This document shows positions 1-64,000 of a stretch of 64,000 nt of DNA, piece after piece; position 1 is the stretch's first letter; every line of letters begins with the position of its first letter. Source of the stretch: Cupriavidus neocaledonicus (GTDB taxonomy: Bacteria; Pseudomonadota; Gammaproteobacteria; Burkholderiales; Burkholderiaceae). The DNA is taken from contig NZ_AQUR01000086.1 in assembly GCF_000372525.1 (NCBI RefSeq), positions 1-64,000 of the forward strand. The letters are read 5' to 3'. Both the position numbers and the translations under genes were made by a program. A model generated the notes under the pieces. That model was not told the DNA's origin and did not search any database. It saw nothing but the letters and a program-made list of their open reading frames with translations.

Positions 1-611
1 AGCGGCAGCGCCTTGCCGCCGCGCATCTGCTCGTCGGCGGTGATCAGCGCCACCGCGCCGACGTCGACCAGCCGCTCCTGCAGCGACTTGGCGGAGAAGC
101 CGCCGAACACCACCGAGTGCGTGGCACCCAGGCGCGCGCAGGCCTGCATCGCGACCACGCCCTCGACCGACATCGGCATGTAGATCACCACGCGCTCGCC
201 CTTCTTGATGCCGAGTGACTTCAGGCCGTTGGCGAAGCGGCACACCTTGGCGTGCAGCTCGCGGTAGGTGACGCGCGTCACGGTGCCATCGTCGGCCTCG
301 AACACGATCGCGACCTTGTTGGCATTGCCGTTCTGCAGGTTGCGGTCCAGGCAGTTGTACGAGGCGTTGAGCTCGCCGTCCTCGAACCACTTGTAGAACG
401 GCGCGTTGCTCTCGTCCAGCACCCTGGTGAAGGGCTTGTTCCAGTGCAGCAGCTCGCGGGCGTAGCGGGCCCAGAAGCCTTCGTAGTCGCGCTCGGCCTC
501 GTCGCACAGGGCGCGGTAGGCGTCCATGCTGGGAATGGCGGCCTGGCTGGCAAAGGCCTCGGGCGGGTTGAACACGCGATGCTCCTGCATCACCGATTCG
601 ATGGCGGACAT
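1..611 (-). CDS. acsA: acetyl-CoA synthetase, N-terminal part (cut by window edge)
   Basis: Makes acetyl-CoA from acetate, ATP and CoA through an acetyl-adenylate, in the cytosol. Only about the first 203 residues are inside the window; the frame runs off the left edge before the AMP-binding core motifs. The visible part holds the N-terminal cap region of the acyl-CoA synthetase family, including [17 protein letters not shown] and the start of the adenylation domain ([16 protein letters not shown], then [12 protein letters not shown]). ATG at 611 is chosen because AGGAG lies at 620-624 with 8-nt spacing. It is transcribed away from the DMT exporter gene. Propionyl-CoA synthetase is the main alternative, but the N-terminus reads as Acs. 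Confidence 0.93.
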
Positions 612-913
612 GGACTGGTCTCCTGATTTTGGACTGGCTTTGGCTGCCACGTTACGCCCGACGGCTTACTTAAACCTGACGATAAATCCCTGCAGCCGGC
701 AGGATCAGGCGCTGCAACGTGTTGCATTGCAGCGGGAAGAATCGGGGGCGCGCCGCGAAAGTGCAGCCTTCTCCATTAGGCTAGCACAGCTATAATGCCG
801 CGAGCCTGATACCTGAATGCGGCGCGGCCCTTGCCGCGCGGTAGCACCGCCCAGCCCGGACCTGCCGTGCACCGCGCCGGCGTGTCGACCGGAAGATCCC
901 GAGGCAAGTACCC
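612..913. promoter_or_regulatory. divergent intergenic region, acsA / DMT exporter
   Basis: A 302-nt spacer between two divergent genes. A perfect TATAAT lies at 791-796 on the plus strand, with a weak -35 (TTCTCC, 769-774, 16-nt spacing), which could serve the exporter gene about 110 nt downstream. The remainder toward acsA shows no clear operator. No small gene or RNA was recognised. Confidence 0.35.
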
Positions 914-1873
914 GTGCCCGCCAACGCTGCTGTCTTCACTCCCGTCTACGTACTGTTCCTGGTCGCCTCGATGGCGCTGGTCGGCAGCAACGTCGGCCTC
1001 GGCAAGTCCATCATCGCCCATGTGCCGGTGCTGCTGTTCGCGCTGCTGCGCTTTGTCATCGCCATCGTCTGCCTGGCACCGTGGTACCGGCCCGCGCGCA
1101 TGCGCCGGGTCTCGCGCGGCGAATGGCTGAACCTGTTCCTGCAGGCGTTCTTCGGCACCTTTCTGTTTACGCTGCTGATGCTCAACGGCGTGCGCCTGAC
1201 CAGCGCCATGGCGGCGGGCGTGATCACCAGCACCATCCCCGCCACCGTGGCGCTGCTGTCCTGGCTGCTGCTGCGCGAACGCCTGTCGCGGCGCACGGTG
1301 GTGTCGGTGCTGCTGGCGGTGGCGGGCATCGCGGTGCTCAACATCGCGCGCGGCGATTCCCACGGCACCGGCGCAGGCAGCCAGGCGTGGCTGGGCAACC
1401 TGATGATCATGGGCGCGGTGGTGTGCGAGTCGATCTACGTGATCCTGTCGCGCCGGCTCACGCAGACGCTGGCCGCGATCGAGATCTGCGCCTACACGCA
1501 CCTGATCGGCGGACTGCTGATGCTGCCGCTGGGACTGCTGCCGCTGCTGAACTTCGACGCCGCCGCGGTGCCGGCACAGACCTGGCTGATGGTGCTGTGG
1601 TACGCGCTGTCGGCCAGCGTGTTCTCGTTCTGGCTGTGGATGAAGGGCATCCGGCATGTGCCGGCGCAGCTGGCCGGGGTCTTCACCTCGGTGCTGCCGG
1701 TGGCCGCGGCCACCTACGGCATCGTCTTCCTGGGCGAGCAGCCAGGCTGGCCGCATGGCGTGGCGCTGGCGTGCGTGCTGGCCGGGATCGTGCTGGCCAG
1801 CTGGCCGGGGCGGATCACGCGCGGCGCGTGGCGCGGCAAGGCGGCCGGCGCCGAGCCGGGGGCGCGCGCCTGA
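914..1873 (+). CDS. EamA/DMT-family inner-membrane transporter
   Basis: A 319-residue polytopic membrane protein of the drug/metabolite transporter superfamily. It is built as two EamA repeats of about five helices each: the first spans roughly residues 10-145, with a [20 protein letters not shown] stretch typical of the fourth helix, and the second spans 160-300, ending in [20 protein letters not shown]. The family exports amino acids, metabolites or drugs; the substrate cannot be read from sequence. The start is GTG at 914 after GAGGCAAG; the N-terminus [10 protein letters not shown] leads straight into helix 1. It is a single gene, with no obvious operon partner. Confidence 0.85.
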
Positions 1874-1892
1874 GCGCTGCGGCAAGGCAGCG

Positions 1893-1936
1893 GTTACCGC
1901 TGGTAACACAGCGTTGCCATGGTCGCTTGGTACAAT
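1893..1936 (+). promoter_or_regulatory. dyad GTTAC-N5-GTAAC with a downstream -10 element
   Basis: GTTACC (1893-1898), four bases, GTAACA (1903-1908) form a dyad centred at 1900. TACAAT at 1931-1936 is a good -10 with no good -35 at the right spacing, which would put the start near 1943 and the dyad centre near -43. That is where a class II activator would sit. The same 16-base motif (GTTACC-N4-GTAACA) recurs upstream of the exported protein gene at 11785-12135. The binding protein is unknown. Confidence 0.45.
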
Positions 1937-1973
1937 CCACGCCGATTTTCAACTCCGCCGACCCCGCCCCGCC

Positions 1974-2522
1974 ATGGCTTCCAACCCGATTCCCGAGCAG
2001 CAGCCGCAAACCCTGCGGCCGATTCCCAGCATCATCTTCGCGTCGCGCTGGCTGCAACTGCCGCTGTACCTGGGCCTGATCGTGGCCCAGGGCGTCTACG
2101 TCTACCATTTCCTGATCGAGGTCTGGCATCTGCTCGCCCATGTGACCGAGTTCGACGAGAACAAGATCATGCTGGTGGTGCTGGGGCTGATCGACGTGGT
2201 GATGATCTCCAACCTGCTGATCATGGTGATCGTCGGCGGCTACGAGACCTTCGTCTCGCGGCTCGGCATCGACAACCATCCCGACGAGCCCGAATGGCTC
2301 GACCACGTCAATGCGGGCGTGCTGAAGGTCAAGCTGTCGATGGCACTGATCGGCATTTCGTCGATCCACCTGCTCAAGACCTTTATCGACGCCGAGCAGC
2401 GCACCACCCATACCATCATGTGGCAGGTGGCGATCCACCTGGCGTTTCTGCTGTCAGCGGTGGCGATGGCATGGGTCGACCGCATGGTGAGCCACCCCGC
2501 CGGCGCGCCCGCCAGGCATTGA
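1974..2522 (+). CDS. YqhA-like (TIGR00645 / UPF0114) membrane protein
   Basis: A 182-residue inner-membrane protein matching the YqhA/UPF0114 type. It has hydrophobic segments near residues 23-50 and 62-85, the family-like [12 protein letters not shown] stretch near 90, and two further helices at about 125-140 and 158-172. YqhA function is not established. ATG at 1974 is used; the frame stays open upstream into the previous gene, but the family N-terminus and the promoter at 1931 favour this start. It is monocistronic, with a hairpin terminator right after it. Confidence 0.8.
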
Positions 2523-2556
2523 TAGCGGCTTGCGGGGCCAACCCGCTTGCTTGCGG

Positions 2557-2583
2557 ACCGCGGCCATGTGCCGCGGTTTTTGC
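2557..2583 (+). terminator. rho-independent terminator after yqhA-like gene
   Basis: Stem ACCGCGG (2557-2563) / CCGCGGT (2571-2577) with a 7-nt loop, followed by TTTTTGCTTTT. Confidence 0.75.
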
Positions 2584-2718
2584 TTTTGGGCCGACGCATC
2601 GGCCAACAGCGGCGTCTACCGCACATTCATCGCTGTGGACGGCTGTATGCAGCCGGGCAGAGCGCCGCTGCTCAGTGTATGATTTCGGGCTGTGTTTCAC
2701 CGCTGCCCACCCCACAAA

Positions 2719-4242
2719 ATGACCGTCATCAAGCAAGAAGACCTCATCCAGAGCGTCGCCGACTCCCTGCAGTACATCAGCTACTACCATCCGATGGACT
2801 ACATCACCAGCCTGGGCCGCGCCTATGAGCTGGAGCAGAGCCCGGCGGCCAAGGACGCGATCGCGCAGATCCTGACCAACAGCCGCATGTGCGCGGAGGG
2901 CAAGCGTCCGATCTGCCAGGACACCGGCATCGTCACGGTCTTCGTCAAGGTGGGCATGGACGTGCGCTGGGACGGCGCCACCATGGGCCTGACCGACATG
3001 ATCAACGAGGGTGTGCGCCGCGGCTACACGCACCCCGACAACGTGCTGCGCGCCTCGATCGTCAGCCCGCCCGAAGGCGGCCGCAAGAACACCAAGGACA
3101 ACACCCCGGCCGTGATCCACTATGAAGTGGTGCCGGGCAACACCGTCGACATCCAGGTCGCGGCCAAGGGCGGCGGCTCGGAGAACAAGTCCAAGTTCGT
3201 GATGCTGAACCCGTCGGACTCGATCGTCGACTGGGTGCTGAAGACCGTGCCGACCATGGGCGCCGGCTGGTGCCCGCCGGGCATGCTGGGCATCGGCATC
3301 GGCGGCACCGCCGAGAAGGCGATGGTGATGGCCAAGGAATCGCTGATGGAATCCATCGATATCCAGGACATCATCGCCCGCGGCCCCAGGGACTGGGTTG
3401 AGGAACTGCGCGTCGAGCTGTACGAGAAGGTCAACGCGCTGGGCATCGGCGCCCAGGGCCTGGGCGGCCTGGCCACCGTGCTCGACGTCAAGATCATGGC
3501 CTGCCCGACGCACGCAGCGTCCAAGCCGGTAGCGATGATCCCGAACTGCGCCGCCACCCGCCACGTGCACTTCACGCTGGACGGCAGCGGCCCGGCCAAG
3601 CTGGAAGCGCCGGACCTGTCGCAATGGCCGAAGGTCGAGTGGGCACCCAACACCGAGACCTCCAAGCGCGTCGACCTGGACACGCTGACGCCGGAAGAAG
3701 TCGCCTCGTGGAAGCCGGGCCAGACCCTGCTGCTCAATGGCAAGATGCTGACCGGCCGCGACGCCGCGCACAAGCGCATCGCCGACATGCTGGCCAAGGG
3801 CGAGAAGCTGCCGGTGGACTTCAAGAACCGCGTGATCTACTACGTCGGCCCGGTCGATCCGGTGCGCGACGAGGCGGTCGGCCCGGCCGGCCCCACCACC
3901 GCCACGCGCATGGACAAGTTCACCGAGATGATGCTGGCCGAGACCGGCCTGATCTCGATGATCGGCAAGGCCGAGCGCGGCCCGGTGGCGATCGAGGCCA
4001 TCAAGAAGCACAAGTCGGCCTACCTGATGGCGGTGGGCGGTGCCGCCTACCTGGTGGCCAAGGCGATCAAGCAGGCCAGGGTGGTCGGCTTCGAAGACCT
4101 GGGCATGGAAGCGATCTACGAGTTCGAGGTCAAGGACATGCCGGTGACGGTGGCCGTGGACAGCGAAGGCACCTCGGTGCACAAGACCGGCCCGGCAGAA
4201 TGGCAGGCCAAGATCGGCAAGATTCCGGTCGCCGCGCTGTAA
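2719..4242 (+). CDS. fumA: fumarate hydratase class I (4Fe-4S)
   Basis: Interconverts fumarate and malate in the TCA cycle, using an oxygen-sensitive 4Fe-4S cluster. It is 507 residues, slightly shorter than E. coli FumA, with the usual fused alpha domain (residues about 1-290) and swivelling beta domain (about 300-507). Candidate cluster ligands are Cys66 in PICQDTG, Cys185 in GWCPPGMLG and Cys277 in IPNCAATRH. The beta domain carries VYYVGPVDP-like and GPAGPTTATRMDKF segments. ATG at 2719 is chosen over an upstream GTG at 2692. It has its own terminator and is followed by murI. Confidence 0.95.
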   Translation: MTVIKQEDLIQSVADSLQYISYYHPMDYITSLGRAYELEQSPAAKDAIAQILTNSRMCAEGKRPICQDTGIVTVFVKVGMDVRWDGATMGLTDMINEGVRRGYTHPDNVLRASIVSPPEGGRKNTKDNTPAVIHYEVVPGNTVDIQVAAKGGGSENKSKFVMLNPSDSIVDWVLKTVPTMGAGWCPPGMLGIGIGGTAEKAMVMAKESLMESIDIQDIIARGPRDWVEELRVELYEKVNALGIGAQGLGGLATVLDVKIMACPTHAASKPVAMIPNCAATRHVHFTLDGSGPAKLEAPDLSQWPKVEWAPNTETSKRVDLDTLTPEEVASWKPGQTLLLNGKMLTGRDAAHKRIADMLAKGEKLPVDFKNRVIYYVGPVDPVRDEAVGPAGPTTATRMDKFTEMMLAETGLISMIGKAERGPVAIEAIKKHKSAYLMAVGGAAYLVAKAIKQARVVGFEDLGMEAIYEFEVKDMPVTVAVDSEGTSVHKTGPAEWQAKIGKIPVAAL

Positions 4243-4283
4243 GCCACTACGCGCCGGGACGGTAGAATCCGCCGTCGCGCTCG

Positions 4284-4312
4284 AAAAGCCGGGTTCCGAC
4301 CCGGCTTTTTTC
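4284..4312 (+). terminator. rho-independent terminator after fumA
   Basis: AAAAGCCGGG (4284-4293), loop TTCCGA, CCCGGCTTTTTT (4300-4312 region): a strong hairpin with a T-tract, 40 nt past the fumA stop and 30 nt before murI. Confidence 0.9.
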
Positions 4313-4342
4313 TGCACTGTTTCGTGTCCTCCTCGCATCCCA

Positions 4343-5152
4343 GTGAACCCCGCACCCATCGGCGTCTTCGATTCCGGCCTCGGCGGCCTGTCGGTGCTGC
4401 GCGAGATCCGCGCCCTGCTGCCGCACGAGCCGCTGCTGTACCTTGCCGACTCGAAGTACGCGCCCTACGGCGAAAAGCCCGAACGTTTTGTCGAAGCGCG
4501 CACGCTGCAGGCCTGCGAGTGGATGATCGATCAGGGCTGCAAGGCGCTGGTGATCGCCTGCAATACCGCCACGGGCCATGCCGTGGCGTTGCTGCGCGAG
4601 CGGCTGGCGGTGCCGATCATCGGGGTCGAGCCCGGCCTGAAGCCCGCCGCCGCGGCCAGCCGCAGCAAGGTGGTCGGCGTGCTGGCGACCGCCAATACGC
4701 TCAAGAGCGCGAAATTCGCGCGGCTGCTGGCATCGCTGGACGGCGAAAGCCGCTTCCTGTGCCAGGCCGGGCTGGGACTGGTGACGCTGGTCGAGCAAGG
4801 CCAGACCGACGGGCCCGCCGTGCGCGAGCGCCTGGCGGCTTACCTCGCGCCGATGCTGGAAGCCGGCGCCGATACCCTGGTGCTGGGCTGCACCCACTAC
4901 CCCTTCCTGGCAGGCGCTATCCGCGCCATCGCCGGCGATCGGCTGGCGCTGGTCGATACCGGCAGCGCGGTCGCGCGCCAGCTGGCGCGCAAGCTCGACG
5001 AGCATGCGCTGGCCGCGCCGTCCGGTGCCCGGGGGCATGACCGCTTGCTCTCGACCAAGGATGCCGCGCATTTGCGCGCGATGGTGGCCGCGCTGCTGCA
5101 GATGCAAGCCGCTGCGGAAACCGTGGTGATCGAGCCGGCGCCGGCGTTCTGA
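4343..5152 (+). CDS. murI: glutamate racemase
   Basis: Converts L-glutamate to D-glutamate for peptidoglycan. It is 269 residues, the normal family length. The cofactor-independent two-base mechanism uses two cysteines: Cys73 in IACNTATGHA and Cys183 in LGCTHYPFL. The N-terminal IGVFDSGLGGLSV and YGEKP motifs are also present. The start is GTG at 4343, which places the IGVFDSG motif at the usual distance from the N-terminus. It lies just behind the fumA terminator and convergent with the AAA ATPase gene. Confidence 0.95.
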   Translation: MNPAPIGVFDSGLGGLSVLREIRALLPHEPLLYLADSKYAPYGEKPERFVEARTLQACEWMIDQGCKALVIACNTATGHAVALLRERLAVPIIGVEPGLKPAAAASRSKVVGVLATANTLKSAKFARLLASLDGESRFLCQAGLGLVTLVEQGQTDGPAVRERLAAYLAPMLEAGADTLVLGCTHYPFLAGAIRAIAGDRLALVDTGSAVARQLARKLDEHALAAPSGARGHDRLLSTKDAAHLRAMVAALLQMQAAAETVVIEPAPAF

Positions 5153-5177
5153 CCGGCGCCCTCGGTTACCCCTTCGA

Positions 5178-7478
5178 TCAGCGCAGGAAGCCGAGCGGCC
5201 GGTGCTCGCGCACCTCGGGCTTGATCGCATGCTCCTGGCGCAGCTGCGCCAGGAATTCATCGGGCGTCAGCGCCTCGCCCAGCAGCACGCACTGGCGCTT
5301 GACCGTGGCAAAGTCGCCGGGCGTCAGGCAATCCATCGCATCCAGGTCCGCGCGCATGGCGTCGGTCAGGCCGGCGGCGTTGCCGTCGAGCGCCTCGTCG
5401 ACGAACATGGCCACGCGCTGCGCCGGCTTCAGCGCGAGGAAACGGATCTTGAACGAGAAGCGCCGCAGCGCGGCCTCGTCGATGCGGTCGAACAGGTTGG
5501 TGGTGCAGATAAAGATGCCGTTGAAGCGCTCCATGCCCTGCAGCATCTCGTTGACCTCGGAGATCTCGTAGTTGCGCACCGCCTGCTGGCGGCTCTGCAT
5601 GAAGCTGTCGGCCTCGTCCAGCAGCAGCACCGCGCCGTCCTCTTCCGCGCGCGCGAACATCGCGGCGATCTGCTGCTCGGTCTCGCCCACGTATTTGCTC
5701 ATCAGGTCCGAGGCGCGCCGGATCATCAGCGGCAGGTCCAGCTCGGCCGCGATATGCTCGGCCAGCGCGGTCTTGCCGGTGCCGGGCGGGCCATAGAAGC
5801 ACAGCGTGCCGCGCTGGCGCACGCGCAGCGCGTCGACGATCTTGACCACGTCATAGCGGGTCTCGAGATGCAGGTTCTCGAGCCGGTAGTGCGTGACCAC
5901 CGGGCGCGCTTCGGCTTCCGGGCGCAGGCCCATGGCGCGGTCGGCATGTTCGAGCTGGCGCAGGATCAGCGCCTCCACGGGCTCTTCCACGTTCGGCCGC
6001 GCCAGCTCGACAAAGCGCGCCGCCGACTGCACCTGCGCCGGCGTCAGGGTCTTGCGCGCGGCCAGCCCGGCGATAAAGGCATCGCTGACATCGAGCCCCC
6101 CCAGGTGCTTGCGGATGATGTTCTCGCGCACCAGCGGCGGCGGGATCTTCAGCTCGAGGTGGAACTGGAAGCGGCGCAGGTAGGCCGGGTCGATCTGGCG
6201 GATCGAATTGGAAATCCAGATCACCGGCACCGGGTTCTGCTCCAGCGTCTGGTTGACCCAGGCCTTGCCGTTGACCGAGGCGCGCGCGTCCTCCTGGCCG
6301 AACAGGCTCATCAGCTCGCGCGCGCTGCCCGGGAACACGTCTTCGACTTCGTCGAACAGCAGCGCGGTATGGGCGCGCCCGCGCAGGAACGCCTGCGACA
6401 CCTGCAGCGAACGGTAGCGGTCCTTGCCCGACAGGCTGTTGCCGTCGCGATCCAGGCAATCGACCTCATACAGCTCGCAGCCGGCCTCACGTGCCAGCAG
6501 CCGCGCGAACTCGGTCTTGCCGGTGCCGGGCGGGCCGTAGATCAGTACGTTGACGCCGCTGGCGTGCTGGCGCGTGGCATTGGCCAGCATGGCGCGCAGG
6601 TAGCGCGCGTCGGTCTCCACATGCGGATAGTCGGCGGTGGTCAGCGTGGGCGGCGCGGCCGGGCGCGTGAAGACCGCCATCATCTCGGCCTCGTTGGCGT
6701 AGTTGCCGAGCAGCACATGCAGCAGCCGGTCCGACAGCCGCATCAGGTCGCCGAGGTCGGTCACACTGTTTTCAGGCAGCGGCTGCTCGATCAGGTTAAG
6801 GGTCTCCAGCCGCGAGCCGGGCCGCAGCGACGCCGCCACGTCGGCCGCGCCGGCGCCGGTCAGGCCGGCCAGGATCTGGAACGCCTCCTGGCTGTGCGCG
6901 ACCTTGCAGTCGACCATCACCGCGCGCAGGTCGCGCTTGTACTTGGCCAGCGCGGCATACAGCAACAGCTTGCGCTCGTGGTCGGGCAGGTCCAGCACGT
7001 GGCTGAGCATGTCGATATTGCGCACCAGCAGCACGCGCTCGCCCTCGAGCCGCTGGGCGATCGCCGCGGCCGACGCGTCGAACACGGCGAACATGTCCTT
7101 GGCGTGGTGCTTGACGTACTCGTCGAGGTAATAGAACAGCGCGCTTTCATCGAAGGCGCTGTTCCACTGGCCATGGCGGTCGAGGAATTCTTCCGGGGTC
7201 AGGCGCGCCGCGCCCTTCCAGGCGGGCATGTCGGCGCAGCGCGCGGCCAGGAAGCGCTGCACGCGCAGCACCACGCCGTAGGGCCACACCATTTCCTGGG
7301 CGCTGACGGTCAGGACATCGTTGATATTGCTGCGCAGGTTGAAGCGCGGGCCCAGCGCGCAGACCACGCGCAGCGCAAACTGCGCACACATCCAGTCCAG
7401 CGCCGAGCTGGACGATGCGCCGGGCATGGAGCGCAGCAGCGTCGATCGGTCATCTTCAGCAAAACGTGTGAAGTCCAT
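5178..7478 (-). CDS. tandem AAA-family ATPase, function unknown
   Basis: A large (about 766 residues) protein with two AAA ATPase modules in its C-terminal two thirds. Walker A motifs GPPGTGKT occur near residues 314 and 562, paired with Walker B LLFDEVED and LLLDEADS; a sensor/arginine-finger-like segment (RRFQFHLELK, RRFSFKIRF) follows each. The N-terminal 290 residues match nothing I recognise. The second module resembles ATPases that remodel protein complexes, such as Cdc48/FtsH/spastin types. ATG 7478 is preferred; an in-frame GTG at 7535 would add 19 residues. No ribosome site is convincing. It stands alone, between murI and the Fur-regulated tonB operon. Confidence 0.8.
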   Translation of the reverse strand: MDFTRFAEDDRSTLLRSMPGASSSSALDWMCAQFALRVVCALGPRFNLRSNINDVLTVSAQEMVWPYGVVLRVQRFLAARCADMPAWKGAARLTPEEFLDRHGQWNSAFDESALFYYLDEYVKHHAKDMFAVFDASAAAIAQRLEGERVLLVRNIDMLSHVLDLPDHERKLLLYAALAKYKRDLRAVMVDCKVAHSQEAFQILAGLTGAGAADVAASLRPGSRLETLNLIEQPLPENSVTDLGDLMRLSDRLLHVLLGNYANEAEMMAVFTRPAAPPTLTTADYPHVETDARYLRAMLANATRQHASGVNVLIYGPPGTGKTEFARLLAREAGCELYEVDCLDRDGNSLSGKDRYRSLQVSQAFLRGRAHTALLFDEVEDVFPGSARELMSLFGQEDARASVNGKAWVNQTLEQNPVPVIWISNSIRQIDPAYLRRFQFHLELKIPPPLVRENIIRKHLGGLDVSDAFIAGLAARKTLTPAQVQSAARFVELARPNVEEPVEALILRQLEHADRAMGLRPEAEARPVVTHYRLENLHLETRYDVVKIVDALRVRQRGTLCFYGPPGTGKTALAEHIAAELDLPLMIRRASDLMSKYVGETEQQIAAMFARAEEDGAVLLLDEADSFMQSRQQAVRNYEISEVNEMLQGMERFNGIFICTTNLFDRIDEAALRRFSFKIRFLALKPAQRVAMFVDEALDGNAAGLTDAMRADLDAMDCLTPGDFATVKRQCVLLGEALTPDEFLAQLRQEHAIKPEVREHRPLGFLR

Positions 7479-7755
7479 GAACGGGTCCCCGAGCGCGCGA
7501 TGCGCGATGGCGGGCCGCGACAGGCGCACCGCCACGTCTGCAGTGTCTTTCTATGCTAGCGCGCTTTCCCGCCCTGCGGGCGCGCCCGTGCACGGCCGGC
7601 GCCGGCCAGGGTGGCCTGGGGCACCGAAGCGCGGCGCGGTGCCATGGCGTGCCAGCGCGCATGATCCAACCGTATTGCCCTCCCCGATTTGCCGCCGGGA
7701 CTTGCCGGTATAACGCGCGCGGGCGGAAAATTCCAGTTGCGACGCACAAATCACA

Positions 7756-7783
7756 ACAAATAAGAATCATTATCGTTTATACT
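7756..7783 (+). promoter_or_regulatory. Fur box and -10 of the tonB operon
   Basis: The 19 bases at 7756-7774 match the Fur consensus GATAATGATAATCATTATC at 14 positions, with the half AATCATTATC perfect. TATACT at 7778-7783 is a good -10, so bound Fur would block the promoter. This fits iron repression of the downstream micropeptide-tonB-exbB-exbD genes. Confidence 0.75.
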
Positions 7784-7847
7784 CAGCAGCTGACACGCTG
7801 CCCCAGAGTGGCGCTCCCACGGCAACCCAGTTGAAGGAGCGTTTATC

Positions 7848-7913
7848 ATGGAATTGCTGCTTAGCCTGCTGGTCGGTTGCGGCATCTCGCTGATCCTGTT
7901 CTACCGCAAGTGA
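7848..7913 (+). CDS. 21-residue membrane micropeptide heading the tonB operon
   Basis: A very short frame, MELLLSLLVGCGISLILFYRK, that forms one hydrophobic helix with a single Cys and a positively charged C-terminus (YRK), suggesting a cytoplasmic C-end. It has a textbook Shine-Dalgarno (AAGGAG, 7834-7839) 8 nt before the ATG, better than that of tonB itself, and lies directly downstream of the Fur box, 51 nt before tonB. This makes real translation likely, although the function is unknown. A role in stabilising ExbB/ExbD/TonB, or as a leader peptide coupling translation, are guesses. Confidence 0.6.
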   Translation: MELLLSLLVGCGISLILFYRK

Positions 7914-7964
7914 CGGCGCACGGCCGCCAAGGTGTCGCCGCCGGCAGACTTTTGTTGTTGACAC

Positions 7965-8621
7965 ATGTTCGACCAACGCTTCTTAAAGATTACGCTCGCC
8001 GTGCTGCTGTTCCACGCCGGCCTGCTTTACCTGATCCAGAGCGGGCTGGCCCGCAAGCTCACCGAGGCCGTGATCGCGCCGGAAATCATCGCGCGCATCA
8101 TTCCGCTCGAGCCACCCAAGCAGGAGGCGCCGCCCGAGCCGCCCAAGCCGAAGCCCAAGCAGGAAACCCCGCCCAAGCAGGTCAAGGTGACCACGCCCAA
8201 GCCGACGCCGCCGCAGCCCAAGCCGGCACCGCAGCCGGTCGCCGACCTGCCGCCGACGCCTTCGGCGCCTGCAGCGCCGCCCGCCCCGCCGGCGCCCCCG
8301 GCCCCGCCCGAGCCCGCCCCGGCACCGGTGTCGGCCGCGCCGCGTGCCGTCGGCATCGGCGAAATCCAGTGCACGCCGCCGCAACCGAAGTATCCTTCCC
8401 AGTCGCGCCGCATGGGCGAGACCGGCAAGGCCGTGGTGCGGCTGACCACCGATGAAAGCGGCAAGGTCGTCAAGACCGCCGTGGTGACGTCGAGCGGCTC
8501 GTCGCGGCTTGACCAGGCCGCGGTGGAAGCCGTGCAGGCCATGCGCTGCAAGCCCTATATGGACAACGGCCGCGCCGTCGCCGTCACGGCGCAGCAGCCG
8601 ATCGGCTTCGAGCTGAACTGA
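7965..8621 (+). CDS. tonB: energy transducer TonB
   Basis: Couples proton-motive force from ExbBD to outer-membrane siderophore/heme receptors. It is 218 residues: an N-terminal membrane anchor (about 8-27), then a periplasmic proline/lysine-rich spacer (about 48-130; PEPPKPKPKQ, PPAPPAPPAPP), then a C-terminal TonB domain (about 135-218) with PKYPSQSRRMGETGKAVV and the DQAAVEAVQAMRCKPY region. No good ribosome site precedes the ATG (TTGTTGACAC), so coupling to the micropeptide upstream is possible. It is the first large gene of the iron-regulated tonB-exbB-exbD operon. Confidence 0.93.
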   Translation: MFDQRFLKITLAVLLFHAGLLYLIQSGLARKLTEAVIAPEIIARIIPLEPPKQEAPPEPPKPKPKQETPPKQVKVTTPKPTPPQPKPAPQPVADLPPTPSAPAAPPAPPAPPAPPEPAPAPVSAAPRAVGIGEIQCTPPQPKYPSQSRRMGETGKAVVRLTTDESGKVVKTAVVTSSGSSRLDQAAVEAVQAMRCKPYMDNGRAVAVTAQQPIGFELN

Positions 8622-8684
8622 CCGCCCCCGATTTCCGATCTCTGATCTGACCTAAACCAAGCGAACTCACCAGGAAACCAACAC

Positions 8685-9413
8685 ATGCAGGACCTCGGAC
8701 TCACCCACCTCTGGTCGCAAGGCGACTTCGTCATGCGTGCGACCGCCATCATTCTGCTGATCATGTCGCTCGCCTCATGGATCGTGATCCTGACCAAGGC
8801 GTGGGATCTGGTGCGCCTGAAGAAGATGGCGCAAGGCGCGGAAAAGCGCTTCTGGCATTCGGACGATTTCGACCACGCGCTGGAAACCCTGGGCGCCGGC
8901 GACGCCAACCCGTTCCGCACGCTGGCCATCGCCGGCAAGGAAGCCGCCCAGCACCATCGCGCCAGCCAGCCGCAGCTGCACGACGTGATGGATATCTCCG
9001 ACTGGCTGACGCGTTCGCTGAAAAGCTCCATCGATGAATCGGTGGCACGCATGCAGTCGGGCCTGGCGGTGCTGGCATCGGTCGGGTCGACCGCGCCGTT
9101 CGTCGGCCTGTTCGGCACCGTGTGGGGCATCTACCACGCGCTGATCGGCATCGGCGCCTCGGGCGTGCCGACCATCGACAAGGTTGCCGGCCCGGTGGGC
9201 GAGGCGCTGATCATGACCGCCTTCGGCCTGGCCGTGGCAATCCCCGCCGTACTGGGCTATAACGCCCTCACCCGCGGCAACAAGTCGGTGATCTCGAAGC
9301 TCAACCGCTTTGCCCACGACCTGCACGCCTACTTCGTCACCGGCGCGCGCGTGCGCCCCACCGGCGCCCGCGCCGAGGACGGCACCGTGCGCCTGGCCAC
9401 GGCACAGCGCTAA
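8685..9413 (+). CDS. exbB: biopolymer transport protein ExbB
   Basis: Inner-membrane subunit of the ExbB5-ExbD2 proton channel that energises TonB. It is 242 residues (MotA/TolQ/ExbB family): the first helix lies at about 15-38, a cytoplasmic domain follows, and two helices lie at about 130-155 and 172-195. The conserved STAPFVGLFGTVWGIYHAL motif and GPVGEALIMTAFGLAVAIPA are present. ATG 8685 follows CAGGAAACC. It lies between tonB and exbD in the same orientation, with short gaps. Confidence 0.95.
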   Translation: MQDLGLTHLWSQGDFVMRATAIILLIMSLASWIVILTKAWDLVRLKKMAQGAEKRFWHSDDFDHALETLGAGDANPFRTLAIAGKEAAQHHRASQPQLHDVMDISDWLTRSLKSSIDESVARMQSGLAVLASVGSTAPFVGLFGTVWGIYHALIGIGASGVPTIDKVAGPVGEALIMTAFGLAVAIPAVLGYNALTRGNKSVISKLNRFAHDLHAYFVTGARVRPTGARAEDGTVRLATAQR

Positions 9414-9434
9414 ACCGCTAGCAAGGAAGTCATC

Positions 9435-9848
<414 letters not shown>

Positions 9849-9879
9849 GCCGGCCCCTGCGGGCACGTCTCTGAACGAC

Positions 9880-9904
9880 AAAGGGCACCTTCGTGTGCCC
9901 TTTT
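9880..9904 (+). terminator. terminator of the tonB-exbBD operon
   Basis: AAAGGGCAC (9880-9888), loop CTTCGT, GTGCCCTTT (9895-9903), then T. Confidence 0.85.
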
Positions 9905-9994
9905 GTCATGGTGCCGAGAGCTTGCGAAGATGCCGGCCAGCGCCGTGGCTCCGGCCGTAGTCGTCGCGCCACTCGTAATCTTAGCGAGAGGCTA

Positions 9995-10023
9995 TTGTAA
10001 TGATAACAATTCTCATTTAATAT
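9995..10023 (+). promoter_or_regulatory. hemP promoter with Fur box in the spacer
   Basis: TTGTAA (9995-10000), a 17-nt spacer and TAATAT (10018-10023) make a sigma-70-type promoter. The Fur-box candidate at 9996-10014 matches the 19-base consensus at 14 positions and overlaps the -35 and spacer, so iron-loaded Fur would exclude polymerase. It lies about 80 nt upstream of hemP. Confidence 0.7.
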
Positions 10024-10103
10024 CATTCCATTGACTGCGCCAGGCGCGGCACCGCCGGCCCGGATCGCACTCCCCTAACTCTCCTATCGCAGAACGGAGC
10101 CAG

Positions 10104-10436
10104 ATGATGAGCACACTTTCCCTGCCGCTGTCGCAACCCCGCGAAGTCACCCGCCGCCGCCTGTCGCTGCGCCGCGTCGACGTGGCCGCGCAGCCGCGCC
10201 GGGATGCCGGGGCAAAAACGGCCCCGTCGGCGATCGCCTCGGTCAAGTCCGCCGTGGCGGCCCTGCCCGCGCGCCTGGAAGCGCTGGTGCGCGACAGCCT
10301 GAGCTCGGCGCCGGCCGGCGAACCGGTGGCGCTGGATGCGATCATGCGCGGCGCCAGCACGCTGCCGATCCTGCACAACGGCGAGGTCTACACGCTGCGC
10401 GTGACACGCTACGGCAAGCTGATCCTGACGAAATGA
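10104..10436 (+). CDS. hemP: HemP-family hemin uptake protein
   Basis: 110 residues. The C-terminal third (about 74-110) is the HemP domain, with ASTLPILHNGEVYTLRVTRYG and a terminal KLILTK. HemP in betaproteobacteria is iron-regulated and needed for full heme-receptor expression; whether it does this by binding DNA or RNA is not something this sequence settles. The N-terminal 70 residues are Arg/Ala-rich and lengthen the protein beyond the usual 50-80. Two ATGs lie in tandem (10104, 10107), preceded by ACGGAG. It is controlled by the Fur box at 9996 and is not followed by a heme transporter here. Confidence 0.85.
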   Translation: MMSTLSLPLSQPREVTRRRLSLRRVDVAAQPRRDAGAKTAPSAIASVKSAVAALPARLEALVRDSLSSAPAGEPVALDAIMRGASTLPILHNGEVYTLRVTRYGKLILTK

Positions 10437-10634
10437 CGCTGCCCCCGCGCGTTGCGGCAGGAAGGCAGCCGGGGGAGCGATTCGCAATCCGCGCCAGGCG
10501 CGGACGCCACGAACGTGGTCGCAAAGACTTTTGTGGGGACCACCTCGGAACGAGGTGTTGGGCAGTAGCCAGGTATGCGTGCCGCGGGCGGGAGTCAGAC
10601 CCCGGCCGTACCCAGCCATGCCCTCTTTTATGCC

Positions 10635-10664
10635 GCCCCGCAGGCGCTGCCTGCGGGGCTTTTT
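10635..10664 (+). terminator. terminator downstream of hemP
   Basis: GCCCCGCAGGC (10635-10645), loop GCT, GCCTGCGGGGC (10649-10659), then TTTTT. It ends 200 nt past the hemP stop, leaving a long 3' region with several small hairpins. Confidence 0.85.
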
Positions 10665-10696
10665 CATGCACCGGCGCCAGCGCCGGCGCGAACGCC

Positions 10697-11104
10697 TTAC
10701 AGTCCGAGCGCGGCGATGCCGGCACGCGCGACCTGCGCGTCCTCGGTCGACTTCACGCCCGACACGCCGACGGCGCCCACCACCTGCTCGTTGCAGACGA
10801 TGGGCACGCCGCCCTCCAGCATGCCCTGCAGCACCGGCGCCGTCATGAACGAGTAGCGGCCGTTGTTGATCATGTCTTCGTAGACCTTCGACTCACGGCG
10901 GCCCAGCGCCGAGGTGCGGGCCTTTTCACCGGCGATATAGGCCGAGATCGGCGCGGCGCCGTCCAGGCGCTGCATGGCCAGCAGATGGCCGCCGTCGTCG
11001 ACCACGACGATCGACACGGCCCAGTGATGGTTCTTTGCCTCGGTTTCCGCTGCGGCCATGATCTTCTTCACGTCGTCTGCCGTCAGAACCGTCTTTTGCT
11101 GCAT
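10697..11104 (-). CDS. GlcG/HbpS-type (DUF336) heme-binding family protein
   Basis: A 135-residue single-domain protein of the GlcG/HbpS family. Recognisable elements are an N-terminal LTADDVKKIMAAAETEAKNH helix, the VVDDGGHLLAMQRLDGA strand-turn, and a C-terminal GGVPIVCNEQVVGAVGVSG strand pair. Some members bind heme or act in redox sensing; others sit in glycolate or diol operons, so the role is not certain. ATG 11104 is chosen because AGGAG lies 8 nt upstream; a longer in-frame start has no such site. It is convergent with hemP, and the iron-gene context makes a heme-related role plausible. Confidence 0.85.
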   Translation of the reverse strand: MQQKTVLTADDVKKIMAAAETEAKNHHWAVSIVVVDDGGHLLAMQRLDGAAPISAYIAGEKARTSALGRRESKVYEDMINNGRYSFMTAPVLQGMLEGGVPIVCNEQVVGAVGVSGVKSTEDAQVARAGIAALGL

Positions 11105-11211
11105 GCCACTCTCCTGGTCATAGATTTGGATAGAGGCCGAAGTATAGCGCCGCACCTGCGCCACCGTCATGGCAGCACCGCCACCGGACGACTGAGCTTG
11201 CGCACCACAGC

Positions 11212-11234
11212 AAAATGGCCCGCAAGCGGGCCAT
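11212..11234 (-). terminator. terminator of the repeat-protein gene
   Basis: On the minus strand ATGGCCCGC / GCGGGCCAT (11215-11234) is followed by TTTG. It lies 29 nt past the stop of the 11263-11520 gene. Confidence 0.75.
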
Positions 11235-11262
11235 GGGTCATGCGATGACTGCGGCGGTGCGG

Positions 11263-11520
11263 TCAGGCGCCGTCGGTGAACGGGTCGACCTTGCCCAGCC
11301 TGGCGCCGTCGGTGTACGGGTCGGTCTTGCCGACACGCGCGCCGTCGGTGAACGGATCCGGCTTGCCGACCTTGGCGCCATCGGTGTACGGGTCGACTGC
11401 GCCGACCTTGGCGCCGTCGAGATACGGGTCGACCTTGCCGACCGCGGCGAACGAGGCGGTGGACGCAGTGCCCAGGAGCGCCAGTGCGGCGGCGGCAATC
11501 ACGGCTTGTTTGATCTTCAT
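11263..11520 (-). CDS. small exported protein of five 12-residue repeats
   Basis: 85 residues. It starts with a clean Sec signal peptide (MKIKQAVIAAAALALLGTAS, likely cut after ASFA at 22-25). The whole mature part is five copies of a 12-residue unit of pattern VGKxDPYTDGAK/R, the last one residue short. There are no cysteines. The repeat has alternating acidic (D) and basic (K/R) positions and invariant DP and DGA, suggesting a metal-binding or beta-type repeat, but I know no function. ATG 11520 follows AAGGGGA. It is monocistronic, with a terminator behind it. Confidence 0.8.
   Translation of the reverse strand: MKIKQAVIAAAALALLGTASTASFAAVGKVDPYLDGAKVGAVDPYTDGAKVGKPDPFTDGARVGKTDPYTDGARLGKVDPFTDGA
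11266..11442 (-). repeat. tandem 36-bp repeat, 5 copies (last one codon short)
   Basis: Codes for residues 27-85 of the exported repeat protein. The five units read VGKVDPYLDGAK, VGAVDPYTDGAK, VGKPDPFTDGAR, VGKTDPYTDGAR and LGKVDPFTDGA. DNA copies differ mostly by point changes, with unit boundaries in frame, so copy-number change would not break the frame. Confidence 0.9.
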
Positions 11521-11730
11521 GAGATTCCCCTTGCTTCTTGGTTGGTCACGGCATCGCACGCCAGAGGGACCAGCGTCATCGCGATGTCACACAAGTAGTT
11601 TAGGGAAAACCCTTAGCGTCGTGCAGGTGATGCTTTGAGCAGTCCGTTCAAATATTTTGACCTCTATCAAATTGCGCCGGTCCGCCCGGAACCAGGCCGG
11701 CACCGTTATGTCGCGCTCGCAGCGCCAAAA

Positions 11731-11757
11731 GGAAAGGGCCCGCAAATGGGGCCCCTT
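11731..11757 (-). terminator. terminator of the Tyr/Pro/Gly-rich protein gene
   Basis: On the minus strand AAGGGGCCC, loop, GGGCCCTTT then CCTTTT, 28 nt after the stop at 11785. Confidence 0.75.
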
Positions 11758-11784
11758 CAGAACAGCCTCGATCCAGGATCGTGC

Positions 11785-12135
11785 TCAGTCACGCCACCTG
11801 CCGTGGCCGTGGCCATGTCCATGGCCACGGTGGTAGCCCGGCGGGCCATAGTAACCGCGATGGCCGCCGTAATAGCGCGGCGGGCCGTAATAGCCAGGAC
11901 CGTAGTAAACCGGGCGCGGGCGGACCACCACTGGCGGTGGACCGTAATAGACCGGAGCGGGCGCCACCACGACCGGCGGCGGGCCATAGTAGGCCGGAGC
12001 GGGCGGATAATACGCCGGCGCACCGATCACCACGCCCGGAACGCCGACGGACACGCCAACGCTCACATGGGCCATGGCTGCGCCAGACGCCAACCCGGCG
12101 GCAATACCGCATGCTGCAAGCCACCAACGTTTCAT
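11785..12135 (-). CDS. exported Tyr/Pro/Gly-rich low-complexity protein
   Basis: 116 residues. An N-terminal signal peptide (MKRWWLAACGIAAGLASGAA, cut near AMA-HV) precedes a short Val/Gly segment, then repeats of YYGPPPVVV type (about 40-80), a YYGPxxYYGG stretch, and a His/Gly-rich tail (HRGHGHGHGHG) that could bind metal ions. Similar short proteins are common in Burkholderiales and are usually labelled hypothetical. ATG 12135 follows GAGAGG. A TACAAT -10 and a long dyad lie upstream (12171-12237). Confidence 0.75.
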   Translation of the reverse strand: MKRWWLAACGIAAGLASGAAMAHVSVGVSVGVPGVVIGAPAYYPPAPAYYGPPPVVVAPAPVYYGPPPVVVRPRPVYYGPGYYGPPRYYGGHRGYYGPPGYHRGHGHGHGHGRWRD

Positions 12136-12170
12136 ATCCGCCTCTCAAAGTGGGATTTCTCGTAACTGGT

Positions 12171-12237
12171 ATTGTAGGGGTTCGGAAATTTCCAGGTGCA
12201 ACGGCGCGCACGACATTGTTACCAGCCGTAACAGTGT
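12171..12237 (-). promoter_or_regulatory. promoter and long dyad upstream of the exported protein
   Basis: On the minus strand TACAAT (12176-12171) is a good -10 without a good -35. A dyad ACAtTGTTAC-CAGCC-GTAACAgTGT spans 12213-12237 (10-base arms, one mismatch), centred at 12225, roughly 61 bases before the predicted start. Its core GTTACC-N4-GTAACA equals the one at 1893-1908. A perfect palindrome GGAAATTTCC sits at 12184-12193 between the two. Confidence 0.45.
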
Positions 12238-12307
12238 CGTCACTTTTCGCCAGAGACCAGTTGCAGGTCGTCGGCACGCGCGCCTGCCCTTCCGTCTCAG
12301 CCGCGGC

Positions 12308-12336
12308 TTGCATCCGGGATGCGGAGCCACCACAAT
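12308..12336 (+). promoter_or_regulatory. possible promoter of split tRNA-Leu
   Basis: TTGCAT (12308-12313), 17-nt spacer, CACAAT (12331-12336). It is a moderate sigma-70 match that would start RNA about 70 nt before the tRNA. Confidence 0.35.
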
Positions 12337-12412
12337 ATCGGGCTTGCCGCGCGCTGCAGCACCCTGGGCCGGTCTGGCACCGACCGGTAACGGCAACAGA
12401 CGCAGCGCACGC

Positions 12413-12723
12413 GCCCGAGTGGTGAAATCGGTAGACACAAGGGACTTGAACAATTTGAGCCTTCGGGGGGAAACGCCCGAAGTGACGCCCGTCAAAGTCG
12501 GCGAACGCCCTGGATGCCATGGCATCCGAGCCAACGCCGAGCCAAGCCCAGCCGCCAAGGCCGGGAAGGTGTAGAGAGCAGACGGCGGGCACCTACGGCC
12601 GCAAGGCTATGGTGAAGGCGTGCTCCAGCCCACGAACAGCGCCCGCGCTGGCGGCGAAAGCCGAAGTGGGAAGAAAATCCCTCGCCGCAAGGCGTGCCGG
12701 TTCGATTCCGGCCTCGGGCACCA
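12413..12723 (+). tRNA. tRNA-Leu(UAA), interrupted by a group I intron
   Basis: The 5' exon 12413-12447 ends in GGGACTT and the 3' exon 12674-12723 begins AAAATCCC. Joined, they give an 85-nt tRNA including encoded CCA: acceptor GCCCGAG/CTCGGGC, anticodon stem AGGGA/TCCCT with loop CTTAAAA (anticodon UAA), a long variable arm CGCC-GCAA-GGCG as expected for leucine, and T-arm GCCGG-TTCGATT-CCGGC. The break falls after U34, inside the anticodon, so the gene is useless unless the intron splices. A terminator follows at 12824. Confidence 0.93.
12448..12673 (+). ncRNA. group I self-splicing intron (IC3-like) in tRNA-Leu(UAA)
   Basis: 226 nt, no ORF. P1 pairs exon CUU (12445-12447) with GAG (12457-12459), giving the U-G pair at the 5' splice site. 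P2 is CUUCGGG/CCCGAAG (12461-12467/12476-12482). A hairpin GGATGCC/GGCATCC lies at 12512-12527. A GCCGAGCCAAGCCC element (12536-12549) resembles the P4/J4-5 strand of cyanobacterial tRNA-Leu introns. P7 is GAGCA/UGCUC (12576-12580/12621-12625), and P9 is CCCAC/GUGGG (12629-12633/12666-12670). The intron ends in G (12673). Insertion after U34 is the same site used in cyanobacteria and plastids. Confidence 0.9.
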
Positions 12724-12823
12724 AATCCACAGTTGCCATCCTTTGCTTTGGCGGCGACATCCTGCGGGCCGCTGCTCACTGCTGGCGGTCACTGCTGGCG
12801 GCCGCCGAAACTTGCAGCGAAAC

Positions 12824-12849
12824 AAAAAGGGGGCAATCGCCCCCTTTTT
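12824..12849. terminator. bidirectional terminator, tRNA-Leu / yeiH-type gene
   Basis: AAAAAGGGGGC (12824-12834), loop AATC, GCCCCCTTTTT (12839-12849). A-tract and T-tract flank the stem, so it can end transcription from both convergent genes. Confidence 0.9.
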
Positions 12850-12870
12850 GCCTGACTCCGGATTGCGCCG

Positions 12871-13977
12871 TCACGCCATCGCGTAGCACATCAGCGCCCC
12901 CGCGCCCATCAGGAACACGAACAGCACACCGGCCAGCGCCAGCGGCTTGCGGCCTGCGCGCACCAGGTCGCCGATGCGGGTGTGCAGGCCGATCGCGAGC
13001 ATCGCGCAAGCCAGCAGCCAGTTGTCCAGCGCGATCAGCGGCGCCTTCCAGGCAGCGGGCACGGCGCCGGCCGAATTGACCGCCATCACCGCGACAAAGC
13101 CCACCGCGAACCAGGGCACCGACTTCATGATGCCGCGCAGGCGGCCTGCGCCGGCGCCGGACCGGGCCGGCTGCGAGCCGCCCTGAGGCCACAGCGCCAT
13201 CACCAGCAGCAGCGGACCCAGAGCCAGCACGCGCACCATCTTGGCCACCACGGCGGCGTCGGCGGTTGGCTCGCTGATCATCTTGCCGGCGGCGATCACC
13301 TGCGCCACTTCGTGCAGCGTCGCCCCGGTAAAGATGCCGAACATGCGCTCGCTCACGGCCCAGTGCCAATGGCCGGTGGCCAGTTCGTACAGATAGGGAT
13401 AGAGCAGCATGCCCACGGTACCGAACAGCACCACCGTCGCCACCGCCACGGCAGTCTGCTTGTCGTCGGTGCGCACCACCGACGACACGGCGATCGCCGC
13501 TGCCGCGCCGCAGATGGCGCTGCCGGAACTGACCAGGATCGCCTCGCGGCGGCTCAGGCCGAACCAAGTCGTGCCAACCCAGGTGCCGAACAGCAGCGTG
13601 GCCACCAGCATGGTCAGCGGCACGGCGATGCCCGGCAGGCCCAGCGCGACGATCGAGGCGAAGGTCAGGCGCAGCCCGTACAACGCCACGCCCAGCCGCA
13701 GCAGGTAATGCCGCGCCACCTGCATGCCGGGGGCCAGCGGCGCCAGCCAATGGCGCGGCAACGTATTGGCCGCAACCATGCCGGCGCACATGGCCAGCGT
13801 CAGCGCGCTGAGCCCGTAGCGCGATACCGCCGGATGCTCGGCCAGCGCAATCGCCAGCCACGCGATGCCGCCCAGCGGGAGCAGTGTCAGCAAGCGCTGC
13901 GACCAGGGCGGCGGCAAGGCCGGTGCCGCGGTTGGCGCGGTGGCCGGAGTGGTGCGGGGGCTGGAGACGGAAGACAT
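12871..13977 (-). CDS. YeiH-type (UPF0324) putative sulfate exporter
   Basis: A 368-residue integral membrane protein with about ten hydrophobic segments. It matches the YeiH/UPF0324 family: RHYLLRLGVALYGLRLTF near 90-105, SSGSAICGAAAAIAVSSVVR near 150-170, and FGIFTGATLHEVAQVIAAG near 215-235. Family members are annotated as putative sulfate/sulfonate exporters and are commonly paired with a divergent LysR regulator, as here. A Pro/Ala-rich N-terminus of about 25 residues precedes the first helix. The next plus-strand gene encodes the regulator 100 nt away. Confidence 0.88.
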   Translation of the reverse strand: MSSVSSPRTTPATAPTAAPALPPPWSQRLLTLLPLGGIAWLAIALAEHPAVSRYGLSALTLAMCAGMVAANTLPRHWLAPLAPGMQVARHYLLRLGVALYGLRLTFASIVALGLPGIAVPLTMLVATLLFGTWVGTTWFGLSRREAILVSSGSAICGAAAAIAVSSVVRTDDKQTAVAVATVVLFGTVGMLLYPYLYELATGHWHWAVSERMFGIFTGATLHEVAQVIAAGKMISEPTADAAVVAKMVRVLALGPLLLVMALWPQGGSQPARSGAGAGRLRGIMKSVPWFAVGFVAVMAVNSAGAVPAAWKAPLIALDNWLLACAMLAIGLHTRIGDLVRAGRKPLALAGVLFVFLMGAGALMCYAMA

Positions 13978-14030
13978 GGCGGGCTCGAGTTGGGTGTGCT
14001 TTAGTGACTCCAGCGTAATGGCGCCCGCCT

Positions 14031-14071
14031 AACCCGTAAAACGGGTAATATCGTTATGCGTTATTGATATT
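14031..14071. promoter_or_regulatory. operator region between yeiH-type and lysR genes
   Basis: Two dyads lie side by side: ACCCGT-AAA-ACGGGT (14032-14046) and AATATC-N13-GATATT (14047-14052/14066-14071). The second resembles the long AT-rich dyads bound by LysR-type regulators. Both fall within the 100-nt divergent spacer, so one site could control both genes. Confidence 0.55.
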
Positions 14072-14077
14072 TTCGAT

Positions 14078-15019
14078 ATGGACCCTCACGCCCACCAGCC
14101 GGCCGCGCCGCGGCCGGAGCAGCGCCCGCTGCGCCTGACGCTGCGCCAGTTGTCCGTGTTCGTGGCGGTGGCCCAGCATGGCAGCACGATGGCGGCTGCC
14201 CAGGCGCTGGCGATGTCGCAATCCGCGGTCAGCGCGTCGCTGGCGGAGCTGGAGCGCGCGCTGGACAGCCCCCTGTTCGACCGCATCGCGCGCCGCCTCA
14301 GCATCAACGAGACCGGCCGGCAATTTTTTCCGCGCGCGCTGTCGCTGCTGGACCAGGCGCAGGAACTCGAGCGTTTTGCCGGCCAGACCGGGGTCCAGTT
14401 GCGCATCGCCGCCAGCAACACCATCGGCAGCTATATGCTGCCGCCGCTGCTGGCGGGCTTCCGCCACTCGCGCAGCGGCCCGTGCACGCTGGACCTGCGC
14501 ATCGGCAATACCCGCGAGGTGCTGCAGTCGCTGCTGCAGTTCGAAGCCGATATCGGCCTGGTCGAAGGCGCGAGCCACGAACGCGACCTGCGCAGCGTGC
14601 GCTGGTGCGACGACGAGATGGTGGTGATCGTCGGCCCCTCCCACCCGCTCGCCGCGGCACCCCATGACCTGGTGGCCCTGCGCGATGCCGAGTGGATCGT
14701 GCGCGAGCCCGGCTCGGGCACGCGCGAGGTGATCGAGGAGCGGCTGGTGCCGCTGCTGGGCGAACTGCGCTTCGCGCTGGAACTGGGCAACGCCGAGGCC
14801 ATCAAGCGAGCGGTGATGAGCGGCTTTGGCGTCAGCTGCCTGTCGCTGCATGTGGTGCGCGACGAACTCGAGCGCGGCACGCTGGTGGCGATCCGCGATG
14901 GCCTGCCGCGCATCGTGCGGCCCCTGCAGCTGGTGGTGCACCAGGACAAGTTCCCGACCCAGGGGTTGCTGGCGTTCACCGAGTACCTGCGCACCATGGC
15001 GCCGCGCATCGGCGCCTGA
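14078..15019 (+). CDS. LysR-family transcriptional regulator of the yeiH-type gene
   Basis: 313 residues. An N-terminal winged helix-turn-helix (about 15-75: LTLRQLSVFVAVAQHGSTMA, SQSAVSASLAELERAL) is followed by a periplasmic-binding-like effector domain (about 100-305). The pairing with a divergent YeiH-type transporter matches the YeiE/YeiH arrangement of other bacteria, where the regulator answers to sulfur or anion status. That effector assignment is inference. ATG 14078 lies at the edge of the predicted operator, so autoregulation is likely. Confidence 0.88.
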   Translation: MDPHAHQPAAPRPEQRPLRLTLRQLSVFVAVAQHGSTMAAAQALAMSQSAVSASLAELERALDSPLFDRIARRLSINETGRQFFPRALSLLDQAQELERFAGQTGVQLRIAASNTIGSYMLPPLLAGFRHSRSGPCTLDLRIGNTREVLQSLLQFEADIGLVEGASHERDLRSVRWCDDEMVVIVGPSHPLAAAPHDLVALRDAEWIVREPGSGTREVIEERLVPLLGELRFALELGNAEAIKRAVMSGFGVSCLSLHVVRDELERGTLVAIRDGLPRIVRPLQLVVHQDKFPTQGLLAFTEYLRTMAPRIGA

Positions 15020-15030
15020 AGGGAAACCGG

Positions 15031-16254
15031 TCAGGCCGGCTGGGGACCGGCGCCGCGGCTGCGGCGCGCCGTGTACAGGTCGAGCATGTGGAACAGCACG
15101 GGATTGAGCATGATCGACAGCAGCGCACCGGCCAGGATCAGCGCCTGGCCGCGTTCGGGCAGGATCTTCAGATAGACACCGAGGCTGGCGAGGATGAACG
15201 AGAACTCGCCGATCTGCGCCAGGCTGACGGCAATGGTCATGCCGGTCTGCCCCGAATGCCCGAAGGCGCGCACGATGCCCAGCGCCGCCAGCGACTTGCC
15301 GACCACGATGATAAACAGCGTCGCGAGCACGCCCCAGGGGTCGTTCACCAGCACCATCGGGTCGAACAGCATGCCCACCGAAACGAAGAACAGCACGGCA
15401 AAGGCGTCGCGCAGCGGCAGCGATTCCTCGGCCGCGCGATGGCTGAATTCGGATTCCGCCAGCACCATGCCCGCAAAGAACGCACCCAGCGCAAACGACA
15501 CGCCGAACAGCGCATAGGCGCCATAGGCCACGCCCAGCGCGGTTGCCAGCACGCCCAGGCGGAACATCTCGCGGTTGCCGGTCCAGACGATGCGCTCGAG
15601 CATCCATGGGATAAAGCGGCGGCCGATTACCAGCATCACCGCCACGAACGCCGCCACCTTGCCCAGCGTGGCGAAGATCGCCAGCACTACCTCGGGGCCC
15701 GCAGCGCCGGACGCCGGGCCCGCACCGGCCAGCAGGCCGGCCATTGCCGGCAGCAGCACCAGCGCCAGCACCATCGCCAGGTCTTCGACGATCAGCCAGC
15801 CAACGGCGATGCGTCCCTGCGGCGATTCCACCAGGTTGCGCTCCTGCAAGGCCTTGAGCAGCACCACGGTGCTGGCCACCGACAGCGCCAGCCCGTACAC
15901 CAGCCCCTGCCCCCACGACCAGCCGAAGCCCCACGACACCAGCATGCCCATCAGCGTGGCGATGCCGATCTGCACCACCGCGCCCGGAATGGCGATGCGT
16001 TTGACCGCCATCAGGTCCTTGATCGAGAAATGCAGGCCCACGCCGAACATCAGCAGGATCACGCCCAGCTCGGCCAGTTCCGGCGCCAGCGCCTGGTCGG
16101 CGGTGTAGCCGGGGGTATGCGGCCCCACCACGATGCCCGCGCACAGGTAGCCGATCAGCGGCGGCAGGCGCAGCCGACTGGCGACCGCGCCAAGGATGAA
16201 GGCCAGGACGATACCGCCGACGATGGTACTGATAAGCGGGGTGGCGTGATGCAT
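15031..16254 (-). CDS. Kef/YbaL-type monovalent cation:proton antiporter, no RCK domain
   Basis: A 407-residue CPA2-family membrane protein with about twelve helices. Typical segments are RLPPLIGYLCAGIVVGPHTP (about 28-48), GVILLMFGVGLHFSIKDL (about 65-85) and GWLIVEDLAMVLALVLLP (about 150-170); the last carries the ED pair expected in the transport site. It stops after YTARRSRGAGPQPA, whereas YbaL/Kef proteins normally continue with a TrkA-N nucleotide-binding domain. The LysR gene begins only 11 nt beyond, so the domain is absent rather than frameshifted. ATG 16254 follows GAGGAAT. Confidence 0.88.
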   Translation of the reverse strand: MHHATPLISTIVGGIVLAFILGAVASRLRLPPLIGYLCAGIVVGPHTPGYTADQALAPELAELGVILLMFGVGLHFSIKDLMAVKRIAIPGAVVQIGIATLMGMLVSWGFGWSWGQGLVYGLALSVASTVVLLKALQERNLVESPQGRIAVGWLIVEDLAMVLALVLLPAMAGLLAGAGPASGAAGPEVVLAIFATLGKVAAFVAVMLVIGRRFIPWMLERIVWTGNREMFRLGVLATALGVAYGAYALFGVSFALGAFFAGMVLAESEFSHRAAEESLPLRDAFAVLFFVSVGMLFDPMVLVNDPWGVLATLFIIVVGKSLAALGIVRAFGHSGQTGMTIAVSLAQIGEFSFILASLGVYLKILPERGQALILAGALLSIMLNPVLFHMLDLYTARRSRGAGPQPA

Positions 16255-16562
16255 GCGTGCGGGATTCCTCGGGTCAGGGGCGGAACGGCTAACCCGCTCC
16301 CTTGCCCTGGCAAGTGGCACAGCGCATCCGGCGCGCACCAGCGGTCAGCGCGGGACAGTCGCCGCAGCCCTGGGCAGCAGCATCGGAACGGGGAAGAACG
16401 GGAAATGCCGCAGCGGCCCCGGACACGCCGGCGGCGCGTCACGGATCGGGGATGGCGATTGACATGCTGCCCCGCGAACCAGGCCGCGGAGCCCCCCGAA
16501 AAGCGTACGACAGGAGTAATGTAACATGCCCGCCACGTCCGGGCGGTTGCACCCGGCCCGGG
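16255..16562. other. intergenic stretch upstream of the antiporter
   Basis: About 308 nt between the antiporter start and the tRNA-Cys terminator. No gene, RNA or clear operator is visible. Any antiporter promoter must lie here on the minus strand, but I could not pick a convincing one. Confidence 0.4.
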
Positions 16563-16590
16563 AAAACAAAAACGGCGCCAAAAGGCGCCG
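16563..16590 (-). terminator. terminator of tRNA-Cys
   Basis: Minus strand CGGCGCC, loop TTTT, GGCGCCG, then TTTTTGTTTT; stem at 16573-16590, just past the tRNA-Cys 3' end. Confidence 0.9.
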
Positions 16591-16603
16591 CTCTGCTTGC
16601 AAC

Positions 16604-16677
16604 TGGAGGCGGAGGTCGGAATCGAACCGGCGTACACGGCTTTGCAGGCCGCTGCATAACCACTCTGCCACCCCGCC
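16604..16677 (-). tRNA. tRNA-Cys(GCA)
   Basis: 74 nt with encoded CCA. Acceptor stem GGCGGGG/CCTCCGCC region, D-arm AGAGTGG, anticodon loop CTGCAAA (anticodon GCA), T-loop TTCGATT. It lies 122 nt downstream of tRNA-Gly on the same strand, with a terminator between the two. A TACAAT element on the minus strand (16700-16695) may give it its own promoter. Confidence 0.96.
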
Positions 16678-16765
16678 AGGTGACGTGCTGCTGGATTGTA
16701 TCCGCATTCAGCCGAGGCTGCCGCAGCGCTTCGATACGGCATGCCGCTGAACGGCGATCAACCCA

Positions 16766-16793
16766 AACAAAAAGGGAAGCGTGGCTTCCCTTT
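16766..16793 (-). terminator. terminator between tRNA-Gly and tRNA-Cys
   Basis: Minus strand AAAGGGAAGC, loop CAC, GCTTCCCTTT followed by TTG; stem at 16771-16793. Confidence 0.85.
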
Positions 16794-16799
16794 GGGGAT

Positions 16800-16875
16800 T
16801 GGAGCGGGAGACGAGTCTCGAACTCGCGACCTCAACCTTGGCAAGGTTGCGCTCTACCAACTGAGCTACTCCCGC
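16800..16875 (-). tRNA. tRNA-Gly(GCC)
   Basis: 76 nt with encoded CCA. Acceptor GCGGGAG/CTCCCGC, D-loop AGCTCAGTTGGTAGAGC, anticodon loop TTGCCAA (GCC), T-arm GCGAG-TTCGAGA-CTCGT. It is transcribed from the promoter at 16998-17026. Confidence 0.97.
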
Positions 16876-16997
16876 AGGGCACTGCTTAAATCGAATCAAG
16901 GTGTTTTATGCTGCAATGCGCCGATATCTCACAACATCTTGCGCCAAACCTACCTTATCTCGCTGCTTTCGCTTGCGTCGTCAGCAACGAGAATGAG

Positions 16998-17026
16998 ATT
17001 ATGCAAAGAACTGCCCTCTCCGTCAA
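16998..17026 (-). promoter_or_regulatory. sigma-70 promoter of tRNA-Gly
   Basis: Minus strand TTGACG (17026-17021), exactly 17-nt spacer, CATAAT (17003-16998). The start would fall near 16990, about 115 nt before the tRNA. It sits immediately past the pgsA stop codon. Confidence 0.8.
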
Positions 17027-17046
17027 CCACTTTTTCGAATTTCTTT

Positions 17047-17646
17047 TCATTTCGGCGCGCCTGCGCGCGCCACTACGTTGCTGCGTTCGCGGATCTGCGG
17101 CCACGCCAGCTTCATGTAGTAGATCATCGACCACAGCGTCAGCACCGCCGCCACATAAATCATCCAGGTGCCGAGCCGATGGGCATCGAAGCCGAACAGG
17201 CGGTCGCTGAACAGCAGCAGCGGAATCGCAATCATCTGCACGGTGGTCTTGAGCTTGCCGAGGAAATTCACCGCGACGCTCTTGGAGGCGCCGATCTGCG
17301 CCATCCACTCGCGCAGCGCCGAAATCGTGATCTCGCGCCCGATGATGACCAGCGCGATCAGGTCGGTGACCCGGCCCAGCGCCAGCAGCGACAGCAGCGC
17401 CGCGGTCACCATCAGCTTGTCGGCGACCGGGTCCAGGAATGCGCCGAACGACGAAGTCTGGTTCCAGCGCCGTGCGAGGAAGCCGTCGAGCCAGTCCGTT
17501 ACCGCGGCGATGATGAAGAACGCCGCCGCGGTCAGGTTCTTGGTGTGCATCGGCAGCCAGGCGTCAGGCAGGTAGAAGACCCCCACCACCAGTGGAATCA
17601 TGGCGACGCGAAGCCAGGTCAGCAGGATCGGGATATTGAAGGGCAT
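17047..17646 (-). CDS. pgsA: CDP-diacylglycerol-glycerol-3-phosphate 3-phosphatidyltransferase
   Basis: Makes phosphatidylglycerol phosphate, the committed step to phosphatidylglycerol and cardiolipin, at the inner membrane. 199 residues with five or six helices. The CDP-alcohol phosphatidyltransferase signature DG-x2-AR-x8-G-x3-D-x3-D is intact in DGFLARRWNQTSSFGAFLDP and the following VADK. ATG 17646 gives the family N-terminus MPFNIPILLTWLRV; a longer frame upstream lacks support. It lies 115 nt downstream of uvrC, a linkage (uvrC-pgsA-tRNA) also seen in other proteobacteria. Confidence 0.95.
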   Translation of the reverse strand: MPFNIPILLTWLRVAMIPLVVGVFYLPDAWLPMHTKNLTAAAFFIIAAVTDWLDGFLARRWNQTSSFGAFLDPVADKLMVTAALLSLLALGRVTDLIALVIIGREITISALREWMAQIGASKSVAVNFLGKLKTTVQMIAIPLLLFSDRLFGFDAHRLGTWMIYVAAVLTLWSMIYYMKLAWPQIRERSNVVARAGAPK

Positions 17647-17761
17647 GGAACTCGGACGGCGGGGGACGGTAACCAATCCTGCGATTGTCGCCGATTTCGG
17701 GGCCAATCGAGCATTTCCGGCGATTGGCGTGACGGCCCGCCGCCTGGCGCGGCGGGCGGAG

Positions 17762-19858
17762 TCAGTGCAGCTGCCGGTAGATTTCCTCGGCAAGGCCGCG
17801 CGAAATGCCCTCGACGCTGGCCAGTTCGTCGATGCTCGCGGCCATCACGCCGCGCAGGCCGCCGAAGCGGGTCAGCAGCTTCTGGCGCCGGCGCGCGCCG
17901 ATGCCCTCGATCTCTTCCAGCCTCGAGGTGGTGCGCGTCTTGGCGCGGCGCGCGCGCATGCCGGTGATGGCAAAGCGGTGCGCCTCGTCGCGGATCTGCG
18001 CCACCAGCATCAGCGCGGCACTGCCCTGGCCCAGTTCCAGCGCGGGGCGGCCGTCGGCGAACACCAGCGTCTCCAGGCCGACCTTGCGGCCCTCGCCCTT
18101 GGCGACACCGACCAGCAGGCCGATATCCAGCCCCAGTTCCTCGAACACCTGCCGCGCCACCTCGACCTGGCCCTTGCCACCATCGATCAGCACGATCTGC
18201 GGCACCAGCGCCGCGGCTTCACTGCCTTCGATGCCGCCATCCTCCTGGATCTGCTCGACCAGCTTCTGGTAGCGCCGCGTCAGCACCTGCCGCATCGCCG
18301 CGTAGTCGTCACCGGGGATGATGTCCTGGATGTTATAGCGGCGGTATTCGCTGTTCTGCATGTCATGGTGGTGGTACACCACACACGACGCCTGCGTGGC
18401 CTCGCCGGCGGTATGGCTGATGTCGAAGCACTCGACGCGCAGCAGTGCCAGGTCCTCCAGGTCGAGCCCGATGGTTTCCGCCAGCGCGCGCGTGCGCGCT
18501 TCCTGGCTGCCCTGCTCGGCCAGGCGGCGCGACAGCGCCAGCGCCGCGCCTTGCTGCGCCATCTCCAGCCAGATCTTGCGCTGGCCCTGCGGCTGGCGCA
18601 CCAGCGTGACCTTGCGTCCCGCATGCAGCGCCAGCGCCTCGAGCACCGCGCCATCGTCCGGCACATGACTGACCACGACGATGGGCGGCGCTGGCTGCTC
18701 CAGGTAGTGCTGCACCATGAAGGCCGACAGCACGCGCGTGGCGATGCGGTCCACCGTCAACGGCAGCGCGGCGGCCGCGGCGCCAGCGTCGTCGGCGCTA
18801 TCGTCGGCGCTGTTGTCCTCGGCGCGCTCGTCGGCGTCCTCGACGATCATCGCCGCTTCATCCGCATGGGCCGGGAAGTAAGCCTTGTCGCCCAGGTGGC
18901 GCCCGCCGCGCACCATCGCCAGGTTGACGCAGGCGCGGCCACCCTCGACCGCAACCGCCAGCACGTCGATGTCGCGCGCCTGCCCGCCCACCTCTTCCAC
19001 CGCCTGGCGCTTGAGCACGGTCGACAGCGCCGCGATCTGGTCGCGCACAGCCGCCGCCTGCTCGAATTCCAGGTGTTCGGCGTGCCGCTCCATCTTGCCT
19101 TGCAGGCCTTCCAGCACCTCGCTCTGGCGGCCTTGCAGGAAGCGCGCCGCGTTGGCGACATCGCGCGCGTAATCCTCTTCGCTGATGGCATTGACGCACG
19201 GTCCGGTGCAGCGGTGGATCTGGTGCAGCAGGCACGGTCGCGTGCGATTGTTGAAGACGGTGTCCTCGCAGGTGCGCAGCTGGAACACCTTCTGCAGGAT
19301 CTGCATGCTCTCGCGCACCGCGTAGGCGCTCGGGAACGGGCCGAAGTACTGGTGCTTGCGGTCGGTGGCGCCGCGGTAGTACGCCATGCGTGGGAAGCGG
19401 TGCCCGGTCAGCTTCAGGAACGGGTACGACTTGTCGTCGCGAAACAGGATGTTGTAGCGCGGCGCCAGCGCCTTGATCAGGTTGTTCTCGAGCAGCAGCG
19501 CCTCGGCCTCGGTGCGCACCACCGTGGTCTCGATGCGCGCGATGCGCGACACCATCATCGCAATGCGCGGCGACAGCTGGGTCTTGTTGAAGTAGCTCGC
19601 CACCCGCTTTTTCAGGTCGCGCGCCTTGCCCACGTAGAGCACGTTGCCGTTCGCGTCGAAATAGCGGTATACGCCCGGCAAGCCGGGCAGGCGCGATATG
19701 ACCGGACGGGCGTCGAAGGGCTCGGCCGGACCCTCGGCCGGGGCTTCAGCCGGCGCTTCAGCCTGCGTTTCGGCTGGCGCAGCGGACGGCATCTCGGCGT
19801 GCGCCTCGGCCGGTACCTCGTCGGCGGGTTTCGGAGAATCGGGTTGCTGGTCTGACAT
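17762..19858 (-). CDS. uvrC: excinuclease ABC subunit C
   Basis: Makes both incisions in nucleotide excision repair with UvrAB. 698 residues, longer than the usual ~610. A GIY-YIG nuclease (about 58-140; [22 protein letters not shown]), a UVR/UvrB-binding motif ([16 protein letters not shown]), the RNase H-like endonuclease domain ([23 protein letters not shown]) and a C-terminal helix-hairpin-helix pair ([13 protein letters not shown]) are present. Extra length comes from an N-terminal Ala/Pro/Glu-rich tail of about 50 residues ([15 protein letters not shown]) and an acidic insert ([17 protein letters not shown]). ATG 19858 is the only start that leaves this tail. Confidence 0.94.
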
Positions 19859-19964
19859 GTGGGGACGATGACCGCTGCGGGCCGGCGCGCAGCGACGCCG
19901 CGCGGCCTCTAAAATCGCAAGTTTAGAGCAATTCAACCGCGCGCCCCGCCGACCTCCACCTCTC

Positions 19965-21128
19965 ATGCCAATCCGCTCCTGGGACATCTTCTGCACCGTG
20001 ATCGACAACTTCGGCGACATCGGCGTCTGCTGGCGGCTGGCGCGCCAGCTGGCGCAGGAACACGGGCACGCGGTGCGGCTGTGGGTCGATGACCTGGCCA
20101 GCTTCGCCCGGCTGGCGCCGGACCTGGACCCCGCCGCAGCCGTGCAGCACCTTGCCGGTGTCGAAATCCGCCCGTGGCGTCCTGCCCCCGCGGCCGCCGA
20201 AGCCGACGGCACCGCCGGCGCCGACCCGCACGATGCCGTGATCGAGGCATTCGCCTGCCATCTGCCGCCGGCGTTCCTCGAGCGCATGGCGGCGCGCGCG
20301 CGCCAACCGGCGTGGATCAACCTGGAGTACCTGAGCGCCGAAGCGTGGGTGCGCGAACATCACGCGATGCCGTCGCCGCACCCGCGCCTGCCGCTGGTCA
20401 AGCACTTCTTCTTTCCCGGTTTCGAGCCCGGCACCGGCGGGCTGCTGCGTGAATCGATGCTGGGCGCGCAGCGTGCCGCGTTCCTCGACGGCGCGGCGGC
20501 GCAGGCGTCACTGTGGCACCGGTTGAGCGTGACGCCGCTGACCGACGCGCTGCGCGTGAGCCTGTTCGCCTACCGCAACCCGGCACTGCCGGCGCTGCTG
20601 GAGCAATGGCGCGATGGCACCGAGGCCGTCCATTGCCTGGTGCCGTCCGGCCTGGCGGCCAGCCAGGTGGCGGAGTGGCTCGGCGCCCCGCTGGCACCGG
20701 GCCGGCCGGTCGCCCGCGGCAGCCTGTGCGTGCAGGCGATCCCCTTCGTGCGGCAGGAGCACTATGACGAATTGCTGTGGGCCTGCGACCTCAACTTCGT
20801 GCGCGGCGAGGACTCCTTCGTGCGCGCGCAGTGGGCGGCGCGGCCGCTGGTCTGGCATATCTACCCCCAGGATGACGAAGCCCACCGGGTCAAGCTCGAT
20901 GCCTGGCTGGAACTCTTCGCGAACAGCGGCGTGGCACCGCAAGCGGCGGCCGCGCTGGCGGATTTCTGGCACGCCTGGAACGGCTGCGGCAATGCGCCCG
21001 ACTGGCCCCGCCTGAGGGCGCAGCTGCCGGCACTTGCGGGGATCGCCCCGCGCTGGGAGCGGCGCTTGCAGCATCCCGGCGACCTTGCCGCCAACCTGGT
21101 GGCGTTTTGCGAAAATCAGGTAAAATAA
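19965..21128 (+). CDS. earP: EF-P arginine rhamnosyltransferase EarP
   Basis: Transfers L-rhamnose from dTDP-rhamnose to Arg32 of elongation factor P, which is needed to rescue ribosomes stalled on polyproline. 387 residues, a GT-B-fold inverting glycosyltransferase. The N-terminal [16 protein letters not shown] places Asp14 and Asp18 at the catalytic positions known for EarP, and Glu282 in [12 protein letters not shown] matches the conserved nucleotide-sugar site. It is divergent from uvrC, and efp follows 204 nt downstream on the same strand, the usual pairing. Confidence 0.96.
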
Positions 21129-21332
21129 CCGGTTGATCCAAATGGCGACCGGGCCGGAGAACCAGGGTCTTGCCGGGCGTGAACCACCACGCGGGGCAAT
21201 GGCCTAAAGCAAGCTGGGCACGGGGTCGCGAGCGCGTGGATCCCGGCTCTCGCGGGCTTACCGCGGGCACGCCGGCAGCGCGCCTTCGCCATTCCAAATT
21301 CCTAGACTTTATTTTTCAGGAAATCAGTTCAG

Positions 21333-21893
21333 ATGAAAATCGCACAGGAACTCCGCGTCGGTAACGTGTTCATGATCGGCGGCGATCCGATGGTCGTGCA
21401 GAAGGCCGAGTACAACAAGTCGGGCCGCAACGCCGCTGTGGTCAAGATGAAGTACAAGAACCTGCTGACGGACGCACCGGGCGAGTCGGTGTTCAAGGCC
21501 GACGACAAGTTCGAAGTGGTGGTGCTCGAGCGCCGCGAATGCACCTACTCGTACTTCGCTGACCCGATGTACGTGTTCATGGACGCCGACTACAACCAGT
21601 ACGAAGTCGAGAAGGACAGCATGGGTGACTCGCTGAACTACCTCGAGGACGGCATGAACGTCGAAGTCGTGTTCTACAACGACAAGGCCATCTCGGTCGA
21701 AATGCCGACCACGCTGGTGCGCGAGATCGTCTACACCGAGCCGGCCGTCAAGGGCGACACCTCGTCGGGCAAGGTGCTCAAGGGCGCCAAGATCAACACC
21801 GGCTTCGAGCTGCAAGTGCCGCTGTTCTGCAACATCGGCGACAAGATCGAAATCGACACCCGCACCGGCGAATACCGCAGCCGCGCCAACTAA
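21333..21893 (+). CDS. efp: elongation factor P (arginine-rhamnosylated type)
   Basis: Enters the ribosomal E site and promotes peptide-bond formation at consecutive prolines. 186 residues with three beta-barrel domains: KOW-like (1-65), OB (66-128), and a C-terminal OB with [18 protein letters not shown]. The loop that reaches the peptidyl-transferase centre reads KSGRNAAVV with Arg at position 32, the EarP substrate; Lys-type EF-P instead needs EpmA/B. ATG 21333 follows CAGGAAATCAG. It is followed by a bidirectional terminator. Confidence 0.97.
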
Positions 21894-21932
21894 GGCGCTG
21901 GTCTGGCCCCGCTGCAGCGCGGGGCGGGCAAT

Positions 21933-21961
21933 AAAAAATGGCAGCCTCGGCTGCCATTTTT
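21933..21961. terminator. bidirectional terminator, efp / nagZ
   Basis: AAAAAATGGCAGC, loop CTCG, GCTGCCATTTTT (21933-21961), between convergent efp and nagZ. Confidence 0.9.
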
Positions 21962-21989
21962 GTTTGCGCGTCAGACGCGGCGCACGCGT

Positions 21990-23057
21990 TCAGGCGATCA
22001 GCTCGTGTTCCTTCAGCGTGCGCAGCGCGGCGCGGTACTCGCCCTCCTGCTGCAGCTTGTTCCAGTCGAGCGGCTTGCGGCGCGCGAACAGCTTGCGGAT
22101 GCGACGCTGCGAGGCTTTGCCGATCTCGACGTCGAGCTCGCTCAGCAGCTGGTCGGCGCGGTCCGGATGGTTGCAGATCAGCACCATGTCGCAGCCCGCG
22201 CTCAGCGCGGCGCGCGCGGCCTCGGTGACGGTGCCGGCGACGCTGGCGCCTTCCATGCTGAGGTCGTCGCTGAAGATCACGCCCTCGAAGCCCAGCTGCG
22301 CGCGCAGCACGTCCTGCAGCCAGTAGCGCGAGAAGCCGGCCGGGCTGGGGTCGACCTTGGGATAGATCACGTGCGCCGGCATCACCGACGACAGCGACAG
22401 GCCGAGCCATTCATACGGGCGCGCGTCCTGGCCCAGGATCTGGTCCAGCGCGCGTTCGTCGACCGGGATCGCCACGTGCGAATCCGCCTCGACGTAGCCG
22501 TGGCCGGGAAAATGCTTGCCGCAGTTGCTCATGCCCGCCAGCAGCAGGCCATGGTTCAGGTGGCCGGCCAGCATCGACACCACGCGCGGGTCGGCATGGA
22601 AGGCGCGGTCGCCGATCACGGCGCTGCGGCCGTAGTCGAGGTCCAGCACCGGGGTGAAGCTCAGGTCGATATCGCAGGCGCGCAGCTCGGCGGCCAGCAC
22701 GTAGCCGCAGGCGACCGCGGCCTTGGTCGCGGCCAGCACGTCGCGTTCCCACAGTTCGCCCAGGCGGTGCATCGCCGGCAGGTGGGTAAAGCCGTCGGTC
22801 TTGCAGCGCTGCACGCGACCGCCTTCATGGTCGATGCAGATCAGCACGTCGTCGCGCACCGCGCGAATCGCGCGCGTCAGCGCCTGCAGCTGCGCGCGCG
22901 ACTCGAAATTGCGCGCGAACAGGATCACGCCGCCGGTGAGCGGATGCGCGATGCGGCGCGCGTCTTCCGCGTCGAGCTGCTTGCCGACGACATCGAGGAC
23001 CACCGGGCCCGGCCGCTTGCCGGAATTCTTCTTGGACATGGAGAGGGTTGGATTCAC
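21990..23057 (-). CDS. nagZ: beta-N-acetylhexosaminidase
   Basis: Cytosolic GH3 enzyme that removes N-acetylglucosamine from anhydro-muropeptides in cell-wall recycling. 355 residues, a single TIM-barrel domain. Diagnostic motifs are [39 protein letters not shown] (catalytic Asp/His loop) and [12 protein letters not shown] (nucleophile Asp). GTG 23057 is chosen because it overlaps the acpS stop by 4 nt (GTGA), implying coupled translation; an ATG at 23039 is the alternative. It is last in the recO-pdxJ-acpS-nagZ run. Confidence 0.94.
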
Positions 23058-23476
23058 AAGGCTGCAGGTTGAGACGCCGCCGCGCCGCTGCGCTCGGCAA
23101 TGGCGAAGGCGACTGCGTAATCATGTTCGTCACTGACACTGACCCGCACGACCAGCCCGCGTTCCGCCAGCCACGCAGCCAGCTCGCCATGGCACACCGC
23201 GGTGGGCTCGCCGGATGGCAGGTTCATCAGTTCCATCGCGCGCCACGTCATCGGCCAGCGCATGCCCAGGCCGATCGCCTTGGAGAACGCTTCCTTGGCG
23301 GCGAAGCGCGTCGCCAGGAACGCCAGGCCGCGCTTTTCCGAACGCGCCTTGCGGGCGTGGTACTTGGCCAGCTCGTCGGGGCCCAGCACCTTTTCGGCGA
23401 AACGGCCGTTGGTGCGCGTCATCACGCCCTGCACGCGCGCGATCTGGATGATGTCGGTGCCGATGCCGTAAATCAC
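23054..23476 (-). CDS. acpS: holo-[acyl-carrier-protein] synthase
   Basis: Transfers 4'-phosphopantetheine from CoA to the serine of AcpP, encoded about 14 kb away in this window. 140 residues. [19 protein letters not shown] carries the Mg-binding Asp of the GTDI motif, and [12 protein letters not shown] the conserved KEA(F) motif. It overlaps pdxJ upstream by 4 nt (ATGA) and nagZ downstream by 4 nt, so the three are a tight translational unit. The C-terminal [13 protein letters not shown] tail is a short extension. Confidence 0.95.
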
Positions 23477-24255
23477 GCCGGGGTGCCCCCGGCAGGATAT
23501 TGCGTGCCCAGGCGCGCGGCCACCATGATCGCCTTCATCTCGCGCACCGCGTTCTCCCAGCCCGCGAACACCGCATGCGCGACGATGGCGTGGCCGATAT
23601 TCAGTTCCTTGATGCCCGGCAGCGCCGCGATCGGCTGCACGTTGGTGTAGTGCAGCCCGTGGCCGGCATTGACCACCAGCCCCTGCTTCAGGCCGGCATC
23701 GACGCCATCGGCGATGCGGCGGAACTCGGTCGCCTGTTGGTCAGGCGTATGCGCGTCGGCATAGCGGCCGGTGTGCAGCTCGATCACGGGCGCGCCGCAG
23801 GCCGCGGCCGCGGCGATCTGGTCCACGTCCGGATCGATGAACAGCGACACGCGGATGCCGGCACCGGCGAGCTGCGCGCACGCCGCCTTGACCTGCTCGA
23901 AGCGGCCGGCCACGTCCAGCCCACCCTCGGTGGTCACCTCTTCGCGGCGCTCCGGCACCAGGCACACATCCTGCGGGCGGATCTCGCAGGCGATGTCCAG
24001 CATTTCCTGCGTGATCGCGCATTCCAGGTTCATGCGCGTGGCCAGCTGCGGGCGCAGCGCGCGCACGTCGGCATCGCGGATATGGCGCCGGTCTTCGCGC
24101 AGGTGCAGCGTGATCAGGTCGGCGCCGGCCTGCTCGGCCAGCAGCGCGGCGCGAATGGGATCGGGGTACACCGTGCCACGCGCGTTGCGCAGCGTGGCCA
24201 CGTGGTCGATGTTGACGCCAAGGTCGATGACGCCCGGATTTGCGTGGAAGATCAT
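23473..24255 (-). CDS. pdxJ: pyridoxine 5'-phosphate synthase
   Basis: Condenses 1-deoxyxylulose 5-phosphate with 3-amino-2-oxopropyl phosphate to form pyridoxine 5'-phosphate (DXP-dependent vitamin B6 route). 260 residues, TIM barrel. Family motifs: [47 protein letters not shown] and [16 protein letters not shown] 24255 yields the standard N-terminus, although the frame is open further upstream into recO. It follows recO by 38 nt. Confidence 0.96.
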
Positions 24256-24293
24256 GCGAGCAGGTGCAGGAGAAAGTCGGAGGTTCTTGTCGG

Positions 24294-25181
24294 TCAGAGA
24301 TACTGCAGGTCGATCAGTATCTGGCGCGTCTTCAGCGGCGCGCCTTGCAGATAATAATGCAGCAGGAACCGCATCAGCGCGCGGCTTTGCGCGGCGGTCT
24401 GCGCGCGGCTGTAGTCGTCCTGCGCCATGTCCAGCAGGGTCTGGCCCGAAACCACCGGCCACGTCGACGGATCGCTCGGCTGGGCCCGGCGCACGCCGCG
24501 CTCGGGCTGGTAGACATAATCGAGGCCCGGCAGCACCCGCTCCCCGGTGCTCAGACACTGGTCGAACGCCACCGCGAAGCCGGTTTCCTGCAGCAGCACG
24601 CGCTCGAAGCTGCGCAGCACCAGCCCGGCCGGCTCGCCGTGCGCCAGCCGCGTCAGTGTCGACAGATAATGGCGGAACAACACCGGATGCGCGTCCTCGC
24701 GCGGGCAGAAGCGCATCAGCAGTTCGTTCAGGTAGAACGCCGACAGCAGCGCGTCGCCGGCCAGCGGCGGCATGCCGCCGACCCACTCGGCCTTGGTCAG
24801 GGTCTTGACCTCGCCGCGGCCGCTCCATGACACCGAGACCGGATGGAAGTGCTGCAGCACCGCGCGCAGCGCCGAGTGCGGTCGCTTGGCGCCCTTGGCC
24901 ACCATCGAGATGCGGCCGTAGTCGCGCGTGAACACGTCCAGGATCAGGCTGGTCTCGCGATAGGGCCAGGCGTGCAGCACGAAGCCGGGCTGCTCGGCCA
25001 CGCGCGATTCGGGCCGCGCCGGCACGATGCGCATGGCGCGATCCATCATCGCGCGCGCGGCGGCGTCGGCCATGCCGGGCAGCGCGCCGCTGTCGAGCAG
25101 TTCAGCGGCCTCGTCGACCACGGGGTCGGCGCGCCGGGCCTTGGGCGCGGGCGCGCGCGCGATGTCAGCGGTCTTGCTCAC
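24294..25181 (-). CDS. recO: DNA repair protein RecO
   Basis: Loads RecA onto SSB-coated gaps with RecR. The OB fold starts around residue 66 ([22 protein letters not shown]), followed by the helical C-terminal domain (LLPxxCP-like region [26 protein letters not shown]). At 295 residues it is about 50 longer than usual if GTG 25181 is used; internal ATGs at 25073, 25046 and 25034 would give a standard N-terminus. No start has a clear ribosome site, so the 5' limit is uncertain. It is 54 nt downstream of era, as in many proteobacteria. Confidence 0.93.
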
Positions 25182-25235
25182 GGGGCGCTCGCTGGGGGCT
25201 CGCTGTCGGGTTGGGCGTCGGGATCGTTGCCGGGC

Positions 25236-26171
25236 TCACTCGTAGCCGTATGCGCGCAGGCCGGCTTCGTTGTCGGCCCAGCCGCTCTTCACCTTGATCC
25301 ACATTTCCAGGTAGACCTTGCCGTCGAACAGCTTTTCCATGTCCAGCCGCGCCTCGGTCGAGATCTGCTTGAGCTTGCTGCCCTTGTTGCCGATGATCAT
25401 GGCCTTGTGCGCATCGCGCTCGACCAGGATGGTGGCAAAGACGCGGCGCAGGCGTCCTTCGGTCTCGAACTTGTCGATGATCACGGTACTGGTGTACGGC
25501 AGCTCGTCGCCGGTCCAGCGGAACACCTTCTCGCGGATGATCTCGGAGGCCAGGAAACGCTCGCTGCGATCCGTCATCGCATCGGCGTCATACATCGGCT
25601 CGCCTTCCGGCAGGTAGGGCCGGATGATGTCGAACAGCCGCGCGATATGGTCGCGGGTCTTGGCCGACATCGGCACCACTTCGCGGAACGGGAACTGCTG
25701 CCCCATCTTTTCCAGGAAGGGCATCATCACTTCCGAGCGGTTCTCGCCGATGCGGTCGAGCTTGTTGGCCACCAGCAGCACCGGCGTGTTCTTCGGCAGC
25801 AGCGACAGCACCTTCTCGTCGTCGGCGCCGTAGTAGCCGGCCTCGACCACGAACAGCACCAGGTCCACCGACGACAGCGTGGACGTGACCGCGCGGTTCA
25901 GCGAACGGTTCAGCGCACTGGCGTGGCGGGTCTGGAAGCCCGGCGTGTCGACGAACACATACTGCGCGTCATCGGTGGTCTGAATGCCGACGATGCGATG
26001 CCGCGTGGTCTGCGCCTTGCGCGAGGTGATGCTGATCTTCTGGCCGACCAGCGCGTTCATCAGCGTGGACTTGCCCACGTTGGGGCGGCCGACGATGGCC
26101 ACGGTGCCGCAGCGGAACGCCGCGGCCGGGGTATCCGCCGCGTCTTGCTGCGGATGGGTAGATTCGGTCAT
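25236..26171 (-). CDS. era: GTPase Era
   Basis: Assists 16S rRNA maturation and 30S assembly. 311 residues: N-terminal GTPase domain with G1 [11 protein letters not shown]3 DTPGF, G4 NKLD and G5 MSAKT, then a KH domain (about 220-300) with [18 protein letters not shown], the RNA-binding GxxG. ATG 26171 overlaps the rnc stop by 4 nt. The rnc-era-recO order is widely conserved. Confidence 0.97.
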
Positions 26172-26938
26172 TCCTTCAACCTGAGAGACAGCTGCGGGTC
26201 CTGCGGCTGGGGTTGCTTGCGGGTCTTGCCGGTACGCTCGGCGCGGCTGCGCTTGAGCAGCTGCGGCACCAGCTTCTGGACTTCATCGAGCGCCAGCTTG
26301 GCGGCGGCCTGCTCGGCGGCGCGCCGCGACGCGCCGGTGCCGAACACCCGGACTTCCAGTTTAGGCACGGTGCACTCGACTTCAAACTGCTGGCTGTGCG
26401 CGGCACCGTGTGTGGCGATTACGTTATATTGCGGCAGGGCAATCTTGTGGCCCTGCAGGTATTCCTGCAGCAGGGTCTTGGCGTCCTTGCCCAGCGTGCG
26501 CGGATCGACCTGCTCCAGGATCGGGATATAGAGCTTGCGGATCAGCGCCCGCGCGGCATCGAAGCCGGCGTCGAGGAATACCGCGCCGACGATGGCTTCG
26601 AGCGCATCGGCCAGGATCGACGGGCGGCGAAAGCCGCCGCTCTTCAGCTCGCCCTCGCCCAGGCGCAGGGTATCGGACAACTGCAGCATCTGGGCGATTT
26701 CGTACAGCGCCTGCTGCTTGACGAGGTTGGCGCGCACCCGCGACAGGTCGCCCTCGTCGAGCTTGCCGAACATGCCATAGAGCATGTCGGCCACGGCGCA
26801 GTTGAGCACCGAGTCGCCGAGGAACTCCAGGCGTTCATTGTGCTGGGCGCTGTGGCTGCGGTGCGTCAGCGCCTGTTGCAGCAATTCGGGCTTGCTGAAT
26901 CGGTAGCCGAGTCGTTGCTGCAAGGCGTCGAGGTTCAT
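26168..26938 (-). CDS. rnc: ribonuclease III
   Basis: Cleaves double-stranded RNA, including the rRNA precursor. 256 residues. The catalytic signature [13 protein letters not shown] lies near 34-46, with the second acidic pair around [15 protein letters not shown] (about 110-125), and a double-stranded RNA-binding domain at about 155-225. A basic tail ([14 protein letters not shown]) extends beyond the E. coli enzyme by about 30 residues. One base separates it from the DUF4845 gene, and it overlaps era. Confidence 0.97.
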
Positions 26939-26939
26939 A

Positions 26940-27335
26940 TCAGTGCTGCGTTCCTGAATAGGTAATCAACAGGCTCAGGGGTCCGTAGACAGGCACCTCG
27001 GTGCGGTACGAGAAATCGACCGACCGGATGGCGCCGTTATCGTCTTCCCGGATCAGCAGGTCCTCGCCCTTGACCGCGGTAATGCGGTCGATGGCGGCCT
27101 GCTTCTCGAAGAATTCGACCACTTCACGTTTGTTGGCGGCGCGCTGCTTGGCATAGCCGGCGGCGCGCTTGACCGAAAAATATTCCACCAGGCTCGGGAT
27201 CGCGCGCAGGGCCGGCAAGGCCACGCCGACCACGAACACCACGATCACCAGCAGCGTCCACACGGAAAACCCGCCGGCGCCAGCCCGGCGCCATGCCGGA
27301 TGGTTTCCTGCCCCCACCTTCCCAAATCGACCCAT
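26940..27335 (-). CDS. DUF4845-type membrane-anchored protein
   Basis: 131 residues with a single membrane segment (about 24-45: [19 protein letters not shown]) and a periplasmic C-terminal domain ending [15 protein letters not shown]. This is the small protein regularly encoded between lepB and rnc in betaproteobacteria and described by DUF4845; its function is unknown. It resembles a pilin-like fold in outline (N-terminal hydrophobic helix then a small beta domain), an inference only. It lies 1 nt from rnc. Confidence 0.85.
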
Positions 27336-27382
27336 CGCGCCTGCCCTCGTTTTGTTGAGTGTTCTTGCGCCGCGCCAGAAGC

Positions 27383-28282
27383 TTACTTAAACGATCCAAC
27401 GCGTCCGAAATTGCCCAGGTTCATCCAGATCACGAATGCCTTGCCGACGATGTTCTGGTCCGGCACGAACCCCCAGTAACGGGAATCGAGGCTGTTGTCG
27501 CGATTGTCACCCATGACGAAATAGTGACCTGCAGGTACCTTGCAAGTCACACCCTGTTGATTGTAGGTGCAGTTGTCCCGGTACGGAAAATCCGGATCCG
27601 CACCGGCGATAAAGGCCGGCCGGTCGGCGTCGTTCAGGATGCCATGCTCGACGCCGCCCGGGAGCTTTTCGCGGAAATGGCGCGAATAGGCCAGGCGCTC
27701 CTCGTCGAGGAAGTCCGGCAGCGCGGTGTACTCGGCCGGCTTGCCGTTGATGGTCAGGCGCTTGTTGGCGTACTGCACCACATCGCCGGGCACGCCGATG
27801 ACGCGCTTGATGTAGTCGAGCGACGGATCCTTCGGATAGCGGAACACCATCACGTCGCCGCGCTGGGGCTCGCCCATGTCCATGATCTTCTTGTTCACCA
27901 CCGGCAGGCGGATGCCATACTCGTACTTGTTGACGAGGATGAAGTCGCCGATCAGCAAGGTCGGGATCATCGAGCCGGACGGGATCTTGAACGGCTCGAC
28001 CACGAACGAGCGCAGCACGAACACCGCCAGGATCACCGGGAAGAAGCTGGCCGAATACTCGAGCCACCACGGCTGGCGCAGTTTCTCCTCAGCGAGGCGC
28101 TTGCGCGTGGCGTCGGCATCGGCCGCGCCGAAGCTGCCTTGCAGGCGGCCCTGCTGCGAATCGAACTCGGCCAGCGCGAGCCGCGCCGAAGAGCGGCGCT
28201 GCCGCTCGAACACGAGCTTGTCGGCCACCCACGCCACGCCCGTGATCACCACCAGCACAAAAAGGATCAGTGCAAAATTCAT
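27383..28282 (-). CDS. lepB: signal peptidase I
   Basis: Cleaves signal peptides at the outer face of the inner membrane. 299 residues with two N-terminal helices (1-20 and about 70-90) and a periplasmic catalytic domain. The Ser/Lys dyad is Ser104 in IPSGSMIPTLL and Lys159 in YIKRVIGVPGD. Box E (YFVMGDNRDNSLDSRYWG) is intact. It is about 100 nt downstream of lepA, the normal lepA-lepB pair. Confidence 0.97.
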   Translation of the reverse strand: MNFALILFVLVVITGVAWVADKLVFERQRRSSARLALAEFDSQQGRLQGSFGAADADATRKRLAEEKLRQPWWLEYSASFFPVILAVFVLRSFVVEPFKIPSGSMIPTLLIGDFILVNKYEYGIRLPVVNKKIMDMGEPQRGDVMVFRYPKDPSLDYIKRVIGVPGDVVQYANKRLTINGKPAEYTALPDFLDEERLAYSRHFREKLPGGVEHGILNDADRPAFIAGADPDFPYRDNCTYNQQGVTCKVPAGHYFVMGDNRDNSLDSRYWGFVPDQNIVGKAFVIWMNLGNFGRVGSFK

Positions 28283-28380
28283 GACGGCTTCTGGTTCTTG
28301 GAAATCCTGGTACAGCCTGTTCTGTCACCGCGCCGGCAAGGCTGCCGCGCGTGGCCCTGCCACTGCCCTGCCCGCGGCAA

Positions 28381-30174
28381 TTACTTGTCGTCGACTTGCA
28401 GGATGGCCAGGAAGGCCTCTTGCGGAATCTCGACGGTACCGACCTGCTTCATCCGCTTCTTGCCTGCCTTCTGCTTTTCCAGCAGCTTCTTCTTGCGCGA
28501 GATATCGCCGCCGTAGCACTTGGCCAGCACGTTCTTGCGCAGCGCCTTGACGTTTTCGCGCGCGATGATGTTGGAGCCGATCGCAGCCTGGATCGCCACG
28601 TCGTACATCTGGCGCGGAATGATCTCGCGCATCTTGGCCGCGACCTCGCGCCCGCGGTATTGCGAATTGGAGCGGTGCACGATTACCGACAGCGCATCGA
28701 CCTTGTCGCTGTTGATCAGGATATCGACCTTGACCACGTCGGACGGGCGATATTCCTTGAACTCGTAATCCATCGAGGCGTAGCCGCGCGACACCGACTT
28801 GAGGCGGTCGAAGAAATCGAGCACGATTTCCGCCATCGGGATTTCGTAGGTCAGCTGCACCTGCTTGCCGTGGTAGCTCATGTTGATCTGCGTGCCACGC
28901 TTCTGCGTGCACAGCGTGATCACCGAGCCGACATATTCCTGCGGCATGTACAGGTTGACGGTGACGATGGGCTCGAGGATGGCGTCGATCTTGCTGGGGT
29001 CCGGCATCTTGGCCGGATTTTCCACGGTGACAGTGGAGCCGTCGCGCATCTGCACCTGGTACACCACCGTCGGAGCGGTGGTGATCAGGTCCATGTCGAA
29101 TTCGCGCTCCAGGCGCTCCTGCACGATCTCCATGTGCAGCAGGCCAAGGAAGCCGCAGCGGAAGCCGAAGCCCAGCGCCTGCGATACTTCCGGCTCGAAC
29201 ATCAGCGAGGCATCGTTGAGCCGCAGCTTTTCCAGCGACTCGCGCAGCGCCTCGTACTGGTTCGCTTCCACCGGATACAGGCCGGCGAACACCTGCGGCT
29301 TGACTTCCTTGAAACCCGGCAGCGGCGCTTCGGCCTTGCGTTGCACGGTGGTGAGGGTGTCGCCGACCTTGGCCGCCTTCAGTTCCTTGATGCCGGCAAT
29401 GACAAAGCCCACCTGCCCGGCGGTCAGCGCGTCGCGCTGAATCGACTTGGGCGTAAACACGCCAACCTGCTCGACCAGGTGCTGCGCGCCGGTGGCCATC
29501 AGCAGCACCTTGTCCTTGGTGCGCAGCGTGCCGTTGACCACGCGCACCAGCATCACCACGCCGACGTAGTTGTCGAACCACGAGTCGATGATCAGCGCCT
29601 GCAGCGGTGCATCGGCATCGCCCTTGGGCGGCGGCACCTTGGCGATCAGCGCCTCGATCACGTCCTGCACGCCCTGGCCGGTCTTGGCCGAGCACGGCGT
29701 GGCATCCTGCGCGTCGATGCCGATGACGTCCTCGATCTCCTGGATCGCGCTGTCCGGGTCGGCCTGCGGCAGGTCGATCTTGTTCAGCACCGGCACCACC
29801 TCCACGCCCAGCTCGATCGCGGTGTAGCAGTTGGCCACGGTCTGGGCCTCGACGCCCTGCGAGGCATCGACCACCAGCAGCGCGCCTTCGCAGGCGGACA
29901 GCGAGCGGCTGACTTCATAGCTGAAGTCGACATGCCCGGGGGTGTCGATCAGATTCAGGTTGTAGACCTGGCCGTCGCGCGCCTTGTAGCTCAGCGCGGC
30001 GGTCTGCGCCTTGATGGTGATGCCGCGCTCTTTTTCGATATCCATCGAATCGAGAACCTGCGCTTCCATCTCGCGATCCGACAGCCCTCCGCAAAGCTGA
30101 ATGATCCGGTCGGCCAGGGTGGACTTCCCATGGTCGATATGGGCAATGATCGAGAAATTACGGATATGGTCCAT
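28381..30174 (-). CDS. lepA: elongation factor 4 (back-translocating GTPase)
   Basis: A ribosome-bound GTPase that promotes reverse translocation and fidelity under ionic stress. 597 residues, the exact family length. G1 [11 protein letters not shown]3 DTPGHVDF and G4 NKIDLP appear in the first 130 residues, then EF-G-like domains and the LepA-specific C-terminal domain ([20 protein letters not shown]). ATG 30174. It precedes lepB. A 196-nt gap separates it from the glutaredoxin gene upstream, so it may have its own promoter. Confidence 0.97.
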
Positions 30175-30370
30175 CTAATGTTCAGGGAAGCGCCGGCTGA
30201 GAGCCCGGGCGGCAACAAGCAGTGGAGCGGCCCGGCGCCGCGCGCCGCAAGGCGTGCGCGGGCGTACCGCGGGTTCGGGGGTGCAATTTTTGCGCCAATC
30301 CGCAATTTTACCGGATTTTCAATGACTTCCGGGTCGTCATCTGGTGGCGTGGCGCGAATGCCGGCGGCGT

Positions 30371-30676
30371 TCAGTGCTCGGTGCGCGCGGCGCCATGTGC
30401 GGCAAGCCATACCCTTGTCGCCGCTTCGTCAAGGAAATAGTGGCAAAGGGGCGCGGCATGCGCCGACGCGTCCGCGGCCAGGTCCGCCGGCGTGCCAGGC
30501 ATCAGCACCGGCACCAGCTCGCCAAAGCGCGCCTCGAGGGCGGCATCGGCGTCGACATCGACTTCATGCAGGGTGAAAGAAAAATCGCGCCGGAGCGGCT
30601 CCAGCGCGACTTTCATGTCTTCGCACAGGTGGCAGTACGCCCGGCCGTACAGCGTCAGCGCGGGCGTGGCGGCCAT
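30371..30676 (-). CDS. glutaredoxin-family thiol-disulfide protein
   Basis: 101 residues with a thioredoxin fold (DUF836/glutaredoxin-2-like). The active site is CHLC (Cys15-Cys18) in YGRAYCHLCEDM, and the cis-Pro lies in LVPVLMPG. Such proteins often follow mucD/degP in betaproteobacteria. Its start is 6 nt past the protease gene, so it belongs to the rpoE operon and may help thiol repair during envelope stress (inferred). Confidence 0.8.
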   Translation of the reverse strand: MAATPALTLYGRAYCHLCEDMKVALEPLRRDFSFTLHEVDVDADAALEARFGELVPVLMPGTPADLAADASAHAAPLCHYFLDEAATRVWLAAHGAARTEH

Positions 30677-30682
30677 GGCGGG

Positions 30683-32170
30683 TCAGCGCGCCGAGGTGGC
30701 GCCCGGTCGCAGCGTCAGCACCTGGGTGGCATCGCCGCGCCGCACGAACACCGCGGCGATGCGGCTCTTGTCCAGCCCGCGCACCAGTTCATTGAACTGG
30801 CGCGCGTTGGTCACGTCGGTGTCGCCCAGGCGCAGGATGATGTCGCCCGGACGGATGCCGGCTCGCAACGCCGGGCCGTCGGCCACTTCGACCTCGACGC
30901 CGGACTTGAGCTTGAGCTCCTTCAGGCGCGCCTCGGGCAGGTCGCTGACCACCAGGCCCAGCGCGTTGGGCTTGCCGGCCTGCGGCGCGCTGTCGTCCTT
31001 GGGCGCCGCGCCGCTGCGGGCGCGCGCCTTGCCGTCCGGCTCCAGCTCGGCGACGGTAATGCTGACCTCGCGGGTCGCGCCCTTGCGCCACAGCTGCAGC
31101 GGCACGCGCGTGCCGGGCTTGGTCTCGCCGACCATGCGCGGCAGGTCCGAGGCCCGCTCGATATCGCGGCCGTTGAACTTGAGGATGATGTCGCCCGCCT
31201 CGATGCCGGCCTTTTCGGCAGGACCGCCCGGCTCGACGCTGCCGACCAGCGCACCGCGCGCACGGCCCAGGCCCAGCGAATCGGCGACTTCCTTGGTGAC
31301 ATCGCCGATCGCCACGGCAATGCGGCCGCGGGTGACGCGCCCGGAGGACTTGAGCTGCTCCGACACGCGCATGGCCTCGTCAATCGGAATCGCGAACGAG
31401 ATCCCCATGTAGCCGCCGCTGCGGCTGTAGATCTGCGAGTTGATGCCGATCACTTCGCCGCGCAGGTTGATCAGCGGCCCGCCCGAGTTGCCGGGATTGA
31501 CGGCGACGTCGGTCTGGATGAACGGCAGGTAGTCGCCGGTGTCGCGGCCCTTGGCGGAGACAATGCCGGCGGTCACGCTGTTGTCCAGCCCGAACGGCGA
31601 GCCGATCGCCAGCACCCATTCGCCGGCGCGGACCTTGTTGGAATCGCCCAGCGGCAGGCGCGGCAGCCCGCTGGCCTCGACCTTGAGCAGCGCCACGTCG
31701 GTGCGTTTGTCGGAGCCGATCAGCTTGGCCTTGAATTCGCGCTTGTCCGGCAGCGTCACATAGATGGTCTCGGCGTCGGCCACCACGTGCGCGTTGGTCA
31801 TCACATAGCCGTCCTGGCTGATGATGAAGCCCGAACCTACGCCGCGGCTCTGCTCTTCCTGCTGCGGAGGCTGGCCGCGGCGCGGCGGAGTGCCGGGCGC
31901 AGGCGCGCCGGGCATCGGCACGCCGAAGAAGCGGCGGAAAAATTCCGCCATTTCGTCATCGCTGCCCGGCGCGCCGCGCTGGCGCACCAGTTCGGTGGTG
32001 CGGATATTGACCACGGCCGGGCTGGCTTTTTCCACCAGATCAGTGAAGTCGGGCAGGTTGTAATTGGCGGCAGCGGCCTGGGCGTGGCTGACTTCGGCAA
32101 CGGTCGGGCCGAGCAGCATCATGGCAGCCATGACCACGGCCCGCGCCAGGGCTGGAGATCTGAACATCAT
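30683..32170 (-). CDS. mucD: Do/DegP-type periplasmic serine protease (MucD-like)
   Basis: Degrades or refolds damaged envelope proteins. 495 residues: a signal peptide (1 to about 32), a trypsin-like domain with catalytic triad His128 (NAHVV), Asp158 (TDVALLKV) and Ser229 (GNSGGP), then two PDZ domains (about 290-380 and 400-490). ATG 32170 is the first of two tandem ATGs, after GGGAG. It lies in the rpoE-rseA-rseB-mucD operon, so sigma-E control is expected. Confidence 0.95.
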   Translation of the reverse strand: MMFRSPALARAVVMAAMMLLGPTVAEVSHAQAAAANYNLPDFTDLVEKASPAVVNIRTTELVRQRGAPGSDDEMAEFFRRFFGVPMPGAPAPGTPPRRGQPPQQEEQSRGVGSGFIISQDGYVMTNAHVVADAETIYVTLPDKREFKAKLIGSDKRTDVALLKVEASGLPRLPLGDSNKVRAGEWVLAIGSPFGLDNSVTAGIVSAKGRDTGDYLPFIQTDVAVNPGNSGGPLINLRGEVIGINSQIYSRSGGYMGISFAIPIDEAMRVSEQLKSSGRVTRGRIAVAIGDVTKEVADSLGLGRARGALVGSVEPGGPAEKAGIEAGDIILKFNGRDIERASDLPRMVGETKPGTRVPLQLWRKGATREVSITVAELEPDGKARARSGAAPKDDSAPQAGKPNALGLVVSDLPEARLKELKLKSGVEVEVADGPALRAGIRPGDIILRLGDTDVTNARQFNELVRGLDKSRIAAVFVRRGDATQVLTLRPGATSAR

Positions 32171-32299
32171 CGACAACTCCCGGGATTCAGCGAAAAGAAG
32201 AAAAACCGACTGGACGTGATCCCGTGGCGGGGACCCCTGCGCAGGTTTCATGGAGCCGGCCCCGTACAAAATCCGGGCGCCGGCTGCACCGGCTCACGC

Positions 32300-33388
32300 T
32301 CAGTGTACCGTCTTGGGCGGACGGTACTCTACGGCGGTCGCAAACTGGCGCACGGTGCTCGCCGGCACCTCGCCCACCACGGTGATCCAGAAATCGGCAA
32401 CCCGGCGCACCACGACCTGGGTCGCGCCGAGCGCGGCCACGCCTTCGCGGCGCGCACGTTGCTCGGAAACCGGCTCAATGAAGACCGACAGGCCGGTCAG
32501 CCCGTCGCTGTAGACGACCTGCAGGACTTCGAACACCTGCCCGCGGGCATTGCCGGGTGCCGGCGCGCGCAACTCGCCAAGCGGACGGCGCACCTCGCGG
32601 ATTTTCTGGAATCCCTTGAGCGGCACCGCGATCGACCAGCCCTCGTCGCCGATGCTGGTGGGCTGGTAGGTCACCTCGTAGTGGTTCCAGCCGCTGGAAT
32701 TCTTGATCGCGGCCAGGATGCGCTGCTTCTCGGACGGGACGCCGATCTGCACCTGGGAGAACGACACCTGCTCCAGCACCTTGCCGCCGTCGCCGATGGT
32801 CTGCGCGCGCATCAGCAGGCCGGAGTTCTTTTCCGCCCACAGGCGCACCGCGTAGCGCGCGGCATCGTGCGGCTCCAGCGCAAAGACCTCGCACTCCATG
32901 CCGGCCACGCGCTCGGCGGGCATCTTGCGCATGTCGTACAGGTCCAGCACATCGTTCTTGTTGGTGGCGAGCAGCGCCGGGAAGCGGTCCTTGGCTTCCT
33001 GCTTTTCCACCACCACCAGCTTGGCTTCGGGGATCAGGCTGTGCACCACATCGTTCTGCCGCAGCACTTCGCGTGGCTTGCCATCGAGGGTTTCCAGCCG
33101 CTCGTATTCGTTGTGGACGAGATCGCTGTAATGCTGGATACGCGAGGCGTGCATGACGCTGCCGCGCTGATAGATCAGCGTGCCGACATAGTTCTCGCGC
33201 TGGGCGGCTTTATGGATCTTGTTGAGCCAGGCAGTGGCGTCGCGTCGGTTCAGCGTATTGTCCGCGGGCTGCGCGGTGGCCGCGGCAGCGCTCAGACACA
33301 AGGCCAGAAAAAAGGACCTACGCAGGGCCCTAATTCTCTGCGCGCCCGCTACATGGGCGGACGACCCTCCTTTATGCATGTCCGGCAT
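32300..33388 (-). CDS. rseB: sigma-E factor regulatory protein RseB (MucB)
   Basis: A periplasmic protein that binds RseA and shields it from proteolysis until it senses lipids or LPS. 362 residues with a signal sequence (core SFFLALCLSAAAATA at 25-39), an N-terminal LolA-like MucB/RseB domain (YVGTLIYQRGSVMHASRI) and a C-terminal RseA-contact domain (FWITVVGEVPASTVRQFA). ATG 33388 shares a base with the rseA stop (TAATG), so translation is coupled. An internal ATG at 33376 is possible. Confidence 0.93.
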   Translation of the reverse strand: MPDMHKGGSSAHVAGAQRIRALRRSFFLALCLSAAAATAQPADNTLNRRDATAWLNKIHKAAQRENYVGTLIYQRGSVMHASRIQHYSDLVHNEYERLETLDGKPREVLRQNDVVHSLIPEAKLVVVEKQEAKDRFPALLATNKNDVLDLYDMRKMPAERVAGMECEVFALEPHDAARYAVRLWAEKNSGLLMRAQTIGDGGKVLEQVSFSQVQIGVPSEKQRILAAIKNSSGWNHYEVTYQPTSIGDEGWSIAVPLKGFQKIREVRRPLGELRAPAPGNARGQVFEVLQVVYSDGLTGLSVFIEPVSEQRARREGVAALGATQVVVRRVADFWITVVGEVPASTVRQFATAVEYRPPKTVH

Positions 33389-34017
33389 TATTCCTGCGTA
33401 TTTTCCTGAGTGAAGTTTGCACCGTTGGCAACCGTGCGCATGGTCGGCACGAAAGCATCCGTTGCCACTGAAGTGCGATGCGCACGCAGGTATTCGTCCA
33501 GGCGCGGGTCGCGGATCATCTGCGGCGCGTCCGCGGCGACCGTGACGATGCCGGCAGCCTGGCCGGCGGCCGGCTGCTCGGCCCGGGCCACCACGGCGTC
33601 AGGCGTTCCCACCGTGGCCGGGCCGCGCATCTGCGGCACCACCACCCAGCTGACCGCGGCCACGGCGGCGGCGATCGCGGTGCCCGGCATCACGCGGCGC
33701 ACCCACGACGGCCTGACCAGCAGGCGATGGCGGGCACCGGCCTGTGCCACCGCCGGCGCCAGCACGTGCGGCTCGGCTTCCAGGCGTGCGGAGAAACGCG
33801 AGAGGAAATCGGCGGTGGAGCCCGCCTGCGTCAGGTCTTCGGAACGCAGCGCGTCGCCGATCAACTGGTACGTGCTCCAGTCGGAAATGCCAGCCTCGCT
33901 CTTTGCGAGATCCAGCACGGCATCGACTTCGTGCGGCGCCAGTTCGCCATCCATCAATACGGAGATCTGCTCCGCTGCTTCCACTACATGAACCGACTGC
34001 TTATGAGCCTGACCCAT
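33388..34017 (-). CDS. rseA: anti-sigma factor RseA (MucA)
   Basis: Inner-membrane protein that holds sigma-E at the membrane. 209 residues. The N-terminal cytoplasmic anti-sigma domain (about 15-85) starts at EQISVLMDGELAPHEVDAVL, typical of RseA. One helix (about 113-130, GTAIAAAVAAVSWVVV) and a periplasmic tail follow. ATG 34017 (after GGGGTGGG) is chosen over a GTG directly behind the rpoE stop because it puts the domain at the N-terminus. Degradation would involve DegS/RseP-type proteases, not encoded here. Confidence 0.92.
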   Translation of the reverse strand: MGQAHKQSVHVVEAAEQISVLMDGELAPHEVDAVLDLAKSEAGISDWSTYQLIGDALRSEDLTQAGSTADFLSRFSARLEAEPHVLAPAVAQAGARHRLLVRPSWVRRVMPGTAIAAAVAAVSWVVVPQMRGPATVGTPDAVVARAEQPAAGQAAGIVTVAADAPQMIRDPRLDEYLRAHRTSVATDAFVPTMRTVANGANFTQENTQE

Positions 34018-34137
34018 TTCCCACCCCAAGACATTCCATTGAACACCGATAATCCCGTTACTGCTGTCGCTTATCGATGCAGGAATAGGCTGCAACGCTG
34101 GCCGCACGACATTCTTCTCTACCACCTGGACCGCCAC

Positions 34138-34737
34138 TTACCACCGCTTGCCCTCTGCCGTTCCCAGCAGCGGACGCAAGCGCTCGGCAATCGCCTCGCG
34201 CGCACGGAAGATCCGCGAGCGCACCGTGCCGATCGGGCATCCCATCGCTTCGGCGATTTCCTCGTAGCTGAGGCCCTCGATCTCGCGCAGCGTGATGGCG
34301 GTCCGCAATTCTTCCGGAAGTGCTTCCATCGCGCGGTTCACCGTCTCGGCGACCTGACGCGTGTGGAGCATCGACTCCGGCGTATTGATATCCCTTAGTT
34401 GTTCACCGTCCGCAAAAGTTTCAGCCTCTTCCGCATCGATATCGCTGGACGCTTCCGGGCGGCGGCCCTGGGTGGCCAGGTAGTTCTTGGCAGTGTTGAC
34501 GGCGATCCGGTACAGCCACGTGTAGAAGGCCGACTCCCCGCGGAACTGGGGCAAGGCACGGTATGCCTTGATGAAGGCATCCTGCGCCACATCCTCGACT
34601 TCAGCGGGATCCCTCACCAGGCGCGAAATCAGGCGAATGATCTTCCGATGGTATTTAGTCACCAGAAGTTCAAAGGCCCGCTTGTCGCCCTGCTGGACGC
34701 GTTCAACTAGGAGCTGATCGGCTTCGCGTTCGCTCAC
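34138..34737 (-). CDS. rpoE: RNA polymerase sigma factor RpoE (sigma-24)
   Basis: ECF sigma factor for envelope stress. 199 residues: region 2 (about 20-95; VEDVAQDAFIKAYRALPQFR) and region 4 (about 130-190; LREIEGLSYEEIAEAMGCPIGTVRSRI). The start is GTG 34737, preceded by AGGTGA about 9 nt away. It heads the rpoE-rseA-rseB-mucD operon. I looked for a sigma-E autoregulatory promoter (GGAACTT/TCTGA) upstream and found no convincing match in the 60 nt before the start. Confidence 0.96.
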   Translation of the reverse strand: MSEREADQLLVERVQQGDKRAFELLVTKYHRKIIRLISRLVRDPAEVEDVAQDAFIKAYRALPQFRGESAFYTWLYRIAVNTAKNYLATQGRRPEASSDIDAEEAETFADGEQLRDINTPESMLHTRQVAETVNRAMEALPEELRTAITLREIEGLSYEEIAEAMGCPIGTVRSRIFRAREAIAERLRPLLGTAEGKRW

Positions 34738-34793
34738 GTATGGCTCACCTGCAGTGTATCTCTTGGTTTGGTCGTCACGACAAACGTTGTATT

Positions 34794-35414
34794 TTACCTA
34801 CGATTCTCAGCCCGCCCGGTGAAGCAACGCGCATCCTGTGACCGCAAGCTAACAAAATCGTTCCCTGCCCGGGCAATCGGTTGCACCCGCAGTGCAACTC
34901 GCGCGGACCGTCGCAGCCATCGCGCCAGCTCGGGGCTGACTACCTGCCAGGGGAGAAGAATGACGCCGGGCATCGCATGGTCACCGGCGGCAAGGCACAC
35001 CACCGTGGCGCCGCCCATCTGCCAGCACTGCCGCACCACGGCCTCGCGCCGCGCGCCGCCCGGTGCTTCCAGCCAGATCCGCAGCGGTCCTTCGGCGTCG
35101 GCGTCCTGCACGGCCGTACAGGTCCAGCGCAGGCCGCGCCACCATGCCGGCCAAGCGCGCAAGGTCGCCGCGGCGGCCAGCGCTAGGCCGATGCCAGCGG
35201 CGAGGTGCCACCACAGGAAACCGGCCTGGCTGCCGGCGATGGCGTCGGCCAGCGTCCGCGCCAGCAGCGCGAGCGCCAGCGATTCGGCGGCACAAAACAC
35301 GAACAGGGCCCACCCCAGCGGGTGGACCCTGCCATGGCGCAGCCCCTTGAGGAACCCCGTAAGGGACCCCTTGAGGGCCCGCCTCAACCACGAATCAGGC
35401 GCGGCGGAAAACAA
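34794..35414 (-). CDS. YgfX/CptA-like small membrane protein (tentative)
   Basis: 206 residues, two adjacent hydrophobic helices (about 32-55 and 66-86) and a C-terminal soluble part containing [20 protein letters not shown]. This layout, and the position between fabF and rpoE, resemble YgfX-type proteins, but sequence motifs are weak. The start appears to be TTG at 35414, overlapping the end of fabF by 20 nt; no ATG or GTG fits before the first helix. No ribosome site is obvious. It may be coupled to fabF translation. Confidence 0.55.
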
Positions 35415-36627
35415 GCGTGCCGTTGGTGCCGCCGAAACCGAAGTTGTTCTTCACCGCCACGTCGATCTTCATCTCGCGCGCCGTGTTGGCCGCGTAGTCC
35501 AGGTCGCACTCGGGATCCTGGTTGTCGAGGTTGATCGTCGGCGGCGAGACCTGGTGGTGCAGCGCCAGCACGGTGAAGACCGATTCCAGGCCACCGGCGC
35601 CGCCCAGCAGGTGGCCGGTCATCGACTTGGTCGAGTTCACCACCATCTTGTAGGCCTGGTCGCCGAAGGCGGCCTTGATCGCATCGGACTCGTTCTTGTC
35701 GCCCAGCGGCGTGGAGGTGCCGTGCGCGTTCAGGTAGTGCACCTGGTCGGCGTTGATGCCGGCATCCTTGAGCGCATTGACCATGCAGCGGCGCGGGCCG
35801 TCCATGTTCGGTGCGGTCATGTGGTAGGCGTCGCCGCTCATGCCAAAGCCGATCAGCTCGGCATAGATGCGGGCGCCGCGCGCCTTGGCCGACTCGTACT
35901 CTTCCAGCATCATCACGCCGGCGCCCTCGCCCAGCACGAAGCCGTCGCGGTCCTTGTCCCACGGGCGCGAGGCCGCTGCGGGATCATCGTTGCGCGTCGA
36001 CAGCGCGCGCGCCGCCGCGAAGCCGCCGATGCCCAGCGGCGACACGGTCGATTCGGCGCCGCCGGCCAGCATGGCATCGGCATCGCCGGCCTGGATCAGG
36101 CGGGCGGCCAGGCCGATGCTGTGCAGGCCGGTGGTGCACGCCGTCACGGCTGCCAGGTTCGGGCCCTTGATGCCGTGGATGATCGACAAGTGGCCGGCGA
36201 TCATGTTGATGATCGAGCCGGGCACGAAGAACGGCGAAATCCGGCGCGGACCCCGCTCGCTCAGCACGGCATGGGTATCCTCGATCATCGGCAGGCCGCC
36301 GATGCCCGAGCCGACCAGCACGCCGATGCGCTCGGCATTGGCCTCGGTCACTTCCAGGCCGCTGTCCTTGAGCGCCTGCGTCCCGGCCGCGATGCCGTAA
36401 TGGATGAACGTATCCATGTTGCGGGCTTCCTTGGCCGGGATGTAGTCCTCGGCATTGAAACCCTTCACCTCGCCGGCGAAGTGCACGGACAGCGCGGAGT
36501 GATCGAATTTGGTGATGGTGGCGATGCCGGACTTGCCGGCTACCAGGTTGGCCCAGCCTTCGGCAACCGTGTTTCCGACCGGAGACACAAGGCCAAGCCC
36601 AGTGACGACGACGCGACGACGGCTCAC
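35395..36627 (-). CDS. fabF: 3-oxoacyl-[ACP] synthase II
   Basis: Condenses malonyl-ACP with acyl-ACP in chain elongation and controls cis-vaccenate production. 410 residues, thiolase fold. The Cys-His-His active site is visible: Cys in [12 protein letters not shown], His in [11 protein letters not shown], His in the [12 protein letters not shown] segment, and the C-terminal [10 protein letters not shown] loop. ATG 36627. It ends the rpmF-plsX-fabHDG-acpP-fabF cluster. Confidence 0.97.
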
Positions 36628-36817
36628 TATGTTTTCCTACGGGTGCGTGAAACGGGAACGGAACGCGGAGTTGCCCGCCGCCGGCCCGGCGGGCCGCGCG
36701 GCGAAGCTCATTCCATTCTGCTTCTTCGAACAGACGAAAGCCACAGAAAACAGCGAGGCGCGGCCGCAACGGCCCGCCCACCTGCCTTCTGTGGCTCGGA
36801 ATGCAGAGACGACGGGC

Positions 36818-37057
36818 TTAGGCCTTGACGTGCGCGGTAGCGTAGTCGATAGCCTGTTGCACGGTCGTGATCTTTTCGGCTTCCTCATCAGGAATTTCCA
36901 TGCCGAATTCATCTTCCAACGCCATCACGAGTTCAACCGTGTCGAGCGAGTCCGCACCGAGATCGTTCACGAACGAGGATTCGTTCTTGATGTCTGCCTC
37001 GGCCACGCCAAGCTGTTCTGCCACGATTTTCTTGACGCGTTGTTCGATATTGTCCAT
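36818..37057 (-). CDS. acpP: acyl carrier protein
   Basis: Carries growing acyl chains on 4'-phosphopantetheine attached to Ser37 in the invariant DSLDTVEL motif. 79 residues, acidic, four-helix. ATG 37057 follows GGAGGG. It is preceded by fabG and followed by fabF 190 nt away, a gap without any visible gene. Confidence 0.98.
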
Positions 37058-37226
37058 GTAACCCTCCAGGGAAGTTCGACAAAAAGTGGGCGCATTTTAG
37101 CAGGTTTGGGACAACAGAAATGCTGCCTGCCAAGCTTTGCAAGAATCGCGCCCGATTGGTTCGGAAAACTACGACTTCCGGCGGCTTCTTCCGGCTTCTT
37201 GGCCGAAAAACGCAGCCGGAAAACCA

Positions 37227-37976
37227 TTAATTCATGTACATCCCGCCGTTCACATGCAGGGTGGTGCCGGTGATGTAGGCGGCTTGCGGACCGGCCAGGA
37301 AGGCGACCGCATTAGCGATATCCTCGGGCTGCCCCAGGCGGCCCAGCGGGATCTGCGTCTTGAGCGAAGCATGCTGCTCTTCGGACAGGGCCTTGGTCAT
37401 GTCGGTGTCGATAAAGCCCGGCGCAACACAGTTGACGGTCACATTGCGGCTGCCGATCTCGGCGGCCAGCGAACGGGTCATGCCGGCCACGCCGGCCTTG
37501 GCCGCGGAATAGTTCATCTGGCCGGGATTGCCGACCGAGCCCACCACCGAGGTGATGTTGATGATGCGGCCATGGCGCGCCTTCATCATCGGGCGCAGCA
37601 CCGCGCGCGACAGGCGGAACACCGAAGTCAGGTTGGTCTGGATCACGGCCAGCCAGTCCTCGTCCTTCATGCGCATCGCCAGCTGGTCCTGCGTGATGCC
37701 GGCATTGTTGACCAGCACGCCGATGCCGCCATGGCTCTTGACGATCTCGTCGATGAGTGCGTCGCAGGCCGCGGCGTCGTTGACGTTGAGCACGGCACCC
37801 TTGCCCTTCAGGCCTTCGGCGCCGAGGTAGTCGGTGATGCCGGCCGCGCCGGCTTCGCTGGTAGCGGTGCCGATCACGGTGGCGCCCTGCCGGGCCAGTT
37901 CCAGCGCGATGGCGCGGCCGATGCCGCGCGAGGCGCCGGTGACCAGCGCAACCTGGTTGTCGAGAAGTTTGGTCAT
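37227..37976 (-). CDS. fabG: 3-oxoacyl-[ACP] reductase
   Basis: NADPH-dependent reduction of 3-ketoacyl-ACP. 249 residues, short-chain dehydrogenase: Rossmann GASRGIGRAIAL near 15-26, NNAGIT near 88-93, catalytic Ser in ITSVVGSVG and Tyr/Lys in MNYSAAKAG, and the C-terminal GGMYMN. It is 16 nt downstream of fabD. Confidence 0.97.
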   Translation of the reverse strand: MTKLLDNQVALVTGASRGIGRAIALELARQGATVIGTATSEAGAAGITDYLGAEGLKGKGAVLNVNDAAACDALIDEIVKSHGGIGVLVNNAGITQDQLAMRMKDEDWLAVIQTNLTSVFRLSRAVLRPMMKARHGRIINITSVVGSVGNPGQMNYSAAKAGVAGMTRSLAAEIGSRNVTVNCVAPGFIDTDMTKALSEEQHASLKTQIPLGRLGQPEDIANAVAFLAGPQAAYITGTTLHVNGGMYMN

Positions 37977-37992
37977 GCGGTTGTCCTGTTGC

Positions 37993-38922
37993 TTACTTGA
38001 GCAGTGCCAGCGTGTCCTGCAGCGAGGCCGGATCGAAGATCGCGCCGCCGCTCAGGTTGCCGTCGATGCGCTTGGTCATGCCGGCCAGCACCTTGCCTGG
38101 ACCGCATTCGATCACATGGGTGATGCCTTCGGCGGCCATCTTCTGCACGCACTCGACCCAGCGCACCGGCGCCGCGGCCTGGCGCACCAGCGCATCCTTG
38201 ATCGCCGCCGGATCGTTGACGATGGCGACGTCGACGTTGTTCACCAGCGGAATCGATGGCGCCGCAAAAGCCAGGCCGGCCATGCGCTCGCGCAGGCGGT
38301 CGGAAGCGGGCTTGAGCAGCGACGAGTGGAACGGCGCCGACACCGGCAGCGGCAGCGCGCGCTTGGCGCCCTTGGCCTTGGCGATTTCACAGGCCTTCTC
38401 GACCGCGCCCTTGTGGCCGGCGATCACCACCTGCGACGGCGCGTTGAAGTTGACGGCCTCGACCACGCCCGCGGCCGACGCTTCGGCGCACGCGGCGCGC
38501 ACGTCGTCATCCGACAGGCCCAGGATCGCGGCCATGCCGCCCTCGCCCACCGGCACGGCTTCCTGCATGGCCTGCGCGCGGAAGCGCACCAGCGGCACGG
38601 CGTCGGCAAACGGGATCACGCCGGCGGCCACCAGCGCGGAGTACTCGCCCAGGCTGTGGCCGGCCACCAGCGCCGGCGCCGGGCCACCGGCATCGAGCCA
38701 GGCGCGGTAGATCGCCACCGCGGCGGTCAGCATCACCGGCTGCGTATTGGTGGTCAGGTTCAGTTCTTCGGCAGGGCCTTCGGCGATCAGGCGGCCGAGA
38801 TCCTGGCCGAGCGCGGCCGAGGCTTCTGCCACGGTGGCGCGCACCACGGCGTTGTCGGCGAAGGCATTGAGCATGCCGACCGACTGCGAACCCTGGCCGG
38901 GAAATACGAAAGCGAATTTCAT
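37993..38922 (-). CDS. fabD: malonyl-CoA:ACP transacylase
   Basis: Loads malonyl groups onto AcpP. 309 residues. The nucleophile elbow GHSLGEYSAL carries the active Ser, and the FPGQGSQ motif is at the N-terminus. The catalytic His is in the SAPFHSSLL segment. ATG 38922 lies 82 nt downstream of fabH. Confidence 0.96.
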   Translation of the reverse strand: MKFAFVFPGQGSQSVGMLNAFADNAVVRATVAEASAALGQDLGRLIAEGPAEELNLTTNTQPVMLTAAVAIYRAWLDAGGPAPALVAGHSLGEYSALVAAGVIPFADAVPLVRFRAQAMQEAVPVGEGGMAAILGLSDDDVRAACAEASAAGVVEAVNFNAPSQVVIAGHKGAVEKACEIAKAKGAKRALPLPVSAPFHSSLLKPASDRLRERMAGLAFAAPSIPLVNNVDVAIVNDPAAIKDALVRQAAAPVRWVECVQKMAAEGITHVIECGPGKVLAGMTKRIDGNLSGGAIFDPASLQDTLALLK

Positions 38923-39004
38923 CGGATGGAAACCCTAACAAGAAATCGGGGGCCGGCGCCGCGGCAGCTCGTGCCTGCGCGGCACGCCTGGCACCGGCCG
39001 CGTA

Positions 39005-39985
39005 TCACATGCGCAGCAGCACCGCGCCCCAGGTGAAGCCGCCGCCCACGCCTTCCATCAGCACGGTGTGGCCGGGACGGATGCGGCCGTCACGGACGGC
39101 GACGTCGAGCGCCAACGGGATCGAGGCGGCCGAGGTGTTGCCGTGCTCGTGCACGGTCGCGACCATGCGCTCGGCCGGCAGGCCGAGCTTCTTCGCCGTG
39201 CCCTGCATGATGCGGATATTGGCCTGGTGCGGAATCAGCCAGTCGACCTGGTCGGGCGACACGCTGGCGGCTTCCATGGCTTCGCGCGCCACCTTGTCGA
39301 GCACGTTGACGGCGAGCTTGAACACCGCCTGGCCGTCCATGTGCAGGAACGGGTTGCCGGTGATGTTGCCGCCGGCGACATTGCCCGGCACGCAAAGGAT
39401 GTCGACATGGCTGCCGTCCGAATGCATCGCGCTGGACAGGATGCCCGGTTCGTCGGACGCCGACAGCACCACCGCGCCGGCGCCGTCGCCAAACAACACG
39501 CAGGTGGTGCGGTCGTTGAAGTCGAGGATGCGCGAGAACACTTCGGTGCCGATCACCAGCACGTTGCGGTGCGAGCCGCTGCGGATGAACTTGTCGGCGG
39601 TGGCCAGCGCGTACACAAAGCCGGAGCACACCGCCTGCAGGTCGAAGGCCGGGCAGTGGTTGGTGATGCCCAGCTTTTCCTGCACGATGCAGGCGGTGCT
39701 GGGGAACACGAAGTCCGGCGTCGAGGTGGCGACGATGATCAGGTCGATGTCCTGGCGGTCGATGCCGGCGGCGGCGATGGCCTGCTCGGCAGCCTTGACC
39801 GCCAGCGTGCTGCTGGTCACATCGGGCTCGGCCCAGTGGCGCGCCGAGATGCCGCTGCGCGAGACGATCCACTCGTCGCTGGTCTCGATGCCCTTCTCGG
39901 CAAGCTGCGCGGCCAGCTCATGGTTGGTCACGCGCCGCGGAGGCAGGTAGCTCCCGGTACCGATGATTTTTGCGTACTTGGTCAT
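39005..39985 (-). CDS. fabH: 3-oxoacyl-[ACP] synthase III
   Basis: Starts fatty-acid synthesis by condensing acetyl-CoA with malonyl-ACP. 326 residues. Catalytic Cys in [12 protein letters not shown], His in [11 protein letters not shown] and Asn in [18 protein letters not shown] 39985 gives the usual [17 protein letters not shown] start; a longer frame is not supported. It is 52 nt past plsX. Confidence 0.97.
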
Positions 39986-40037
39986 GTATTGTCGGATCGT
40001 ATGGCCCGCCGGCACCCTCGACCGGCGCGCGTGGCGC

Positions 40038-41117
40038 TCAGGCGACGTGGGGGCTGGGATGCGCGCCAGGCGCCTCTGTCTCCGGGGCGGGCTGGGCACC
40101 GCCTGCGGCGCTGGATTTATCGGCAAAGGCCCGGGTGATGCGGGCGATCACGCCATTCTTGGCGGCATCATACCCGCGTTTGATGGCCCACTCAAAAGAA
40201 TGGGCATCGGCCGAGCCGTGGCTCTTGATCACCAGCCCGCGCAGGCCGAGCAGCGACGCGCCGTTGTAGCGCGCCGGGTCGAGCCGCTTGGCCAGGCGCG
40301 ACAGCACCGGCATGGCGACCGCGGCCAGCAGCTTGGTAAACCACGAGCGGGTGAATTCTTCCTTGATCATGCTGCCGATCATCTTGGCCAGGCCCTCGGT
40401 GCTCTTGAGCGCCACATTGCCGACGAAGCCGTCGCAGACCACGATGTCGGTAGTGCCCTTGAAGATGTCGTTGCCTTCCACGTTGCCGTAGAAGTTCAGC
40501 TCCGAGGCGCGCAGCAGTTCGCCGGCGCGCTTGACCACCTCGTTGCCCTTGATGACTTCCTCGCCGATGTTCAGCAGGCCCACCGTGGGGTGTTCCTTGT
40601 GGTCGACGACGGCCACCATGGCCTCGGCCATGCGCGCGAACTGCAGCAGGTGCTCGGGTTCGCAGTCGGCGTTGGCGCCGAGGTCCAGCACCGTGGTGCC
40701 CCAGCCCTGTTGGTTGGGGATGGTGGTGGCGATGGCGGGCCGCTCGATGCCTTCGAGCGTCTTCAGCACGTAGCGCGATACCGCCATCAGCGCGCCGGTA
40801 TTGCCGGCGGAGATGCAGGCACCCGCCAGGCCTTCCTTGACCTGGGTGACGGCAACGCGCATCGAGGAGTCGCGCTTCTTGCGCAGGGCCACCTCGACCG
40901 GGTCATCCATGGTGATGACCTCGGTGGCCTCGACGATGCTGACGCGCGGATGATCCAGCGCTTGCAGCTTCTTCAGCTGCGCCCGGATGGCGTCGGGCAA
41001 GCCGACCAGCACCATCTCGGCATCGTCGTGGCGGGAAAGAAAACTGATCGCCGCGGGCACCGTCACGGAAACTCCGTGATCGCCGCCCATGCAGTCGATA
41101 GCGATTTTGATCGTCAT
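40038..41117 (-). CDS. plsX: phosphate acyltransferase PlsX
   Basis: Makes acyl-phosphate from acyl-ACP for phospholipid synthesis. 359 residues. The N-terminal [13 protein letters not shown] motif, [13 protein letters not shown], and the [19 protein letters not shown] segment are intact. ATG 41117 is used. The C-terminal tail ([21 protein letters not shown] region) is a short low-complexity extension. A strong hairpin terminator separates it from rpmF. Confidence 0.96.
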
Positions 41118-41180
41118 TGTTCCTGGTACGGATAGCGCGGCGGCGCACGCCACGCCCGGCGTGAATCCCGAGCGCCCAAC

Positions 41181-41211
41181 AAAAAAGCGGCAACGATCTT
41201 GCCGCTTTTTT
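41181..41211. terminator. strong hairpin between rpmF and plsX
   Basis: AAAAAAGCGGCAA (41181-41193), loop CGATC, TTGCCGCTTTTTT (41199-41211): T-tracts on both strands. In the minus direction it would end rpmF transcripts before plsX. Confidence 0.88.
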
Positions 41212-41282
41212 GTGTCTGACCGATTATTGTCCGACCCACAGGCATGCGCGAGCGAGACGCAACGTCACGCCTAGCGAAGCTA

Positions 41283-41462
41283 TCAGTCGTTCTTGGTCTT
41301 GATGACCTTGCGACCACGGTAGTAGCCGTTCGGGCTCACGTGGTGGCGCAGGTGGGTTTCGCCGGTGGTCGGCTCGACGGCCAGCGGCGCGGCCGACAGG
41401 TGGTCGTGCGAACGATGCATGCCGCGCTTGGACGGCGACTTCTTGTTCTGTTGAACAGCCAT
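41283..41462 (-). CDS. rpmF: 50S ribosomal protein L32
   Basis: 59 residues, basic: [20 protein letters not shown] at the start and [14 protein letters not shown] at the end, the standard L32 pattern. The zinc-type cysteines found in some L32s are absent, so this is the Cys-less form. ATG 41462 follows AAGGAG 6 nt upstream. yceD lies upstream and plsX downstream, as in most proteobacteria. Confidence 0.97.
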
Positions 41463-41581
41463 GATGACTCCTTCGAGAATTTTTCAATATTAACACACGC
41501 ATCCCGCCCAAGGCGTAGCCGGGGCCCGGCCGGATGCTTCAGATTCACCTGCAAGACCCTGCAGGCCGCGCGCTGGCGGCT

Positions 41582-42172
41582 TCAGTGCCGGGTCTTCAGG
41601 CCGGCCAGCGCCGCGAAGGGCGAAGGCCGCTTTTCTTCCTCAGGCTCAGCTTCAGGCTGGGCCTCGCCGTCCGTTCCGGTCACGAGGCTATCGTGCACGG
41701 TCGGGCAGACGTCATGCTTGGGCGCCACCGGCAACGCCAGCAGCACTTCATCTTCTATCAGTTCCAGCAGCGAGAACCGCTTCGAGCCGGCGATCACGTC
41801 GACTTCGTCGTCGTCCATCGGCGCGGCGTCGGCCGCTTCCTCGCTTTCCACCACCTCGAAACGCGTCGCCGTGTCGATCGGCTGGGCATAAGGCGCCAGG
41901 CAGCGCTGGCAATCCAGCCACATCCGGCCCTGCACCGTCACGTCGAGAAACAGCCGCTGCGCCACCGGGGCGCCGGGCTCGGCCGCCTCTTCGCGCACGA
42001 AGCCGGTGGCCGTATAGGCGAAGGTCTCATCGGGTGCCGAGGCTGGCGCTTGCGCGGCGGTCTCGGCTAAGATGCGCGGCAAATCCCGCACCGCCACGTC
42101 GCCGGCCAGGCTTTCACCCTTTCGGCACATGGCGAAGAGGTCAAGCGCGCGCAGGTCGATCGGCTGGGTCAT
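41582..42172 (-). CDS. yceD: YceD-family (DUF177) protein
   Basis: 196 residues. The family signature is the C-rich strand RMWLDCQRCLAPYAQPID (about 78-95), with the second acidic half DDDEVDVIAGSKRFSLLELIEDEVLLALPVAP. YceD/DUF177 proteins sit beside rpmF and plsX and are linked to 23S rRNA accumulation in plants and bacteria. ATG 42172. The C-terminal tail is Glu/Pro-rich. Confidence 0.9.
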   Translation of the reverse strand: MTQPIDLRALDLFAMCRKGESLAGDVAVRDLPRILAETAAQAPASAPDETFAYTATGFVREEAAEPGAPVAQRLFLDVTVQGRMWLDCQRCLAPYAQPIDTATRFEVVESEEAADAAPMDDDEVDVIAGSKRFSLLELIEDEVLLALPVAPKHDVCPTVHDSLVTGTDGEAQPEAEPEEEKRPSPFAALAGLKTRH

Positions 42173-42375
42173 GTGCGTGGCTCCTGTCGCAAATCAATGA
42201 CGGATCAGCCACATTCCTCACCCGACGGAATGCGTGGACTGCGGGCCGCGCACATTGGCGGCACTGCGCCCGGGTGCGGATGCGGCTAAACGCGCGATTA
42301 TACGGTGTAAACCTAGCTGAGGTCAAAGGCCTTGCTCCGGAAGCCACACGGCTTCCAGCCCTGATTCTATTACTT

Positions 42376-42975
42376 ATGTCTCCAGACCCACGCCCCCGGC
42401 TGATCCTCGGCTCCGGCTCGCCCTACCGCCGCGAACTGCTGGAGCGGCTGCGCATTCCCTTCGAAGTCGCGGTGCCGGACATCGACGAAACCCCGCTGGC
42501 CGGCGAAGCGCCCGAGGCCACGGCGCTGCGGCTGTCGCAGCGCAAGGCCGAGGCCATCGCCGCCCGCCACCCCGGCGCGCTGGTGATCGGCTCCGACCAG
42601 GTGCTGACGCTGGACGGCGCCCAGATGGGCAAGCCCGGCACCCACGACAACGCGGTGGCGCAATTGCGTCGCATGCGCGGGCGCACCGCCACCTTCCACT
42701 CGGCGCTGTGCCTGCTGGACTCGCGCACCGGCACCGCGCAACTGGCCGACGTGCAGACCCGCGTGACGCTGCGCGACCTGACCGACGCCGAAATCGAGAC
42801 CTACCTGCAGCTGGAGCGCCCCTACGACGTGGCCGGCAGTGCCAAGTCCGAGGGACTCGGCATCACGCTGCTGGCGCGGGTCGAGTCCGACGATCCCACC
42901 GCGCTGGTCGGCCTGCCGCTGATCGCGCTGACCGGCATGCTGCGCCAGGCCGGCTACCCTCTCCTTTGCGCATGA
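42376..42975 (+). CDS. maf: Maf-like nucleotide pyrophosphatase (YceF type)
   Basis: Hydrolyses non-canonical nucleotides such as 7-methyl-GTP to prevent misincorporation. 199 residues. Family motifs: LILGSGSPYRRELL at the N-terminus, DIDETPLAGE, IGSDQVLTLDG (the S-D-Q-V/T-V region), KPG and YLQLERPYDVAGSAKSEGLG. ATG 42376. The next gene starts 25 nt later. It is divergent from yceD, which is a common location for yceF. Confidence 0.92.
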   Translation: MSPDPRPRLILGSGSPYRRELLERLRIPFEVAVPDIDETPLAGEAPEATALRLSQRKAEAIAARHPGALVIGSDQVLTLDGAQMGKPGTHDNAVAQLRRMRGRTATFHSALCLLDSRTGTAQLADVQTRVTLRDLTDAEIETYLQLERPYDVAGSAKSEGLGITLLARVESDDPTALVGLPLIALTGMLRQAGYPLLCA

Positions 42976-43000
42976 ACCGCATCCACCCCACCCACCCACG

Positions 43001-43732
43001 ATGAGCGGCACCCTCTACCTGATTCCCAATACCCTCGGCAAGCGCGACGAAGCCGACCCGCTGGCCGACGTGATCCCGGCTGGCGTGCAGCAGGTCGCGG
43101 CCGGGCTGGACTACCTCGTCGCCGAGAACGCCAAGACCGCGCGCGCCTTCCTGAAAAAGCTGGGTGAAACCACGCCGCTGGCGCGCCCGATCCAGCAGAT
43201 CGAGATCCAGGAACTGAATGTCAATACGCGCGCCGACGCCCTGGCGGCGCTGCTGGCGCCGCTGCGGGCCGGACGCGACGGCGGCCTGCTGTCGGAGGCC
43301 GGCGTGCCGGCGGTGGCCGACCCCGGCGCCGACCTGGTGCGGCTGGCGCATGCGCGCGGCATCCGCGTGCGGCCACTGGTGGGGCCCAGCTCGATCCTGC
43401 TGGCGGTGATGGGCTCGGGCCTGAACGGCCAGAGCTTTGCCTTCAATGGCTACCTGCCGGTCGATGCCAACGAGCGCGCGCAGCGGCTGCGCGAGCTGGA
43501 ACAGCGCTCGCGCAAGTCCAGCCAGACCCAGGTCTTCATCGAAACGCCGTACCGCAACGGCGCGCTGCTGGAGGCCATGCGCCAGCACTGCGCCGGCACC
43601 ACGCTGCTGTCCGTGGCGGTCGACCTGACCCTGCCCGGCGAGACCATCGTCACGCTGCCGCTGTCTGACTGGCGCCCAGAGCGAATCGCGCTGCACAAGC
43701 GCCCGGCAATCTTCTCGCTGCTCGCCCTCTAG
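43001..43732 (+). CDS. tetrapyrrole-methylase-type SAM-dependent methyltransferase
   Basis: 243 residues, with a class III (corrin/porphyrin) methylase fold related to RsmI. Motifs: TLYLIPNTLG at the N-terminus, GLLSEAGVPAVADPGADLV and VGPSSILLAVMGSGLN in the SAM-binding region, and FIETPYRN. The substrate is not clear; RsmI acts on 16S rRNA C1402, but this is a shorter, divergent member. ATG 43001. It is probably co-transcribed with maf. Confidence 0.85.
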   Translation: MSGTLYLIPNTLGKRDEADPLADVIPAGVQQVAAGLDYLVAENAKTARAFLKKLGETTPLARPIQQIEIQELNVNTRADALAALLAPLRAGRDGGLLSEAGVPAVADPGADLVRLAHARGIRVRPLVGPSSILLAVMGSGLNGQSFAFNGYLPVDANERAQRLRELEQRSRKSSQTQVFIETPYRNGALLEAMRQHCAGTTLLSVAVDLTLPGETIVTLPLSDWRPERIALHKRPAIFSLLAL

Positions 43733-43756
43733 GGCAAACAAGCGGACGGAAAATGA

Positions 43757-43782
43757 CAAAGGGGGCGCTCGCGCCCCCTTTG
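43757..43782. terminator. bidirectional terminator, methyltransferase / sppA
   Basis: CAAAGGGGGCGC, loop TC, GCGCCCCCTTTG, between convergent genes. Confidence 0.8.
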
Positions 43783-43805
43783 TTCACTCGCTGCCGCGCC
43801 CGGCT

Positions 43806-44981
43806 TCAGCGCATGCCCTGCATGCCGGTGCTCCACAGCATGGTCTTCATCGCAGCGGTGCCCACGGCCGCGCCAAAGCGCTTGGCCACGCGTTCGGCAA
43901 TGTTCTCCTTGACCGTGTAGTCGACGATATCCTCGGCCTTGAACAGGTCGCGCGCCACGTACTCGGCACTGCCCAGGCCGTCGGCCAGCCCCAGCGCGAC
44001 ACTGCGTTCGCCCGACCAGAACAGCCCCGAGAACAGCTCCGGGTCGTCCTTGAGCCGGTCGCCACGGCCTTCCTTGACCACGTCGATGAACTGCTCGTGG
44101 ATCTGCTTGAGCATGGCTTCGGCAAAGGCCTTCTGCTTCGGCACCTGCGGCGAGAACGGGTCGAGCATGCCCTTGTTGGCGCCCGAGGTGTAGAGCCGGC
44201 GCTCGACGCCCAGCTTGTCCATCAGACCGGTAAACCCAAAGCCGTCCATCAGCACGCCGATCGAGCCGACGATGCTGGCCTTGTCGACATAAATTTTGTC
44301 GGCCGCCGCCGCCACGTAATAGCCGCCGGAAGCACAGATTTCCTCGACCACCACATACAGCGGCTTGGACGGGTAGAGGCCCCGCAGGCGGTGGATCTCG
44401 TCGTTGATGATGCCGGCCTGCACCGGCGAGCCGCCGGGGGAATTGATTTTCAGGATCACGCCGGCGGCATTGCTGTCGGCAAAGGCCGCCTGCAGCGAGG
44501 CGTTGATCGCTTCGGCGCTGGCCGGCGTGCCGGCGGCGATTTCGCCTTCCAGCGTGACCATCGCGGTGTGCCGGCCCGAGGCGCTGATGGCGCCGTCACC
44601 CTTGAAGTCGAACACCGCAAACAGGATCAGCGCCAGCAGGCCGAGGCTGACCAGGCGGAAGAAAATACGCCAGCGCCGCGCCGCGCGCTGCTCGCGCAGC
44701 GAGGCGGTCAACACCTTTTCCAGCACATCGCGTTCCCAGCCGCCGCCCACCTGCCCGCTGCTGGTGGCGCCGGCCAGGCGCGCCTTGCGTTCGCGCGCTT
44801 CACGCCGCGCGGCGTCATCGCCCGCGCGAAGTTCGTCATCCAGCGGGAAATCGGCACGCGGCGCGGTCACCAGGCGCTCGGACTCGGGCGCGGCCGACCC
44901 GCCCTCTGCGGCGGGCTTGCGCTGGTCCGGCTGCCCCGGTTCGTTGGGCGCGTCCGAATCCGGTTTCTGTTGTTCTGTCAT
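43806..44981 (-). CDS. sppA: signal peptide peptidase SppA-type S49 protease
   Basis: Cleaves leftover signal peptides in the membrane. 391 residues: a long hydrophilic N-terminus (1 to about 100, Asp/Glu/Arg-rich), one helix (about 108-124, LVSLGLLALILFAVFDF), and an S49 domain. The nucleophile Ser is in EEICASGGYYVAAAADKI; the Lys of the dyad is expected about 50 residues further on (in the LMDKLGVERRLYTSGANKG part). The small 36-kDa-type form lacks the N-terminal duplicate of E. coli SppA. ATG 44981. Confidence 0.92.
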   Translation of the reverse strand: MTEQQKPDSDAPNEPGQPDQRKPAAEGGSAAPESERLVTAPRADFPLDDELRAGDDAARREARERKARLAGATSSGQVGGGWERDVLEKVLTASLREQRAARRWRIFFRLVSLGLLALILFAVFDFKGDGAISASGRHTAMVTLEGEIAAGTPASAEAINASLQAAFADSNAAGVILKINSPGGSPVQAGIINDEIHRLRGLYPSKPLYVVVEEICASGGYYVAAAADKIYVDKASIVGSIGVLMDGFGFTGLMDKLGVERRLYTSGANKGMLDPFSPQVPKQKAFAEAMLKQIHEQFIDVVKEGRGDRLKDDPELFSGLFWSGERSVALGLADGLGSAEYVARDLFKAEDIVDYTVKENIAERVAKRFGAAVGTAAMKTMLWSTGMQGMR

Positions 44982-45004
44982 GCAAATCGCTCGTGGAAAT
45001 CCAT

Positions 45005-45403
45005 TCAGGCGCCGCCGCAAGGCTCGGGCGCGCGGTACGGCGCCCGTGGCAGCCAGTAGACCTGGCCATCGCGTTCTTCGACCTGCAGCTTGGCCAGCGC
45101 AGCGCCGCGGCAAGGACCGCCAACGCACTCGCCGCTATCCGGCGCGTACACCGCGCCATGAGTGGCGCACATCAAGTATAGGCCCGAGGCATCGAAGAAC
45201 CGGCCCTCCTGCCAGTCCAGCTCCATCGGCACGTGCGCGCACTGGTTCAGATAGGCATGCGCAACGCCATCGAAGCGCACCACAAAGGCGCCGATCTCGC
45301 GCCGGTCGAGCGCCACCGAGAAGCGCACGCCGAGCCCGCCCTCCTGCAATGCATCGGCGGCACACAGCCGCACCGGCGCCTGGCCCGAGGCTGCGTCAGG
45401 CAT
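45005..45403 (-). CDS. Rieske [2Fe-2S] protein
   Basis: 132 residues. A Rieske cluster site is complete: CAHVPMELDW supplies Cys-x-His, and LMCATHGAVY supplies Cys-x2-His. This soluble, small type resembles NirD/ferredoxin-like Rieske subunits. No oxygenase is nearby, so the partner is unknown. Start GTG/ATG near 45403; it overlaps the phosphatase gene by 8 nt and lies 23 nt before sppA. Confidence 0.85.
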   Translation of the reverse strand: MPDAASGQAPVRLCAADALQEGGLGVRFSVALDRREIGAFVVRFDGVAHAYLNQCAHVPMELDWQEGRFFDASGLYLMCATHGAVYAPDSGECVGGPCRGAALAKLQVEERDGQVYWLPRAPYRAPEPCGGA

Positions 45404-46055
45404 GGGCCAGCAGCCACTCGGTCAGGTCGGCGATCGAACTGGCACAGTGCACCGGCGCCATGGCCCTCAGCGACTCGGCGGGGTGCGCCCCGTAGCAGAC
45501 CCCCAGGCCCTTGGCGCCGGCGTTGGCCGCCATCTGCAGGTCATGGGTGGTGTCGCCGACCATCACCGTGCGCTCCACGTCCTGACCCAGTTCGCGCGTC
45601 AGTTCGTGCAGCATCGCAGGGTGCGGCTTGGAGAAGGTTTCGTCGGCACAGCGGGTGGCGTCGAAGAGCGCGGTCAGGCCGCTTGCTGCCAGCGCGCGCT
45701 GCAGGCCGACGCGGGTCTTGCCGGTGGCCACGCCGAGAAAATAGTGTTCTGCGCGCAGCGTTTCGAGCATGTCGCGCACGCCGTCGAACAGCACGAGGTC
45801 GGCATCGCGGGTCAGGAAATGGTAACGGTAGCGCTCGGCCAGCCGCGGGTAGTCGGCCGGGTCCAGTGTCGGCACCGCATACGACAGCGCATCCTTCAGC
45901 CCCAGCCCGATCACGTGGCTGGCGGCGCTGTCGTCCGGCACCGGCAGGCCCAGGTCGCGGCTGGCGAGCTGGATGCACTTGGCGATGGTCGGGGTCGAGT
46001 CCATCAGCGTGCCGTCCCAGTCGAAAACGATCAGGTCAAATTGTTGCCTGGCCAT
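45396..46055 (-). CDS. HAD-family hydrolase (Gph-like)
   Basis: 219 residues. HAD motif I is VFDWDGTLMDS (nucleophile Asp), motif II in LGVATGKTR, motif III Lys in FSKPHPAML, and motif IV VGDTTHDLQMAAN. It is subfamily IA, phosphoglycolate-phosphatase-like; the substrate is not certain. ATG 46055. It is downstream of rluC by 30 nt and overlaps the Rieske gene, so rluC-HAD-Rieske-sppA is probably one transcript. Confidence 0.92.
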   Translation of the reverse strand: MARQQFDLIVFDWDGTLMDSTPTIAKCIQLASRDLGLPVPDDSAASHVIGLGLKDALSYAVPTLDPADYPRLAERYRYHFLTRDADLVLFDGVRDMLETLRAEHYFLGVATGKTRVGLQRALAASGLTALFDATRCADETFSKPHPAMLHELTRELGQDVERTVMVGDTTHDLQMAANAGAKGLGVCYGAHPAESLRAMAPVHCASSIADLTEWLLAHA

Positions 46056-46085
46056 GGAAGTCCTTGTGGCGTTTGAAGCACTGCC

Positions 46086-47084
46086 CTACTCCGGGGCGTG
46101 CAACTCACGCAATTGTTGCAGGAATCCGACGCAGTCGTCGGGCAGCGGCGCTTCCACGGACAACGGCTCGCCGGTGGCCGGGTGGATAAACACCAGCCGG
46201 TGCGCGTGCAGGAACATGCGCTTGAGGCCCGGCTTGGCCCCGGAACGCGCCAGCGACTTGTTCAGCGTGAAATCGCCGTATTTTTCATCGCCGACGATCG
46301 GAAAACCGGAGTGCGCCAGATGAACGCGGATCTGGTGGGTGCGGCCGGTCTTCAGTTCGGCCTCCAGCAGCGTGAAGCCCGCAAAGGCCTCGACCCGGTT
46401 AAACACGGTATGCGAGGCCAGCCCGTCGGCCTGGACCCGCACCCGGCGCTCGCCGTCCGGCGTGCTGTACTTATATAGCGGCAGCTTTACGTGCTGGCGG
46501 GCGTTCAGGAATTCTCCGGCCACGCAGGCGAAATAACGCTTGTCCATGGTGTTGCCGCGAATCTGCTCATGCAGGTGGACCAGCGCCGAGCGCTTCTTCG
46601 CGAGCACCAGGATCCCGGAAGTCTCGCGGTCCAGCCGGTGCACCAGTTCCAGGAACTTGGCCTGGGGCCGCGACCGGCGCAACTGCTCGATCACCCCGAA
46701 CGCGACGCCCGAGCCGCCATGCACGGCGACACCCGCCGGCTTGTTGATGACCAGCAGGTGGGCGTCCTCGAATAACACCGGAAATTCTCCGGCAGGCACC
46801 GGGGCGCCGGATTGCGCCGCGCTCGCCACCCGCATCGGCGGAATGCGCACCACGTCCCCGGCTTGAAGTCGATAAGTGGCATCGATACGCCCTTTATTGA
46901 CCCGGACCTCGCCCGAGCGGAGCACGCGGTAAATATGGCTCTTGGGTACCCCCTTGGCCACCTTCAGCAGGAAGTTGTCGATGCGCTGGCCTTCGGAGCC
47001 TTCGTCAATCGTGACATACGCCACCTGTGGGCTGGCCGGCGCAGGTTCGGCAGCCTTTTCAATTTGATGGCGTAACTCATTCAT
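46086..47084 (-). CDS. rluC: 23S rRNA pseudouridine synthase RluC
   Basis: Makes pseudouridine at 955, 2504 and 2580 of 23S rRNA (E. coli numbering). 332 residues: an S4 RNA-binding domain (about 30-90, EGQRIDNFLLKVAKGVPKSH) and a catalytic domain with Asp in HRLDRETSGILVLAK. The RTHQIRVHLAHSGFPIVGD motif is present. ATG 47084 is chosen within an open frame. It is divergent from rne, the usual arrangement in proteobacteria. Confidence 0.95.
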   Translation of the reverse strand: MNELRHQIEKAAEPAPASPQVAYVTIDEGSEGQRIDNFLLKVAKGVPKSHIYRVLRSGEVRVNKGRIDATYRLQAGDVVRIPPMRVASAAQSGAPVPAGEFPVLFEDAHLLVINKPAGVAVHGGSGVAFGVIEQLRRSRPQAKFLELVHRLDRETSGILVLAKKRSALVHLHEQIRGNTMDKRYFACVAGEFLNARQHVKLPLYKYSTPDGERRVRVQADGLASHTVFNRVEAFAGFTLLEAELKTGRTHQIRVHLAHSGFPIVGDEKYGDFTLNKSLARSGAKPGLKRMFLHAHRLVFIHPATGEPLSVEAPLPDDCVGFLQQLRELHAPE

Positions 47085-47876
47085 TTTCAATATAATTTCC
47101 TCGCTGTTCCGGCTCGTGGCCGGCAGCGCAAGACCTGTGTAAGCGATGGATCTTCTAGTTTTATTCGATTTTTCGCATTCTACACTTGGGGTTGCCGTCG
47201 ACCCCGCCCGTCTCCCGCAATTCGCGTTACGCCAAGCGCCAGACGGGCAAATGGCAGCAAAAAGCAGCACGCACGGTGCCGCCGGCATGCAGGAAGTCGC
47301 CCAAAGGTGGCTTCGGCACGGCAGGCGGTGACGTGGGAACTGAGTGTTCAGGTAAAACAGAATTTAAAGGCGGATGCCCAGCCGGCATCCGCTTCGGTGA
47401 GAGAAGTCCCGCCCGCACCGGGAAACGGTGCCGGCCGGCAGGTTGACCTGCCGCCTGACTGAAAGTTACCGGCGCCCGGTCGCAGAACTCCAAGAAGTAG
47501 TAGGTGCGCCCGCCAGGAGAAGTCAGGCTGCAACGGCAACCATGCCGTGTCCGAAAAATTTGCTCTTTGACGCGTCTAGGCCTTCCGCGGCCGGCCGCGA
47601 TGCCGCCGGTGCTGGTTGCACCGGCGCCCAGCATCGCCTCCGGCATGGGAATGCGCCGGATGTCTGCGCAAGAGCAGCCTCCGGTGTTCTCTCCTGCCCT
47701 GCGGTCGTTACCCCGACGTCATCGCTCTCTTTCACCCGCGCCCAGCCGCTCGCATGTCTTGCGCAGCGGCGCTTTCCGGCAATTCTCGCGCCTCGCTCGC
47801 TCCCTCGCGTGCTCCATGGATCGCCGCGGACACCGCCCAGACGGTGCCACCCGCGACACTGGAGTGAGGTATTGCG
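47085..47876 (+). promoter_or_regulatory. long structured 5' region of rne
   Basis: 792 nt between rluC and rne with no gene. Perfect hairpins: GCGGATGCC/GGCATCCGC (47370-47392), GCACCG/CGGTGC (47415-47431), GGCAGGT/ACCTGCC (47437-47452) and GCCGGTGC/GCACCGGC (47605-47625). None has a T-tract, so they are not simple terminators. E. coli rne has a ~360-nt leader that RNase E binds for feedback control; a similar role here is inference. AT-rich DNA at 47145-47190 may hold the promoter. Confidence 0.5.
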
Positions 47877-50800
47877 ATGAAACGCATGCTGTTCAACGCG
47901 ACGCAACAGGAGGAACTGCGCGTCGCCATCGTCGACGGTCAGAAACTGATCGACATCGACATCGAGACCGCCGGGCGCGAACAGCGCAAGGGCAACATCT
48001 ACAAGGGTGTCATCACCCGCATCGAACCCTCGCTGGAAGCCTGCTTCGTCAATTACGGCGAAGAGCGCCATGGCTTCCTGCCGTTCAAGGAAGTCGCGCG
48101 CGCCTTCTTCAAGGAAGGCATCGACGTGCGCAACGCGCGCATCCAGGACGCCCTGCATGAAGGCCAGGAACTGATCGTCCAGGTCGAGAAGGAAGAGCGC
48201 GGCAACAAGGGCGCGGCCCTGACCACCTTCATCTCGCTGGCCGGCCGCTACCTGGTGCTGATGCCGAACAACCCGCGCGGCGGCGGCGTGTCGCGCCGCA
48301 TCGAGGGCGAGGACCGCCAGGAACTGCGCGAGACCATGGCGCAGCTGACCGTGCCGGAAGGCATGAGCATCATCGCCCGCACCGCCGGCATCGGCCGCTC
48401 GGCCGAGGAACTGCAGTGGGACCTGAACTACCTGCTGCAACTGTGGAAGGCCATCGACGGCGCCGCCGGCGACAACAAGGCGCCGCTGCTGATCTACCTG
48501 GAATCCAGCCTGGTGATCCGCGCCATCCGCGACTACTTCCAGCCGGATATCGGCGAGATCCTGATCGACACCGACGAGATCTACGAACAGGCCCGCGCCT
48601 TCATGAGCGTGGTGATGCCTGACAACATGAACCGCGTGAAGAAGTACCGCGACGACGTACCGCTGTTCTCGCGCTTCCAGATCGAGCACCAGATCGAATC
48701 GGCCTACTCGCGCATGGTGATGCTGCCGTCGGGCGGCGCCATCGTGATCGACCACACCGAAGCGCTGGTCTCGGTGGATGTGAACTCGGCGCGCGCCACC
48801 AAGGGCGCCGACATCGAGGAAACCGCACTGCGCACCAACCTCGAGGCGGCCGACGAGATCGCCCGCCAGCTGCGCCTGCGCGACCTGGGCGGCCTGATCG
48901 TGATCGACTTCATCGACATGGAGTCGGGCAAGGCCCAGAAGGACGTGGAGACGCGCCTGAAGGACGCGCTGCGCCACGACCGCGCGCGTGTGCAGATGGG
49001 CAAGATCAGCCGCTTCGGCCTGATGGAGCTGTCGCGCCAGCGCCTGCGCCCGTCGCTGTCCGAGGGCTCGCACATCACCTGCCCGCGCTGCAACGGCACC
49101 GGCCATATCCGCGATACCGAATCGTCCGCCCTGCAGGTGCTGCGCATCATCCAGGAAGAGGCGATGAAGGAAAACACCGCCGCCATCCACTGCCAGGTGC
49201 CGGTGGAAGTAGCCGCCTTCCTGCTGAACGAGAAGCGCCAGGAAATCAACCTGATCGAGCTGCGCTTCAAGGTCAACGTGCTGCTGATCCCGAACAAGCA
49301 CCTGGAAACGCCGCACTACAAGCTGGAGCGCCTGCGCCACGACGACCCGCGCCTGGAAGACAGCACCGCCAGCTACAAGATGGCCGAGGCTGCCGCCAAG
49401 GAACTGGAAGCCGACACCAGCTACAGCAGCCGTCGCAAGGAAGAAGCCAAGCCGCGCCAGGAAGCCGCGGTCAAGGGCATCACGCCCGAGCAGCCCGCCC
49501 CGGTCTCGGTGCCGCGCCCCGAGCGCGCCCCGCGCCCGGAAGCCGCTCCGGTGGCGCCGCCCGTGCCGGCCACCAAGCCGGTCGAAGCGGGCGGCTTCAT
49601 CGCCTGGCTGAAGGGCCTGTTCGGTGCCCGCCCGGCCACCCCGCCGGTGGTGGAGCCGGCCAAGCCCGCAGCCGCCGCGGAAACCCGCAGCGCCGATGGC
49701 CGTCGTGAGCGCGGTCCGCGTGGCGATGGCCGCGGCCAGCGTGGCGAGCGCGCCGAACGCGGTGAGCGCGCCGAACGCGGCGAGCGTGGCGAACGTACCG
49801 AGCGCGGCGAACGTGGCGAGCGCCAGGGCCGCGGCCAGCGCGGTGAACGAGGCGAGCGCGCCGAGCGTGGCGAACGCCCGGCTGGCGAGCGCGGCGAACC
49901 GCGCGAAGGCCGTGGCGAACGCCAGGGCCGCCAGCCGCGCCAGCAAGGCGAAGGCCAGGCCACGCCGGCCGTGGCGCGCCAGGCCGAGGCCGCGCCCGCC
50001 GAGCGCGTCCAGGGCGAGCGCGCCGAGGCGCGCCAGGAAGGCCGCCGCGACCGCAACCAGGAACGCCGCGAGCGCCAGCGCGAACGCCAGCGCGAGCGCA
50101 GCGAGCTGCGCGAAGCCGAAGCCGGTGAAGCGCCGCAGCCGGAAGCCATCGCTGCCGCCCAGGCCCTGGGCGTACTGCCCGAGGCCTTGACCGAAGACAC
50201 CCGGGCCCGCGCCGAACTGCCGGAAGGCGCCGAAGGTGTCGCCGAAGGTATCGCCGAAAGCGCGGAGACCGCCGATGGCGAGGAACGCCGCCGCCGCAAC
50301 CGCCGTGGCCGCAACCGCTATCGCCGCGAACGCGACGAGTCGGTGCAAGGCGTGGCAGGTGAAGGCGAAGGCGCTGCTGCCGAAGGCTTCGCCCCGGCCA
50401 GCGCCGAAGCCGGCGCGCCGGCCGAGCCCGCGCCGCAAGTAGCCGTGGCCGCGCAAGCCGCTCCCGAACCCGTCGAAGCCGTCCGCATCGCGGTGCCGGC
50501 AGACGTGACGCCGGCACCGGCGGCGCAAGCCACCCCGGCGGTCCAGCCGGTGGCCGCGCAAGCTGCCGAACCTGCCGAAACTGTTACGCCGGTGGTGGCC
50601 GTGGCGGTGACCGAGGCGGTGGCCGCCGAAGCCATCGCCGAACCTGCAGTCAGCGCGGCAGTCGAGACCGCCGCGCCGGTCGTGCCGCCCGCCACCCCGG
50701 CCCCGGTGCCGGCCCCGGCATCCGCACCGGAACCCGTGCTGGCGCCGGTCGCTGAAACCGCTCCGGCGGCCGAGCCCGCAGCCCGGGCCCCGGCTCCGGT

Positions 50801-51035
50801 TCCTGCCGCGGCGCTGGCATCGCTGGAAAACCTGGAACCGATGCTGGCCACCGCCGGCCTGCAATGGGTCCATACCGACAGCGACAAGCTGCGCTCGGCC
50901 CAGGAAGCCGCCGCCCGCATCGTGCCCGCCCCGCGCGTGCCGCGTGAGCGCAAGCCGCTGCCGCCGCTGCCCCAGGGCCCGATGATCCTGGTGGAAACCG
51001 GCAGCCGCGAAGTGCAGATGGCATCGCAGCAGTAG
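47877..51035 (+). CDS. rne: ribonuclease E
   Basis: Main endonuclease for mRNA decay and rRNA/tRNA processing. 1052 residues. The catalytic half (1 to about 510) has the S1 domain ([20 protein letters not shown]), 5'-sensor region, and DNase I-like domain with [20 protein letters not shown] and [11 protein letters not shown] (the two Mg-binding Asps), then the zinc-link CPRCNGTG. The C-terminal half is disordered, dominated by [12 protein letters not shown] repeats (about 600-680) and Ala/Pro/Glu tracts. A conserved ending ([20 protein letters not shown]) closes the protein. ATG 47877 follows GGAGTGAGG. Confidence 0.97.
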
Positions 51036-51065
51036 GCGACGCCGCTGCGCTGCAGCCAAAGCATG

Positions 51066-51092
51066 AAGGGGACGGCCTGGCCGTCCCCTTTT
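51066..51092 (+). terminator. terminator after rne
   Basis: AAGGGGACGG, loop CCTGG, CCGTCCCCTTTTTT; 31 nt past the stop. Confidence 0.9.
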
Positions 51093-51260
51093 TTCATGGG
51101 CGGCGCGCCGGGTGAATCCCCGTCATCACCGCGGGATGCGGATGCCCCGCCCCGGCCTCGGCTAGAATGGCAGCAGAATGCATCCGGCCCCCGAGCGCCC
51201 GCGCCACATCGCTTTTTGCGTTGTCGTCCCGCTCCCCGGGCGCCGTGCCACCCACAGGCC

Positions 51261-52385
51261 ATGACCGAATCCGTCATCCCGATTTTCGACCTGCGCGACC
51301 ATCGCTACCGCTCGATGACGCCCAGCATTCCCGGCAACCTGGTTGCGCCGACTGGCCTGGTGGCCGACCGCCGTGGCCGGCCGCTGCACGACCTGCGCAT
51401 CTCGGTGACGGACCGCTGCAACTTCCGCTGCGTCTACTGCATGCCGAAGGAAGTGTTCGACAAGGACTACACCTTCCTGCCGCATTCCGAGCTGCTCAGT
51501 TTCGAGGAGATCGAGCGCACCGCACGGCTGTTCGTTGCCCACGGCGTCGAGAAGATCCGCCTGACCGGCGGCGAGCCGCTGCTGCGCAAGAACATCGAGC
51601 ATCTGGTCGAGATGCTGGCGAAGATCGAGACCGTGTCGGGCAAGCCGCTGGACCTGACCCTGACCACCAACGCCTCGCTGCTGGCGCGCAAGGCGCGCGC
51701 GCTGCGCGACGCGGGCCTGACGCGCGTCAGCGTCAGCCTGGACGCGATCGACGATGCCACCTTCCGCCGCATGAATGACGTGGATTTCGCCGTCGCCGAC
51801 GTGCTGCGCGGCATCGAGACCGCGCAGGCGGTTGGCCTGGCGCCGATCAAGGTCAACATGGTGGTCAAGCGCGGCACCAACGATCAGGAAATCGTGCCGA
51901 TGGCGCGCCACTTCCGCCACAGCGGCATCATCCTGCGCTTCATCGAGTTCATGGACGTCGGCGCCAGCAACCACTGGCAGATGGACGAAGTGCTGCCGTC
52001 GGCCGAAGTGGTGAAGCGCATCGATGCCGAATTCCCGCTCGAGCCGGTGCAGGCCAACTATGCCGGCGAAACCGCCGAACGCTGGCGCTACCGCGACGGC
52101 GCCGGCGAGGTCGGCGTGATCTCCAGCGTCACCCACGCCTTCTGCGGCGACTGCAGCCGCATCCGGCTTTCCACCGAAGGCCGGCTCTACCTGTGCCTGT
52201 TCGCCACCGAGGGCTTCGACCTGCGCGCGCTGCTGCGCGGCGGCTACAGCGACCTGGAAATCTCCAACGCGATCGCGCAGGTCTGGCAAGGCCGCACCGA
52301 CAACTATTCCGAGCAGCGCAGCGACCCGGCAGTGCGCGCCAGGCGCGCCGAGCGCAAGATCGAGATGTCCTATATTGGCGGCTGA
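51261..52385 (+). CDS. moaA: GTP 3',8-cyclase MoaA
   Basis: First step of molybdenum cofactor synthesis: radical-SAM conversion of GTP to 3',8-cyclo-7,8-dihydro-GTP. 374 residues. The N-terminal cluster is CNFRCVYC; the C-terminal cluster Cys come from [20 protein letters not shown]. It ends in the essential Gly-Gly (SYIGG). ATG 51261 is preferred; the frame is open further upstream. An N-terminal extension of about 35 residues precedes [10 protein letters not shown]. moaA-mobA-moeA form an operon. Confidence 0.96.
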
Positions 52386-52405
52386 CCCCGCCGCACACTC
52401 AATCC

Positions 52406-53005
52406 ATGATTGCACGCGACGATATCACCGGCCTGATCCTCGCAGGCGGCAGGGGCAGCCGCATGGGCGGCACCGACAAGGGCCTGCAGCCGCTGCAGGG
52501 CACGCCGATGGCCATGCACACGATGATGCGGCTGACGCCCCAGGTGGGCGGGCTGATGATCAACGCCAACCGCAACCTGGCCGCCTACGAGTCCTTCGGC
52601 GTGCCGGTCTACACCGACAGCGTGCCCGACTTCGCCGGCCCGCTGGCCGGGATGCTGGCCGGGCTGGAACAATGCGCGACTCCCTGGATGGTGACGGCGC
52701 CGTGCGATTCGCCGTTCCTGCCCGCCGATCTGGTGGCGCGCCTGGCCCAGGCGCTCGAGGCCGAGGGTGCCGAGCTGGCGATGCCGGTGACGCTGGACCC
52801 CGACGGGCGGCGCCAGACCCAGCCGGTGTTCTGCCTGATGCCGGTCAGTGCGCTCGACAGCCTGGTGGCTTATCTTTCCGGGGGCGGCCGCAAGATCGAG
52901 ACCTGGGCCGCCTCGCACCGGCTGGCCGAAGTGTTGTTCGACGACGCCGCGGCCTTTGCCAATATCAACACCCTGGACGAACTGCGCGCGCACGAGGCGC
53001 GCTGA
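52406..53005 (+). CDS. mobA: molybdenum cofactor guanylyltransferase
   Basis: Attaches GMP to molybdopterin, giving bis-MGD for DMSO-reductase-family enzymes. 199 residues: nucleotide-binding LILAGGRGSRMGGTDKGLQPL at the N-terminus, APCDSPFLPADLV with the metal-binding Asp, and a C-terminal ANINTLDEL. ATG 52406 is 20 nt after moaA and moeA starts 30 nt later. Confidence 0.95.
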   Translation: MIARDDITGLILAGGRGSRMGGTDKGLQPLQGTPMAMHTMMRLTPQVGGLMINANRNLAAYESFGVPVYTDSVPDFAGPLAGMLAGLEQCATPWMVTAPCDSPFLPADLVARLAQALEAEGAELAMPVTLDPDGRRQTQPVFCLMPVSALDSLVAYLSGGGRKIETWAASHRLAEVLFDDAAAFANINTLDELRAHEAR

Positions 53006-53035
53006 ATCCCCGCCACCGCCGACCGCCGAGCCGCC

Positions 53036-54334
53036 ATGCCCTCCCTGCAAGCCGTCATTTCCTGCCTGTCCGACTACGATCCCACCGCGCTGCCGGTGGA
53101 CCACGCCAACCGCATCATCGGCGAGGTGGTCGAGCCGGTGCGCGGCATCGAGCAGCTGCCGATCCGCAGTGCGCTGGACCGGGTACTGGCCGAGGACATC
53201 GTCTCGACCATCGACGTGCCGGCGCATGACAACTCGGCGATGGACGGTTATGCCTTCCAGGGCGCGGCCCTGGCCGCGGCGCAGACCGCCACGGTCGAGC
53301 TCGAGGTGATCGGCAGCGCGCTGGCCGGCGGCACCGGCGCGCTGGCCCCCACCGCGGTGCAGGCGGTGCGCATCATGACCGGCGCGGTGATGCCGGCCGG
53401 CTGCGATACCGTGGTGCCGCAGGAGTTCGTCGAAACCGTCGGCGGCAGCGCGCGCATCCGCTTTGCCGCGGACTGCGTCCGCATCGGCGACAACCGGCGC
53501 CTGCGCGGCGAGGACCTGGCCCGCGGCCAGGCCGCGCTGCAGGCCGGGCGCATCCTGCAGCCGGCCGATCTTGGTCTGCTGGCGTCACTGGGCGTGGCCG
53601 AGGTGCGCGTGCGCAGGCGCCTGCGCGTGGCGTTCTTCTCCACCGGCGACGAGCTGCGCTCGATCGGCGAGCCGCTCGATCCGGGCTGTGTCTACGACTC
53701 TAACCGCTACACGCTGCACGGCATGCTGCGCCGGATGAACGTGGACCTGCTCGACATGGGCGTGGTGCGCGACGATCCCGAGTCGCTCGAAGCCGCTTTC
53801 CGCACCGCCTGCGAGAGCGCCGACGCGGTCATCACCTCGGGCGGGGTCTCGGTCGGCGAGGCCGACCACACCAAGCAGATCATGGCGCGCCTGGGCGATG
53901 TCACGTTCTGGAAGATCGCCATGCGCCCGGGCCGGCCGATGGCCTTCGGCCGCATCCAGGCCGACGGCGCGGGCGCGCATTCCGCGCTGCTGTTCGGCCT
54001 GCCCGGCAATCCGGTGGCGGTGATGGTCACCTTCTACCATTTCGTGCGCGCGGCGCTGCACCGGCTGATGGGCGCGACGGTGCCGCCGCTGCCGCTGCTG
54101 CGCGTGCGCAGCGCGCAGGCGATCCGCAAGAAGCCGGGGCGCACCGAGTACCAGCGCGGCATCCTGGCGCGCGCCGGCGACGGCGAGTGGGAGGTGCGCA
54201 TCACCGGCCAGCAAGGCTCGGGCGTGCTGCGCTCGATGAGCGAGGCCAACTGCTTTATCGTGCTCGGCCACGAGCAGGATTCGGTCAAGGCCGGCGACGC
54301 GGTCGAGGTGATGCTGTTCGACGGGCTGGTTTGA
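53036..54334 (+). CDS. moeA: molybdopterin molybdenumtransferase MoeA
   Basis: Inserts molybdate into adenylylated molybdopterin. 432 residues with the four MoeA domains. Visible motifs: DVPAHDNSAMDGYAF (active site), RIMTGAVMPAGCDTVVPQE, FFSTGDEL, ITSGGVSVGEADHTK and FGLPGNPVAVMVTF. The N-terminus (MPSLQAVISCLSDYD) is a few residues longer than E. coli MoeA. It is the last gene of the moaA-mobA-moeA operon. Confidence 0.96.
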   Translation: MPSLQAVISCLSDYDPTALPVDHANRIIGEVVEPVRGIEQLPIRSALDRVLAEDIVSTIDVPAHDNSAMDGYAFQGAALAAAQTATVELEVIGSALAGGTGALAPTAVQAVRIMTGAVMPAGCDTVVPQEFVETVGGSARIRFAADCVRIGDNRRLRGEDLARGQAALQAGRILQPADLGLLASLGVAEVRVRRRLRVAFFSTGDELRSIGEPLDPGCVYDSNRYTLHGMLRRMNVDLLDMGVVRDDPESLEAAFRTACESADAVITSGGVSVGEADHTKQIMARLGDVTFWKIAMRPGRPMAFGRIQADGAGAHSALLFGLPGNPVAVMVTFYHFVRAALHRLMGATVPPLPLLRVRSAQAIRKKPGRTEYQRGILARAGDGEWEVRITGQQGSGVLRSMSEANCFIVLGHEQDSVKAGDAVEVMLFDGLV

Positions 54335-54527
54335 CCGGCACGGCGGGGCCTGCGCGCAACCATTCGCTACTCGATCGTAGCAATGTGTCGTTTTTGTGCT
54401 GCACATTTGCCGCCGCGGCACCGTTGCCGCAGGGCTTTCGGCTGCCCCGCGGCCGCCGGGCTATGCTTGGCATCGGCCAATCGCTACACTTGGCGCACGA
54501 TTCAGAAACATTCGAGTATCCCCCGTC

Positions 54528-54809
54528 ATGAATCAGGAGATTGCGTACCTCCACCCCGTCAAGACCGCCCGCGCGCTGGTGCTGGTCTACCTGTGCTTCT
54601 CCCTGCCGATCGTGTCGCTGGGCCTGTTCGTTACCTTCGTCCGCTATGGTGACCTGCCGGCGATCACGGTCTTCAGCGCGATCATCCTCAATGCACTGAT
54701 CGGCTTCGGCCTGCTGTGGCTGGCCTGCAAGGCCTATAACTGGGTCGCTGCCCGTTTCGGCGGCATCGAGGTCCACGTGCGCGAGCTGTCCCCCGAAGAA
54801 GACCGCTGA
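54528..54809 (+). CDS. small two-helix membrane protein, unknown
   Basis: 93 residues with two membrane segments (about 15-38 ALVLVYLCFSLPIVSLGLFV, and 46-70 AITVFSAIILNALIGFGLLW), a charged C-terminus ending VRELSPEEDR. No family is recognised. ATG 54528 has no strong ribosome site (CCCCGTC before it). It sits 194 nt past moeA and convergent with rmuC. Confidence 0.65.
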   Translation: MNQEIAYLHPVKTARALVLVYLCFSLPIVSLGLFVTFVRYGDLPAITVFSAIILNALIGFGLLWLACKAYNWVAARFGGIEVHVRELSPEEDR

Positions 54810-54885
54810 ACGGCGCACTGCCAGTCCCGGCCGGGCGCCACGCCGGCCGCCTTTCCAGCTTTCCCCGCCGCCGGCCCTGTTGCGC

Positions 54886-56385
54886 TCAGGCCTGGCTGTT
54901 TTCCGCGCGATCAGCATTTTCCGGCGCGCCGTCCGCCGCTGCTTCCAGACCGAGGCCAAGCAGCTGCTGCGCGGCTTCGCCCGGCAGCGCCTCCACCGTG
55001 CGCAGCTTGCGCGCCATCTGCCGCGTGCGCACCTCGGCCTGTTCGATATTGCGCGCGGCCCGCTCGAGCGTATCGCGGGTCTTGGCCAGCACGTCGCCGA
55101 ACTTGCCGAATTCGGTCTTGACCGCGCCCAGCACTTCCCACACCTCGCTCGAGCGCTTCTCCAGCGCCAGCGTGCGAAAACCCATCTGCAGGCTGTTCAG
55201 CAGCGCGGTCAGCGTGGTCGGGCCGGCCACGGTCACGCGATAGTCGCGCTGCAGCTGGTCGGTCAGGCCGGGACGGCGCAGCACCTCGGCATAAAGCCCT
55301 TCGGTCGGCAGGAACAGGATGGCAAAGTCCGTGGTCTGCGGCGGCGCCAGGTATTTTTCGGCGATGGTCTGGGCCTCGCGCCGCAGTGCCAGTTCCAGTT
55401 CGCGGCCGAACGCCAGCACGCCGTCCGGATCGCCGCGCTCCTGCGCGTCCACCAGGCGCTCGTACTGCTCCTTCGGAAACTTGGCGTCGACCGGCAGCCA
55501 GACCGGCGCATGGTCCGCCCCCGCCGCCTTGCCGGGCAGGCGGATGGCAAACTCGACGCGCGCACCCGAGTTGCGCACGGTCTCGACGTTCTTGCCGTAC
55601 TGCTCCGGCGTCAGCATCTGCTCCAGCAGCATTTCCAGCTGCACCTCGCCCCAGGTGCCGCGCGACTTCACGTTGGTCAGCACCTTCTTCAGGTCGCCCA
55701 CGCCCTGCGCCAGCACCTGCATTTCGCCGAGGCCGCGATGCACCTGCTCGAGCCGGTCCGACACCAGCCGGAACGATTCGCCCAGCCGCTGCTCCAGCGT
55801 CGCGTGCAGCTTCTCGTCGACGGTGCGGCGCATTTCCTCGAGCTTGGCGGCATTGTTGGCCTCGATGTCCTGCAGCTTCTGCTCCAGCGTGGCGCGGACC
55901 TCGGCCAGGCGCCGCTCGTTGGCCTCGGACAGTTGCGCCAGCTGCTGCTGCAGGCCGTCGCCGAAGCGGCGCAGCGTGCCGGCCTGCTCGTCGCGCGCCT
56001 GCTGCGACTGCAGCATCAGGTGCTGGCGCACCTGCTCCAGTTGCTGGGTGTTGGTCTCGGTCAGCTTGGCCAGCTGCTGCGCGAAGGTGTCGATCTGGTT
56101 GTTCTGCAGCGTGGCGATGCCGGTCAGCTGCGACGACAGCGCCTGCTGGAAACTCAGCATCTGCTGCGCCGACTCGCCGCGGCTGCCGCGCGCGGCCTCG
56201 GCCACCTCGGTGCGCACCTCCCGCTCCAGCCGTTCCATGCCGCGTGCCTGCTCCAGCCGCATCTGGTCGAGCTGCCGCGCCATGCCGGCCCCGGATGAGC
56301 CGGCCTGCTGGCGCAGCAACACGATGGCCAGCAGCACGAGCGCGAGCAGCGCCGCGGCCAGCGTCAGGAACGGAATCAGGGTCAT
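54886..56385 (-). CDS. rmuC: DNA recombination protein RmuC
   Basis: Limits DNA inversions; nuclease-like C-terminal domain. 499 residues: one N-terminal helix (about 5-22), a long coiled coil rich in Gln/Leu/Glu (about 30-220), and the RmuC domain (about 230-430) with GVGDLKKVLTNVKSRGTWGE, LPVDAKFPKEQYERL and ILFLPTEGLYAEVL. ATG 56385. It lies 10 nt past the dehydrogenase gene, same strand. Confidence 0.93.
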   Translation of the reverse strand: MTLIPFLTLAAALLALVLLAIVLLRQQAGSSGAGMARQLDQMRLEQARGMERLEREVRTEVAEAARGSRGESAQQMLSFQQALSSQLTGIATLQNNQIDTFAQQLAKLTETNTQQLEQVRQHLMLQSQQARDEQAGTLRRFGDGLQQQLAQLSEANERRLAEVRATLEQKLQDIEANNAAKLEEMRRTVDEKLHATLEQRLGESFRLVSDRLEQVHRGLGEMQVLAQGVGDLKKVLTNVKSRGTWGEVQLEMLLEQMLTPEQYGKNVETVRNSGARVEFAIRLPGKAAGADHAPVWLPVDAKFPKEQYERLVDAQERGDPDGVLAFGRELELALRREAQTIAEKYLAPPQTTDFAILFLPTEGLYAEVLRRPGLTDQLQRDYRVTVAGPTTLTALLNSLQMGFRTLALEKRSSEVWEVLGAVKTEFGKFGDVLAKTRDTLERAARNIEQAEVRTRQMARKLRTVEALPGEAAQQLLGLGLEAAADGAPENADRAENSQA

Positions 56386-56394
56386 GCGAAAACC

Positions 56395-57390
56395 TCAGCG
56401 GCGATGCGGCATCACTTCAGGGTTGATCACGGTGGGCGGATGGCCGGCGCGCGGGCCCTGGTCGAGCGCCGCGATCAGGTTGTCGGCAGCGAGGATGGCC
56501 ATGGCGCGGCGGGTTTTCTCGGACGCGCTGGCGATATGCGGCGTCAGCACGACGTTGGGCACGGTCAGCAGGTCCGGATGGACCGACGGCTCGCCCTCGA
56601 ACACATCGAGGCCGGCGCCAAAGATGCGCTTGTCGCGCAGCGCCTGCGCCAGCGCGGCGTCGTCGACGATGCCGCCGCGCGCCAGGTTCACCAGCGTCGC
56701 GGTAGGCTTCATCAGCGCCAGTTCGGCGGCGCCGATGGCGTGGTGGCTTTGCGGGCCATAGGGCAGCACCAGCAGCAGATGGTCGGACTGGCGCAGCAGC
56801 GCTTCCTTGCTGACATAGCGGGCGTTGAGCGCGCGCTCGGTCTCGGCCGGCAGCTGGCTGCGGTTGTGGTACAGCACGTTCATGCCAAACCCGCCCGCGC
56901 GCCGCGCCAGGGCCTGGCCGATGCGGCCCATGCCGAGGATGCCCAGCGTGCTGCCGTACAGGTCCATGCCGACCAGCATGTCGTAGCTCCAGCGCTGCCA
57001 CTTGCCGGCGCGCAGATAGTGCTCGGCCTCGGTCACGCGGCGCGCGGTTGCCATCAGCAGGGCCCAGCCGAAGTCGGCGGTGGTTTCCGTCAGCACGTCC
57101 GGCGTATTGGTGGCGACGATGCCCGCGGCGGTCAGCGCCGGCAGGTCCAGGTTGTTGTAGCCGACCGCCATGTTGCAGACCGCGCGCAGCGCCGGCAGCC
57201 CGGCGATGACCCCGGCGTCGATACGGTCGGCGGCATTGGCCAGCACGCCGGCCTTGCCGGCCAGCCGCGCCTTCAGCGCCGCGGCGTCCAGTACCGCGTC
57301 CTGCTGGTTGTCGTCGACGTCGAAATACTGCGCCAGGTGCGCGATGACCTCGGGATAGATGGCGCGGGTGACCAGGACGGACGGCTTCAT
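56395..57390 (-). CDS. D-2-hydroxyacid dehydrogenase (GhrB-like)
   Basis: Likely reduces glyoxylate or hydroxypyruvate with NAD(P)H. 331 residues. Rossmann GILGMGRIGQALARR; catalytic Arg in NLARGGIVDDAAL, Glu in DVFEGEPSVHPDL, His in LTPHIASASEKTR. Closest in layout to GhrB/gluconate 2-dehydrogenase. ATG 57390 is 4 nt after the antiporter gene, so the two are probably co-transcribed. Confidence 0.9.
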   Translation of the reverse strand: MKPSVLVTRAIYPEVIAHLAQYFDVDDNQQDAVLDAAALKARLAGKAGVLANAADRIDAGVIAGLPALRAVCNMAVGYNNLDLPALTAAGIVATNTPDVLTETTADFGWALLMATARRVTEAEHYLRAGKWQRWSYDMLVGMDLYGSTLGILGMGRIGQALARRAGGFGMNVLYHNRSQLPAETERALNARYVSKEALLRQSDHLLLVLPYGPQSHHAIGAAELALMKPTATLVNLARGGIVDDAALAQALRDKRIFGAGLDVFEGEPSVHPDLLTVPNVVLTPHIASASEKTRRAMAILAADNLIAALDQGPRAGHPPTVINPEVMPHRR

Positions 57391-57394
57391 GGCA

Positions 57395-58813
57395 TCAGAT
57401 ATGGAAGAAGAGGAAGGTCATGATGACGAACAGCGGCACCAGGAAAATACCTGAATACAGCATGTAGCCGAAGAAGCTCGGCATGCGCACGCCGCGGTTT
57501 TCGGCGATGGCCTTGACCATCAGGTTGGGCGCATTGCCAATATAGGTGTTGGCGCCCATGAACACCGCCCCGGCCGAGATCGCGGCCAGCGTCGAGGCAT
57601 CGCGCGTCATCAGCGTGGCGGGATCGCCACCGGCGGTATTGAAGAACACCAGGTAGGTCGGCGCGTTGTCGAGGAAGGACGACAGCACGCCCGTCGCCCA
57701 GAAATACATGCTGTCGACCGGCTGGCCGTTGGCGTCGCTGACCGCGCGGATCACTCCCGCGAAGGCGCCGTCGGTCCCCGCCTTCAGCATGGCGATGACC
57801 GGGATGATGGTCAGGAAGATGCCGGCGAACAGCTTGCCGACCTCGAGGATGGGCTCCCAGTTGAATTCATTGCCCACGCGCGCCGAGCGCGGCGTGACCA
57901 GCAGCGACACCACCGCCACCACCACCAGCAAGGCGTCGCGCACCGCGGCCTGCAGCGGCACCTCGGTGCCCATGAGGTCGAACGAGATCCCCGGCTTCCA
58001 CAGCCCGCTCATCAGCACCAGGCTGACCACCGCCAGCAGCAGCACGAAGTTGAACTTGCCTTCGATGGCGATGCCGCCCGAATCCGGGGTGGGATCGACT
58101 GGCAGCTGCTCTTCCTTGTTGCGGTAGTAGTGACGGTCGACCAGGTAGAACACCAGCAGCAGCGCCGCGCAGATAAAGAGCGTTTCCGGGAAGATGTTGC
58201 GCAGGGTCCAGAAGAAGTCGACGCCCTTCAGGAAGCCCAGGAACAGCGGCGGGTCTCCCAGCGGCGTCAGCGAGCCGCCGGCGTTGGCCACCAGGAAGAT
58301 AAAGAACACCACCACGTGCGCCACGTGGCGGCGATTGTCATTGGCGCGCAACAGCGGCCGGATCAGCAGCATGGCCGCGCCGGTGGTACCCATGAAGCTG
58401 GCCAGGAACGTGCCCAGCGCCAGGATGCCGGTATTGAGCCCCGGCGTGCCGTGCAGGTTGCCGCGCACGCAGATGCCGCCGGCCACGATATAGAGCGTGG
58501 TGATCAGCGCGATGAACGGAATGTACTCGGCCAGAAGCGCATGGACCGTGCTGGCCGCGGCGGCATGCGCGCCGAACACGAGCGCGAACGGCAGCAGGAA
58601 CAGCAGACCCCAGCCGGCGGCGATCTTGCCGTAATGGTGGTGCCAGAACTTCGGCCCCAGCAGCGGCCACAGCGCGATCGACAGCAGGATGCCGGCAAAG
58701 GGCAGCCCCCACAGCGGCGACAGCGATGCCCCGTCGAGCTCGGCGGCATGGCCGGCGGCGGGAAAGGCGGCCAGCACGGCCAGCAGTGGCAACAGCACGG
58801 GGGCACGTCGCAT
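57395..58813 (-). CDS. NhaD-type sodium:proton antiporter
   Basis: A 472-residue membrane protein of the ion-transporter superfamily, about twelve helices. An N-terminal signal-like stretch (1-23) is followed by PFIALITTLYIVAGGICVRG, FVANAGGSLTPLGDPPLFLGFLKG-type and FMGTTGAAMLLIRP segments (split here for length), and a symmetrical second half with GVLSSFLDNAPTYLVFFN and FMGANTYIGNAPNLMVKA. The paired GNAP/DNAP and GDPP motifs match NhaD antiporters. ATG 58813. Confidence 0.88.
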   Translation of the reverse strand: MRRAPVLLPLLAVLAAFPAAGHAAELDGASLSPLWGLPFAGILLSIALWPLLGPKFWHHHYGKIAAGWGLLFLLPFALVFGAHAAAASTVHALLAEYIPFIALITTLYIVAGGICVRGNLHGTPGLNTGILALGTFLASFMGTTGAAMLLIRPLLRANDNRRHVAHVVVFFIFLVANAGGSLTPLGDPPLFLGFLKGVDFFWTLRNIFPETLFICAALLLVFYLVDRHYYRNKEEQLPVDPTPDSGGIAIEGKFNFVLLLAVVSLVLMSGLWKPGISFDLMGTEVPLQAAVRDALLVVVAVVSLLVTPRSARVGNEFNWEPILEVGKLFAGIFLTIIPVIAMLKAGTDGAFAGVIRAVSDANGQPVDSMYFWATGVLSSFLDNAPTYLVFFNTAGGDPATLMTRDASTLAAISAGAVFMGANTYIGNAPNLMVKAIAENRGVRMPSFFGYMLYSGIFLVPLFVIMTFLFFHI

Positions 58814-58973
58814 CAGGCAGGATCTCCTCGAACAATGCAGCGCTCATGGGCGCACGCGGCGCGATGCCAAAGCATCGCGGGCAAGCCTGCAAGTGTAATG
58901 CAAGGCCCTGCCCGCGCTTCCTCATGCGCCGTGCATTTTCGGATTGCGGCGCGCTGGCTTCGCGCCACGTGGC

Positions 58974-59660
58974 TCAGGCCGAGTCGACCAGGATCACATG
59001 CACGCGGTACGGGCCGTGCGCGCCCAGCACGATGGTCTGTTCGATATCGCCGGTGCGCGAAGGTCCGCTGATGATGTTGGTGGCGCGCGGCAGCTCACCG
59101 CGCTCGCTGCGCACCAGGGCAAACGCATCTTCCAGGCCGGCAACGATGCGCGAGCGCGGCACCACCGCGACATGGGTCTCGGGCAGCAGCGCGGCCGAGG
59201 CGAAGGTAGCCGGGCCGGACAGCAGCATCAGCGAGCCGGTCTCGGCAATCGCGCAGAAGCAGCCGGTGATGCCGACCAGGTCGCCATGCTCGCGGTCGGC
59301 CACGGCGTCGCGCACCGGTGGGCGGCATTCCACCGCGAGCCCCGCGTCCTGCCACGGCAACGGGCCGAACTCATCCCAGGCGACCGCGCGGCGCACCAGG
59401 GCCAGGCTGTCGAGGTAGCGCACCGTGGCGGCGGGCACCTCGGCCATGGTCGCGACCCGGTCGACAGTCGACGCCATGCGCTGCGCCTGCGCCAGGAAGG
59501 CTTCGGCGAGGTCGGGCGCGGCGGCCGGACGCGGGCCCTGCGGATGGCGGGCCAGGTAATCGGCAACGGCGCCGCGCTCTCCCGCGCTCGGCCGGGCCGG
59601 CCTGCCCTGGGCGGCACGGATGCGGGCAAAGATGCGGTCGCGGGCGTCGTTGGTTTCCAT
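58974..59660 (-). CDS. LutC/YkgG-like LUD-domain protein
   Basis: 228 residues. The LUD domain has ITGCFCAIAETGSLML (about 130-145), RSRIVAGLEDAF and SGPSRTGDIEQTIVLGAHGP near the C-terminus, matching LutC, a lactate-utilisation subunit. LutA and LutB are not adjacent in the window, so its partner is elsewhere or the role differs. ATG 59660 is preferred to an upstream in-frame start at 59681. Confidence 0.87.
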   Translation of the reverse strand: METNDARDRIFARIRAAQGRPARPSAGERGAVADYLARHPQGPRPAAAPDLAEAFLAQAQRMASTVDRVATMAEVPAATVRYLDSLALVRRAVAWDEFGPLPWQDAGLAVECRPPVRDAVADREHGDLVGITGCFCAIAETGSLMLLSGPATFASAALLPETHVAVVPRSRIVAGLEDAFALVRSERGELPRATNIISGPSRTGDIEQTIVLGAHGPYRVHVILVDSA

Positions 59661-59756
59661 GGGGCCTGGCTGGAGTAGCAATGCGCAAAGGCGCGATGCG
59701 GCGATTATAGGGTCGATAAGGCGGGGTCGATACAGCGGGCGCCGTGCCCGAGCTCG

Positions 59757-60935
59757 CTACGCGGCGGGCTGCACCGAATACACCTGGCGCAGGTAGGCCA
59801 GGTAGCCGGGATCGTCGCACATGGTCTTTTCGGGCGTGTCAGACAGCTTGGCCACGGGCTGGCCGTTACAGCGCACCATCTTCAGCACGATCTGCAGCGG
59901 CGTGTAGCCGAGGTCGTTGGTCAGGTTGGTGCCGACGCCGAACGCCAGCCGGCAGCGGCCGTGGAAGCGCTGGTACAGCTCGATCACGCGCGGGATGTCG
60001 AGGCTGTCGCTGAAGATCAGCGTCTTGGTGCGCGGGTCGACGCGGTTGGCGGCATAGTGGGCCACCATGCGCTCGCCCCACAGCACCGGATCGCCGGAAT
60101 CGTGGCGCACCCCGTCGAAGAGCTTGCAGAAATACAGGTCGAAGTCGCGCAGGAAGGCGTCGAAGCCATAGGTGTCCGACAGCGCGATGCCCAGGTCACC
60201 GCGGTACTCGCGTGCCCAGCGCTCCAGCGCAAACACCTGCGAATCGCGCAGCCGCGGCCCCAGCGCCTGGCAGGCCTGCAGGTACTCATGCGCCATCGTG
60301 CCCAGCGGCACCATGTTGTGCAGGCGCGCGAAGTGGACGTTGCTGGTGCCGGCCAGCTGCGGTCCCAGCAGGCGCCGCATGGTCAGCAGCACCTCTTCCT
60401 GCCAGTCGCGCGAGAAACGCCGGCGCGTGCCGTAGTCGGCGATGACGCAATCGCCCAGCTCGGGCGCCTTCAGCAGCGCCAGCTTGGTTTCCAGCCGGCG
60501 GCGGCCTTCGGCCAGGTCGGGCCGCGGCTGGGTGCGGCGGAAGTAGACCTCGTTGACGATGGCCAGCACCGGCACTTCGAACAGGATGGTGTGCAGCCAC
60601 GGGCCGGCGATGGCAATCTCGATCTCGCCGTTGCCCAGCGGCGACGGGCGCACCGAGACATATTTCTCGTTCAGGTGGAACAGCCCGAGAAAATCGACGA
60701 AGTCGCTCTTGATAAAGCGCAGGCCGCGCAGGTAGGCCAGTTCTTCCTCGGTGAAGCGCAGCTGGCACAGGTGCGCCACCTCGGCGCGGATCTCGTCGAT
60801 ATACGGGGTGAGATCGATGCCCGCGTTGCGGCACTTGAAGCGGTATTCCACTTGCGCCTGCGGGAACTGATGCAGCACCACCTGCATCATGGTGAATTTG
60901 TACAGGTCGGTGTCGAGCAGAGACTGGATGATCAT
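59757..60935 (-). CDS. pncB: nicotinate phosphoribosyltransferase
   Basis: Makes nicotinate mononucleotide in NAD salvage, using ATP and PRPP. 392 residues, normal length. Motifs: [13 protein letters not shown] at the N-terminus, [17 protein letters not shown] (with the autophosphorylated His region further on), [21 protein letters not shown] split over 215-235, and [24 protein letters not shown] 60935. Confidence 0.96.
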
Positions 60936-61301
60936 AGCGGGGCAGACGGCGATGCCGGGTCAGAACGCCATGCTACCTGAAGTCCGGCCGCTGCCGGCTG
61001 GCCCGGTGGTGCCACGCAGCATGCTCAAACGCAGGCAAAGCCGCTGACCGCAGAGCGTGCGTTAAATCAAAAGTACATAAAGAAATAAGAAAACTATCTG
61101 ATCCGGCTATATAGACCCGCTATCCTTGCCAGAAGGCTCGGCTACAATACCGGTTTCCGAAAGGCCTCGGCCGGCGCTCGCCCAGCCCATGCTGCCATGC
61201 GGCACGCGGGCACCCCCATGTGGTGGATGCGGCGCGTCTCGCCGGCAAGAAGCGGCCCCACAGTTTCCCATTAAAAGCCGACCCGTTTTCCTGGAACCGA
61301 A
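60936..61301. promoter_or_regulatory. divergent region pncB / fdxA
   Basis: 366 nt. An unusually AT-rich island at about 61060-61115 (AAATCAAAAGTACATAAAGA) contrasts with the local GC-rich base composition. TACAAT at 61144-61149 is a candidate -10 for fdxA without a good -35. No gene is visible. Confidence 0.4.
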
Positions 61302-61625
61302 ATGACTCACGTTGTCACCGAATCCTGCATCCGTTGCCGCTACACAGACTGCGTTGACGTGTGTCCGGTCGATTGTTTCCGCGAGGGCCCCAACTTCCTG
61401 GCCATCGACCCGGATGAGTGCATCGACTGCGCCGTGTGCGTGGCCGAATGCCCGGTGAACGCCATTTACGCCGAGGAAGACGTCCCGGGCGACCAGCAGC
61501 AGTTTATCGAGCTGAATGCCGAACTGGCGCGCGCCTGGCCTTCCATCACCAAGACCAAGGCCCCGCTGGCCGAGGCCGAAGAATGGAAGGACGCCACCGA
61601 CAAGCTGCAGTACCTGGAGCGCTGA
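61302..61625 (+). CDS. fdxA: 7Fe ferredoxin FdxA
   Basis: 107-residue ferredoxin carrying one 3Fe-4S and one 4Fe-4S cluster. Cluster cysteines: Cys9, Cys17, Cys21 in [18 protein letters not shown], then [18 protein letters not shown]. The C-terminal extension (about 60-107) is typical of FdxA. ATG 61302. The next gene encodes a ferredoxin/flavodoxin reductase, its probable electron donor. Confidence 0.95.
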
Positions 61626-61711
61626 GCGCGCCGGGCAGCAAAGAAAGCCGTCCCCACGCGCTTTCCGCAATGCCGGGCACCCGCGTGCCCAACCAACGTA
61701 TCAGGACGAAT

Positions 61712-62821
61712 ATGGACTTGAGCATTCCAAATCCCGTTGCCGACACGACCAGGCAGGTCGAGGGCGGCAGCCCCGCAGGCGGCCAGCCGCTGGAAATCGA
61801 CGCGCTGATCGTCGGTGCCGGCCCGGTCGGTCTGTTCCAGGTGTTCGAACTGGGCCTGCTCGAAATCAAGGCCCACGTCATCGATTCCCTGAAGGTCGTT
61901 GGCGGCCAGTGCGTCGAGCTGTATCCGGACAAGCCCATCTACGATATCCCGGCCGTGCCCAGCTGCACCGGCCAGGAACTGACCGACAACCTGCTCAAGC
62001 AGATCGAGCCGTTCGAGCCCACCTTCCACCTGGGCCAGGAAGTCTCCGTGGTCGAGCGCCGTGAAGACGGCCGCTTCTTCGTCGAGACCTCGCTCGGCAC
62101 GCGCTTCATCACCAAGACCATTTTCATCGCCGCCGGCGTGGGCTCGTTCCAGCCGCGCACGCTGAAGGTCGATGGCATTGACAAGTTCGACGGCAAGCAG
62201 CTGTTCTACCGCGTCAAGGACCCGAGCCGCTTCCACGGCCGCAACCTGGTCATCGTCGGCGGCGGCGACTCGGCGCTGGACTGGACCCTGGACCTGGTCG
62301 GCAAGGCCGAGTCGGTGGTGATGATCCACCGCCGCGACGGCTTCCGTGCCGCGCCGGCGTCGGTCGCCAAGATGAAGGAACTGTGCGAGCAGATGGAAAT
62401 GCAGTTCCTGGTCGGCCAGATCAGCGGCTATGAAGAGAAAGACGGCGTGCTCACCGAGATCAAGGTGTCCGGCGCCGACGGCGTGACCCGCCGCCTGCCG
62501 CTCGACGACCTGCTGGTGTTCTTCGGGCTGTCGCCCAAGCTGGGCCCGATCGCCGAATGGGGCCTGGACCTGGAGCGCAAGCAGATCAAGGTGGACACGG
62601 AGAAATTCCAGACCAATATCCCCGGTATCTTCGCGGTCGGCGATATCAACACCTATCCCGGCAAGAAGAAGCTGATCCTGTCGGGGTTCCACGAAGCCGC
62701 GCTGGCCGCGTTCGGTGCTGCGCCGTATATCTTCCCCGAGAAGAAGATCCACATGCAGTACACCACCACCTCGCCGAAACTGCACAAGGTGCTGGGCGTG
62801 GAATCGCCGGTGTTCGACTGA
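61712..62821 (+). CDS. ferredoxin-NADP+ reductase (thioredoxin-reductase-like)
   Basis: 369 residues. Two Rossmann domains: FAD-binding [16 protein letters not shown] (about 31-46) and NADP-binding [17 protein letters not shown] (about 185-201); no redox CxxC between them, so it is not a thioredoxin reductase but the type used as ferredoxin reductase in many bacteria. The C-terminal FAD contact is [19 protein letters not shown] 61712 after AGGACGA. Paired with fdxA and followed by a strong terminator. Confidence 0.9.
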
Positions 62822-62840
62822 ACCTTCGCGGACCCCGCAG

Positions 62841-62870
62841 AAAAAAACCGCCGCGAGGCGGTTTTTTTTT
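62841..62870 (+). terminator. terminator after the reductase
   Basis: AAAAAAACCGCC, loop GCGA, GGCGGTTTTTTTTT. Confidence 0.92.
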
Positions 62871-63023
62871 CTGGCACAAAGGCGGAACCGTCGCTATAAT
62901 GCGGCCTCGCTGTTCGGCGCCCACGGCCTCGAAGCCGGCGTCCAGCCTCTCTGGATCGCACGCCAGGCAGCAAGCCGGCCTTCCCCGCACCCCCGCGACG
63001 AGAACTAAAATGTCGAAAGGGTG

Positions 63024-63053
63024 TTGACGAAGAAAAGAGAAACTGGCTATAAT
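63024..63053 (+). promoter_or_regulatory. sigma-70 promoter of tRNA-Asn
   Basis: TTGACG (63024-63029), 18-nt spacer, TATAAT (63048-63053). The start lies about 8 nt before the tRNA, so its 5' leader is very short. Confidence 0.9.
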
Positions 63054-63068
63054 TTCTTTCTCAGCTGT

Positions 63069-63144
63069 TCCCCGATAGCTCAGTCGGTAGAGCGACGGAC
63101 TGTTAATCCGCAGGTCCCTGGTTCGAGCCCAGGTCGGGGAGCCA
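63069..63144 (+). tRNA. tRNA-Asn(GUU)
   Basis: 76 nt with encoded CCA. Acceptor TCCCCGA/TCGGGGA, D-loop AGCTCAGTCGGTAGAGC, anticodon loop CTGTTAA (GUU), T-arm CTGG-TTCGAGC-CCAG. Followed by a hairpin terminator. Confidence 0.97.
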
Positions 63145-63154
63145 ACCGATACGG

Positions 63155-63183
63155 AAGCCCGGTGCAAACGCACCGGGCTTTTT
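63155..63183 (+). terminator. terminator of tRNA-Asn
   Basis: AAGCCCGGTGC, loop AAAC, GCACCGGGCTTTTT. Confidence 0.9.
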
Positions 63184-63241
63184 CGTTTGCGGGTCGCAAA
63201 TGGCTTTGGTTCGGGGCTGCCCCAGCGCCCCGCCCTTCGTT

Positions 63242-64000
63242 TTACCCCTGCAACGTAGCGCCTGCGGCCTTCAGCGCCACGACGATAGCCTCTGCATTGG
63301 CTTCGACCCGATGCAGCGGCCCAGCCACCGACATCCCGTAGACAACGCCGCCGAGCGATACCGGCATCGCGATCGCCCCCAAGTCGGGGAAAGACTCGCC
63401 GAAATTCGGATACCACCCCTGCGTCTGCCATTGCTGCATCGCCGCCTCGAATACCCGCAGCGAGTCCACCGTGCGGCCGGTGCGCGACGCAAAGGAAGCG
63501 CCGGCCAGCAATTCCGCGCGGCTTTCCATGGTCATGGTGCCGAGGATGGCGCGGCCGATCGAATTGACATGCGCGTCGCGCAGCTCGCCCGGCGCGGCGA
63601 TATAGCGCACGGGATTGGACGATTCGCGCACTTCCAGATACAGCACGCGGCCGTCGTCCTGCAGCTTGCCGAATACCACGGTCTCGCCGGTAATGTCGCG
63701 CAGCGATTCCAGCACCGGCTGCACGCGCTCCAGCAGCGGGTCATTGCGGGCGATGCGCTGCGCGATGTCGAGCAGCCGGCGCGTCGGGTAGTAGCCCTGG
63801 CGGCGCCCGGTCTCGTACAGATAGCCCAGCGAGGCCAGCGTGCGGATCAGTCCCAGGCAGCTCGACATCGGCGCGCCCAGCAGCTTGGCCAGCTCGGTCA
63901 GCGTCAGCGAGCGGCCTTCGCGCGCATAGATTTCCATGATTTCGATCACGCGCAGCGCCGTCTTGACGCTGCCGTAACCGGACTTTTCCGCCACTTCGTT
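63242..64000 (-). CDS. IclR-family transcriptional regulator (5' end possibly outside window)
   Basis: About 250 residues are visible. N-terminal winged helix-turn-helix (VKTALRVIEIMEIYAREGRS, LTELAKLLGAPMSSCLGLIRTL), then the IclR effector domain (ETVVFGKLQDDGRVLYLEVRE, GRAILGTM, IAMPVSLGGVVYGMSVAGP). A GTG at 63994 could be the start, but the frame is open to the window edge, so the true start may lie beyond it. The target genes are not in view. Confidence 0.88.
   Translation of the reverse strand, partial: NEVAEKSGYGSVKTALRVIEIMEIYAREGRSLTLTELAKLLGAPMSSCLGLIRTLASLGYLYETGRRQGYYPTRRLLDIAQRIARNDPLLERVQPVLESLRDITGETVVFGKLQDDGRVLYLEVRESSNPVRYIAAPGELRDAHVNSIGRAILGTMTMESRAELLAGASFASRTGRTVDSLRVFEAAMQQWQTQGWYPNFGESFPDLGAIAMPVSLGGVVYGMSVAGPLHRVEANAEAIVVALKAAGATLQG

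Follow-up and report, generated by a model that had tools for sequence, protein, structure and literature searches.

An intron-split tRNA-Leu(UAA) gene in Cupriavidus that probably replaced the native gene and has counterparts at the left end of a Tn4371-like ICE

We found that the window, the whole stretch of 64,000 nucleotides from Cupriavidus neocaledonicus that was analysed, carries a gene for tRNA-Leu(UAA) that is interrupted by a group I intron. The gene was probably acquired laterally and took the place of the native gene at its own locus, and in relatives such a gene forms the left (trb) end of a Tn4371-like ICE.

Results

Structure of the split gene

With introns allowed, ARAGORN called a tRNA-Leu(taa) at positions 12413-12723, with exons that join into 85 nt with paired stems and an intron of 226 nt after position 35; without the intron option the program missed the gene. 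The last intron base is G, as in group I introns. No homing endonuclease ORF was present in the intron, where the longest stop-free stretch is 62 codons. The original prediction, made from the letters alone, of a group I intron in tRNA-Leu(UAA), inserted after U34 between exons of an 85-nt tRNA, ending in G and free of a homing endonuclease, was borne out on each of these points by ARAGORN and by covariation in 30 homologues (below). The features of the locus are collected in Table 1.

Table 1. Features of the split tRNA-Leu(UAA) locus in the window.
Feature	Positions	Strand	Basis
5' exon, ending CUU (U34)	12413..12447	+	ARAGORN with introns
Group I intron, 226 nt, ORF-less, ending in G	12448..12673	+	Rfam, ARAGORN, covariation
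3' exon, CCA encoded	12674..12723	+	ARAGORN with introns
P1: 12445-12450 with 12454-12459	12445..12459	+	Helix 1; U.G pair at 5' splice site in 30/30 introns
P2: 12461-12467 with 12476-12482	12461..12482	+	Helix 2; 6/7 pairs changed on both sides, 89.9% of cells paired
P3: 12487-12493 with 12581-12590, three-base bulge	12487..12590	+	Helices 3, 4
P4: 12498-12503 with 12535-12540; P5 and P5a inside	12498..12540	+	Helices 5-7
P7: 12576-12580 with 12621-12625; presumably the guanosine-binding helix	12576..12625	+	Helix 10; 2/5 pairs changed on both sides, resting on two sequences (L109, L188); 100% paired
P9: 12629-12633 with 12666-12670, plus P9a, P9b	12629..12670	+	Helices 13-15
Putative retained promoter region of native intronless gene: TTGCAT-17-CACAAT and block CCACAATATCGGGCTTGCCG	12308..12349	+	By eye
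Terminator-like hairpin	12824..12849	+	By eye
YeiH-family gene, used as marker for synteny and for the tree of the native tRNA-Leu(UAA) locus	12871..13977	-	PF03601, TIGR00698, tblastn

The Rfam group I model Intron_gpI (RF00028), proposed as a check together with the original prediction, matched positions 12438-12598 (E=0.00097, 25.1 bits); the match did not reach the gathering score of 50, which is a curator's cut-off of one general model and no feature of the RNA. A search with Intron_gpI across the whole genome at E<=0.001 returned nothing. From the similarity of its core to the Azoarcus intron, the intron is presumably IC3-like.

For the comparative test, an alignment of 30 homologous introns (A1, a subset of those collected) was scored against a 60-pair group I structure, written by hand from the general group I architecture and guided by the window sequence. 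We observed that 96.7% of cells were paired, compared to 29.6-42.4% in slid control structures, over which the 60-pair structure is favoured because the window sequence guided it. Changes on both sides, which do not come from that guidance, were found in 27 of the 60 pairs, and none of 500 shuffles reached any of the five measures. The fold has a P3-P9 core with P7 and the P3/P8 arrangement of group I introns, supported by covariation. Judged by structure, 12448-12673 is confirmed as a group I intron, the comparison with homologous sequences settling its identity.

We found no UAA gene in the assembly other than the one in the window. A second one was absent among 52 RF00005 matches, every one read with ARAGORN, and a DNA search of the genome with the window gene detected one copy. 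The original prediction had made the cell's dependence on ribozyme splicing hinge on the lack of a second UAA gene, and the sole gene found agrees with that premise. The 52 matches also lacked tRNA-Tyr, Gly-UCC, Ile-GAU and Ala-UGC, so the draft of 107 contigs has gaps; a missed UAA copy is possible. The UUA codon is rare, with 4 occurrences among 14,723 codons in 38 heuristically chosen ORFs of the window.

Replacement of the native gene

An intronless tRNA-Leu(UAA) pattern matched 49 of the 60 genomes of the genus, two of these matches being broken halves; all intronless-gene searches used exact patterns, which a divergent gene could escape. Among 30 native-pattern loci that were fetched, ARAGORN found the gene whole in 28, the remaining two being those of genomes G020 and G021. 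In the 28 whole loci the native gene reads GCGGCCGTGG...CAGACTTAAAATCTG... and is clearly different from the window's exons.

BLAST with the window gene covered 41 of the 60 genomes (36 plus five more), and the other 19 were all native-pattern matches. The full intron gene was present in 11 of the 41 (G000, G006, G008, G014, G015, G020, G021, G060, G072, G081 and G082), nine of which had no native match while two (G020 and G021) had a broken half. G030 had a truncated intron gene. Neither the native pattern nor the intron gene was found in G012 (54% complete) and G062.

The surroundings of the window's gene are those of the native one. The block CCACAATATCGGGCTTGCCG, with small variants, lies directly 5' of the native gene in the 28 whole loci and also precedes the window gene; the nearby TTGCAT-17-CACAAT was read by eye as a putative promoter. 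Downstream of the window gene follow YeiH and LysR. Hairpins similar to the one in Table 1 were seen by eye downstream of some native genes too.

Spread of the intron by itself, with reverse splicing as its way into the anticodon loop, is very unlikely in view of these exons. The common insertion site after U34 across the Leu(UAA) set would be expected of such a process, and reverse splicing needs no endonuclease. However, in Cupriavidus the exons that flank the intron belong to a type other than the native one. Because the exon types differ, we rejected that the intron entered the native gene by itself.

A YeiH tree (single gene, midpoint root) had 39 rows, including 27 of the 28 native rows offered, one having no match. 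Nine rows of the window's type formed one clade (95/85) inside the native rows, and G006, G020 and G021 stood apart from it. The state labels change four times on this tree, with the intron state nested in the native state, which we read as four probable acquisitions of the intron gene. Lateral replacement of the native gene by the window's gene is well supported by these comparisons, and vertical inheritance is visible only inside the nine-row clade that holds the window. The original prediction of long residence and probable vertical maintenance finds no support in a nested intron state with four changes. It had also argued from GC content. The likeness itself holds (66.4% in the intron, 66.9% in the whole window), but the inferred long residence does not, since similar introns are found in ICEs of other Proteobacteria and matching GC then proves little.

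An ICE that carries a split tRNA-Leu(UAA) gene

The native gene of G020 and G021 is interrupted just past the anticodon loop, and a complete intron-containing tRNA-Leu(UAA) gene lies 168-171 bp beyond the core on the same strand. G021 holds a 61.8-kb copy of the inserted ICE with both ends. Its cores are at C33:18644 and C33:80440, 61,796 bp apart, and share CTTAAAATCTG. The flanks, when joined, give a whole native gene, the 3' half of which lies at C33:80440 beside YeiH. On the fetched stretch of this contig, CTTAAAATC occurs at the two ICE ends only. A tyrosine integrase of 400 aa (PF00589, PF13356) starts 177 bp from the right core. In G020 both ends were found as well, on two contigs, with a 9-bp shared core CTTAAAATC and, at the right end, an integrase 91% identical to that of G021. 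As read from these junctions, the ICE breaks the host tRNA-Leu(UAA) gene and brings a split substitute.

Directly behind the intron tRNA of G020 are DUF2274, TrbI, TrbG, TrbF, TrbE and TrbB, and the five Trb families were confirmed by profile on the G020 proteins. In G021, DUF2274 and the Trb genes follow ~6 kb behind the intron tRNA, past transposase and Gabija-like genes. Two more genes of the ICE are presumably TrbL and TrbJ. The cargo of G021 includes ParA-like and catabolic (aromatic-degradation-like) genes, recognized by eye from ORF starts. A relaxase was not identified in the G021 element. With an integrase, att repeats at both ends and conjugation genes, this element has the make-up of a Tn4371-like ICE. 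Its target is the anticodon loop of tRNA-Leu(UAA), not the Tn4371 integration site, and since the target differs, we name the element 'like' only.

Gabija-like genes (best PADLOC models GajA and GajB) lie behind the intron tRNA at L237:11624-15834 and L123:4653-7808; at L123 the GajA match covers the C-terminal part only, and another ORF precedes it. G021 also has a second intron tRNA (L238:9841-10161), called tRNA-Leu(CAA), which is 84% identical to the window gene over the matched stretch. No att-like core was found near it in 19.9 kb.

Left ends and intron genes in other genomes

A scan of named genomes with an intron-core pattern yielded at least 119 stretches. At least 124 intron tRNA genes were extracted from the pattern scan, BLAST and later loci, three duplicates being dropped. 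Among the matches listed, 52 Leu(UAA) intron loci and 69 of other isotypes were compared, all of them selected by the intron. An unsplit CTTAAAATC was present at most 700 bp upstream on the same strand in 11 of the 52 Leu(UAA) loci (among the matches listed), and locus L162 had a variant with one changed base, also upstream and on the same strand. For other isotypes, a matching unsplit core was seen in 1 of the 69 loci (among the matches listed), on the opposite strand. This locus, L140, has an intron gene of tRNA-Ile(CAU) type; the matching unsplit loop lies on the other strand, 283 bp upstream.

When the left junction CTTAAAATCNNNTTTGTCAA was searched for independently of the intron, 3 of the 399 genomes from the order had it, while the backwards control matched none; in the class sample, 0 of 369 genomes had a left end. 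Left ends are rare in both sets. Two of the three junctions run into an intron tRNA-Leu(UAA) called by ARAGORN. At the third, L275, ARAGORN names Phe, and Leu(UAA) was read by eye.

The left ends collected in this way number 15 (12 via the intron and 3 via the intron-independent search). In all 15, the split tRNA lies 167-171 or 202-204 bp inside the left end on the same strand, downstream of the 5' half of the host gene and on the strand of that gene. Exon 1 of the element is identical in 11 of the 15 left ends, while the host 5' halves are of 12 kinds. TrbI was found near the split tRNA in G020, G021, L091, L095, L099, L133, L157, L162 and L177; the stretch of L099 begins inside the tRNA, so that the tRNA itself is uncalled there. 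L123 had DUF2274 alone within reach. L128, L136 and L179 have the left end, with neither trb nor DUF2274 in the stretch examined, and L275, which also has a left end, lay outside the Trb query search. In each of the five ICE hosts searched whole (G020, G021, G251, G407 and G409), the intronless pattern matched the broken half only. Other relatives of the integrase in the genus (8 places, 63-85% identical) had no CTTAAAATC in the stretches examined.

Several introns are nearly the same in distant hosts. For example, those of Lysobacter concretionis (L133) and of a Burkholderiales genome (L273) differ at 1 position in 233 columns. The introns at L095, L157 and L274 have one and the same sequence. 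The intron of G020 groups with Ottowia and Lysobacterales introns in a tree of 67; in the pairs that were compared, 14-17 positions separate it from them. Many inner branches of this tree are weak and long branches meet, so only the near-identities are relied on. Compared with three ICE introns, that of the window has 16, 20 and 32 differing positions. Exon 1 of the window gene equals the ICE exon of 11 of the 15 left ends; it also equals the host 5' half of L273, and the exon match is for this reason not specific to the ICE.

The intron-gene pattern matched 21 of the 399 genomes of the order; four of the 21 also matched the intronless pattern, as three broken halves and one intact gene (G116). 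Among the matches listed, 40 of the 52 Leu(UAA) intron loci had no left end in the stretch examined. Six of these (L094, L098, L115, L121, L150 and L190) adjoin tRNA-Gly or tRNA-Cys, so chromosomal lineages may be an older source. One might suppose that the intron is an ancient, vertically inherited resident of tRNA-Leu(UAA), as in cyanobacteria, and that the ICE merely picked up a copy in which the intron has no role. The occurrence of intron genes in many Beta- and Gammaproteobacteria, mostly with no left end in the stretch examined, and in 21 genomes of the order would agree with this. We regard it as quite improbable, given the four label changes and nested intron state in the genus, window exons of another type than the native gene, and near-identical introns in distant hosts.

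Traces of the ICE

No ICE end was detectable at the window: 167 of 200 shuffles scored as high upstream, and 31 of 200 downstream. Candidate remnants on each side were rejected as not significant in these shuffles. Upstream in the same clade, 4 of 200 shuffles scored as high for L158 and 9 of 200 for L282, with 45 or more for the rest. A search for the ICE integrase in the genome of the window had no match at E<=1e-60, so neither an end nor an integrase was found in place.

In G006, the split gene is followed by a terminator of the ICE type, which 0 of 200 shuffles equalled. This genome also has, as judged by eye, the decayed 5' half of a native gene (BLAST 77% over 44 nt, E=0.27). Trb queries were unmatched in two stretches of it (L246 and L259), and the ICE integrase was unmatched in the genome. 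The intron tRNA and YeiH of G006 are separated by ~22 kb (L246, L259).

These observations bear on whether an ICE took part at all. Recombination with a chromosomal donor might have replaced the native gene, the ICEs of G020 and G021 being parallel events, and the lack of an ICE remnant at the window, the lack of the integrase in its genome and the kept native promoter block all fit such a course. On the other hand, G006 keeps the ICE-type terminator, and the two gene types have little sequence in common (82.9% over 35 nt of the 5' half), which makes an exchange inside the gene unlikely. We consider replacement from a chromosomal donor somewhat unlikely. The window's copy likely came by an ICE of the type seen in G020 and G021.

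Phage and plasmid carriers

A phage vehicle was rejected: the left-end pattern occurred in four viral contigs, none of which had a tRNA, the intron core motif or an ICE-protein match. The gene matched 16 phage records, 11 of them with the 3' exon only, 2 with the 5' exon region only and 3 with part of the intron. Part of the intron was matched at ~75% identity in records H41-H43 (an uncultured 595-kb phage and two Gordonia phage Daredevil entries).

Plasmid pCTX-M3 carries a divergent tRNA-Leu(UAA) gene (L276:3993-4294; NC_004464.2, about 61821-62122) that likewise contains a group I intron; ARAGORN misnames it, and we read it as Leu(UAA) by eye. This gene matched 1280 of 72,556 PLSDB records (1257 over at least 80% of the length). 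Among 5,426 complete E. coli genomes it matched 635, in 624 of them over at least 80%. In two records that were inspected, aac(3)-IId is close by, and the E. coli record NZ_CP032204.1 has no annotation at the gene.

A Bradyrhizobium conjugative plasmid has an intron tRNA-Leu(UAA) 748 bp from trbI (L277:3995-4284), possibly a parallel of the ICE arrangement. The C. necator N-1 megaplasmid has a truncated intron tRNA-Leu(UAA) at L241:9874-10051, preceded by sequence similar to the ICE left end (74% over 94 nt); two native-pattern matches exist in this genome beside the truncated gene.

Discussion

In relatives, the sequences show that the ICE enters the tRNA-Leu(UAA) gene of its host at the core CTTAAAATC in the anticodon loop and truncates it, and that the intron copy is left as the only intact UAA gene that searches find. 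We propose the following for the rest. The orientation and spacing of the rescue gene suggest that the host promoter may drive it, and its RNA would self-splice. The intron parts the core (CTT^AAAATC), and the rescue copy should on this account be no target for the integrase that the ICE encodes. Later, the clade of the window would have lost the ICE, or a donor with such a gene, and kept the split gene.

From the position of the intron in the shared core, we infer a possible role as an 'att shield'. In general terms, group I introns in bacterial tRNA genes would leave the rescue RNA whole and hide the split att core from the ICE integrase as well as from elements of like specificity that arrive later; we see even chances that this is so. 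If true, it would explain how ORF-less tRNA introns pass from one species to another and how genes with them end up, as in the window, as the sole gene for a tRNA. How tRNA introns free of an endonuclease move between bacteria is, to our knowledge, an open question. The present analysis points to a conjugative element as a candidate vehicle and to the exchange of an entire host tRNA gene as the route. It also suggests a possible reason for the intron, which would split att in the DNA and be gone from the RNA. Some hosts may depend on a mobile element for decoding UUA, and imprecise loss of the element would then be penalised.

Several known systems share parts of this arrangement. The IC3 introns of Azoarcus tRNA-Ile(CAU) and cyanobacterial tRNA-Leu(UAA) are likewise small, ORF-less and placed in the anticodon loop, the cyanobacterial one at the same site after U34. 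Those introns are chromosomal, whereas here the gene is carried at one end of an ICE whose target is that same tRNA. The Tn4371-family ICEs are alike in having trb-type transfer genes and DUF2274 at one end, and the G021 element resembles them in its ParA-like and aromatic-degradation-like genes (by eye). Tn4371 uses a short site outside tRNA genes, while the element described here uses the anticodon loop of tRNA-Leu(UAA) and carries a complete intron-split tRNA.

Integrative elements that target tRNA genes and restore the tRNA 3' end from attP also share the tyrosine integrase and the tRNA target; here, in contrast, the host gene is left unrestored, and the element brings another complete gene, which has an intron. 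Archaeal tRNA introns have been proposed to block the integration of elements, and the likeness is that an intron interrupts a tRNA att site. In the present case, however, the intron is a bacterial ribozyme, and the interrupted copy is carried by the mobile element itself.
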